Shown: one piece after another, positions 1-32,990 of the stretch | How the letters are laid out: every line of letters begins with the position of its first letter | How positions within the stretch are numbered: position 1 is the first letter of the stretch | Position numbers and translations under genes: made by a program | Assembly (NCBI GenBank): GCA_012521675.1 | Contig: JAAYLU010000008.1 | Span: forward strand, 1-32,990 | Direction of reading: 5' to 3' | Length of the DNA: 32,990 nt | Source: Synergistaceae bacterium | GTDB taxonomy: Bacteria; Synergistota; Synergistia; Synergistales; Aminobacteriaceae | Notes under the pieces: model-generated | What the model was told of the DNA's origin: nothing | What the model saw: only the letters and a program-made list of their open reading frames with translations | The model's database searches: none

Positions 1-508
1 CCACAACGTTGTCCTCGACGACGACCGGGGTGGCGCTCGGCGGCTCGATCACGCCGGCGATCACCGCCCCCGCGCCTATGTGGCAGTCCGCGCCTATCTC
101 GGCCCGGCCGCCGATCACGGCGTTCATGTCTATCATGGTGCGTTCGCCTATGACGGCCCCGATGTTGATCACCGCGCCCATCATCACCACGGCGCCCTTG
201 CGAACATCCACCATCCCGCGTATGACCGAACCCGGCTCTATGCGCGCCTCGTAGCTCGGCAGGTCCGCCAACGGCACCGCGGAGTTGCGCGCAGTGATCT
301 CAAGGTGCGACGCGCCTATCCTGCTCGAGTTGGCCTCCATCGCCCCTTTGACCACGTCGAGATCCCCGACCAGCAGGCCGAAATCCGAGCCGCCGACGAA
401 GGTCGCGCTCCCCCAGTCAGCCCCGGCGAGGTCGCCCGCGACGTAGGCCTTCGCGGGAGTGCACTTCTTGGACTCCTTGATCAGGCGGATTATCTCCTCC
501 GTCCGCAC
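1..508 (-). CDS. dapH: Tetrahydrodipicolinate N-acetyltransferase DapH (3' end outside window)
   Basis: Catalyses acetyl-CoA-dependent N-acetylation of tetrahydrodipicolinate, the committed step of the acetylated DAP branch leading to lysine and peptidoglycan. I translated the minus strand from a GTG at 508; the frame stays open to the window edge (169 full codons of the roughly 230 usual for the family). Residues 1-85 look like the N-terminal DapH domain (start MRTEEIIRLIKESKK). After that come hexapeptide-repeat turns of a left-handed beta helix (VINIGAVIGERTMIDMNAVI, then AEIGADCHIGAGAVIAGVIE), the acyltransferase core. GTG is chosen because GAGGAGGTG lies just upstream; it overlaps the end of dapB by 19 nt, which fits translational coupling. 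The C-terminus is cut by the window. DapD (succinylase) is the main alternative, but the short N-domain and this repeat pattern favour DapH. Confidence 0.88.
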   Translation of the reverse strand, partial: MRTEEIIRLIKESKKCTPAKAYVAGDLAGADWGSATFVGGSDFGLLVGDLDVVKGAMEANSSRIGASHLEITARNSAVPLADLPSYEARIEPGSVIRGMVDVRKGAVVMMGAVINIGAVIGERTMIDMNAVIGGRAEIGADCHIGAGAVIAGVIEPPSATPVVVEDNVV

Positions 509-1140
509 GACAGCACCTCCTCGAACGAATAGAAGCCGGGCGCGGCCCGGGCTGCGAACTCCGCGGCCTTCAGCGCGCCAAGAGCGAACACGCTGCGCGA
601 TATTGCCCTGTGGGAGAGTGTCAGCACCTCGCCGTCGTTGGCGAAGACCGCCGAGTGATCCCCCGGCACCCCGCCGACCCTGAGAGAGTGAGTCGGGCAG
701 TCGCGTCCGGTGGCATCCCGCAGCATGATTGCGGTCCCGGAGGGCGCGTCCTTCTTCTTGTTGTGGTGCGTCTCGCAGATCTCAAGGTCCCAGTCGGACA
801 GAAGAGGCGCGAAGTCGCGAAGGATCATCCGAAGCAGGGTCACACCAGTCGCGAAGTTGAAGCTCTGCACCACGGCCACGCTTTCGCCCAGTTTTTTCAG
901 CTCGCTCATCTGATCGTCCGACAGGCCGGTGGTGCCTATGACCAGCGGGCAGCCGAACGTGCGGGCCGCCTCCAACGTCGAGGGCAGAGCCGAGGGCAGG
1001 GAGAAGTCCAGCAGCACCTGCGGGGTCCCGTCGACCCTCTCGCCGTCCAGGTCGAGCGAGTAGCACAGCTCGTGAGCGGCGAAGGCCCTCTTTATCTCGC
1101 CGCCCATCCTCCCCGCGGCGCCTACTATTCCGTACCTCAT
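490..1140 (-). CDS. dapB: 4-hydroxy-tetrahydrodipicolinate reductase DapB
   Basis: NAD(P)H-dependent reduction of hydroxy-tetrahydrodipicolinate, second enzyme of the DAP/lysine pathway. The N-terminus has the Rossmann motif YGIVGAAGRMG; the middle has the DapB signature ETHHNKKKDAPSGTA with the catalytic His pair and Lys. At 216 residues it is shorter than the E. coli enzyme (about 270) but close to compact DapB proteins such as that of Thermotoga. I chose the ATG at 1140, which overlaps the dapA stop as ATGA. An in-frame GTG at 1155 would add five residues, but an AAGGA abuts it directly, too close for initiation; the same AAGGAG lies 14 nt from the ATG, rather far, so coupling to dapA probably matters. 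Second gene of the operon, overlapping its neighbours at both ends. Confidence 0.93.
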   Translation of the reverse strand: MRYGIVGAAGRMGGEIKRAFAAHELCYSLDLDGERVDGTPQVLLDFSLPSALPSTLEAARTFGCPLVIGTTGLSDDQMSELKKLGESVAVVQSFNFATGVTLLRMILRDFAPLLSDWDLEICETHHNKKKDAPSGTAIMLRDATGRDCPTHSLRVGGVPGDHSAVFANDGEVLTLSHRAISRSVFALGALKAAEFAARAAPGFYSFEEVLSCGRRR

Positions 1141-2021
1141 AGCGACGTACCGCACTCCTTCATGGATGCGTCAACTATGCCCATGCACCTCTCCGATGCG
1201 GGCACCAGCGGCAGGCGCAGCTCGTTGGCGCACAGCCCTAGCTTCGACGCGGCGTACTTCACCGGGATCGGGTTCGCCTCCACGAACAGGTTCTTCATCA
1301 TCGGGAAGAGCCTCAGGTGAAGCTCCCTCGCCCTCGCCGTCTCTCCGGCCTGCGCGAGTCTGATCATCTCCGACGTCTCGCGCGGCATCACATTGGACAG
1401 CACGGATATGACACCGTCGCCGCCGCTGTTCACCAGGTGGAAAGCCTGGTCGTCGTTGCCGGACAGCACCGAGAAGTCGGGGCGCTCCCTCTTGACCGTC
1501 CTGAGGAGAGTGTCTATCTGCGCGACGTCGCCCGACGCCTCCTTGACCGCTGCGATGTTCTGAATCGCGCTCAGTCTGAGGATAGTGTCCGGCGCTATGT
1601 TGGACCCGGTGCGTCCCGGCACGTTGTAGACTATGATCGGCTTGCCGACGCTCTCAGCCACCGCCTTGTAGTGCTGGAAGTACCCTTCCTGTGTGGGCTT
1701 GTTGTAGTAGGGTCCGACGACGAGCAGCCCGTCGGCGCCCAGCTCCTCCGCCTGCCTGGACAGGGCGATCGTGCTCGCGGTGGCGTTCGTCCCCGTGCCG
1801 ACGACCACGGGCACCCTGCCCGAGACTGTCTCAAGGGCGAACTCCACGATCTTCGGCCTCTCATCGGCTGTCACAGTCGGGCTCTCTCCGGTGGTCCCGA
1901 GGACGACCAGGAACTCCACTCCCCCGTCGATCTGCCAGTTCAGGAACTTCCCGAAGCTCTCGTAGTCCACGCTCCCGTCCTTGAACGGAGTAATCACCGC
2001 AGTACCAGTACCTCTGAACAT
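1137..2021 (-). CDS. dapA: 4-hydroxy-tetrahydrodipicolinate synthase DapA
   Basis: Condenses pyruvate with aspartate semialdehyde, entry step of lysine/DAP synthesis; cytoplasmic, usually tetrameric TIM barrel. The 294-residue protein starts MFRGTGTAVITPF, typical of DapA. It has GTTGESPT (threonines of the catalytic relay), IIVYNVPGRTGSN (catalytic Tyr) and AAVKEASGD (Schiff-base Lys). The open frame extends upstream to 2273, but that stretch is the T-box leader read in frame, so I start at the ATG at 2021, preceded by GGGAGGTGCGGGAG. First gene of the dapA-dapB-dapH operon, about 40 nt after the leader terminator. Control by uncharged lysyl-tRNA through the T-box is the direct reading of the leader. 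Confidence 0.95.
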   Translation of the reverse strand: MFRGTGTAVITPFKDGSVDYESFGKFLNWQIDGGVEFLVVLGTTGESPTVTADERPKIVEFALETVSGRVPVVVGTGTNATASTIALSRQAEELGADGLLVVGPYYNKPTQEGYFQHYKAVAESVGKPIIVYNVPGRTGSNIAPDTILRLSAIQNIAAVKEASGDVAQIDTLLRTVKRERPDFSVLSGNDDQAFHLVNSGGDGVISVLSNVMPRETSEMIRLAQAGETARARELHLRLFPMMKNLFVEANPIPVKYAASKLGLCANELRLPLVPASERCMGIVDASMKECGTSL

Positions 2022-2057
2022 CTCCCGCACCTCCCGGTTGTTTTGTCTACTCTCCGA

Positions 2058-2091
2058 TAAAAAAAGGCCCGTCCCATAAAGGGACGAGCCT
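2058..2091 (-). terminator. T-box intrinsic terminator upstream of dapA
   Basis: On the minus strand an 11-bp stem (AGGCTCGTCCC with GGGACGGGCCT, one G-U pair) with loop TTTAT is followed by a run of seven T. It sits directly after the T-box core, as expected for the terminator that competes with the tRNA-stabilised antiterminator. Confidence 0.9.
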
Positions 2092-2339
2092 GAACTCGCG
2101 GTACCACCCTGATTGGGCGCAAATAACCGCGCCCCGCTCGGGCCCTGTGACGGAGGCCCAGACCGTGAACGTACTACGGACAGCGCAAGCGCGCAACCCT
2201 TTCCGTCCAAGCTCACCGGTCTTTGGGCCCCCCTCCCCGCCGCGCGAGCGCCTCTCAGCCGGTGGACGCTCATCTCTGTCGCGGCGCCTCGTGGAAAGAG
2301 GCGGTCCGGATCATCGCTTTTTCATGCTGGACAATATAG
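2092..2339 (-). promoter_or_regulatory. T-box riboswitch leader, candidate lysine specifier
   Basis: Read on the minus strand, the leader holds the T-box antiterminator core AGGGTGGTACCGCG at 2110-2097, which pairs with the NCCA end of uncharged tRNA. The base of stem I is visible near the 5' end: AGC pairs with GCU, followed by a GAUGAU/UGA kink-turn element, then CCGG pairs with CCGG. Just 5' of the second CCGG lies CCCAAAGA. The triplet AAG (plus-strand complement 2221-2223), followed by a purine, sits where the specifier codon should be and reads lysine. This matches the dap genes downstream. The motif and fold are seen; the lysine assignment is inferred from position. Confidence 0.88.
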
Positions 2340-2345
2340 CGATAC

Positions 2346-2374
2346 ATAATAGGAGTGAATCGCATATTTGTCAA
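2346..2374 (-). promoter_or_regulatory. Sigma-70-type promoter of the dap operon
   Basis: Minus strand TTGACA (2374-2369), 17-nt spacer, TATTAT (2351-2346). A near-consensus promoter whose predicted start, near 2339, is the 5' end of the T-box leader. Confidence 0.8.
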
Positions 2375-2412
2375 TAGCAAAATTGCCGCGTGTAACGGGC
2401 CACCGGTCGGGC

Positions 2413-2441
2413 TTGACAAATAAGTTGTCATCAATAAGAAT
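2413..2441 (+). promoter_or_regulatory. Candidate promoter with overlapping inverted repeat, for the EIIC-EAL gene
   Basis: TTGACA at 2413-2418 is a perfect -35, with a weak -10 AAGAAT after 17 nt (2436-2441). The inverted repeat TGACAA-N5-TTGTCA (2414-2430) overlaps the -35 and could be a repressor site. The -35 and the repeat are seen; operator function is inferred. This promoter diverges from the dap promoter, with the two -35 boxes about 38 nt apart. Confidence 0.4.
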
Positions 2442-2544
2442 TGTGTACGCAACCATTTGTATATTTTGCCTTATGTCGCGTGCGGGCGTCTCGCCATTTC
2501 TGCCAGCGTCCGGCGCTGCGGAAGGCTGAAGGAGTAGTCTCGTC

Positions 2545-4704
2545 ATGGGCTTTCGAAAAGTCGGCGAATTGTTCAATCGTTTCGTGATGAATCTTGAGCT
2601 GTCCACTCCGTTCGCGGCCATCCGGCGCGGCATGATATGCGCCATCCCTCTTATTATGGCGGGTACTATGGCGCTTGCGCTGCAATTCCTCCCGATAGAC
2701 TCATACCAGCGATTCTTGACCGTTGCTTTCGGCGGCGCCCTGAGGAGGGTGCTGGTCTTCGTCCAGCACGGAACTCTGGACATTCTCTCGCTGATCCTGG
2801 TGGCGGCGATCGCCCACGCATACGGAGTGGAGAAAAACTCGTCCCTCAAAGAGAAGCTGAGCCCCTCAATCCTCTCGCTGACGGCATTAGGCTCCTTCGT
2901 ACTCTTCCAGTTCATATATACGGAGGCGCCCCTGCTCACGTGCATGGAGGGCTCGAAGGTGGCCGCGGCGATCGCCGCCGCGCTGGCATCGTCCGCGATT
3001 TTCACGTGGATCTGGGAGAAAAAAACCATGGGCCTGAGCGTCCACTCCGCCGATCCTCTCTCGTTTCACACGTCTTCGCTGGCATCGCTCCTTCCCACGA
3101 TTGCGACCTTGGCGGTATTCTCCCTCGCCGCCGTGCTGTACAGAGAGCTGGCGCCTGGCCTGTTCAGCACGGAGGGTTGGGCCGGAAGCGCTTTTTCAAG
3201 GCTGGCGTACATGGGCTCGGCGCTGGGCAGCGGGATCGTGTTCGTCTTCCTCACGCACCTTATGTGGTGCTTCGGCATTCACGGCGCCAACGTGCTGGAC
3301 GCGGTGGCGGTCGACCTCTTCGTGCCCGCCGTCGGGATAAACCAGGAGCTCCTTGCCGCCGGACTCGCGCCGACGGAGATCATCTCCAAGTCGTTTCTGG
3401 ACGCCTTCGTCCTCATGGGGGGAAGCGGCGCCACTCTCTGCCTGATGGCCGTGATCCTGCTGGTCGGGAAGAGCCGTTCGCAACGGCGGCTGATGAAGCT
3501 GTCGGCCATCCCGTCGCTTATGAACATCAACGAGCTGATCATATTCGGCGTGCCTATCGTGTTCAACCCGGTCTACTTCATACCCTTCACCCTGGTGCCG
3601 GTCCTTATTACGATTACCTCCTACGCGGCGGTCGCAAACGGGCTGGTCCCCCACACGGTAAACCACGTGGAGTGGACAACACCGGTTTTCATCAGCGGAT
3701 ACATAGCTACCGGCTCGATGAGGGGTGCGCTGCTGCAGGCCTTCAACCTCGTGCTGGGGACTCTCTGCTACCTCCCCTTCTTCATGATGGCAAAGTCGGC
3801 CTCCGAGAGGAAGAACGCCCGGATGCTCGACAAGGCCTACAGGATGATAGAGGAGGACCAGTCGCACCTGATACTTCAAGAGGACAGCGAGACGTTCAGC
3901 TTTCTCCGCTCGCTGGCCCTCGACCTTGAGAACGACCTGGCTCATGAAAAACTTGAGATGTACTACCAGCCCCAGGTCGACAGGGACGGCAGGATCTTCG
4001 GCGTCGAGGCCCTGCTCCGCTGGAACCACGCGAGCTACGGATTCATCGCCCCCCAGCTTGTGATCAGGCTGGCCGAGTCGGTAGACATGATAAAAAAGCT
4101 GGGATACTGGATAATCGAGAAGGTGTGCGTGGACGTGGTGCGGATGAAGGAGGCGGGGCACGGGGACATAGTCTTCTCTATCAACGTCTCGCCCGTGCAG
4201 CTCGAGGACAGGCACTTCGCCCAGACCCTGTTGACGCTTCTCGAGATGCACTCGGTAAAACCACCGTCCATCGTCGTCGAGATAACGGAGGAGTCGGCGC
4301 TCTCCCATAGCCCGGTGCTGATCGAGCAGCTGAAGACCCTGGTGCAATACGGGATAAAACTGGCGATGGACGACTTCGGCATGGGGCACACATCCCTGAA
4401 ATACATGCGCGACTACAGCTTCGACACGGTGAAGATAGACGGCTCCATCGTGAGCGGCGTGCTGGACAACAAGAAGAACGCGGACATCATATCCGCCATA
4501 GTCTCGCTCGGAAAGACCATGTCCTTCTCGGTGGTAGCCGAGTACGTGGAGGAGAATGAGCAGCTGCAGGCGTTACGGAACCTGGGCTGTGTTCAGTACC
4601 AGGGCTTTCTCTTCGGCAGGCCTGTGCCCTTCGAGGACGCGCTTGACATCGTGCATGCGAAACAGCCCTTGAAAGGCGAAAAACAGGCTCGCACCAGGCC
4701 CTGA
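2545..4704 (+). CDS. PTS EIIC-like membrane domain fused to EAL c-di-GMP phosphodiesterase
   Basis: A 719-residue fusion. Residues 1 to about 430 form a polytopic domain of the lactose/cellobiose EIIC family. It keeps WCFGIHGANVLDAV (His246) and MNINELIIFGVPIVFNP (Glu330), the His and Glu that contact sugar in this family. About 430-460 is a charged linker. From about 465 there is an EAL domain with every catalytic signature I can check: EALLRW (Glu488), INVSPVQLE, VEITEES, DDFG (Asp609-Asp610), VKIDGS (Lys630), AEYVEE and QGFLFGRP. It is therefore predicted to be an active phosphodiesterase hydrolysing c-di-GMP to pGpG at the inner membrane. No EIIA, EIIB, HPr or EI gene lies nearby and no EIIB domain is fused, so sugar sensing looks likelier than phosphotransfer. 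The ATG at 2545 follows AAGGAG by about 10 nt. Confidence 0.9.
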   Translation: MGFRKVGELFNRFVMNLELSTPFAAIRRGMICAIPLIMAGTMALALQFLPIDSYQRFLTVAFGGALRRVLVFVQHGTLDILSLILVAAIAHAYGVEKNSSLKEKLSPSILSLTALGSFVLFQFIYTEAPLLTCMEGSKVAAAIAAALASSAIFTWIWEKKTMGLSVHSADPLSFHTSSLASLLPTIATLAVFSLAAVLYRELAPGLFSTEGWAGSAFSRLAYMGSALGSGIVFVFLTHLMWCFGIHGANVLDAVAVDLFVPAVGINQELLAAGLAPTEIISKSFLDAFVLMGGSGATLCLMAVILLVGKSRSQRRLMKLSAIPSLMNINELIIFGVPIVFNPVYFIPFTLVPVLITITSYAAVANGLVPHTVNHVEWTTPVFISGYIATGSMRGALLQAFNLVLGTLCYLPFFMMAKSASERKNARMLDKAYRMIEEDQSHLILQEDSETFSFLRSLALDLENDLAHEKLEMYYQPQVDRDGRIFGVEALLRWNHASYGFIAPQLVIRLAESVDMIKKLGYWIIEKVCVDVVRMKEAGHGDIVFSINVSPVQLEDRHFAQTLLTLLEMHSVKPPSIVVEITEESALSHSPVLIEQLKTLVQYGIKLAMDDFGMGHTSLKYMRDYSFDTVKIDGSIVSGVLDNKKNADIISAIVSLGKTMSFSVVAEYVEENEQLQALRNLGCVQYQGFLFGRPVPFEDALDIVHAKQPLKGEKQARTRP

Positions 4705-4709
4705 ATCCC

Positions 4710-4737
4710 TTGACTTTTCAGGCTTCAGTGATATTCT
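4710..4737 (+). promoter_or_regulatory. Promoter of the solute-binding protein gene
   Basis: TTGACT (4710-4715), 16-nt spacer, TATTCT (4732-4737). It starts just after the EIIC-EAL stop codon, so the binding protein is likely transcribed on its own with a leader of about 90 nt. Confidence 0.6.
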
Positions 4738-4834
4738 GCTCATGAACACCGAGACTATTGTAGTGAAAAGGGCCGGGCCGTTTGATTATCGTACCATCTG
4801 CGAAAATAGCAGAAAAATAAAGGAGGAATGAGCT

Positions 4835-5584
4835 ATGAAGTTGTTTGTGAAGGCTTTACTGGTAGCAACTCTCTGTCTTTTCGCGACGGGCGCGTGGGCT
4901 CTGACGGTCGATGATATCACCTACATGACCGAGGACTACCCGCCGCTGAACATGACCGGAGAGGATGGGACACCCACCGGCCTTGCGGTCGACATCCTGG
5001 CGGAGATAATCAGCAGGATGGGAGGGAGCAAGACCGCGAAGGATTTCCAGGTCATGCCGTGGGCCAGGAGCTACAACGAGGTCCAGAACACGCCTAACAC
5101 TTGCCTCTTCTCAACGACAGTGACCGAGGAGCGCCTGCCGATGTTCAAGTGGGTGGGGCCGCTGCACGTGCTGTCGTTCGACGCGGTCGCGCTGAAGAGC
5201 AAGGGGCTGAAGGCCGACTCCGTCGAGGACCTTGTCGACCTCAAGACGGGAGTCATCCGCGACGACCAGGGAGACAGCCTGGCCAAGGAGGCCGGGATTA
5301 AGGAGATCGACAGGGTGCCCTCGAACGACCAGAACATCAAGAAACTCAACGAGGGAAGGATCGACATCTGGATCTACAGCATAGGCAGTGCTAGAACCCT
5401 TGTGGAAGAGATGGGTCTCAACCCGGACGATTACGAGTCCATCTGGAACCTCAGCAGGAGCGATGTCTCCTACGCCTTCCACAAGGACGTGGACGACGAG
5501 CTGCTGGAGGCGATGCAGAAGGCCCTCGACGAGATGAAGGCCGATGGCACTCACGCGGAGATACTGAAGAAGTACGGACAGTAG
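4835..5584 (+). CDS. Periplasmic family-3 solute-binding protein (amino-acid type)
   Basis: 249 residues with a classic Sec signal peptide (positive MKLFVK, hydrophobic core, AWA cleavage site near residue 22) and no lipobox Cys, so probably free in the periplasm. The mature part has the type-2 binding-protein pattern of the bacterial extracellular family 3 group: ITYMTEDYPPLNM near the start, the LAVDILAEI segment, FSTTVTEERLPMFKWVGPL, and a C-terminal helix region ending DGTHAEILKKYG. The usual ligands are polar amino acids or other small zwitterions. No permease or ATPase gene is adjacent, which is unusual for a transport component; it may serve a remote transporter or be a sensory protein. 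AGGAGG lies before the ATG, with its own promoter upstream and a terminator downstream. The ligand cannot be told from sequence. Confidence 0.88.
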   Translation: MKLFVKALLVATLCLFATGAWALTVDDITYMTEDYPPLNMTGEDGTPTGLAVDILAEIISRMGGSKTAKDFQVMPWARSYNEVQNTPNTCLFSTTVTEERLPMFKWVGPLHVLSFDAVALKSKGLKADSVEDLVDLKTGVIRDDQGDSLAKEAGIKEIDRVPSNDQNIKKLNEGRIDIWIYSIGSARTLVEEMGLNPDDYESIWNLSRSDVSYAFHKDVDDELLEAMQKALDEMKADGTHAEILKKYGQ

Positions 5585-5610
5585 CAGGGAATACCAATAA
5601 CGCACGAGAG

Positions 5611-5636
5611 GCCGCTCCGACAGGGGCGGCTTTTTT
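5611..5636 (+). terminator. Intrinsic terminator after the solute-binding protein
   Basis: GCCGCTCC-GACA-GGGGCGGC forms an 8-bp stem with one G-U pair, followed by TTTTTT. It lies 26 nt after the binding-protein stop and touches the 3' end of the opposing membrane fusion protein gene. Confidence 0.88.
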
Positions 5637-6873
5637 ATATCTCCACCCGCACTCCGTCCGTCACCTGTTCCGGCGGGTAGATTATCACCATGTCGCCCTC
5701 CTCCAGTCCCGACAGCACCTCGGCGAATCGGCCGTCGTTCGGCCCTGTCTCCACCCTGACCGAAGCCGCCTTTTCACCCTCCACCCGGAAGGTCATCCAC
5801 TCTCCGCCCCGCCGGAAGAGTGCACCCAGCGGCACCAGCAGGGCATCCTCGCTCCTGCGGAGTATGACCCTCACCTGGATGCGGTAGCGGTCTCCAAGCC
5901 TGTATCCGGGCGGCACTGGATCGGTGAATTCGATGCGGACCTTGACCCGCTGCTCCTCCACGCCGAGCGCGGATACCTTGGTGAAGCCGCTGCGCTCCAC
6001 CAGCGTCACCCGCCCACGAAGCGGCCACTCCCCTCCCCAGCCCTCGACCAGCACCTCCGCGCCGACGGGCACGGCTGCCGCGTCCGTCGAGAAGAGGTCC
6101 ACCTCGCCCTCCAGGTCCTCCGGATCGCCCACCTCCATGATGGGCGTGCCGGCGAGGACGGTCCGGGCGCTATCCTCGTGCACCTGCAGCACATAGCCGT
6201 CGACCGGCGAGAGGATGCGGACCCTCTCGCCCCCGCTCTCGTCCCCCTGAATAAGGAGAGAGGCGGCCTGCTGCACCTCGAACTCCGCCATTCTGAGGGA
6301 GAACTCGGCGGCCTTGGCCTCGCGGGACGCCAGCTGCATCCGGCTCTCCGCTATGTCCCACTCCTGCTGCGAGACCCCGCCCGAGGGCATGAGCCTGTCC
6401 AGCCTGTCAAACTGCTTCTTCGCAAGTTCGAGCGAGACTTGTGCCCGGTCGAGCTCCGTCCTGCGAAGGGAGCGAGCCGCCTCCGCGGCCTTGATCTGCG
6501 ACTCGGCAGTGGCGCGCAGCCTGGGAGTCAATAGCCCGGAGGACTCGGCATTCATCGTCGCCAGCTCGGTCTCGCCTGCCTTGACCGCGTCCCCCGCCCT
6601 CAGACTCGTGCGGTTCAGAAGGCCGCTCACGGGCGCGGAGACAGTGTACCTGTGCCTGATCCCGGTCTTCCCCTCCTCGACGACGGATACGACGAGAGCG
6701 CCTCGTTCGACCGCGACCGCCTCCACCTTGACCGGTCCTGGCCAGGCCAGGTAGACCACGAGAGCGATAGCGGCACATGCGATAGCGATGCCCGCCAGTC
6801 TTTTAAGCGTCTTCCTTCGGCCGGAGCCGTTGTCTTTGCTTTTCAACTTAACACCACTCCGTTTCCCTGTCAT
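5635..6873 (-). CDS. HlyD/MacA-type membrane fusion protein (periplasmic adaptor)
   Basis: 412 residues. A cytoplasmic basic N-terminus (KRSGVKLKSKDNGSGRRK) leads into one membrane helix (about residues 24-45), then a periplasmic adaptor. The adaptor has a lipoyl half (APVSGLLNRTSLRAGDAVKAG), a long Ala/Glu/Arg-rich coiled-coil hairpin (about 100-200), the returning lipoyl half (ILSPVDGYVLQVHEDSARTV), and beta-barrel and membrane-proximal parts ending GLEEGDMVIIYPPEQV. Such adaptors join an ABC permease to an outer-membrane channel or to the periplasm. The open frame runs upstream to 7980, but that part is antisense of nothing useful and overlaps the permease; the ATG at 6873 overlaps the permease stop as ATGA. 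Last gene of the ABC operon. No TolC-like gene is nearby. Confidence 0.88.
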   Translation of the reverse strand: MTGKRSGVKLKSKDNGSGRRKTLKRLAGIAIACAAIALVVYLAWPGPVKVEAVAVERGALVVSVVEEGKTGIRHRYTVSAPVSGLLNRTSLRAGDAVKAGETELATMNAESSGLLTPRLRATAESQIKAAEAARSLRRTELDRAQVSLELAKKQFDRLDRLMPSGGVSQQEWDIAESRMQLASREAKAAEFSLRMAEFEVQQAASLLIQGDESGGERVRILSPVDGYVLQVHEDSARTVLAGTPIMEVGDPEDLEGEVDLFSTDAAAVPVGAEVLVEGWGGEWPLRGRVTLVERSGFTKVSALGVEEQRVKVRIEFTDPVPPGYRLGDRYRIQVRVILRRSEDALLVPLGALFRRGGEWMTFRVEGEKAASVRVETGPNDGRFAEVLSGLEEGDMVIIYPPEQVTDGVRVEI

Positions 6874-9227
6874 TCCGCTGACTTGAGCGCCGACAGCAGG
6901 TCCAGTTTCACGATCTTCGCATGCACCGCGGCGAACGAGCAGAGTGTCGAGAACAGCACGTTGAGCACGGTGATGACATAGGTCTTTGCATGAAGAATAT
7001 AGGGGAGGCGTATGACCTCCGTGTTCGCCGAGTCGAGTATCAGCTTCGAGAGCCAGGTGCCCAGCAGAAGTCCCGGCCCTGTTGCGAAGAGCGTGAGCAG
7101 CCCAAGCTCGGTCAGCAGTATAACCGTGGCCTCTCGCCTGGTGAAGCCCAGCACGCGGAGAGTGGCAAGAGACCTCGCGCGCTCGGAAAGAGCGACTCTC
7201 GCGCCGTTGTATATCACCCCGAACGCCACAACAAGGGAGAAGAAGTAGTAGACCACCTGCTGAACCCCGACCATCTCCACGGTCATCTTGATGAAACTCT
7301 CTCTCTCGCTCGCCGCGGCGGACACGCTCGCTATGGCCGGAGCACCCTTGACGCTTCTCCAGAAATCTTCCATGCGGGAGTCGTCCACCCTCAGGTACGC
7401 CCCGCTGGAGGTGCCTCTCTCCCCCAGCAGGCGGCGCAGCTCGTCTATCTCCATGTACGCCGCCATCCCCGAGTAGTCCGTAACCAGCCCGGCGACCACG
7501 GCTTCCAGAGTCGGGCGGCTTCCCTCTCGAACATCGACCAGAACATGGTCGCCCGGGGAGACCCCCAGGGCCTCGGCCAACGCCGCGGACAATAGCAGCC
7601 CCGTGCCCGGCAGGTGAACGAGCTCGCCCTTCGCGTCGAGGATTCGACTGTACCTCTGTTCGGCGGGCAAGCCTGTCACCGCTACGCTTCGCTCCGCATG
7701 GCCGTTGCGCATCAGAACCGGGACGGTTCGAAACGGCTCGCAGTCCATCACGCCCGGAAGTCGTGCAACGGCGGGCAGAGCATCCGCTCCCAGCGGCTCC
7801 ACGAACATCACGGTGGCGTCCTGCCGCCGGCTCATGCCCCACTGGAAGTCGACAAGGTAGTCGAGGCCGTCGGCCATCACGCCCGGGAAGACCGGGATGG
7901 AGGCCGCGAGGGCGAGTCCGAGCACCGAGAAGAAGGACTGCCACGGCCTTCTCTCCAGGTTTCGCAACGCAATGCGGCACGACGGCGAGACCAGACTGTG
8001 CAAGCCCAGCTTTTCCATGAAGGACGGCGCGTAGTCCACCGGCGGCTCCGGTCGCATAGCCTCGGCAGGGGGAAGGGACGCTGCCTGGCGCACCGCGCCG
8101 ATCACCCCCAGAAATGCCACCAGCAAGCTCGCGATCATCGCGGGCATCAGGGCGCCCCAGTCGAGCCTCATAGTCAGAGCGGGGAGATTGAAAACGCCCT
8201 GGTAGAGCGGGAGCATGGCCGACGCACCCCAGATTCCCAAGATACCCGCCAGCAGGATCCCAAGGGCGAGAGGGACGACCGCGAACTTCATATAGTGAAT
8301 CGCCGCCGCGAACGACGAGTATCCAAACGCCTTCAGCTGAGCGATCTGCTCCCTCTGAAGCTTCACCAGCCGCGTGAGCGACGCGCTGGTCATGAAGGCC
8401 GCCACTCCAAGGAAGATCAACGGAAAGAGCACGCCGAAGCTCTTAAGTTGCTCGATCTCGTCGTCCAGCAGGCGAGCGGGCCCATGCCCCCCCCTGTCGA
8501 AGGCGGAGAGCCCGCCGTAAGGCAGCAGCAGCCGATCGATCTCGGCCTTGACATCCTCGACGCTCGCGCCCGGCGACAAGCGCACCGCCAGTGTGTTGAA
8601 CGCCCCCGAAAGCCCCAGCGCACGCGACAGCTCCCTCTCGGTCATCCACAGGATCGCGAAGCGCTTCGGGTCGGGCAGCAGTCCCCCGGGAGGGATCTCT
8701 ATAACGTGCTCGGGGGAGATTGCGATTCCGCAGATGCGCAGCCGCCGTCTCATCCCGTGGATAGTTGCGTCAAGCAAATCCCCGAGCTGAAATCCGTGAG
8801 CCTTGGCGAAGGCCTCGTTGACCACGACCTCGTCCCTGCCGCCGTCGTCCGGTGTGCGCCCCGACTTCAGCACAATTCCGTTGAGCCTTCGGGCGCGTCC
8901 CGCGGGTAGAGAGTTCACGAGGCAGCTCACCGGCTCCCTGAAGCCCGGCAGGTCCAGAACCCCCGCCCCCTTTACCCCCGTCTCCACTAGGGCCACACCC
9001 TCCACGCCCGCAATCACCGGCTCCATGTAGACGGGCGCGCGCTTGAGCTCGCAGAACACGTCGGCGAAGGAGGTCTCCCTGTAGTGCCTGTCCTTGACCG
9101 TCTCAAGCGAGGTGTGCAGCGCCCCGGTTATCACCATCATGGCGAAGCCGCACGCCATCACGAACGCCGTGGCGAGAGTCTGCCCCTTCATACCGCGCAG
9201 GTCGCGCAGGAGTTTGAGATCCAGCAT
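6870..9227 (-). CDS. ABC transporter permease with two FtsX domains
   Basis: 785 residues. The N-terminal membrane anchor (ATAFVMACGFAMMVITGAL) is followed by a periplasmic MacB-like domain, then an FtsX block of three helices (about 270-410) containing SFGVLFPLIFLGVAAFMTSA. A second anchor (SFFSVLGLALAASIPVF) precedes a second periplasmic domain and a C-terminal FtsX block (about 660-785). This duplicated layout is that of large LolE/MacB-related exporters that move lipids, peptides or lipoproteins by mechanotransmission. It works with the ATPase upstream and the adaptor downstream. Start choice is uncertain: ATG at 9227, or a TTG at 9233 two codons earlier; both lie a few bases after the ATPase stop and neither has a strong Shine-Dalgarno, so coupled translation is likely. 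The substrate cannot be read from sequence. Confidence 0.88.
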   Translation of the reverse strand: MLDLKLLRDLRGMKGQTLATAFVMACGFAMMVITGALHTSLETVKDRHYRETSFADVFCELKRAPVYMEPVIAGVEGVALVETGVKGAGVLDLPGFREPVSCLVNSLPAGRARRLNGIVLKSGRTPDDGGRDEVVVNEAFAKAHGFQLGDLLDATIHGMRRRLRICGIAISPEHVIEIPPGGLLPDPKRFAILWMTERELSRALGLSGAFNTLAVRLSPGASVEDVKAEIDRLLLPYGGLSAFDRGGHGPARLLDDEIEQLKSFGVLFPLIFLGVAAFMTSASLTRLVKLQREQIAQLKAFGYSSFAAAIHYMKFAVVPLALGILLAGILGIWGASAMLPLYQGVFNLPALTMRLDWGALMPAMIASLLVAFLGVIGAVRQAASLPPAEAMRPEPPVDYAPSFMEKLGLHSLVSPSCRIALRNLERRPWQSFFSVLGLALAASIPVFPGVMADGLDYLVDFQWGMSRRQDATVMFVEPLGADALPAVARLPGVMDCEPFRTVPVLMRNGHAERSVAVTGLPAEQRYSRILDAKGELVHLPGTGLLLSAALAEALGVSPGDHVLVDVREGSRPTLEAVVAGLVTDYSGMAAYMEIDELRRLLGERGTSSGAYLRVDDSRMEDFWRSVKGAPAIASVSAAASERESFIKMTVEMVGVQQVVYYFFSLVVAFGVIYNGARVALSERARSLATLRVLGFTRREATVILLTELGLLTLFATGPGLLLGTWLSKLILDSANTEVIRLPYILHAKTYVITVLNVLFSTLCSFAAVHAKIVKLDLLSALKSAE

Positions 9228-9239
9228 CCGCAACGCGTA

Positions 9240-10007
9240 TCACCATGAGAGAGAGCAAGCGGGCTCTCGGCTTTCGTTCTCCGTTATCGACTGGATGCGC
9301 CCCGCCGACAGGGAGATAACTCGTCCCGCCATCCGAGAGATGACGGAGTTGTGCGTGATCAGCAGTACCAGGGTCCCCAGCTCGCGGTTGACCTTCTCCA
9401 CGGCCTCGAGGACTGTTATGCCTGTGGTGACGTCCAGCGCGCCGGTCGGCTCGTCGCAAAGCAGCACCTCGGGGCGCTTGGCTATGGCCCTGGCTATAGC
9501 CACCCTCTGCTGCTGACCTGCGGAGAGCTGAGACGGGAAGTGGTCCAACCTATCCGACAGGTCCACCAGGTCGAGCGCCTCCTCCGGCGTCATCGGGTCA
9601 TCCGAGATCTCCGTGACCAGAGCCACGTTCTCGCGCGCAGTAAGGCTGGGGATAAGGTTGTACCACTGGAACACGAAGCCGGTCACTCTTCTTCGGAACA
9701 GGGTCAGATCGCGCTCGTCCGCCCCCGAGAGCTCCAAGTCCCTGAAGAAAAGCGTGCCGCCGGTCGGCGTGTCAAGGCCGCCGATGATGTTCAGCAGCGT
9801 GGACTTGCCGCTCCCCGACGCCCCCAGCAGCACAGCCAGCTCTCCCTGAAACAGATCAAGGTCCACGCCGTCGAGCGCGCGCACCTCGGCCTCCGTCCCC
9901 GGGTTGTACACCTTGGTGATGCCGCGCGCCCGGAAGAGCCACTCCCCTGCGAGGCTCACCGCAGCTCGCCCGGGCACGCCGCTCCGAGTGAGGTTTACGC
10001 CCTTCAT
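9240..10007 (-). CDS. LolD/MacB-type ABC transporter ATPase
   Basis: 255 residues with all ATPase motifs in order: Walker [11 protein letters not shown]-loop [13 protein letters not shown], signature LSAGQQQR (Ala in place of the second Gly of LSGGQ), Walker [13 protein letters not shown] and H-loop LITHN. The phrase TRENV-like TARENV after the Q-loop and DEPTGALD place it in the LolD/FtsE/MacB export group. The longer open frame to 10301 belongs to other reading; the ATG at 10007 overlaps the stop of the upstream Cdd1-like gene as ATGA. It energises the FtsX-type permease encoded next. Confidence 0.93.
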
Positions 10008-10291
10008 CGGCCGGTCCTTCTCTTTCGTTCCTTCGTGTACTCCCACCACGGCCTCGGCGAGCCTCCATTCATGAAGTCCGTGACCGACATGAACACATCC
10101 ATGACGCAAGGGTCGTGACGAGCCCCGGTTCTCTCGCACAGATCCTCGTACATCTTGAAAGGGCACATGCCCCTGAGATCCTCCGGCTTCCGGACGCCGA
10201 GAAGCAGAAGATCCCTCTCCGTGGCCGGACCCACGTTGGGGAGGTCCGTAAGGCGTTTCACCGCGCCGCGAACGACTCTCTCCGGGTTCAT
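10004..10291 (-). CDS. Cdd1-like helix-hairpin-helix protein
   Basis: 95 residues resembling the Cdd1 (pathogenicity locus) family of small helix-hairpin-helix proteins. The HhH segment [20 protein letters not shown] is followed by [20 protein letters not shown] and then [17 protein letters not shown], matching the family order of HhH, LYERLC-like helix and DRCVLYVF-like helix. HhH motifs usually bind DNA backbone, but no function is established for the family that I know of. ATG at 10291 with GGAGGTGAT just upstream, making it the first gene of the ABC exporter operon; it overlaps the ATPase gene by 4 nt. Why a DNA-binding-type protein leads an exporter operon is unclear. Confidence 0.8.
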
Positions 10292-10362
10292 TCCGCATCA
10301 CCTCCCGCAGGGCTGCGACAGCGCCCCGTCCGTATTTCTTTTACAGTCAGCGATCACCGGTT

Positions 10363-10390
10363 ATTATACCCCCATTTTTCATGCAGTCCA
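10363..10390 (-). promoter_or_regulatory. Promoter of the Cdd1-ABC exporter operon
   Basis: Minus strand TGGACT (10390-10385), 16-nt spacer, perfect -10 TATAAT (10368-10363). It is divergent from the leucine promoter about 45 bp away. Confidence 0.6.
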
Positions 10391-10433
10391 TGGGAGAGCG
10401 TCCTTTTCTGTATTATCTTTCTTCGCCCGGCTA

Positions 10434-10462
10434 TTGACATTTTCGTCCATCTCCCTCATAAT
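10434..10462 (+). promoter_or_regulatory. Promoter of the leucine operon
   Basis: Perfect -35 TTGACA (10434-10439), 17-nt spacer, CATAAT (10457-10462). Predicted start near 10469, giving a leader of about 230 nt that holds the leader peptide and the attenuator. Confidence 0.82.
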
Positions 10463-10504
10463 GCTCGGAAATTCGGCGGTGCCGGGGAGAGGGGGAGGAC
10501 AGCG

Positions 10505-10600
10505 ATGATATTCGAGACCACACTCAGCATGAACAAAGCTGCCTCCTTCGACCTGCTCCTCGGACGCCGGTTCCCGCCTGGGACGCCGGCAGCCTGTTAA
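10505..10600 (+). CDS. Leucine-operon leader peptide (attenuation)
   Basis: 31 codons from ATG to TAA, with GGGGGAGG about 6 nt upstream. Codons 17-19 are CTG CTC CTC, three leucines in a row (FDLLLGRR), with one more Leu at codon 7. In leucine starvation a ribosome would stall there. GGTTCC at 10569-10574, inside the peptide gene just after the Leu codons, can pair with GGAACC (10625-10630), the 5' arm of the terminator. That gives a simple antiterminator which is free when the ribosome stalls and covered when it runs on. Peptide, Leu run and terminator are seen; the mechanism is inferred by analogy with enterobacterial leu and ilv leaders. The symbol leuL is not given because sequence homology to the E. 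coli peptide is not visible. Confidence 0.82.
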   Translation: MIFETTLSMNKAASFDLLLGRRFPPGTPAAC

Positions 10601-10618
10601 GCTGCGCATCGGCAACCC

Positions 10619-10659
10619 GAGGCCGGAACCTCTTCAATGGGGTTCCGGCCTCTTTTTTT
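10619..10659 (+). terminator. Attenuator terminator of the leucine operon
   Basis: Perfect 12-bp stem, GAGGCCGGAACC (10619-10630) with GGTTCCGGCCTC (10641-10652), a 10-nt loop and seven T. It lies 18 nt after the leader-peptide stop and 40 nt before leuA, so it must be regulated for leuA to be expressed. Confidence 0.93.
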
Positions 10660-10698
10660 GTACCTTTTTTCAGGAGAAAACGAAAGGAGAGGGGAAAC

Positions 10699-11868
10699 AT
10701 GAGGGATTATGTGCGCATTTTCGACACCACGCTGAGAGACGGGGAGCAGGCGCCCGGGATCAACCTGAACACGGAGGAGAAGCTGCAGATAGCTATGCAG
10801 CTAGCGAGGATGAAGGTGGACATAATAGAGGCGGGCTTTCCTGCGGCGTCGCCGGGGGACTTCGAGGCGGTCAAAGTCGTCGCCGACAGGGTGGAGGGTC
10901 CGATCATCGCCGGGCTGGCGCGCACCAGGAGGGAGGACGTGCAGGCGGCCGCGGCCGCGGTGAAGGGGGCCGGGAGGCCGCGCATACACACCTTCATCGC
11001 AACCAGCCCGATCCACATGGAGTACAAGCTCAAGATGACTCCCGACCAGGTGTTGGCGGAGGTTCGTCGCGCGGTGACCCACGCCCGTGGGCTGGTCGAG
11101 GACGTGGAGTTCTCAGCCGAGGACGCAAGCCGCTCGGACCCGGCCTTCCTGGGGGAGGTCTTCCGCACGGCGATCGAGTGCGGAGCTTCGACACTCAACA
11201 TACCGGACACGGTCGGCTACTCCGTGCCGGAGGAGTTCGGGGAGTTTGTCCGAACGGTCATAGGCGCGGCGGGGGCCCCGGAGGGAGTTATCTGGTCGGT
11301 TCACTGCCACAACGACCTAGGGCTTGCAGTGGCCAACTCGCTGGCGGCTGTGAGGGCCGGGGCGAGGCAGGTGGAGTGCACAGTCAACGGGCTCGGAGAG
11401 CGCGCCGGGAACGCGTCTATGGAGGAGGTGGTCATGGCTCTGCGCACCCGAGGCGACCGGTTCGGCTGCCGCACAGGGATAGACACGACCCGTCTGTGCC
11501 CTGTGAGCTCGCAGGTATCGCGCATGACGGGCTTCCCAGTCCCGCCGAACAAGGCCGTGGTGGGGGACAACGCGTTCGCCCACGAGGCCGGCATCCACCA
11601 GCATGGGGTGCTGTGCAACAGGGAGACCTACGAGATCATGAACCCGGAGGACGTGGGGGCCTCAGGCAGCCGCCTAGTGCTCGGCAAGCACTCGGGCAAG
11701 CACGCCTTCAGGCAGCGCGTGGAGGAGATGGGCTTCACGCTGGACGACGAAAGGCTGAACGAGGCGATGGCGATGTTCAAGTCCCTGTGCGACCGCAAGG
11801 AGATAGTCACCGCCGAGGATCTGGAGGCGATGATCGCCGGCCTGGACGAGAGCGCCAGGGCGGTATAG
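10699..11868 (+). CDS. leuA: 2-isopropylmalate synthase, short form without regulatory domain
   Basis: Condenses acetyl-CoA with 2-oxoisovalerate, first committed step of leucine synthesis. 389 residues: TIM barrel with FDTTLRDGEQAPG (metal and substrate site), HTFIATSPIHMEYKLKM, the metal-binding SVHCHNDLG, NGLGERAGNA and HEAGIHQHG; then the subdomain YEIMNPEDVG to KHSGKHAF. These features favour isopropylmalate synthase over homocitrate or citramalate synthase. Typical bacterial LeuA is about 510 residues and ends with an allosteric LeuA dimer domain that binds leucine; here the protein stops just after the linker helices, so the domain is missing and leucine feedback is probably weak or absent. 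ATG at 10699 follows GAAAGGAGAGGGG. First gene of leuACDB, with leuC 9 nt downstream. Confidence 0.92.
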   Translation: MRDYVRIFDTTLRDGEQAPGINLNTEEKLQIAMQLARMKVDIIEAGFPAASPGDFEAVKVVADRVEGPIIAGLARTRREDVQAAAAAVKGAGRPRIHTFIATSPIHMEYKLKMTPDQVLAEVRRAVTHARGLVEDVEFSAEDASRSDPAFLGEVFRTAIECGASTLNIPDTVGYSVPEEFGEFVRTVIGAAGAPEGVIWSVHCHNDLGLAVANSLAAVRAGARQVECTVNGLGERAGNASMEEVVMALRTRGDRFGCRTGIDTTRLCPVSSQVSRMTGFPVPPNKAVVGDNAFAHEAGIHQHGVLCNRETYEIMNPEDVGASGSRLVLGKHSGKHAFRQRVEEMGFTLDDERLNEAMAMFKSLCDRKEIVTAEDLEAMIAGLDESARAV

Positions 11869-11877
11869 GGCGACGAC

Positions 11878-13137
11878 ATGGGAAGGACAATGGCAAGCGC
11901 GATAATCGCGTCGCATTCGTCGTCGGAGGCCCGCGAGGGGGAGATCTGCAAGGTGAGCGTGGACTTCGCGTTCGCCAACGACATCACAACTCCCCCGGCC
12001 GCCGCCGCCTTCGCGGAGATGGGCGCCGAGAAGGTGTTCGACCGACAGAGGTGCGCGGTGCTGCCGGACCACTTCACCCCGAACAGGGACATAGCCTCCG
12101 CCGAGCAGGCCAAAAGAGGCAGGGAGTTCGCACTGTCGCAGGGGATGCTCTACTGGGAGGTCGGCCGAGTGGGGGTGGAGCACGCATTTCTGCCCGAGTC
12201 CGGCTACATCCTCCCCGGCGACGTGATCGTCGGAGCGGACAGCCACACCTGCACGGGAGGCGCGCTCGGCGCGTTCGCCACAGGCATGGGCAGCACCGAC
12301 CTTGCAGCCGCGTGGGCCCTCGGGGAGACCTGGCTCAGGGTGCCTCCGACGATCAGGGTTCGGTTCGAGGGGGAGCGTCCCTCGTGGGTCACTGGCAAGG
12401 ACATGATCCTCTCCCTGCTCGGGCGGATCGGGGTGCAGGGAGCGCGCTACATGGCGCTGGAGTTCGCGGGCGACGCGATCTCCTCCCTGCCGATGGACGA
12501 CCGTTTCACCATAGCAAACATGGCGGTGGAGGCCGGAGCCAAGGCCGGCCTCTTCCCGCCCGACGAAACGACGCTCGCCTATGCGAAATCGCGCGCCAAA
12601 CGGGCGTTCGAGCCGGTCTGGCCGGACAGAGACGCGCCCTATCTGCGCACGGAGACGCTCGACGTGAGCGAGATGTCGCCCGTCGTCGCTCTGCCTCACT
12701 CGCCCGACAATGTCAGGCCGGCGAGGGAGTGCGGGTCGCCGAAGATCGACCAGGTGTTCATCGGCTCCTGCACCAACGGCAGGCTGGAGGACATAGCCGC
12801 CGCAGCGCGGATCATGAAGGGACGGCGAGTCGCGGATGGTGTCAGGTGCATAGTGATCCCCGCCTCCTACGAGGTATATAATCGTGCCCTGGACCTGGGC
12901 TACCTGCGAATTTTCACCGACGCGGGAGCGGTGGTCTGCACCCCGACCTGCGGGCCCTGCCTGGGCGGTCACATGGGGGTGCTGGCCGCGGGGGAGAGGT
13001 GCGTCTCCACCAGCAACCGAAACTTCACCGGGCGCATGGGAAGCCCGAAGAGCGAGGTCATACTGGCAAGCCCTCTGACCGCCGCCGCCAGCGCGGTCGC
13101 GGGCAGGCTCGTCGACCCGAGAGACGTGGAGGATTAG
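11878..13137 (+). CDS. leuC: 3-isopropylmalate dehydratase large subunit
   Basis: Fe-S subunit of isopropylmalate isomerase. 419 residues, the length of the archaeal/anaerobe-type LeuC rather than the 466-residue enterobacterial form. It shows VGADSHTCTGGALGAFATGMGSTD, FIGSCTNGRLEDI (first cluster Cys) and CTPTCGPCLGGHMGVL (the other two cluster Cys), the aconitase-family 4Fe-4S triad, then STSNRNFTGRMGS. I keep the ATG at 11878 because MGRTMASAII matches the usual LeuC N-terminus; an ATG at 11890 with GGAAGG in front is an alternative. It acts with leuD, 3 nt downstream. Confidence 0.95.
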   Translation: MGRTMASAIIASHSSSEAREGEICKVSVDFAFANDITTPPAAAAFAEMGAEKVFDRQRCAVLPDHFTPNRDIASAEQAKRGREFALSQGMLYWEVGRVGVEHAFLPESGYILPGDVIVGADSHTCTGGALGAFATGMGSTDLAAAWALGETWLRVPPTIRVRFEGERPSWVTGKDMILSLLGRIGVQGARYMALEFAGDAISSLPMDDRFTIANMAVEAGAKAGLFPPDETTLAYAKSRAKRAFEPVWPDRDAPYLRTETLDVSEMSPVVALPHSPDNVRPARECGSPKIDQVFIGSCTNGRLEDIAAAARIMKGRRVADGVRCIVIPASYEVYNRALDLGYLRIFTDAGAVVCTPTCGPCLGGHMGVLAAGERCVSTSNRNFTGRMGSPKSEVILASPLTAAASAVAGRLVDPRDVED

Positions 13138-13140
13138 GAT

Positions 13141-13653
13141 ATGAATAAAGTATCGAGGGGCAGGGCGTGGGTCTTCGGCGAAGATGTGGACACGGACGTC
13201 ATAATCCCGGCGCGGAGACTCGTGTCGGGGGACGAGGCGGAGCTGGGCAGGTACTGCATGGAGGACGAAGACCCGGAGTTCGCCGCCAGGGTCTCTCCGG
13301 GGGACATCATCGTCGCGGGGGAGAATTTCGGCTGCGGGTCGTCCAGGGAGCACGCGCCTCTAGCGATCCGGGGCGCGGGATGCTCGTGCGTGATAGCTTC
13401 GTCCTTTGCGCGCATATTCTTCCGCAACGCGATCAACACCGGTCTGCCGATCTTCGAGTGCCCGGAGGCGGTCGCGTCCGTGCGAGCCGGGGACGAGATC
13501 GAGGCCGATCCGACGGCGGGCGTGATAGTCAACATGCGGAGCGGTGAGACATTTCCGGTCGCGCCCTTTCCGACATTTCTGCAGCAGCTCGTAAAGCGCG
13601 GAGGACTGGCCCCCTACGTGCGCGAGGAGCTTGCGAGGAGGAGACAGGCTTGA
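13141..13653 (+). CDS. leuD: 3-isopropylmalate dehydratase small subunit
   Basis: Swivel-domain partner of LeuC. 170 residues, the short LeuD type that goes with 420-residue LeuC. Motifs are GRAWVFGEDVDTDVIIPAR at the N-terminus and GENFGCGSSREHAP, the substrate loop of the small subunit, followed by ASSFARIFFRNAINTGLP. ATG at 13141, 3 nt after the leuC stop. Its TGA is overlapped by the TTG start of leuB. Confidence 0.95.
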   Translation: MNKVSRGRAWVFGEDVDTDVIIPARRLVSGDEAELGRYCMEDEDPEFAARVSPGDIIVAGENFGCGSSREHAPLAIRGAGCSCVIASSFARIFFRNAINTGLPIFECPEAVASVRAGDEIEADPTAGVIVNMRSGETFPVAPFPTFLQQLVKRGGLAPYVREELARRRQA

Positions 13654-14780
13654 GCGTTAAAAACTACAGGATAGCGCGGATCCCCGGCGACGGAATAGGC
13701 CCCGAGGTGGTGCGCGAGGCGTCGAAGGTGGTGGAGGCGGCGGGTGAGAGGCACTGCTTCCGTGTCGCGTGGGAGGACTACCCGTTCGGCGCGGAGCACT
13801 GGCTGCGCACCGGCGAGACTTTGCCCGACTCGGCGCTCGACGAGATAGGAGGGGCGGACGCGCTTCTGCTCGGCGCCGTCGGCGACCCGCGCGTCAAGCC
13901 GGGCGTGTTGGAGCGCGGCATACTGCTGAGGGTGCGCTTTCACTTCGACCAGTATGCCAACCTGCGCCCCGCGCGCAGCTACCCGAACGTGCCCCTCCCG
14001 GTGCGTCTTCCGTCCGGAGGGAAGCTGGACACTCTCGTGGTGCGCGAGAACACGGAGGATTTCTACATCGGGATAGGTGGCAAGACTCAGGGCGGCAGTC
14101 TGTCGCTCGATCTAGCTGCTCGGCGCGGCCTGTACTCGGTCGTCGGGGGGCTGGAGGGGGGCTTCACCGGCGGTGTGGAGGGAGTATTTCAGCTAGGCGT
14201 TGCCACCGAGCCGGGGATCCGCCGCGTGACGGCGCGTGCCGCCCGAGCCGCGAAGGAGCGAGGGGAGAGCAGGATCGCCCTCGCGACCAAGTCGAACGTC
14301 ATGCCGCAGATATACGGCTTCTGGGAGGAGGTCGCGACGGACGAGGCGGCGCGACATGGAGTCTCCGTGACAGCGGTCAACGCGGACGCCATGTGCTACC
14401 ACCTGGCCCGCACTCCCGACCTGTACGGCGTGATACTAGCTCCGAACATGTTCGGCGACATAGTAAGCGACCTGCTCGCGGGGCTGGCCGGGGGCCTCGG
14501 CACCGCCGCCGGGGCCGACATAGGCGACGGGCTGTCGATGTTCGAACCCGTCCACGGCTCCGCCCCCGACATAGCAGGCACGGGGCGCGCCAACCCGATA
14601 GCCGCCATCCTCACCGCCGCGATGATGCTCGACCACCTGGGCGAGCGGGAGGCCGCCAAACAAGTGGACGAGGCGCTGGCGACCTATCTGTCGCAATCCG
14701 GGCCGAAGCAGTTCCCCTTCGAGTTCGGTGGCGAGGCCAGGACGGCCGCAGTAGGCGACCGGATAGCGGAGGGGGTGTGA
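13650..14780 (+). CDS. leuB: 3-isopropylmalate dehydrogenase (LeuB-type decarboxylating dehydrogenase)
   Basis: Oxidative decarboxylation of 3-isopropylmalate with NAD. 376 residues: IPGDGIGPEVVREA, GAVGDPR, FDQYANLRPARSYP, the active-site Tyr loop, KSNVMPQIYGFWEEV, VNADAMCYHLARTPD, GDIVSDLLAGLAGGLG and FEPVHGSAPDIAGTGRANP. The substrate loop reads VRENTEDFYIGIGG, a form nearer tartrate/malate, isocitrate and homoisocitrate dehydrogenases than the ELTGG loop of enterobacterial LeuB, so the leuB call rests partly on operon position. Start is TTG at 13650, overlapping the leuD TGA as TTGA, with GAGGAGGAG about 7 nt upstream. Last gene of the operon; no clear terminator follows. Confidence 0.85.
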   Translation: MSVKNYRIARIPGDGIGPEVVREASKVVEAAGERHCFRVAWEDYPFGAEHWLRTGETLPDSALDEIGGADALLLGAVGDPRVKPGVLERGILLRVRFHFDQYANLRPARSYPNVPLPVRLPSGGKLDTLVVRENTEDFYIGIGGKTQGGSLSLDLAARRGLYSVVGGLEGGFTGGVEGVFQLGVATEPGIRRVTARAARAAKERGESRIALATKSNVMPQIYGFWEEVATDEAARHGVSVTAVNADAMCYHLARTPDLYGVILAPNMFGDIVSDLLAGLAGGLGTAAGADIGDGLSMFEPVHGSAPDIAGTGRANPIAAILTAAMMLDHLGEREAAKQVDEALATYLSQSGPKQFPFEFGGEARTAAVGDRIAEGV

Positions 14781-14821
14781 ACCGCCCGTATCGCATGTAT
14801 TACCGACCGGTTCGCCGCTCC

Positions 14822-14850
14822 TTGCAAAACCCCTGTCCGGAGCCTATAAT
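14822..14850 (+). promoter_or_regulatory. Promoter upstream of the Rpn-type gene
   Basis: TTGCAA (14822-14827), 17-nt spacer, perfect TATAAT (14845-14850). It leaves a leader of about 140 nt before the chosen ATG at 14998; I see no other element in that leader. Confidence 0.65.
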
Positions 14851-14997
14851 GCAGTAGCGGGATGGAGTTGGATGCACAAGCCGCTCTTTTCGGACAGCAG
14901 GCGGTCGCGATGTTGTGTTGTATCCCTCGTCGCCCGGTATCGTTTAATACCACAATCAGCGCAAAGGGGGCGGAGCGCCATCTCCGAACTGAGAAAG

Positions 14998-15927
14998 ATG
15001 GATGAAAACTGGAAGGAGATCATCAAGCAGTTCTTCCGGCAGGCGCTTGAAAAGTTCATACCGGAGCTGGCCGAGGACCTGGACGAGTCCAGAGAGGTGA
15101 CCTTCCTCGACAAGGAGCTCCAGGATCTGGTCGTCTACGTGGACGGGCCGGAGCAGATACCGGACATACTCGCAAGGGTGCCCACGAAGACGGGCCACGA
15201 CGTCTGGTTGATCCTCCACGTGGAGATTCAGGGACCGGGAGGAGGAGACCTCCCCGAGCGCATGTTCTTCTACAACTCCTCGCTGAGAGTGCTCCACCTC
15301 AAGAAGCGGGGAGACGTCTCCGACGTCGTCTCATTCGCCCTTCTGACCGCCAAGCGTCCCGGAGACGAGGCGGAGCGCTACCTTCGGGAGAGCTATCGCA
15401 ACAGGCTGGTCTACGAGTACCCGTCGCTCAGGCTGTGGGAGCTCGATTCAAGCGAACTCCAATCCAGCGACAACCCTTTCGACTGGGTCCTGCAGGCCGG
15501 CAAGTGCGCTCTGGAGGGCGGCAGGAACGAGCGTGTAAAACTGGACTACTTGAAGTCCGTTATAGACAAGCTTGATGCCAAGGGATGGAATCACGACGAG
15601 AAGCTGGCTCTGTTGCGCTTCACGGACGCTCTTCTTCATCCGAAGGACCCTCAGTTGCGCAAGGAGTACGACTCATTCAGGGAACAGAGAAGCAAGGAGG
15701 GAAAGCCGATGCTTATAAGCGTGGTCGAAGAGAGGGCCATTGAGAGGGGCAAGGAGATTGGCAAGGAGATTGGCAAGGAGATTGGTGAGAAGATAGGCGA
15801 GAAAGAAAAGGCCTTCGCCGTCGCATCACGGATGCTTGCCGGCAACGAACCCAAGGAGAAAATACTGGACTACACCGGGATTGCTCCCGAAGAGCTGGAC
15901 GATCTCATCGCAAGTCGAAAGAACTGA
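14998..15927 (+). CDS. Rpn family recombination-promoting nuclease / putative transposase
   Basis: 309 residues resembling the Rpn/YhgA-like PD-(D/E)XK nuclease family. The N-terminal half has FLDKELQDLVVYVDG and then VWLILHVEIQGPG, where Glu in HVEIQ and the earlier acidic residues fit the nuclease core; PERMFFYNSSL follows as in the family. The C-terminus carries the hallmark low-complexity tail, here GKEI GKEI GKEI GEKI GEKE (15748-15807), before a short helical domain ending GIAPEELDDLIASRKN. In E. coli, Rpn proteins promote RecA-independent recombination and act as toxin-like nucleases. The frame is open from 14872, but those 42 residues are basic and unlike the family, so I start at 14998. 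It stands alone, with its own promoter, and looks like an accessory gene. Confidence 0.82.
   Translation: MDENWKEIIKQFFRQALEKFIPELAEDLDESREVTFLDKELQDLVVYVDGPEQIPDILARVPTKTGHDVWLILHVEIQGPGGGDLPERMFFYNSSLRVLHLKKRGDVSDVVSFALLTAKRPGDEAERYLRESYRNRLVYEYPSLRLWELDSSELQSSDNPFDWVLQAGKCALEGGRNERVKLDYLKSVIDKLDAKGWNHDEKLALLRFTDALLHPKDPQLRKEYDSFREQRSKEGKPMLISVVEERAIERGKEIGKEIGKEIGEKIGEKEKAFAVASRMLAGNEPKEKILDYTGIAPEELDDLIASRKN
15748..15807 (+). repeat. In-frame 12-bp tandem repeats in the Rpn gene
   Basis: Five 12-nt units; the first three are identical (GGCAAGGAGATT at 15748, 15760 and 15772) and two are diverged. They encode GKEI/GEKI tetrapeptides. Copy number can change without breaking the frame. Confidence 0.9.
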
Positions 15928-15958
15928 GCTCGCGTTGGGCGATACTGGATCAAGGCAG

Positions 15959-15990
15959 AGCCCTCGGCGACAACCCCGCCTCGGGATGAC
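15959..15990 (+). repeat. Fragment of a dispersed intergenic repeat
   Basis: About 27 of 30 positions match the left part of the palindromic element at 30104-30180 (shared CCCTCGGCGA and CCCGCCTCGGGATG). It lies in the 199-nt gap between the convergent Rpn and AlbA_2 genes; the rest of the gap shows nothing I recognise. Confidence 0.65.
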
Positions 15991-16126
15991 AAAACACAGA
16001 CACCGGTCACGGCTGATGAGGGGAAGTGAGGCATGTTAGCGTGGTCGCAGAGCGGCTTGCCAACTATTGCGGCAGCTCTTTGTGATTCGACTGATCCGCC
16101 TGTGCACCAGCATCCTATGTTTGATC

Positions 16127-17389
16127 TCAGCCGTCCTCCTCCGGGTGAGGGGAGGGGGCGGCGAAGATGGTGAGCTTCAGCTCGGCGTCGTCCAGAAGCT
16201 TGTACTCGGGGCGTCTGCCGGACAGCTCCTCGCTCTCCGTGATAATGATGGGAACTCCCTCCCCGCGCCTGTCCATAATGAACTCCCTCCTGCTTCCGAC
16301 CGCGTTGTAGTTCATCGGGCAGCGCGCCAGCAGGGAGCTGATCAGTTCGTTTCGCGACGACTGGCGTTCGGAAAGGCTCTCGACCGTCATTGTGTTCGGT
16401 ATCGTGCCGGGGGAATAAAGCTCCAGTCGGTCGGAGAATACGTGCAGGCGGATCTTCGCGCCGAATATCGAGTAGTCGCGGTGAGCGACCGCGTTGGTGA
16501 CGGCCTCGAAGACGGCGTTCGTGGAGTACTGCGGCGTCTCTATCCGGTTCGGGGCCTTGACGGCGTAGATGCGCATGTTCCTCTCGACAAACTTACACGC
16601 CTCTCTAATCTGGATGTCCAGCGGGCCCACGATGTCGAGAGCGTCGATCTGGTGCGCCGCGTTCCTCTCCTTCCAGCGGTAGCGGACGGCCTGTATGAAC
16701 GCGCTCGAAAGGAAGACGCGCGGGTCGTCCGACGCCATCAGGACGCCTCCCACCGTGGCCCGCACCGCACCCTCATCGTCGACTGAGATCAGTTTCAGCT
16801 TGCCTAGAAACTCCCGGTCGTCCCGAGGGGATATGACGGTCCTGAACCTGCCCCACAGGGAGGGGTTCAGGACGTCCATCGAAGTGCCTGGGACCGCCTG
16901 CTCGTCGAAACTCATGAACCTCGCCCTGCTTCTCTGCTGAAACAGCCTCGCCAGCGCGTCCGGCTTCATCTCGCGCTTCGAGCTGCCTATTCGCCTGAAG
17001 TACCCGTTCGGACTCCTGTGGACGAATAGGCTTCGGGGGACGTCGACCCTCAGCACGGCCCTCTCCGCGCCGCTAGAGTCCTGGACGGCCAGCCTGCGGA
17101 TGACGCAGTCGAGCGGAGGTTCGATCTGGTCATTGCAGATCGACCTCAGCCAGTCCTCGACCGAGTCAAGCCTATCCGGCGGGATGCCGGCGATCTCCCT
17201 CGTGCTGTCGTCGACCCCGAGAAGGACCGTCCCCGCCGCGGTGTTTGCCATGGCGGCAAGCTCGTCCGCCATGCTGTCCCTGCGGGGCCCGGAAATCCTG
17301 TCGCCTGCGAACTCCACTCGTTTGAACTCGAGGACCGAGTCCTCGCCCAGTTTTATCCGTCTCAACAGGTCCTCGGTATTCTCAAACAT
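16127..17389 (-). CDS. AlbA_2/Schlafen-domain ATP-binding regulator
   Basis: 420 residues. The N-terminal part (about 10-130) fits the AlbA_2 (Schlafen AAA_4) domain: LGEDSVLEFKRVEF, ELAAMANTAAGTVLLGVDD and HRSPNGYFRRIGSSKREM. The C-terminal part (about 290-400) resembles the GHKL-like ATP-binding domain found with it: NAVFEAVTNAVAHRDYS, then RLELYSPGTIPNT and RRGEGVPIIITESEE. Members are annotated as putative transcriptional regulators or nucleic-acid-dependent ATPases; their role is poorly known, and some sit in defence loci. Here the usual C-terminal winged helix is absent and the protein ends soon after the ATP-binding fold. ATG at 17389 follows GGAGGGGG. It lies 71 nt downstream of the HpaI aldolase in the same direction and could be cotranscribed, though the functional link is not evident. 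Confidence 0.83.
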   Translation of the reverse strand: MFENTEDLLRRIKLGEDSVLEFKRVEFAGDRISGPRRDSMADELAAMANTAAGTVLLGVDDSTREIAGIPPDRLDSVEDWLRSICNDQIEPPLDCVIRRLAVQDSSGAERAVLRVDVPRSLFVHRSPNGYFRRIGSSKREMKPDALARLFQQRSRARFMSFDEQAVPGTSMDVLNPSLWGRFRTVISPRDDREFLGKLKLISVDDEGAVRATVGGVLMASDDPRVFLSSAFIQAVRYRWKERNAAHQIDALDIVGPLDIQIREACKFVERNMRIYAVKAPNRIETPQYSTNAVFEAVTNAVAHRDYSIFGAKIRLHVFSDRLELYSPGTIPNTMTVESLSERQSSRNELISSLLARCPMNYNAVGSRREFIMDRRGEGVPIIITESEELSGRRPEYKLLDDAELKLTIFAAPSPHPEEDG

Positions 17390-17460
17390 CGGTCCGACCC
17401 CCTCCGCTCGCGACGCTTCACATGCCCCAATCCTATCACGAATCAGCTCGGGCGTCGTCC

Positions 17461-18222
17461 CTACCCCCTCACTCCCGCCACTATGCTCCTGCAGGCGTCG
17501 GCGAAGATCAGGGTGTCGGTGCTGTAGGCTATGTAGGTGAAGCCCTGCTCTATCCGCGCGCGGGCCTCTTCCACCGTGGAGACGAAGATGCCCGCGGGCT
17601 TGCCGGCCCTCTTCGACGATGCCAGCGCCTTGGCGACCGCCTCCACCATCTTCGGGTGGTAGATCTCCCCGGGGACGCCCAGCGACTGCGACAGGTCGTA
17701 GGGGCCGATGAAGATCACGTCCGCGCCCTCGACCGCGGCTATCTCGTCCAGACAGTCCAGGCCCAGCCGGTTCTCGCAGTGCAGTATTACCATCGTCTCG
17801 CGGTTGGCCTCCTTGAAGTAGTCGGCCACGCTGCCTGCGAAGCCGTAACGCGACGATCTGGTGAACGCCGCGCCCCTCTCCCCGACCGGGTGATACTTGG
17901 CGAAGCGGACTATCTCCTCCGCCGTGCGGCGCGAGTTGACCTGGGGCGCTTGGATTCCGGCCGCGCCGACGTCCAGTATGCGCAGTATCGTGGTGGCCTC
18001 CGGGTTGGTCACCCGCACTATCGGGGTCATTCCGCGAAGCTCGGCCGCTCTGATCATGTGCTGGATGGAGCCTGCATCCCCCGGTCCGTGCTCTGTGTCG
18101 ATTATGCAGAACTCGAACCCGGCGAGGGCTGCGATCTCCACCAGGTCGGGGCTGTCCGTGTTGATGAACAGGCCGAGGACCGTTCCGCCGTCAGCAAGGG
18201 TTCTTTTCAGTTCGTTCTTCAT
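17461..18222 (-). CDS. HpcH/HpaI family aldolase
   Basis: 253-residue class II, metal-dependent aldolase of the HpcH/HpaI (citrate lyase beta-like) fold. Visible motifs are FCIIDTEHGP (catalytic His region), PIVRVTNPEATTILRILDVGAAGIQAPQV, the loop KYHPVGERGAAFTRSSRYGF, ILHCENRLGLD (metal-binding Glu) and GADVIFIGPYDLSQSLGVPG (metal-binding Asp). The closest named relatives cleave 4-hydroxy-2-oxoheptanedioate or 2-keto-3-deoxy-L-rhamnonate into pyruvate and an aldehyde; the substrate here is not fixed by sequence. The frame is open to 18270, but the ATG at 18222 has GGAGGATGA in front and begins MKNELKRTL, as in the family. The gene diverges from the UPF0182 gene across about 100 bp. Confidence 0.88.
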   Translation of the reverse strand: MKNELKRTLADGGTVLGLFINTDSPDLVEIAALAGFEFCIIDTEHGPGDAGSIQHMIRAAELRGMTPIVRVTNPEATTILRILDVGAAGIQAPQVNSRRTAEEIVRFAKYHPVGERGAAFTRSSRYGFAGSVADYFKEANRETMVILHCENRLGLDCLDEIAAVEGADVIFIGPYDLSQSLGVPGEIYHPKMVEAVAKALASSKRAGKPAGIFVSTVEEARARIEQGFTYIAYSTDTLIFADACRSIVAGVRG

Positions 18223-18286
18223 TTTCTCATCCTCCGTTCCGTGTGTCTCCGTCCACTGTGCATTATACATCCGCGTCGCTGCATTT

Positions 18287-18315
18287 TTGACCGGTTGCGA
18301 AAAGTCGGATACAAT
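18287..18315 (+). promoter_or_regulatory. Consensus promoter placed for a leaderless UPF0182 transcript
   Basis: TTGACC (18287-18292), 17-nt spacer, TACAAT (18310-18315). The predicted start (18321-18323) is only 2-4 nt before the ATG at 18325, and there is no Shine-Dalgarno in front of that ATG. Confidence 0.75.
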
Positions 18316-18324
18316 GAGCGCACT

Positions 18325-21135
18325 ATGAGTAAATACGACTGGTTTCCTGACAATGAGTGGTTTCCGGGGGATGAGCAGACTCCCCCAAGACGTCCGGTGA
18401 TCCGGCTACCCAAGGTCAACAAGTGGCTCCTGATCCTCGCGGCGGCAGTCCTGCTCGTATCGCTGCTGCTTCCGGCGCTCGCAGAGTTCTACACGGACTG
18501 GCTCTGGTACGACTCCGAGGGCTACGGCTCGGTCTTCTGGACGCGACTGTTGGCCCGGGTCCCGCTGTTCCTGGCGGGGCTTTTGGCCTTCACCGCGGCC
18601 ATCTGGGTGAACCTTGTGTTCGTGCGGCGCAACCTTAGGGAGATACGTCCCGAATTCACACCGCTGCTCTCATCCAGGGCGGCCGGGATTGCAGTTGGAG
18701 CCATCGCGCTGTTCATCGGAGTCACGGAGGGGGCGTCACTCTCCGCGGAGTGGGCGATGGTGCTTCGCTTCTTCAACGGTACACCGTTCGGCGTGACCGA
18801 TCCGGTCTTCGGCAACGACGTGGGCTTCTACATATTCTCCCTGCCCTTCTGGTCGTTCGTGCACTCCCGACTGATGGGAGCGCTATTCCTGTGTGCAATG
18901 ATGGCGCTGGTCGGCTACGGGGCGACTCTGGCCCCCAGGAGCCGCGACCTGGCCGACATTCACGTGCCCAAGAACGTTCGCTCGCACCTGATCGTCCTGG
19001 CATCCATCGGAGCGCTGCTGTGGGGGCTTGGCTACGCGCTCGACCGGTACGCCATACTCTTCTCGCCCACGGGCGTGGTCTTCGGAGCGGGCTACACGGA
19101 CGTGCACGCGGGGCTGCTTGCGCTCAACGTGCTGACGGTCGGCTCCATCCTGGTGTCGATAGCCCTTCTCTTCACCCTGTTCAAAGGTAGCTGGAAGCTG
19201 CCTCTGTGGCTGCTGGGCTTCCTGGTTGTGTCCAGCTTCGTGCTTCGCGGCGTCTACCCTATGATAGTACAGAAATACATAGTCGAGCCGAACGAGTTCG
19301 ACAGGGAGAAGCGCTTCATCGAGAACAACATTGAGGCGACGCTGCGCGCCTACAACCTGCACAAGGCCGAGCTGCAGACCATAGTGCCCGCGGAGGCGAT
19401 CACGTGGCGCGACGTGGAGGAGAACCGCGACACGATCGACAACATCCGCCTGTGGGATCACGAGCCTCTTCTGCGCAGCTACAAGCAGCTGCAAGAGATC
19501 CGCACATACTACGACTTCTCAAACGTGGACATAGACCGCTACACCATACCGACTCCCGACGGGGGAACCCAGTATCGCCAGGTGATGCTGGCCGCGCGCG
19601 AGCTGGACCTGGCGGGGATGCAGAACCGCACCTGGATCAACACTCGCCTGGAGTTCACTCACGGCTACGGGATCGTCATGAACCCGGTGAACGAGGCCGC
19701 GGGCAGCGGCCTGCCGCGCCTCTGGGTGCGCGACCTGCCGCCGGTGAGCGACATTCCGCTGCCTATCGACCGTCCGCAGATCTACTTCGGGGAGAAGCAG
19801 AGTCCCTACATCTTCGTCGGCACCACGGTGCAGGAGTTCGACTACCCGATGGGCGACTCTAACGCCAGAACGGCCTATAACGGCGCAGGCGGCGTGCCTA
19901 TGGGCACTTTCATGAGGCGGCTGCTCTTCTCCCTCAAGTTCGCGGATATAAAAATCCTCTTCTCCGATGTCTTCACGCCGGATAGCCGGGTGCTCTTCCA
20001 CCAGAACATAAGGGAGAGGCTCACGATGATCGCGCCCTACCTTCAGTTCGAAGGAGACCCCTACCTGGTGGTCTCGGGCGGCAGGCTGGTCTGGATGATG
20101 GACGGCTACACGGTCGCCAACAGCTACCCCTACTCTCAGCCGGTAGTCCTGGGCCGCGGCCGCGCGGTGAACTACATCAGGAACAGCGTCAAGGCCACGG
20201 TGGATGCGTACGACGGAACCATGACCTTCTACGCCGCCGACCCGGAGGACCCGGTTCTTCGCGCGTGGAGCGGCATCTTCCCCGGCGTGTTCAGGCCCTT
20301 CTCCGAGATGAAGCAGGGTCTGAAGGAGCACCTTCGCTACCCGCAGGACCTGTTCAACATACAGAGCGAGATATACCGCACCTATCACATGACCGACGCG
20401 AACACCTTCTACAACAAGGAGGACGTGTGGGACAGGATGGGCGCGGGCGAATCCCGCTCCTCGGCGCCGGAGGCCTACTATGTCAACATGCGCCTCGCCG
20501 GCTCGGACATCGCCGAGTTCGCCCTGATCTCCCCCTTCATGCCGGTGAGCAGGAACAATATGATCGCATGGATGGCCGGGAGGTCGGACGGAGAGAACTA
20601 CGGCAAGCTACTGGTCTACCAGTTCCCTAAGCAGACCCTGATCTACGGCCCGGCGCAGGTGGAGGCTCTGACCAACCAGAACAGCGAGATCTCCGCCCAG
20701 CTGGCCCTGTGGAGTTCGCGGGGAACGGCGGTCATCCGAGGCAATATGACGGTTGTTCCGGTTGGGGAAGGTCTGCTCTACGTGCAGCCTCTCTACCTGA
20801 GGGCGGAGAACAGCGAGCTGCCGGAGCTTCGCCGGGTGATCACCTCCACCGGAGGCAGGGTGGTATGGGGCGAGACTCTGGAGGACTCGCTGAAGCGGCT
20901 GCTGTCGCATCCGGAGACGGGCCTAGGCAGGGCGGACGACCCTGAGATGCCAACCCGCCCGGACGTGCCGCGAACCGAGCCGCGCTCCGACGACGGTACT
21001 CTGTCCGGCCTCGCGGCCGAGGCCATGAAGCGCTGGGACGACTCGCAGGAGGCCCTGCGCAGGGGCGACTGGGAGGGCTACGGCAGGGAGATGAGCGAAC
21101 TTGAGCTGATACTGCGCGAGATGACGGACCGCTAG
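18325..21135 (+). CDS. UPF0182 family integral membrane protein
   Basis: 936 residues. The N-terminal third has about seven membrane helices, the first at about 30-52 (WLLILAAAVLLVSLLLPAL), and family signatures DWLWYDSEGYGSVFWTR, FGNDVGFYIFSLPFWSFV and LDRYAILFSPTGVVFGAGYTD. The remaining two thirds form a large domain outside the membrane, with KRFIENNIEATLRAYNL, FTHGYGIVMNPVNE, IYFGEKQSPYIFVGTTV and SEIYRTYHMTDANTFYNKED. The acidic tail is about 50 residues longer than the last conserved block. The family is widespread in actinobacteria, clostridia and Synergistota but its molecular function is, to my knowledge, unknown. The frame is open far upstream (to 17422), but that part is antisense to the aldolase; ATG at 18325 starts MSKYDWFPDNEWFPG. 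Confidence 0.92.
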   Translation: MSKYDWFPDNEWFPGDEQTPPRRPVIRLPKVNKWLLILAAAVLLVSLLLPALAEFYTDWLWYDSEGYGSVFWTRLLARVPLFLAGLLAFTAAIWVNLVFVRRNLREIRPEFTPLLSSRAAGIAVGAIALFIGVTEGASLSAEWAMVLRFFNGTPFGVTDPVFGNDVGFYIFSLPFWSFVHSRLMGALFLCAMMALVGYGATLAPRSRDLADIHVPKNVRSHLIVLASIGALLWGLGYALDRYAILFSPTGVVFGAGYTDVHAGLLALNVLTVGSILVSIALLFTLFKGSWKLPLWLLGFLVVSSFVLRGVYPMIVQKYIVEPNEFDREKRFIENNIEATLRAYNLHKAELQTIVPAEAITWRDVEENRDTIDNIRLWDHEPLLRSYKQLQEIRTYYDFSNVDIDRYTIPTPDGGTQYRQVMLAARELDLAGMQNRTWINTRLEFTHGYGIVMNPVNEAAGSGLPRLWVRDLPPVSDIPLPIDRPQIYFGEKQSPYIFVGTTVQEFDYPMGDSNARTAYNGAGGVPMGTFMRRLLFSLKFADIKILFSDVFTPDSRVLFHQNIRERLTMIAPYLQFEGDPYLVVSGGRLVWMMDGYTVANSYPYSQPVVLGRGRAVNYIRNSVKATVDAYDGTMTFYAADPEDPVLRAWSGIFPGVFRPFSEMKQGLKEHLRYPQDLFNIQSEIYRTYHMTDANTFYNKEDVWDRMGAGESRSSAPEAYYVNMRLAGSDIAEFALISPFMPVSRNNMIAWMAGRSDGENYGKLLVYQFPKQTLIYGPAQVEALTNQNSEISAQLALWSSRGTAVIRGNMTVVPVGEGLLYVQPLYLRAENSELPELRRVITSTGGRVVWGETLEDSLKRLLSHPETGLGRADDPEMPTRPDVPRTEPRSDDGTLSGLAAEAMKRWDDSQEALRRGDWEGYGREMSELELILREMTDR

Positions 21136-21187
21136 AGTCCAAATTGCGCGAATAAAACTCAGGCATCGTTTTTCGATGGTGTATAAT

Positions 21188-21232
21188 GATCCGACCTTCC
21201 GGCACCTCCTGCCGGCGGGTCGATCATTTTTT
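21188..21232 (+). terminator. Intrinsic terminator between the UPF0182 and transglycosylase genes
   Basis: A nested hairpin: outer arms GATCCGACC (21188-21196) and GGTCGATC (21218-21225), inner stem CCGGCA/TGCCGG, then six T (21227-21232). It ends 1 nt before the Shine-Dalgarno of the next gene. A TATAAT at 21182-21187 abuts its 5' side with only a weak -35, so a promoter for the downstream gene may overlap it. Confidence 0.75.
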
Positions 21233-21248
21233 CAGGAGGGGGCATCCG

Positions 21249-21992
21249 ATGACGGATACCATAAAAGCTTTGCGGCGCGGGGTTGCATCCGCCGTCCTGC
21301 TTGCGGCCGCCGTCTTTTTGACAATAGCTGCCGCGAGGGACGAGCTTCGCGACTACATCATGTCGCGGGCGATCTTCAGCCCGCCGCCGAACAGGGCGGC
21401 CTCCGTCTGGTCGCTGGACCCCGAGATGGTGGAGCTGCTTCAGAGCGGAGGGAAGATCATTCCCGCCCCGGTGCGAGAGGCGGCGGAGTCATTCGCGGAC
21501 GCGGGGCGAGTCGCCGCGGCGCTTTTCGGCACCACAGCGGAGAACATACGCAATCTTGCCTCGTTCATAATGGAGCAGAATCCCGACATATCAGCCGACA
21601 CCGCTCTCATCCAGGCGGCCGCGTTCTGGAAGTACTCGATCAAGTACGACGCGCCGATAGACCTGGTGATCGCCGTGGCTCAGACGGAGAGCCAATTCAA
21701 CCCCGGCGCGCGCAGTGGGGCGGGGGCGGCGGGCGTGATGCAGGTGATGTGGAAGGTGCACTCCGGGCTGCTGTTCGCCAACGGGATCCTCGACGAAAGC
21801 CAGCTGTACGACCCGGACCTCGGAATAGCGGCGGGCAGCCTGCTGCTGTCCAGGTACCTTCGAGCGGACGGGAACACGGTGACGGCCCTTGGCCGCTACT
21901 ACGGGGGGCCGCCGGAGGTCTACTGGAAGAGGGTGTCGCGAAACCTGGAGAGGCTGCGAAAGGCGAACATCGTCACACCTAGCGAGCCGTAA
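21249..21992 (+). CDS. Lytic transglycosylase (SLT domain)
   Basis: 247 residues. The N-terminal membrane helix (ASAVLLAAAVFLTIAAA, about residues 13-31) serves as signal anchor or signal peptide; no lipobox. The C-terminal SLT domain has IDLVIAVAQTESQFNPGARS with the catalytic Glu147, then GAAGVMQVM and the stretch DPDLGIAAGSLLLSRYL and ALGRYYGGPPEVYWKRV. It is predicted to cleave the MurNAc-GlcNAc bond of peptidoglycan in the periplasm with 1,6-anhydro product formation. A longer start at 21186 lies inside the upstream hairpin; the ATG at 21249 has AGGAGGGGG about 9 nt upstream and is preferred. The gene ends 1 nt from the convergent 4-TM transporter gene. Confidence 0.9.
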   Translation: MTDTIKALRRGVASAVLLAAAVFLTIAAARDELRDYIMSRAIFSPPPNRAASVWSLDPEMVELLQSGGKIIPAPVREAAESFADAGRVAAALFGTTAENIRNLASFIMEQNPDISADTALIQAAAFWKYSIKYDAPIDLVIAVAQTESQFNPGARSGAGAAGVMQVMWKVHSGLLFANGILDESQLYDPDLGIAAGSLLLSRYLRADGNTVTALGRYYGGPPEVYWKRVSRNLERLRKANIVTPSEP

Positions 21993-21993
21993 T

Positions 21994-22374
21994 TCAGCCC
22001 CTGGCGGCGATCATCCATATTCCCGCCAGGATGGCGGCCATCCCGGCCAGCCTCCAGACGTTCACCTGCTCCGCGAACGCCAGCTTCGACACGGCCAGTA
22101 TCAGCAGGAATACCATGCCGGACATCAGCGGATAGGCGACGGAGAGGTCCGTCCTGCTGAGGGCCGCGCTGAGGAAGATGAAGGAGATACCGAAGCAGCC
22201 CACGCCCGCCACGGCCCAGGGGTTGAGCACTATCGCCATCACCGCGCGGACCGCTCCTCCGTCCAGCAGATCGGCCTTGTGGCCGAATCCGTGCTTCATG
22301 AATGTGTTCGCCAGCGCGTTGAAGAACGCCGAGCCGGTGATCAGCAGCAGAGAAAGCCTGTCCAAGCCCCTCAC
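21994..22374 (-). CDS. Small 4-TM EmrE/EamA-like transporter, possible ArnE/ArnF-type flippase subunit
   Basis: 126 residues with four predicted helices: LLLITGSAFFNALANTFMK, AVAGVGCFGISFIFLSAAL, SVAYPLMSGMVFLLILAVS and LAGMAAILAGIWMIAA. The pattern SVAYPLMSGMVFLL and the size fit the EmrE/SMR-EamA group, to which the ArnE/ArnF undecaprenyl-phosphate-aminoarabinose flippase belongs. Because it diverges directly from an arn operon that lacks an arnE or arnF, I infer that role, but generic small multidrug transporters look alike. I start at GTG 22374, with AAGG 8 nt upstream; the frame is open to 22431 but a promoter lies inside that stretch. Confidence 0.72.
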   Translation of the reverse strand: MRGLDRLSLLLITGSAFFNALANTFMKHGFGHKADLLDGGAVRAVMAIVLNPWAVAGVGCFGISFIFLSAALSRTDLSVAYPLMSGMVFLLILAVSKLAFAEQVNVWRLAGMAAILAGIWMIAARG

Positions 22375-22402
22375 CCTTTCTGCCTTGATAGTCGACGAAA
22401 GA

Positions 22403-22431
22403 AGTATACACTCTCCGGCGAAGTACCACAA
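22403..22431 (-). promoter_or_regulatory. Promoter of the 4-TM transporter gene
   Basis: Minus strand TTGTGG (22431-22426), 17-nt spacer, TATACT (22408-22403), about 20 nt from the predicted start to the GTG. No equally clear promoter for arnT is visible in the 113-nt gap. Confidence 0.55.
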
Positions 22432-22487
22432 ATAACCGGCTTCATGTAGAATTGTCTGGTTGGAATTATACCGGAGAGGTCGATCGA

Positions 22488-24140
22488 ATGAATAATCCCC
22501 GTTCTATAAACTGGATACACGCCCTGTTCGCACTGGGACTGCTGTTCGTATATTTCAGCGGCCTCGGGGCCTACGGACTGCTTGAGCCGGACGAGGGCAG
22601 GTACTCGGAGATCCCCCGCGAGATGATCGAGACGGGAGACTTCGTCACGCCGCGCCTGAACTACGTGAAGTACTTCGAGAAGCCCGCGCTGCACTACTGG
22701 CTCACCGCCGCCTCGCAGAAAGTCTTCGGCGAGACGGAGTTCGCGGGGCGCTTCTGGCCGGCCGTGCTGGCGCTGGGAAGCGTCGCGGTCGCCTGGGCGA
22801 CGTCGAGGCGGATGCACGGCGGGCAAGCGGCCTACTACTCCTCTGCCGTGCTGGGAGCGAGCCTGCTGCACTTCGCGATCGGGCGGATCAACATCATCGA
22901 TATGACCCTCTCCTTCTTCATGACCCTGTCTTTCGCCGGGCTCTGGTTCGCCCTGAAGGAGGACTCCCGTAGGGGACTGATGCTCTTCTACGCGGGGATG
23001 GCGCTGGCCGTGCTGTCGAAGGGGCTGGTAGGGGTTGTGCTTCCCGGCGGTGTGCTGGTCGCCTACTCGCTGATCACGCGAGACATCTCGCCGCTGAAGA
23101 GGGCGATCAACAGGCGCGGAATCGTCCTGTTCCTCATCCTGACAGTGCCGTGGTTCTTCGAGGTATGCCGCAGAAATCCGGATTTCTTCCGCTTCTTCTT
23201 CATACAGGAGCACTTCCTGCGCTACGCCACCAGGATGCACGGCAGGTACGAGCCTGCATGGTTCTTCATCCCGATCCTGATCGTCGGGTTCTTCCCGTGG
23301 GCGGGGCTGCTGCCCGGCGCGATCCTCTCGGCCCTCCCGAGGCCGCTGCGGGCCCTGGGCCGTGAGAAGAGGGACGAGCTCTACCTCCTCCTGTGGTTCG
23401 GGGTGATATTCGTCTTCTTCTCCCTGTCGAGCTCCAAGCTCATCCCTTACATAGTCCCCGCGCTGCCACCGATGGCGATGCTGATGGGAAGCTACCTCGC
23501 CCGCTGCCTGGACGATGAGGACTCCAAGAAGACGGGGCGCTTTCTGCTGTGGAACTCGTTGCTGCTGGTCCCCTTCATAGCGGCGCTGCTCCTCTACCCT
23601 TTCTTCAACAACCGCGAGCCGGCCGGGCTGCTGCTGCCCTACTCCCTGCCCGTGGCCGCGGTGCTGACCATCTTCGTCTACCTCAAGTGGCGGCTCTTCA
23701 CGAGGCGCAAGTTCAAGGAGCTGGCCGTGACCCTCTGCCTCATGTCGCTCCTGACCATCTTCACGTTCGGCAGGGCCTTTCTGCTGTACGACACCCTCCT
23801 TAGCGTTCGCTCCCTGTCGGAGCGCATCCGCGAGATTCGAGGCCCGGACGACGTCATCGTTCAGTTCGCGGACTACCACCAGGCCCTTCCCTTCTACCTG
23901 AAGCAGAGGGTGGTGCTGGTGGATTGGCTGGGAGAGCTGGAGTTCGGCGCGGCGCAGGAGAGAGACCCTTCATGGTTTCTGGACGGCGAGGGGCTGTCCA
24001 AGCTGTGGCGCGGCGAGAGGCGTGTCATCCTGATAATGGACAGGGATCGCCGAGCGCACGCCGCGGAGCGGATGGGCACGGCCCTGCCCGAGCCGGTGAT
24101 CGAGAAGGGCGACGACCTGGTGTTCGTCAACAAGTGGTAG
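22488..24140 (+). CDS. arnT: ArnT-like glycosyltransferase (GT83/GT39 type)
   Basis: 550-residue polytopic GT-C transferase. The first periplasmic loop has GLLEPDEGRYSEIPREMIE, with the Asp-Glu pair expected of the catalytic site, and YFEKPALHYWLTA as in ArnT. There are about twelve helices, the motif LSSSKLIPYIVPALPPMAML, and a C-terminal soluble domain ending in VFVNKW. Such enzymes move 4-amino-4-deoxy-L-arabinose from undecaprenyl phosphate to lipid A on the periplasmic side. The specificity is inferred from the five-gene context, since related mannosyl or other sugar transferases share the fold. ATG at 22488 with GGAGAGG upstream; MSGWNYTG further up is non-coding. First gene of the operon, 19 nt before arnC. 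Confidence 0.85.
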   Translation: MNNPRSINWIHALFALGLLFVYFSGLGAYGLLEPDEGRYSEIPREMIETGDFVTPRLNYVKYFEKPALHYWLTAASQKVFGETEFAGRFWPAVLALGSVAVAWATSRRMHGGQAAYYSSAVLGASLLHFAIGRINIIDMTLSFFMTLSFAGLWFALKEDSRRGLMLFYAGMALAVLSKGLVGVVLPGGVLVAYSLITRDISPLKRAINRRGIVLFLILTVPWFFEVCRRNPDFFRFFFIQEHFLRYATRMHGRYEPAWFFIPILIVGFFPWAGLLPGAILSALPRPLRALGREKRDELYLLLWFGVIFVFFSLSSSKLIPYIVPALPPMAMLMGSYLARCLDDEDSKKTGRFLLWNSLLLVPFIAALLLYPFFNNREPAGLLLPYSLPVAAVLTIFVYLKWRLFTRRKFKELAVTLCLMSLLTIFTFGRAFLLYDTLLSVRSLSERIREIRGPDDVIVQFADYHQALPFYLKQRVVLVDWLGELEFGAAQERDPSWFLDGEGLSKLWRGERRVILIMDRDRRAHAAERMGTALPEPVIEKGDDLVFVNKW

Positions 24141-24159
24141 GCATGTCAAGGAGGTTCCA

Positions 24160-25098
24160 ATGTCCGAAAAGTGCGTTGTATCAGTCGTAGTTCCCGTCTA
24201 CAACGAGGAGGATTCGCTGCCGCACCTGTGTCCCAGGCTGCTTGAAACCCTGGACGGGATGGATCGCCCCTACGAGGTCATCTTCGTAAACGACGGCAGC
24301 AGGGACTCCTCCCTCAGGCTTCTGCTGGAGTGCCGCGAGACCAACAGGGGCAAGGTGCGCGTGATCGACTTCAACGGCAACTTCGGCCAGCACATGGCGA
24401 TAATGGCGGGCTTCGACCACGCCAGGGGCGATATAATAGTCACGCTCGACGCCGACCTGCAGAACCCGCCGGAGGAGATCCCCCGCCTTGTGGCGGAGAT
24501 CGACAAGGGGCACGACGTGGTCGGCACGGTGAGACAGAACCGGCGCGACCCGTGGTTCCGCAAGGCCGCCTCACGCATGGTGAACTCGATCACCAACAGG
24601 ATCACGGGATTGAAACTGAACGACTACGGCTGCATGCTGCGCGCCTACAGGCGAGACGTGGTGGACATAGTCAACCGCAGCTTCGAGAGCACCGTCTTCA
24701 TCCCGGCGCTGGCTCAGAAGTTCGCGCTGAACCCGGTGGAGATTCCGGTAGCGCACTCGGAGAGGGTGCACGGCACGTCGAAGTACAGCATCTTCCGCCT
24801 GATACGGCTGAACTTCGACCTGATGACAGGCTTCTCCCTCTTCCCGCTGCAGGCTGTCACTATGATCGGGCTGGCTGTCTCGGCGCTCAGCTTCGCCTTC
24901 GCTGTCTTCCTGATGCTGCGAAGGCTTATCGTCGGCCCGGAGGCGGAAGGGGTATTCACCCTGCTGAACATCAACTTCTTCCTGATGGGGATCACGATGT
25001 CCTGCGTGGGCATCACGGGCGAGTACATCGGGCGGATCTACCAGGAGGTCAGAAAACGTCCCCGCTACGTCATCCGCAGGGAGTGGGACGATGATTGA
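24160..25098 (+). CDS. arnC: Undecaprenyl-phosphate Ara4FN transferase ArnC
   Basis: 312-residue GT2 transferase that loads the formylated aminoarabinose onto undecaprenyl phosphate at the inner face of the membrane. N-terminal GT-A domain: VVPVYNEEDSLPHL, FVNDGSRDSS, GFDHARGDIIVTLDADLQNP (DAD metal site) and NDYGCMLRAYRRDVV; then two C-terminal helices at about 225-290. It is similar in length to E. coli ArnC (322); dolichol-phosphate mannosyltransferase-like enzymes are the alternative, but the neighbours support ArnC. AAGGAGG before ATG at 24160; its end overlaps the next gene by 8 nt. Confidence 0.88.
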   Translation: MSEKCVVSVVVPVYNEEDSLPHLCPRLLETLDGMDRPYEVIFVNDGSRDSSLRLLLECRETNRGKVRVIDFNGNFGQHMAIMAGFDHARGDIIVTLDADLQNPPEEIPRLVAEIDKGHDVVGTVRQNRRDPWFRKAASRMVNSITNRITGLKLNDYGCMLRAYRRDVVDIVNRSFESTVFIPALAQKFALNPVEIPVAHSERVHGTSKYSIFRLIRLNFDLMTGFSLFPLQAVTMIGLAVSALSFAFAVFLMLRRLIVGPEAEGVFTLLNINFFLMGITMSCVGITGEYIGRIYQEVRKRPRYVIRREWDDD

Positions 25099-25999
25099 CC
25101 TGTCGGCGGCCGTCTTCGCCTACAGTGAGGTCGGCCACGTCTGTCTTGCCGAGATGCTGAGGCAGGGGGCCGAGGTCCGGGTCCTCTTCACCCACGAGGA
25201 CGACCCGGCGGAGAACCGCTGGTTCCCCTCCGTGGCGGAGCCGGCGCGCGAAGCGGGGATCCCGGTGCGCACGCCGGAGGCGCTCGGCGACGCGGAGTAC
25301 GACCTCCTGCGCGAGCTTGCCCCGGACGCGATCTTCTCCTTCTACTACCGCAGCATGATAGACGAGCGGTTTCTCTCGCTTCCGCCCAAGGGAGCGTTCA
25401 ACATGCACGGCTCTCTGCTGCCCCGCTACCGGGGAAGGGCCTGCGTCAACTGGGCAATACTGAACGGCGAGACGGAGACGGGCGCGACCCTGCACCACAT
25501 GGTCCGCCGAGCCGACGCGGGGGACATAGTGGACCAGGAGGCCGTGCCGATCCTGATGGACGACACGGCGCTGGACGTGACGCACAAGGTGGCGGAGGCG
25601 GCACGGACAATACTCGGACGCACACTGCCGCTGATCGCGGACGGCACCGCCCCGCGAACGCCGCAGGACGAGTCGAAGGCCACTCTCTTCGGCCGCAGGA
25701 GGCCGGAGGACGGGCTGATAGACTGGAACGACGGCGCTGTGAGGGTGCACAACCTGGTGAGAGCCGTCACCAGCCCCTTTCCCGGGGCGTTCACATTTCA
25801 CCGGGGGAAGAAGCTGTTCGTCTGGAGGACGTCGGTCGAGGCGCCGCTGAAGCCGCTTGACGACGCGCAGCCCGGCGCCGTCCTGTCGATCGACCCGCTG
25901 CGCGTGGCTACCGGGCTGGGCGCTCTGCTGATACACGACTACGAACTCGACGGCGGCGATATACGCACAGGGGACATCTTGCGGGCATCGGCCCGTTGA
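25091..25999 (+). CDS. UDP-Ara4N formyltransferase (separate N-terminal half of ArnA)
   Basis: 302 residues matching the formyltransferase half of bifunctional ArnA. Visible are the family N-terminus (VFAYSEVGHVCLAEML), FSFYYRSMIDERFL, the catalytic AFNMHGSLLPRYRGRACVNW (Asn and His), RRADAGDIVDQEAV (catalytic Asp) and, in the C-terminal subdomain, GRRRPEDGLIDWNDGAVRVH. It uses 10-formyl-tetrahydrofolate to formylate UDP-aminoarabinose. In enterobacteria it is fused to the decarboxylase; here it is a separate gene. ATG at 25091 lies within the last codons of arnC. Confidence 0.9.
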   Translation: MIDLSAAVFAYSEVGHVCLAEMLRQGAEVRVLFTHEDDPAENRWFPSVAEPAREAGIPVRTPEALGDAEYDLLRELAPDAIFSFYYRSMIDERFLSLPPKGAFNMHGSLLPRYRGRACVNWAILNGETETGATLHHMVRRADAGDIVDQEAVPILMDDTALDVTHKVAEAARTILGRTLPLIADGTAPRTPQDESKATLFGRRRPEDGLIDWNDGAVRVHNLVRAVTSPFPGAFTFHRGKKLFVWRTSVEAPLKPLDDAQPGAVLSIDPLRVATGLGALLIHDYELDGGDIRTGDILRASAR

Positions 26000-26024
26000 A
26001 CTGAAAAAATAGCGCGAGCGAGGG

Positions 26025-26055
26025 AGCGGCATCCCGAGCTCGACGCAAGGAGGAC
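26025..26055 (+). repeat. Fragment of dispersed intergenic repeat inside the arn operon
   Basis: GGCATCCCGAGCTCGACGCA, within the 61-nt gap between the two arnA-half genes, resembles the right half of the element at 30147-30174 (GTCATCCCGAGCTAAGGCAA). It supplies the Shine-Dalgarno AAGGAGG region of the downstream gene. Confidence 0.4.
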
Positions 26056-26060
26056 GCGAG

Positions 26061-27065
26061 ATGAAAATTCTGATCCTGGGAGCCAACGGCTTCATCGGCT
26101 CTCACCTGGTAGAGGGCATACTGGAGGGGACCGACTGGGGCGTGAGCGCATTCGACCTTTCGGGCTCGAATCTGGAGGCTTATTCGGACAGCCCGCGTTT
26201 CTCCTTCAAACAGGGGGACATCTTCACCGACGACGACTGGCTGAGGCGCGCGGTCGCTGACGCGGACGTCGTGCTGCCCCTGGCCGGAATAGCCAAGCCC
26301 TCCTACTACCTCAGCAAGCCCCTGTGGACCTTCGAGCTTGACTTCGAGCAGAACCTGAAGATCGTCCGCATGTGCGTCGAGGCCGGGAAAAGGGTGGTCT
26401 TCCCCTCGACCTCCGAGGTATACGGCATGAGCTCGGACACTGTGCTTAAGGAGGACGAGAGCCCGCTGATCGTCGGACCGATAAACAAGATGCGCTGGAT
26501 ATACAGCTGCGGCAAGCAGATGATGGACAGGGTGATAGCAGCCTACGGGCAGGAGCAAGGGCTGCGCTATACCCTCTTCCGCCCGTTCAACTGGATAGGG
26601 CCAAGGCTGGATACCTTCAAGGACGCGGAGGAACGCACCGCTCGTTCCATCACGCAGATGGCGCACGACGTGATCACCGGGCGCGGCATCACCCTGGTGA
26701 ACGGCGGAGAGCAGCAGAGGAGCTTTACCTACATCTCCGACGGGATCGCCGCGCTGCTTGCCATCCTGCGCGATGAGAGGGCGAGCGACGGCAGGATATT
26801 CAACATCGGCAACCCGGCCAACAACGCCTCTATCAAGGAGCTGGCCCGCATCGTCGTCGAGGTCATGAAGGAGATCCCGGCCTTCCGCGAGGCCGCCGGG
26901 AGGGCGACGGTGACGGTGATGTCCGCCGAGGAGTACTACGGCAACGGCTACGACGACATGCAGAACCGCGTGCCGTCCATCGAAGCGATCGGAGAGGCCC
27001 TCGGCTGGAAGCCTGTCGTCCCGCTGCGCGACGCGGTGGCCATGACGATAGCCAGCTATCAATAA
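26061..27065 (+). CDS. UDP-glucuronate decarboxylase (separate C-terminal half of ArnA)
   Basis: 334-residue extended short-chain dehydrogenase that oxidatively decarboxylates UDP-glucuronic acid to UDP-4-keto-pentose. Motifs: NAD site ILGANGFIGSHL, VLPLAGIAKPSYYL, VFPSTSEVYGM (catalytic Ser/Thr), INKMRWIYSCGKQMMDRVI (Tyr and Lys of YxxxK), RPFNWIGPRLD and QQRSFTYISDGIAAL. Each matches the decarboxylase half of ArnA closely. The product needs the aminotransferase ArnB to become UDP-Ara4N, and ArnB is not encoded in this window. ATG at 26061 with AAGGAGG. Confidence 0.92.
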   Translation: MKILILGANGFIGSHLVEGILEGTDWGVSAFDLSGSNLEAYSDSPRFSFKQGDIFTDDDWLRRAVADADVVLPLAGIAKPSYYLSKPLWTFELDFEQNLKIVRMCVEAGKRVVFPSTSEVYGMSSDTVLKEDESPLIVGPINKMRWIYSCGKQMMDRVIAAYGQEQGLRYTLFRPFNWIGPRLDTFKDAEERTARSITQMAHDVITGRGITLVNGGEQQRSFTYISDGIAALLAILRDERASDGRIFNIGNPANNASIKELARIVVEVMKEIPAFREAAGRATVTVMSAEEYYGNGYDDMQNRVPSIEAIGEALGWKPVVPLRDAVAMTIASYQ

Positions 27066-27085
27066 CTTTTCAGGAGGTTCTCGGG

Positions 27086-27991
27086 GTGAAAGAGACAGTT
27101 CTGGTGATCAAGACCGACGTCGACACTCTCAAGGGCTACCGCGAGGGCGTGCCGAGGCTGCTCGAGATCTTTCGGGCCAGAAAGATGCGCGCATCGCTCT
27201 TCTTCTCGTTCGGGCCGGACAACTCGGGCAAGGCCATTCGGCGGGTTTTCAAGAAGGGCTTCATCCAGAAGATGCGCAGGACGAAGGCGCCTTCCACATA
27301 CGGCCTGCGGACCATGCTGTACGGCACACTGCTCCCCGCGCCGAAGATAGTACAGAGCGAGCCAAGCGTGTTCATCAGGGCTATCCATGAGGGGCACGAT
27401 TGCGGCATTCACTGCTGGGACCACGTGGACTGGCACGACAACCTTCACAATATGGAAGAGCACGAGATAAGAGCGGCGTTCGGCAAAGCGATGGAGCTGT
27501 TCGAGCACCATGCCGGCCGGCCGGCCAAGAGCTGCGCCGCCCCCGGCTGGCAGGCGACCCCCGCCAGCCTATCGGTGCAGGACGAACTCGGCTTCGAATA
27601 CTGCAGCGACGCCAGGGGCCCGGGGGGCCCCTTCCGCCCCCGAATGGAGGGCCGCGAGTTCAAGACCCTGCAGATACCCACAACACTTCCGACCCTGGAC
27701 GAGCTGATGGGAACCATTCCGGCGGAGAGGATCAACGATCGTTACATGGAGCTGATTCGCCCCGGGCTGAACGTGCACACCATACACGCAGAGATGGAGG
27801 GGCAGTCGCAGAGCGCCCTGTTCGAGGACCTGCTGGAGCGCTGCGCCAAAAGCGGAGCGACCTTCAGGACGCTCGACGACGTAGCGCTGGAGACAACCGT
27901 CAGCGGCACGGAGATCCCTGTCTGCGAGGTAAAGCCGGGCGAGATCCCCGGCCGCTGGGGAACGGTGGCGGTACAGAGCTGCGAGGCGTAG
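27086..27991 (+). CDS. arnD: Ara4FN-phosphoundecaprenol deformylase ArnD
   Basis: 301-residue polysaccharide-deacetylase-fold enzyme that removes the formyl group from the lipid-linked sugar, making the pathway irreversible. Motifs: VLVIKTDVDTLKGYREGVP (Asp pair), MRASLFFSFGPDNSGKAIRR, HEGHDCGIHCWDHVDWHD (metal His residues), KSCAAPGWQATP and FEYCSDARGPGGPFRP. The start is GTG at 27086, with CAGGAGG about 10 nt upstream. Last gene of the operon; the run from arnT to arnD has small gaps throughout. Confidence 0.93.
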   Translation: MKETVLVIKTDVDTLKGYREGVPRLLEIFRARKMRASLFFSFGPDNSGKAIRRVFKKGFIQKMRRTKAPSTYGLRTMLYGTLLPAPKIVQSEPSVFIRAIHEGHDCGIHCWDHVDWHDNLHNMEEHEIRAAFGKAMELFEHHAGRPAKSCAAPGWQATPASLSVQDELGFEYCSDARGPGGPFRPRMEGREFKTLQIPTTLPTLDELMGTIPAERINDRYMELIRPGLNVHTIHAEMEGQSQSALFEDLLERCAKSGATFRTLDDVALETTVSGTEIPVCEVKPGEIPGRWGTVAVQSCEA

Positions 27992-28015
27992 TCGCTTGCC
28001 GGGAGAGCGGCCGCA

Positions 28016-28050
28016 ATGTCGTCCTGAACGAGCGCAGCGAGGAGGGACCT
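28016..28050 (+). repeat. Left 35-bp direct repeat flanking the TumE island
   Basis: Matches 28896-28930 at 34 of 35 positions (T against C at the ninth to tenth base). The core GAACGAGCGCAGCGAGGAGG is the intergenic motif family also seen in diverged form near 28970 and 30147. Confidence 0.88.
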
Positions 28051-28113
28051 TAACTCACGTTTACATGGTCTGTATTCGGGAAATATAAGCCTTGCCGTCA
28101 ACGAGGTGAAAAA

Positions 28114-28479
28114 ATGAACCGTCCCGACGATTTCACATTATCCGCCCTTCTTGACCTTGACGGGCATCGATTTACCATAGAAAATGGCGAGTATACCATC
28201 AAATTCGTTGTATCGTTGACCAGACCAACGGAGAATATTCCACATGGGATTCGATACAGTCTTACCCTGCACGATAAAAACGGCATCAGGGTTCTTGGCT
28301 ACGACAACAGCAACCATGACTATCGACCGTTGAGCAAACGACAATATGTCGCAAGAAGGATCGAATGGGATCATCGTCACCACAAGGAGACTGTAACACA
28401 ATACGGTTTTTCAACCGCCGCCAATCTGCTTGAAGATTTCTGGGAGGACGTAAGAAGAGTTATTGGACGATGGAGGTAG
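28114..28479 (+). CDS. TumE-like toxin family protein (DUF6516 type)
   Basis: 121 residues; the body ENIPHGIRYSLTLHDKNGIR, VLGYDNSNHDYRP and WDHRHHKETVTQYGFSTAAN followed by LLEDFWEDVRRVI fits the small DUF6516/TumE toxin family (a likely RNA-acting toxin, mechanism not established from sequence). Conserved features I rely on are the GYDN segment, the HRHHK cluster and the LLEDFW helix. Codon use is clearly AT-richer than in neighbouring genes, so it was probably acquired. GAGGTG precedes the ATG; the presumed antitoxin starts 4 nt after its stop. Confidence 0.72.
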   Translation: MNRPDDFTLSALLDLDGHRFTIENGEYTIKFVVSLTRPTENIPHGIRYSLTLHDKNGIRVLGYDNSNHDYRPLSKRQYVARRIEWDHRHHKETVTQYGFSTAANLLEDFWEDVRRVIGRWR

Positions 28480-28483
28480 AAGA

Positions 28484-28681
28484 ATGGATTATTCCGATAG
28501 AATGAAGAAATATGGCGTGATGTCAACGGAGGACTTTCGCCAAATGACATTGGACATAGCTGCGGGAAAATACCGTCCCTCGCCCGATGTCCCTAGAATA
28601 ATCTTCGGATCACACAAAAGTCTCGCAGAGTACGCCGAGGAGGAGGCAAAGAAGGAGAAATCGCCGATATCAGCGCAGTAA
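28484..28681 (+). CDS. Probable partner antitoxin of the TumE-like toxin (short form)
   Basis: 65 residues, MDYSDRMKKYGVMSTEDFRQ, then PDVPRIIFGSHKSLAEYAEE. This matches the N-terminal segment of the regulators that usually follow TumE-like toxins (EDFR...DEPKI.F.S..SLAE), but those proteins are normally about 120 residues with a winged helix; here the protein ends straight after the segment with a lysine-rich tail. ATG at 28484 has GGAGG 7 nt upstream; an in-frame TTG at 28463 lies inside the toxin gene. It is AT-rich like the toxin. Cotranscribed with it. Confidence 0.6.
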   Translation: MDYSDRMKKYGVMSTEDFRQMTLDIAAGKYRPSPDVPRIIFGSHKSLAEYAEEEAKKEKSPISAQ

Positions 28682-28697
28682 TATAATTTTCCGAGGC

Positions 28698-28896
28698 GGC
28701 CAGGAACATGCCGCATAAGCGATCTACACGAACGGAAAAGTGCACGTTCGGTCGCCTGCTTCGCGGCCAGAAACATGCCGCATAAGCGATCTACACGAAC
28801 GGAAAAGCGCCCGTTCGGTCGCCTGCTTCGCGGCCAGAAACATGCCGCATAAGCGATCTACACGAACGGAAAAGCGCCCGTTCGGTCGCCTGCTTA
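28698..28896 (+). repeat. Three tandem copies of a 67-bp hairpin repeat
   Basis: Units begin at 28698, 28765 and 28832. The second and third are nearly identical; the first differs at a few bases (GTGCA in place of GCGCC in the loop region). Each unit contains CGAACGG, eight bases, then CCGTTCG, a perfect 7-bp inverted repeat (6 bp in the first unit). No spacer separates the units, so this is not a CRISPR array. Confidence 0.92.
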
Positions 28897-28930
28897 TGTC
28901 GTCCCGAACGAGCGCAGCGAGGAGGGACCT
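28896..28930 (+). repeat. Right 35-bp direct repeat flanking the TumE island
   Basis: Same orientation as 28016-28050, with one mismatch. It follows the last 67-bp unit without a gap. From here to 28990 the DNA has further short pieces of the same motif family (GAGATCCCTCCG at 28951, TCATCCCGAG at 28971) and no gene. Confidence 0.88.
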
Positions 28931-28991
28931 CGCTTTTCACGCTTCACCCTGAGATCCCTCCGTCCCCCGGTCATCCCGAGCGACCTCGCCT

Positions 28992-29918
28992 CTACTCCCT
29001 CATCCGGTACACCACCACGAAATAGCTCGTGCCGCCGCTCTTCTCGGCCTCCTGCTCGTCGTAGTCGAACGACGACGCGTACGCGGCTATGACCGGCTCG
29101 GCACCGAGCTTCCTCTGCAGGGTCATTTGGACATAGAGCGCTCCGCGCGAGTCTATGTGCGACGGCTGGCGGAGCGACAGCGCCTGCTCCGGGTCGCACG
29201 ACATTATGACCGCCTCGCTCTCCGAATCATGCGCTTCCGTCTCCTCCCTGTTCAGATAATGAGAAAAATCCGTGCTCTGTATGACCAGCGCCTCCTCGCC
29301 CGAGAGCGGCGCAAGAGCGGCGGCCAACTCGCGCCACTCCCCTGCTCCTGACCTTATCCCGATCGCGACCGGAAGTACCGGCACTCCGGGAAAATAGCGT
29401 GCTACGAAGGGCAAGAGCGCCTGGACTCCGTGCTCGTGCGAAAACAGGTTCGACTCGCTCGCACAGGACAGTATTTTCAGCCGCTCGGCCCCGTCCCTGT
29501 CCAGCGGCACGGGACCGAGGGCGGTCAGGAAGTCCCGCCCCGGCACGGAGAAGAACGTCCTCCCGCGATGGTAGTGGTCGGGGCACAGAATGATCACCCT
29601 GCCGAAATCGCGCTCCCCGATCGTGGCGAACCCCGCGGCGATCAGGTCTGCCGCCAGCAGGTGATGCGGCACGATCAGGCCGGTGACCCGTCCCTCGACT
29701 GGCGTCGCGGACGCGGACTCGATCGCCTCCTCGAAGAGAGAGCCCGGATAGAGCGGCGGGAAGGGACGATCCCATGCGCGCGACGAAGCTGCCTCCCCGT
29801 GCGGTGCTAGGAGCAATAGTACTGTAAAGGCCAGGCGGACTCCGAGCAGCGCTCCCTTCAAACCGAGGGTCGCGCCAGTTATCCGTATGGGAAGGCTGAA
29901 CAGGGCCCGTCGAGCCAT
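28992..29918 (-). CDS. Exported MEMO-family protein (AmmeMemoRadiSam system protein B-like)
   Basis: 308 residues. It resembles the MEMO/AmmeMemoRadiSam B family: GLIVPHHLLAADLIAAGF, RVIILCPDHYHRGRTFFSVP, SESNLFSHEHGVQALLPFV and VIQSTDFSHYL. The two His regions of the family metal site are present, but where the family has a Cys (CG.GAI-like) near the C-terminus this protein reads IDSRGALYVQM. Unlike most relatives it begins with a basic segment and a hydrophobic stretch (LAFTVLLLLAPHGEAAS, about residues 28-44), so it is probably secreted or anchored. I start at ATG 29918, with AAGGATGAGG upstream; two earlier ATGs (29930, 29954) are in frame. No AMMECR1 or radical-SAM partner is adjacent. 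Function unknown. Confidence 0.83.
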   Translation of the reverse strand: MARRALFSLPIRITGATLGLKGALLGVRLAFTVLLLLAPHGEAASSRAWDRPFPPLYPGSLFEEAIESASATPVEGRVTGLIVPHHLLAADLIAAGFATIGERDFGRVIILCPDHYHRGRTFFSVPGRDFLTALGPVPLDRDGAERLKILSCASESNLFSHEHGVQALLPFVARYFPGVPVLPVAIGIRSGAGEWRELAAALAPLSGEEALVIQSTDFSHYLNREETEAHDSESEAVIMSCDPEQALSLRQPSHIDSRGALYVQMTLQRKLGAEPVIAAYASSFDYDEQEAEKSGGTSYFVVVYRMRE

Positions 29919-29954
29919 GAAAATCCTCATCCTTTCTCGAAGCTCCCACGGCAT

Positions 29955-30103
29955 TCTATCATGTGCTACGCGAACCCTCGGTGATGAAGCGCGCCGACCT
30001 GATCACGGAGATGAGGTAGATACGCCACTTCTTCACAGCCGGAATCCAGGCCAGAAAGGGCATAGAGAAGTAAAGAGTTCCGGGGGCGAGGCAGGCTGAC
30101 ATT
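29955..30103. other. Intergenic stretch with decayed repeat-like sequence
   Basis: About 150 nt with no intact gene. The plus strand reads ATGAAGCGCGCCGACCTG and then, after an in-frame stop, codons for FFTAGIQARKGIEK. Similar translations are typical of dispersed intergenic repeats (AGIQ...), so I treat it as repeat debris rather than a gene. Confidence 0.3.
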
Positions 30104-30180
30104 GAGATCCCTCGGCGAAAAACCCGCCTCGGGATGGCAATACTAAGTCATCCCGAGCTAAGGCAAGGGATCTCTCTTTT
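30104..30180 (+). repeat. Palindromic dispersed element, possible terminator
   Basis: Outer arms GAGATCCCT (30104-30112) and AGGGATCTC (30166-30174) enclose an inner pair CTCGGGATG (30128-30136) and CATCCCGAG (30149-30157). A T-rich run follows. It lies between the MEMO and Fic genes, both on the minus strand, so it may stop transcription coming out of the Fic gene or read on the plus strand. Related fragments occur at 15959, 26025, 28016 and 28896. Confidence 0.75.
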
Positions 30181-30203
30181 TTATATCCGGCAAAACCTTT
30201 CAC

Positions 30204-31211
30204 CTACTGTTTTTTGGCCCCATGCTCCAGCCATCGACGCCCCTTGTCCGTCAATCGATACTTCTGAAGGCGGCTGCTCGGCTTGTCGGGAATGGTCATC
30301 TCTATCAGACCTTCGGCCAGTGCCGGTCTTAAGTATCGTTCGCGAAAAGACTTGCGATCCGAGAGTCTTAAGGCGGCCTGCAGTTCTTCGCGACTCATCT
30401 CGCCCTCCAACGCAACCAGCAGTTCGCCGACTTGGGGGGTGACTTGGAGGGCGACTTGGGGGGTGCATGTCAGAGCATCAAGGATCATCCGCAGCATGAA
30501 GTCGATGAATGGCGCAGAATCTGTCCGCCGAGTGCTTTCCTCAATCACATCATAATACTCGGCCTGATGTTCAAAGACCAGGCTCTCCACCGGGATGTCG
30601 GTGAACAACGGGTTCCAGCGGGAGAGGATCAGGCTCTGCCACAGTCGCCCCATGCGGCCGTTGCCGTCGGAAAAGGGGTGGATGAACTCGAACTCGTAGT
30701 GAAAGACAGAGCTTGCTATGAGCGGGTGAACATCGGTCACGGCCATCCAGTCCAACAGATCGTCCATCAGCTGCGGCACCCGGCCTGCGGGGGGCGCCAT
30801 GTGAATCACCCGCTGACCCGCCATCACCCCCACGCCCCCGCTCCGATACAACCCGGCCTCCTCGACAAGGCCGTCCATCATGATCCGGTGCGCCTCAAGC
30901 AGGTCCTTTTCAGACGCCGGTCTCCATGTATGCAGCCGGTCGTAGGCGGCCAGGGCGTTTTTCACCTCGCGAACCTCCCTGGGAGGGGCGACGACCCGTT
31001 TGCCCTCCAGAATCGCGGTGACGACCTCCGTTCCGAGCGTGTTGCCCTCGATGGCCAGCGAGCCGCGAACGGTCATGACGCGATTGATCCGTCGCAGTCG
31101 CAGAGACCGCTCGTTCTCCGCAAGCGCCTCCATTCGACCCGTGGCCTCGCATATCGCCGCGACCCGATTCAGAATTTCGGTGGTTATCGTGCAAGGCGGC
31201 TGGTATTTCAT
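30204..31211 (-). CDS. Fic family protein (class II, probable AMPylase)
   Basis: 335 residues. The Fic core has HPFSDGNGRMGRLWQ (catalytic His178, GNGR phosphate loop) and the flap region GVGVMAGQRVIHMAPP. The N-terminus holds SLAIEGN (Ser51-Glu55-Gly56), which fits the inhibitory (S/T)xxxE(G/N) helix of class II Fic proteins, so activity is probably self-inhibited. Fic domains transfer AMP to a hydroxyl side chain of a target protein. After a TPQV-ALQV-TPQV repeat (30429-30464) comes a C-terminal winged-helix-like segment (SREELQAALRLSDRKSFRER, ending RLQKYRLTDKGRRWLEHG). ATG at 31211 follows GGGGGGAC; a TTG six codons up is the alternative. Stand-alone gene with an AT-rich promoter. The target is unknown. 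Confidence 0.9.
   Translation of the reverse strand: MKYQPPCTITTEILNRVAAICEATGRMEALAENERSLRLRRINRVMTVRGSLAIEGNTLGTEVVTAILEGKRVVAPPREVREVKNALAAYDRLHTWRPASEKDLLEAHRIMMDGLVEEAGLYRSGGVGVMAGQRVIHMAPPAGRVPQLMDDLLDWMAVTDVHPLIASSVFHYEFEFIHPFSDGNGRMGRLWQSLILSRWNPLFTDIPVESLVFEHQAEYYDVIEESTRRTDSAPFIDFMLRMILDALTCTPQVALQVTPQVGELLVALEGEMSREELQAALRLSDRKSFRERYLRPALAEGLIEMTIPDKPSSRLQKYRLTDKGRRWLEHGAKKQ
30429..30464 (-). repeat. In-frame 12-bp tandem repeat in the Fic gene
   Basis: Three 12-nt units (plus strand GACTTGGGGGGT, GACTTGGAGGGC, GACTTGGGGGGT) encode TPQV, ALQV and TPQV between the Fic core and the winged helix. Confidence 0.9.
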
Positions 31212-31249
31212 GCTGTCCCCCCGTCGCAAGCCGTTCTCGACTCAGTTTT

Positions 31250-31290
31250 AGTATTATAATAATGGCGATATCAAAAGATATCAAAATACT
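31250..31290 (-). promoter_or_regulatory. AT-rich palindromic promoter/operator of the Fic gene
   Basis: Minus strand TTGATA (31284-31279), 17-nt spacer, TATTAT (31261-31256), predicted start near 31249. GATATC-AAAA-GATATC (31267-31282) covers the -35 and spacer, and is framed by AGTATT (31250-31255) and AATACT (31285-31290). The fully symmetrical layout looks like an operator; the ligand or repressor, possibly the Fic protein winged helix, is a guess. Confidence 0.6.
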
Positions 31291-31416
31291 ATTATATTCG
31301 ATCGAGACGCTCCGCGCCGTCCGAGGTCTGCATTCCGCGATAAGCCCGTGCGTGACGAGAGCTTCGCGCGCGGGGTCTCGCTCCAGAGGAGGGCCCGCAT
31401 CTTCCGGACACTGCTG

Positions 31417-31425
31417 TGATACAAT
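31417..31425 (+). promoter_or_regulatory. Possible extended -10 promoter of the DUF3160 gene
   Basis: TGA-TACAAT, an extended -10 (TGN plus hexamer), with no good -35. It gives a leader of about 88 nt. The rest of the 31291-31516 gap shows nothing I can name. Confidence 0.4.
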
Positions 31426-31519
31426 GCAAGTTATGGACGGCTCTTAGAAGTTCGCGTCCGTACAGTGCGGAACACTTTACATGCAATGAAAAACGAAGCC
31501 AATCAAGGAGGGATCTTGT

Positions 31520-32990
31520 GTGAAACAGAAGACGTCAACGGTTCTTGCGGGGCGAATGCTCTGCGCGGCCTTTTTAGTGGCCGCGCTCGCGCTATTCGCA
31601 GCCGTCCCGCACGAGTGCGATGCAGCGCCGAGGAAGATAGTGCTTACCGAGGCGGAGTTGAAGGACTTCTCAAGCGTCCCGGCACCGGTCAAACTTAAGG
31701 GCAAGCCCTCGTTCGAGGACTCGGCCTTCCCGCTGGAGAAGGCGGTCAACCTAAAAGAGGTGGAGGAGGTCGTCGGCAAGCTGACCAAGGCGCAGAGGGA
31801 GGCCCTGCAGAAGAACCGCTTCATCCTTCTGCCCAAGAAGAGCGCCTACCCCTTCCCCTCCCACGGCATGAACGACGAGATGCTCAGCGACTTCGTCGGT
31901 ATAGGCGGTTTTGCCGACCCCTCCGCGCGCGAGCCTTGGAACACGCGCCTGGTGAACCCCGACGTATTCCTGCACGCGCTGCACACCTTCTTCTCCAAGC
32001 GGCTTGAGGCGATGGAGGGGGGCGAGCTGCTAGCAGCGGTGGAGGCAATGCTGGACGACCTGTATGCCACTGTCATCATCCTGCGAGGTGATGCGTCGAA
32101 GAAGAACCGGCGGACCTGGGAGCGGCTGCAGGCGCAGATACTTATCCCGCTGATTCTCGTGAAGAACTGTTACCAGGACATGGAGGACAAGTGGGTTCCT
32201 CCCGATGAGGAGCCGGAGGACGACACTCTGGAGAACGCTCTCGCCCTGATGAAGGAGTACATAGGCGGCCTCTCCAAGAATAGCGCGAAGAACGTCGCGG
32301 AGGAGCTTCGCCGGATCTACGCGGCGGACACGGCCGAGGGAGGGCTGCTGGGGCTCATCCCCGCCTACGCGTCCGCCTCTGTCGACTACACCCAGTTCAC
32401 TCCCAGGGGGCACTACGAGCGATCCTCCCGCAGCAGGGCCTACTTCCGAACGATGATCTGGCTGGGGCAGCTCGGATGGAGGCTGGCGGACGAGGACGGC
32501 GCCGCGGACGCGCTTAACTTCGCCCTCGCCATGTCCAAGGCCAGCTACGCCCTTGACGAGTGGAAGCGGGTGATGGAGGTCTCCTGCTTCTTCGTCGGCT
32601 ACCCCGACGCGGCCAGCTACGTCGAGTGGATCGACCTGCTGCTTGAAAGCGCTGGCGTCAAGTCCTTCGACGCCGACACCTGCGGGAAGCCCGCCTCCAT
32701 CGAGCGCATCATAGAGGCGGCGGAGGACCTCGCGCCCTCGATTCCCCACTTCAGCGACCTCTTCTCCCCCTCGGCAACGGAGGTGCTTTGCATCTTCCCG
32801 CAGCGCTTCACGATCCCCTGGCTCATATCCGATCGCCTGACCTACAAGAGAGAGGTGGCGGAGGATCTTCCCGTGCTCTTCTCAAGCCTTTGGGTAGCCG
32901 CGCTGGCCGGGAACGAGTACGCGACGGATCTGCTGCCCGAGCAGGTCCCCCTCTCGGTCCAGTCCCTTCCCGCCGTCGACGAGGAGGGCG
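31520..32990 (+). CDS. DUF3160 domain secreted protein (3' end outside window)
   Basis: I translated the frame from GTG 31520 to the edge: 490 codons, all open. AAGGAGGG precedes the GTG. Residues 1-36 are a signal peptide (MKQKTSTVLAGR, hydrophobic core, cleavage near DAA). The mature protein includes NRFILLPKKS, VNPDVFLHALHTFFSK, and then SVDYTQFTPRGHYERSSRSR and YFRTMIWLGQLG, which are hallmarks of DUF3160 proteins. The family is exported, is common in Synergistota and some other anaerobes, and has no established function. Upstream is a 300-nt gap, so it is likely the first gene of its own unit; its end and what follows are not visible. Confidence 0.88.
   Translation, partial: MKQKTSTVLAGRMLCAAFLVAALALFAAVPHECDAAPRKIVLTEAELKDFSSVPAPVKLKGKPSFEDSAFPLEKAVNLKEVEEVVGKLTKAQREALQKNRFILLPKKSAYPFPSHGMNDEMLSDFVGIGGFADPSAREPWNTRLVNPDVFLHALHTFFSKRLEAMEGGELLAAVEAMLDDLYATVIILRGDASKKNRRTWERLQAQILIPLILVKNCYQDMEDKWVPPDEEPEDDTLENALALMKEYIGGLSKNSAKNVAEELRRIYAADTAEGGLLGLIPAYASASVDYTQFTPRGHYERSSRSRAYFRTMIWLGQLGWRLADEDGAADALNFALAMSKASYALDEWKRVMEVSCFFVGYPDAASYVEWIDLLLESAGVKSFDADTCGKPASIERIIEAAEDLAPSIPHFSDLFSPSATEVLCIFPQRFTIPWLISDRLTYKREVAEDLPVLFSSLWVAALAGNEYATDLLPEQVPLSVQSLPAVDEEG

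Follow-up and report, generated by a model that had tools for sequence, protein, structure and literature searches.

If the EIIC domain encoded at this locus were still a sugar permease, what would it be doing in the same polypeptide as an enzyme of c-di-GMP breakdown? The window, by which we mean the whole 32,990-nt stretch of DNA that was analyzed, contains at positions 2545..4704 of the + strand an exact open reading frame with an ATG start, whose 719-aa product (P0001) consists in the Pfam scan of a PTS_EIIC domain (PF02378; 2623..3600, +; residues 27-352; 104.8 bits against a cut-off of 30.7) and an EAL domain (PF00563; 3922..4623, +; residues 460-693; 222 bits against a cut-off of 31.3), with no further domain. 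An earlier note on this DNA had read the protein as a membrane receptor in which sugar binding to a transporter fold controls c-di-GMP breakdown, and had remarked that it lacks an EIIB domain and has no PTS genes nearby. Both remarks hold: Pfam found no EIIB in the fusion and no PTS protein among 19 other open reading frames of the window that were scanned. For the EIIC half, the nearest family is lactose/cellobiose/diacetylchitobiose (NCBIfam lacE, TIGR00410), with 232.3 bits, a near miss just below the cut-off of 236; since some other fusions exceed that value, the cut-off by itself separates nothing. Upstream of the gene lies a promoter-like site (TTGACA-17-AAGAAT; 2413..2441, +; a consensus match only), the 271-nt leader is no more stably folded than its shuffles (z = -1.28), and Rfam returned no match in the window.

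To judge whether the EIIC half could still recognize a sugar requires a structural reference, and the sole solved relative to be recovered at a significant score is ChbC of Bacillus cereus, an N,N'-diacetylchitobiose EIIC (3qnq; phmmer E = 1.1e-49), with which the fusion aligns over residues 23-415. As the earlier note had claimed, the sugar-contacting His246 and Glu330 are kept: they correspond to H250 and E334 in ChbC, the two residues named as conserved and sugar-coordinating in the accessible text of a 2024 paper on a glucose permease structure (PMC11393339). W245, W382, N331 and D290 of ChbC are likewise the same residues in P0001. Two short stretches hold parts of this site, W241 to G247 (3265..3285, +), which includes W241 and H246, and N327-I-N-E330 (3523..3534, +), which is followed by L331 where most permeases have a proline after the glutamate.

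These residues were followed across 79 distinct fusions besides P0001, taken from the loci of a contig scan and from Synergistales relatives, and admitted if their BLAST match covered the query from residue 40 or earlier to residue 600 or later (thereby excluding L080, L095, L097, L099 and the frameshifted L010/L105). W241 and N327 are present in all 79, E330 and W377 in 78, and H246 in 75. With P0001 included, the pocket is more uniform in the fusions than in stand-alone permeases of the same family: H246 occurs in 76/80 vs. 20/29, W377 in 79/80 vs. 22/29, and N327 in 80/80 vs. 22/29. Such uniformity bears on the idea that the EIIC half is a ligand-free structural membrane anchor and dimerizer, the EAL domain being constitutive or controlled elsewhere. 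The N-terminal scaffold is indeed the dimer interface in a solved EIIC structure (PMC11393339, accessible text), and dimers are the active form of EAL phosphodiesterases (PMC5301497, accessible text), but a pure anchor would have no need of H246, W377 or N327, and we regard this explanation as very improbable.

The catalytic residues of the enzymatic half are likewise almost invariant. The earlier note held that all EAL catalytic motifs are kept, and that an inactive EAL domain would tell against a receptor; by sequence, the catalytic set is complete (E488, R492, N547, E579, E582, D609, D610, K630, E666 and Q686), and no position is retained in fewer than 76 of the other 79, with one to three rows gapped at the later positions. 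The domain also matches the fold of the BifA EAL domain (8arv). The usual form of one EAL motif is DDFGTG; P0001 has DDFGMGH at residues 609-615, and D-D-F-x-M-G-H recurs in 79/79 of the other fusions.

We built a tree of the EIIC parts of 80 fusions (including P0001), 29 stand-alone permeases (ChbC and those of fusion-carrying genomes) and one EIIC-chemoreceptor protein, in which one branch with an SH-aLRT of 95 divides the 29 permeases from everything else, the tree being a quick and unrooted one with some long branches. The two sides also differ in a loop preceding the position of P0001 residue 182, where stand-alone permeases carry the motif I-[KR]-[ML]-P-x-x-V-P-x-x-[VI], which was defined in this analysis, is not a published criterion, and was scored at eight positions. 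All eight fit in 22/29 permeases and in 8/8 named plasmid permeases; the best fusion reaches at most 4/8. The second proline (column 172) is present in 37/37 permeases (29/29 and the 8/8 named plasmid ones) and in 0/80 fusions, P0001 having a leucine. The corresponding putative cytoplasmic loop of P0001 (3019..3084, +; residues 159-180) lacks the motif.

Helix counting and charge suggest that this is the cytoplasmic loop between TM4 and TM5. In the glucose permease, this loop extends to the adjacent protomer's transport domain and contributed to the opening of the sugar site (PMC11393339, accessible text). Because the motif is gone and the pocket is more uniform than in the permeases themselves, the natural reading is that the fusions have kept sugar binding and appear to have lost release or phosphorylation.

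The architecture is not peculiar to this genome. The earlier note had stated that EIIC-EAL proteins already exist in databases, and the domain pairing is there: A scan of genome contigs yielded 79 loci with relatives, 46 in Bacillota, 27 in Pseudomonadota, 2 in Synergistota, and 1 each in Spirochaetota, Planctomycetota, Myxococcota and Campylobacterota, phyla that are taken from the records, several of which, being metagenome bins, may be mislabeled. Rubrivivax gelatinosus has two EIIC-EAL genes in tandem (L101:9731-14260), and in one Synergistales genome (G036; L010 / L105) the fusion is split by a frame change within the EAL domain, reflecting either a pseudogene or a sequencing error.

Whether such proteins could take part in transport depends on the partners that are available to them. 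The earlier note had suggested looking in the host genome for HPr, EI, EIIA, EIIB and GGDEF proteins, and had counted a complete cellobiose-type PTS encoded elsewhere as evidence against a receptor. This assembly of 2.21 Mb (121 contigs, 97.6% complete) has EI, HPr, 18 GGDEF domains and two EIICB proteins that both carry a PF00367 EIIB domain of their own; neither the lactose-type EIIB (PF02302) nor the lactose-type EIIA (PF02255) was found, so that no complete cellobiose-type system was recovered. The host therefore has a PTS and is not PTS-free, which corrects the impression left by the earlier note. The GGDEF domains, together with three further EAL places recovered in a protein search, indicate that a c-di-GMP network is present. 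Across 40 Synergistales genomes, lactose-family EIIA occurs in 0 and lactose-family EIIC in 7, always within a frame longer than 700 aa.

The deficiency is common in the wider family. In 49 carrier genomes of unstated completeness (corresponding to 50 loci picked for spread from the 79, with L079 left out), lactose-family EIIA is missing from 38, and the 11 that have it are, on comparison of the two tables, the same 11 that have a stand-alone lactose-family EIIC (in G042 as a partial frame containing a stop), which indicates that the presence of EIIA goes with the permease rather than with the fusion; since many of these genomes are related, neither 11/49 nor 38/49 counts independent events. 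These figures weigh on the possibility that the protein is a transport-coupled trigger enzyme, which still moves its sugar, with the help of an EIIB from another system or through facilitated diffusion, and whose flux sets EAL activity. An intact pocket, with E330 kept in 79/80 fusions, is what such an enzyme would have, and some hosts may offer a PTS partner, as suggested by a C. difficile-titled genome (G050; L151:810-8758, -) in which a SPOUT methyltransferase gene and a lactose-type EIIB-EIIA-GntR-EIIC-MupG cluster follow a short distance downstream of the fusion. However, with the cognate EIIA and EIIB not found in the host genome, EIIA missing from most carriers and the loop motif lost in 80/80 fusions, we consider this unlikely.

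A further alternative is that the phosphodiesterase responds to phosphorylation, the EIIC half being a phosphoreceiver or docking site through which EAL activity depends on how far the cell's PTS is phosphorylated. A 2022 review, in one paragraph of its accessible text, groups PTS_EIIC with the receiver domains and mentions it as a phosphoreceiver that c-di-GMP proteins rarely contain (PMC8846402), and the general PTS proteins that this would require are widespread: EI (PF05524) is present in 40/49 carriers, and the host genome has both EI and HPr. But EI is missing from the other 9/49, including one, G061 (the home of L057), whose record is titled as a complete genome or chromosome, and both EI and HPr were not found in the Synergistales carriers G005 and G011, which are only about 86% complete. 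Given, in addition, that the protein has no EIIB, the component from which the sugar receives its phosphate, and has lost the conserved loop motif of the permeases, a phosphorylation-driven enzyme seems to us distinctly unlikely.

That the EIIC half acts instead as a ligand sensor would gain credibility if the same module were joined to a different output, and one such case was found. In the Niameybacter massiliensis genome (G071), which also has an EIIC-EAL protein (L075), a lactose-family EIIC is fused to the signaling domain of a chemoreceptor (MCP) in a protein of 782 aa (L165:196-2541, -). It falls on the fusion side of the tree and not with the permeases, it is without the loop motif, and it keeps the histidine, the glutamate and both tryptophans of the pocket. 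That the EIIC module is joined to an output of a second type favors a sensor function, as a single example: among 295 genomes of the same order, with at most three candidates scored per genome, a full-length EIIC-MCP was found only in G071 itself. Two long EIIC frames (871 and 1078 aa) were considered as further fusions and rejected, because no start-to-stop open reading frame above 441 aa covers the EIIC match; regions L209-L211 were left out.

What the sensor might recognize is suggested by the gene neighborhoods of its relatives. In a clade of 17 Gram-negative members (support 100), the next gene on the same strand is a chitoporin in 16/16 checkable loci, of which L072 has its porin cut by the contig end; the seventeenth locus, L090, ends within the fusion. 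In the eight loci examined closely, the gap between fusion and porin is -32 to 63 nt, and the eight porins score 318 to 354 bits against the ChiP chitoporin model of NCBIfam, short of the equivalog cut-off of 750. One porin was searched against the PDB and hit chitoporin structures at 1e-71. At L065 and L067, the EIIC-EAL gene, the chitoporin and a GGDEF protein stand in a row; L073 probably has the same order, by an assignment from BLAST clustering only.

A tblastn search of all loci found no such chitoporin gene in the retrieved flanks of the Synergistota or of any locus beyond this clade, so the linkage is confined to one clade. Apart from the chitoporin clade and genes of signaling type, the flanks differ by lineage, and no common sugar pathway appeared among the scanned neighbors. 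The conserved pocket of ChbC type and the linked chitoporin in relatives together suggest as the ligand a beta-linked disaccharide, most likely a chitobiose-like N-acetyl sugar; for P0001 itself, in whose lineage the chitoporin neighbor was not found, this would be an extrapolation.

In the window, the gene that follows the fusion (4835-5584, +), which encodes a lone SBP_bac_3 solute-binding protein with no transporter permease found adjoining, was considered as an operon partner and rejected: It lies 130 nt downstream and has its own promoter-like site, and relatives in the genus have other genes in this position (191 aa on the opposite strand at L005/L024; 216 aa with no Pfam match at L006/L025), so that it is not counted in the system. 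Further along are an ABC efflux set composed of an HlyD-type adaptor, an FtsX/MacB-type permease and an ATPase (5635-10301, -), and a UPF0182 protein of 1237 aa (17422-21135, +).

How a bound sugar might influence the EAL domain is suggested by an AlphaFold2 model (a single model from a 60-row alignment, with a mean pLDDT of 88.8 and a pTM of 0.83). In the model, the last EIIC helix continues unbroken into the cytoplasm as one helix of 46 residues, putatively a signaling helix (residues 392-437; 3718..3855, +), and is followed by a second linker helix that enters the EAL domain (residues 449-466; 3889..3942, +). The stretch corresponding to F412-Q475 is 68 or 69 residues long in 54/80 fusions and 64 in P0001, so that the length of the linker is fairly constant and its sequence variable. 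The fold of the model matches that of 3qnq with a whole-chain rmsd of about 11 A, which means that its domain arrangement differs from that in the crystal; this may represent another elevator state or a modeling fault.

In EIIC transporters, the C-terminal half forms a mobile transport domain that works against the dimeric N-terminal scaffold (PMC11393339, accessible text). By analogy, the EIIC half of the fusion would bind a beta-linked disaccharide arriving from the cell exterior or the periplasm, and would no longer pass it on, given that the protein has no EIIB, the genome no cognate EIIA or EIIB, and the loop its permease motif no more. Binding would shift the mobile domain relative to the scaffold, as in the elevator transporters, and the last membrane helix, which belongs to the mobile half, would be pulled or turned by this movement. 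Because that helix is predicted to run on toward the EAL domain, the shift could be relayed to the EAL dimer, whose altered contact would change the rate of c-di-GMP hydrolysis. Our guess is that sugar activates hydrolysis, which is only slightly likelier than the reverse.

The separate EIIC clade, the lost loop motif, the carriers without cognate PTS proteins and the adjoining chitoporin in one clade all support the receptor reading of the earlier note. We think it probable that the protein is a PTS-independent membrane receptor that arose from a retired sugar permease, and in which a chitobiose-like sugar would gate a c-di-GMP phosphodiesterase. With rather less than even confidence, the reading may be widened to EIIC-EAL proteins at large, which could be old PTS-independent receptors for chitooligosaccharides: permeases that gave up the release and phosphorylation side and kept the pocket, that were mostly coupled to c-di-GMP breakdown, with a chemoreceptor as the output in at least one bacterium, and that in one Gram-negative clade form a cassette with their own outer-membrane chitoporin and, at some loci, a diguanylate cyclase, such that attachment and motility would be under the direct control of chitin fragments.

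A sugar signal is known for only a few c-di-GMP phosphodiesterases. Should the receptor reading prove true, EIIC can act as a direct sugar sensor without a phosphorelay, an elevator-type transporter has been turned into a receptor for a specific class of ligand, there is a readable route from chitin fragments to the decision to attach or to swim, and the annotation of EIIC-EAL proteins as PTS transporters needs to be corrected. Our literature search, which lay outside most subscription papers, found no functional study of an EIIC-EAL protein and no binding or enzyme data for any member; a C. difficile member may already be published, and a census of c-di-GMP proteins in that species reportedly lists EAL proteins.

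Each half of the fusion has well-characterized counterparts. The EIIC half shares its fold and sugar site with ChbC, but ChbC is a stand-alone permease that carries the loop motif (IKMPETVPPAV), whereas the fusion is without the motif and bears an EAL domain. In its EAL fold and catalytic residues the protein resembles BifA (8arv), MucR (5m1t) and DosP, none of which, to our knowledge, has an EIIC sensor. The reuse of a transporter fold as a receptor has precedents in transporter-fused sensors such as CbrA and in transceptors, which involve other transporter families and other outputs. A related case is the interaction of EIIA-Glc with PdeS in V. cholerae, which likewise ties the state of sugar supply to c-di-GMP breakdown (PMC6877527, PMC8846402; accessible text); however, EIIA-Glc is a soluble PTS protein acting by its phosphorylation state, whereas the EIIC-EAL sensor is fused to its enzyme, sits in the membrane, and is encoded even in some genomes without EI. 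RmcA of P. aeruginosa, in which an SBP_bac_3 sensor responds to L-arginine, is likewise a nutrient-sensing phosphodiesterase (PMC8846402, accessible text), but its sensor is a periplasmic binding domain and that of the EIIC-EAL proteins is a transporter fold. We accordingly class the EIIC-EAL proteins as nutrient-sensing phosphodiesterases, a known kind, with a sensor derived from a transporter as the new part.

Follow-up and report, generated by a model that had tools for sequence, protein, structure and literature searches.

A PseC-type aminotransferase as a probable stand-in for ArnB in a Synergistaceae aminoarabinose pathway

How might aminoarabinose (Ara4N) receive its amino group in a bacterium whose arn cluster holds no gene for the aminotransferase ArnB? 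The question is posed by a 32,990-nucleotide stretch of DNA (the window) from a Synergistaceae draft genome (G000; 2.2 Mb, 121 contigs, 97.6% complete), the closest relatives of which are Synergistaceae MAGs. The + strand of the window carries five genes in tandem, in the order arnT, arnC, formyltransferase, decarboxylase, arnD, an arrangement that the original prediction had proposed and that coordinates and family matches bear out. The product of arnT (22452-24140, +), the lipid A Ara4N transferase of family GT83, matches PF18583 (Arnt_C) above cut-off and NF009784 below cut-off (E = 4e-78), and an ATG at 22488 is a likelier start than the listed 22452. ArnC (24160-25098, +), the undecaprenyl-phosphate Ara4FN transferase of family GT2, and ArnD (27086-27991, +), the Und-P-Ara4FN deformylase, match NF007986 (E = 5e-112) and NF011923 (E = 3.5e-69), respectively, each below the equivalog cut-off, and ArnD also matches PF01522 above cut-off. 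Between them are encoded a separate ArnA1-like formyltransferase (25091-25999, +; NF005414, 373 bits, cut-off 316) and a separate ArnA2-like oxidative decarboxylase, the UDP-4-ketopentose synthase (26061-27065, +; NF008872, 453 bits, cut-off 294).

Identity to the E. coli K-12 proteins is 51% for ArnC, 47% for the formyltransferase, 46% for the decarboxylase, 38% for ArnD and, over the full length, 24% for ArnT. The formyltransferase triad N104/H106/D142 corresponds to N102/H104/D140 of ArnA, decarboxylase residues S118/E119/Y148/K152/R303 correspond to S433/E434/Y463/K467/R619, ArnD retains D11/D13, and the PDEGRY and YFEKP motifs of ArnT align with those of E. coli ArnT. ArnT, ArnC, ArnD and both ArnA activities are thus encoded with their catalytic residues present, and the assignment to the aminoarabinose pathway stands. 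The gene order is the same in seven close relatives (L009-L015, with L014 broken off inside arnC), which argues that the cluster is not a chance assembly. A genome search for lipid A genes, suggested alongside the original prediction, found the acceptor genes for LpxC and LpxK, both over cut-off, and two UDP-sugar dehydrogenases are encoded in the same genome. In a literature search whose scope was without most subscription journals, we found nothing on Ara4N in Synergistota.

The two halves of ArnA are indeed separate genes, and the 61-nt gap between them contains a ribosome-binding site. The emphasis originally placed on this split was misplaced, and its novelty is ruled out by the literature and by existing family models: a 2025 survey of 877 bacterial species that have both domains found fused ArnA in only 39, each belonging to Pseudomonadota, took separation as ancestral and described it as the common state outside Gammaproteobacteria (PMC12650200), Burkholderia cenocepacia carries ArnA1 and ArnA2 as separate genes (PMC3123600), and both halves in the window exceed the cut-offs of NCBI families built for separate proteins (NF005414 and NF008872).

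A divergent gene overlooked by the earlier description (21994-22431, -) encodes a small membrane protein of SMR/EamA type that matches PF00893 above cut-off and the ArnF family NF002816 with E = 3e-8, far below cut-off; only one such subunit was seen. Homologues lie divergently upstream of arnT in L009-L013, L015, L016, L023 and L027, and follow arnD directly in L029, L036-L040, L042, L043, L070 and L072. Since the link to arn genes persists over much of the phylum, whichever way the gene points, the protein is a likely candidate for an ArnE/ArnF-like subunit of the Arn flippase. Elsewhere in the window are genes for a UPF0182 giant membrane protein (17422-21135, +; 966 bits), the listed start of which adds a probably non-coding 5' stretch, a TumE-type toxin (28114-28479, +; PF20126) overlapped by a small ORF that could be its antitoxin partner (28463-28681, +), a Memo-like protein with a signal-like N terminus (28992-29954, -; PF01875) and what looks on inspection like a Fic-type protein, bearing the motif HPFSDGNGR (30204-31229, -).

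The absence of ArnB from the cluster, as first proposed, is confirmed, with no DegT-family gene present there. Only 19 nt separate arnT from arnC, so no arnB remnant is concealed between them. In L009-L013 and L015 the order is likewise SMR gene (-), arnT, arnC, formyltransferase, decarboxylase, arnD with no arnB seen, whereas L016, L023 and L027, from other families of the same taxonomic order, share this arrangement with a true ArnB (47-48% identical to that of E. coli) between arnT and arnC. The position that arnB takes when it is present is therefore known, and the lineage of the window lacks the gene. The original prediction had held that an adjacent arnB in close relatives would indicate a simple local loss; adjacent copies do occur in those other families, but arnB is absent from every near relative, which points to replacement throughout the lineage rather than loss in one strain.

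The genome-wide search for ArnB that had been suggested returned, with PF01041, five full-length DegT enzymes, all on other contigs and none of them ArnB by NCBI family and tree (the enzyme on contig C112 by family only). The best of them against the ArnB family NF008658, an enzyme of PseC type, reaches 270 where 631 is required, a threshold that canonical Synergistota ArnB also misses (429-440), making the tree the better test; the tree likewise says that this enzyme is not ArnB. Among the three explanations originally offered for the missing enzyme (ArnB encoded elsewhere, service by another aminotransferase, or a different final sugar), another aminotransferase encoded elsewhere is the best supported.

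Our candidate is this PseC-type, PLP-dependent enzyme, encoded on contig C42 (G000:C42:13235-14365, -) directly after a tRNA deaminase gene. Its neighbourhood, with the tRNA deaminase upstream and OmpH downstream, is kept in G000-G006 and contains no pse genes. Among the five DegT enzymes it comes closest to E. coli ArnB (34% identity, 226 bits, compared with 146-184 for the others) and scores 440.9 bits with the PseC model TIGR03588 (cut-off 423.5). The remaining DegT enzymes look as though they serve in different pathways; two resemble LegC, and the gene for one of these adjoins that for a legionaminate synthase on C98. That locus (L131), which encodes an SDR dehydratase, the LegC-like aminotransferase and a NeuB-type synthase, is likely a legionaminic acid cluster. 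No PseB exceeds the cut-off in the window's genome (best 198 against 407.75 bits), and the one full NeuB-type synthase encoded there is the legionaminate-type enzyme on C98; together these leave no pseudaminate pathway that would need the C42 enzyme. The PseI model gave no match at all in G004-G006, three close relatives that carry a C42 orthologue.

The C42 enzyme retains the active-site lysine, aspartate, histidine and glutamate. At the K241 column, ArnBs have lysine and every PseC-type enzyme, including this one, has asparagine. Trp89 is said to bar N-acetyl sugars from Salmonella ArnB (PMC5936713). As a marker of ArnB this residue is ruled out, with Phe in the canonical ArnBs of Synergistota, Elusimicrobiota and Pectinatus; the column is Phe in PseC-type enzymes and canonical Synergistota ArnB alike. 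T262/Q265 is constant in reference PseCs and those of pse clusters apart from L123, and becomes S/H in the window's clade, mostly S/H in enzymes resident in arn clusters and N/S in L050/L051, changes that hint at altered specificity.

Orthologues about 45-52% identical to the C42 enzyme are encoded inside the arn cluster itself in L018, L044, L045, L047, L049-L063, L065, L066 and L069, where they adjoin arnD and the decarboxylase or stand between arnC and arnT, and their carriers include many rumen/gut Synergistota. No arn cluster was seen with both a PseC-type enzyme and ArnB. In L120, L165 and L166 the gene for a 60% orthologue belongs to or adjoins a set of pse genes, and the arn cluster of these genomes encodes a true ArnB. 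In some genomes the PseC-type gene also plays the part of PseC.

In a tree with reference PseCs drawn from annotated plasmids (a search of a phage collection gave no useful reference), all PseC-type enzymes and the reference PseCs form one clade (support 99/96), and the ArnBs, that of E. coli among them, form another (100/98). The window's enzyme groups with the arn-resident enzymes (94/90), apart from the Synergistota PseCs in pse sets; with moderate tree support, we do not regard this grouping as strong. An AU test rejected placement of the window's clade with ArnB (p = 8e-6) and did not reject it as sister to pse-cluster PseC (p = 0.31). The L050/L051 enzymes branch as a second, separate adoption, so that the tree suggests at least two entries of PseC-type enzymes into arn clusters. 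A single origin of all arn-linked PseC-type enzymes, cluster-resident and stand-alone, was rejected (AU p = 0.007, for a group named after seeing the tree).

We then counted occurrences in the window's genome and those of 60 relatives (61 in all), scoring ArnB within 4 kb of the decarboxylase and PseC-type enzymes at 50% identity or more. The decarboxylase is present in 37 of the 61, the window's included, and ArnB adjoins it in 12 of those 37. Where it does not, a PseC-type enzyme is found in 20 of 25 genomes and neither enzyme in 5 (G041, G042, G044, G054 and G070, three of them 94-98% complete), and genomes without the decarboxylase have the PseC-type enzyme in 9 of 24 cases. Fisher's test, which ignores relatedness and for which G075, with an ArnB-like gene, was counted as having none, gives p = 0.004 over all genomes and 0.07 within the window's family. 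The link between the arn decarboxylase and the PseC-type enzyme is modest.

We infer, at a probability of about 65%, that the PseC-clade enzyme replaces ArnB in the window's genome. UDP-glucose dehydrogenase would supply UDP-GlcA, which the enzyme encoded at 26061-27065 would convert to UDP-4-ketopentose by oxidative decarboxylation; the C42 enzyme would then place an amino group on this presumed substrate to give UDP-Ara4N. Formylation by the enzyme encoded at 25091-25999, transfer of the formylated sugar to undecaprenyl phosphate by ArnC and removal of the formyl group by ArnD would follow, after which the SMR protein, as putative flippase, would flip the lipid-linked sugar and ArnT would attach what is presumably Ara4N to lipid A. 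The scheme is built on the genes with their family assignments, the retained catalytic residues, patterns of co-occurrence and placement in the tree, and apart from the aminotransferase step the pathway is ordinary. Against a role for the C42 enzyme stand the location of its gene outside the arn cluster, its PseC-type active-site letters (N at K241), the five arn-bearing relatives with neither ArnB nor a PseC-type enzyme, and several relatives that carry a PseC-type enzyme and no arn genes. G001, G009 and G012 have arn genes, no ArnB and a PseI-like synthase, and their PseC-type enzyme may be PseC.

This last group touches on a possible, if rather doubtful, refinement of the replacement of ArnB by the C42 enzyme, one that does not exclude it: in some lineages pseudaminic acid and Ara4N synthesis may share the PseC-type enzyme, the window's lineage having kept the Ara4N role only. 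G009, G012 and G021 (L161, L163 and L164) each have a PseI-like synthase, one PseC-type gene located on a different contig, and an arn cluster in which ArnB was not seen, that of G021 being only partly visible, and the shared Phe at the Trp89 column would fit such dual use; however, the pse genes are partial in these drafts, PseB was searched in the PseI neighbourhood only, and the assemblies may lack a further aminotransferase gene. An unlikely reading has UDP-Ara4N made by another sugar aminotransferase (for example a LegC-like one, the C59/C89 enzymes or, in certain relatives, a WecE-like one), with a different task for the C42 enzyme. DegT enzymes are often alike in fold and chemistry, and a WecE-type enzyme occurs in four of the five relatives without ArnB and PseC-type enzyme against three of 20 with the PseC type, a contrast noticed after the fact; but no WecE-type match came from the genome of the window, the WecE-type enzyme scores above its own equivalog cut-off, and the arn genes of 65 loci showed none of the four other DegT types that this genome encodes. 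Four arn-bearing genomes without ArnB or PseC-type enzyme (G013, G016, G017 and G007; L189, L178, L190 and L180) have a WecE-type aminotransferase in common. A third type of ArnB in the five genomes was ruled out, their common enzyme being WecE, which is also present in PseC-type genomes.

Quite improbable, in our judgement, is that the true arnB lies outside the assembly or that the amino step is missing, with the cluster decaying or a non-aminated pentose being made. The genome is a draft and MAGs can lose pathway pieces, but the arn genes are intact with their catalytic residues, the absence of ArnB beside the arn genes of all seven close relatives cannot in every case be a gap, and in the established pathway the formyltransferase, ArnD and ArnT would have no purpose if the sugar carried no amino group. 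Replacement by the C42 enzyme is thus our preferred reading for this genome, and for Synergistota at large we consider it slightly better than an even chance that PseC-clade enzymes have repeatedly displaced ArnB, at least twice by entering the arn cluster, with dual use in some lineages possible. If so, databases would name such enzymes PseC and hide an Ara4N function, and genome annotation can overlook Ara4N potential with the amino step labelled as flagellar-sugar synthesis. What looked like a gap in a pathway of the polymyxin-resistance type, in a little-studied phylum, would be filled, and a natural set of enzymes would be at hand for asking how sugar aminotransferases shift substrate.

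Compared with arnBCADTEF of E. coli and Salmonella, the window has the same enzyme classes at every step except the aminotransferase, with catalytic residues kept, but ArnA is split, arnB is absent from the cluster, the gene order differs, and a single divergent SMR gene stands in place of arnE and arnF. Burkholderia cenocepacia resembles the window in its separate formyltransferase and decarboxylase genes (PMC3123600), although the Burkholderia pathway has ArnB and the window's cluster has none. The ArnBs of other Synergistota, Elusimicrobiota and Pectinatus (L016, L023, L027 and others) occupy the same neighbourhood, between arnT and arnC, and belong to the separate clade of E. coli ArnB, which is not found in the window's genome. 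PseC is the UDP-4-amino-4,6-dideoxy-N-acetyl-beta-L-altrosamine transaminase (TIGR03588), and the C42 enzyme and the arn-resident enzymes tested exceed the cut-off of that family and fall inside its clade; the differences are that the window's genome shows no pseB above threshold, that orthologues occur inside arn clusters, and that several columns depart from pse-cluster PseC (T262 to S, Q265 to H).
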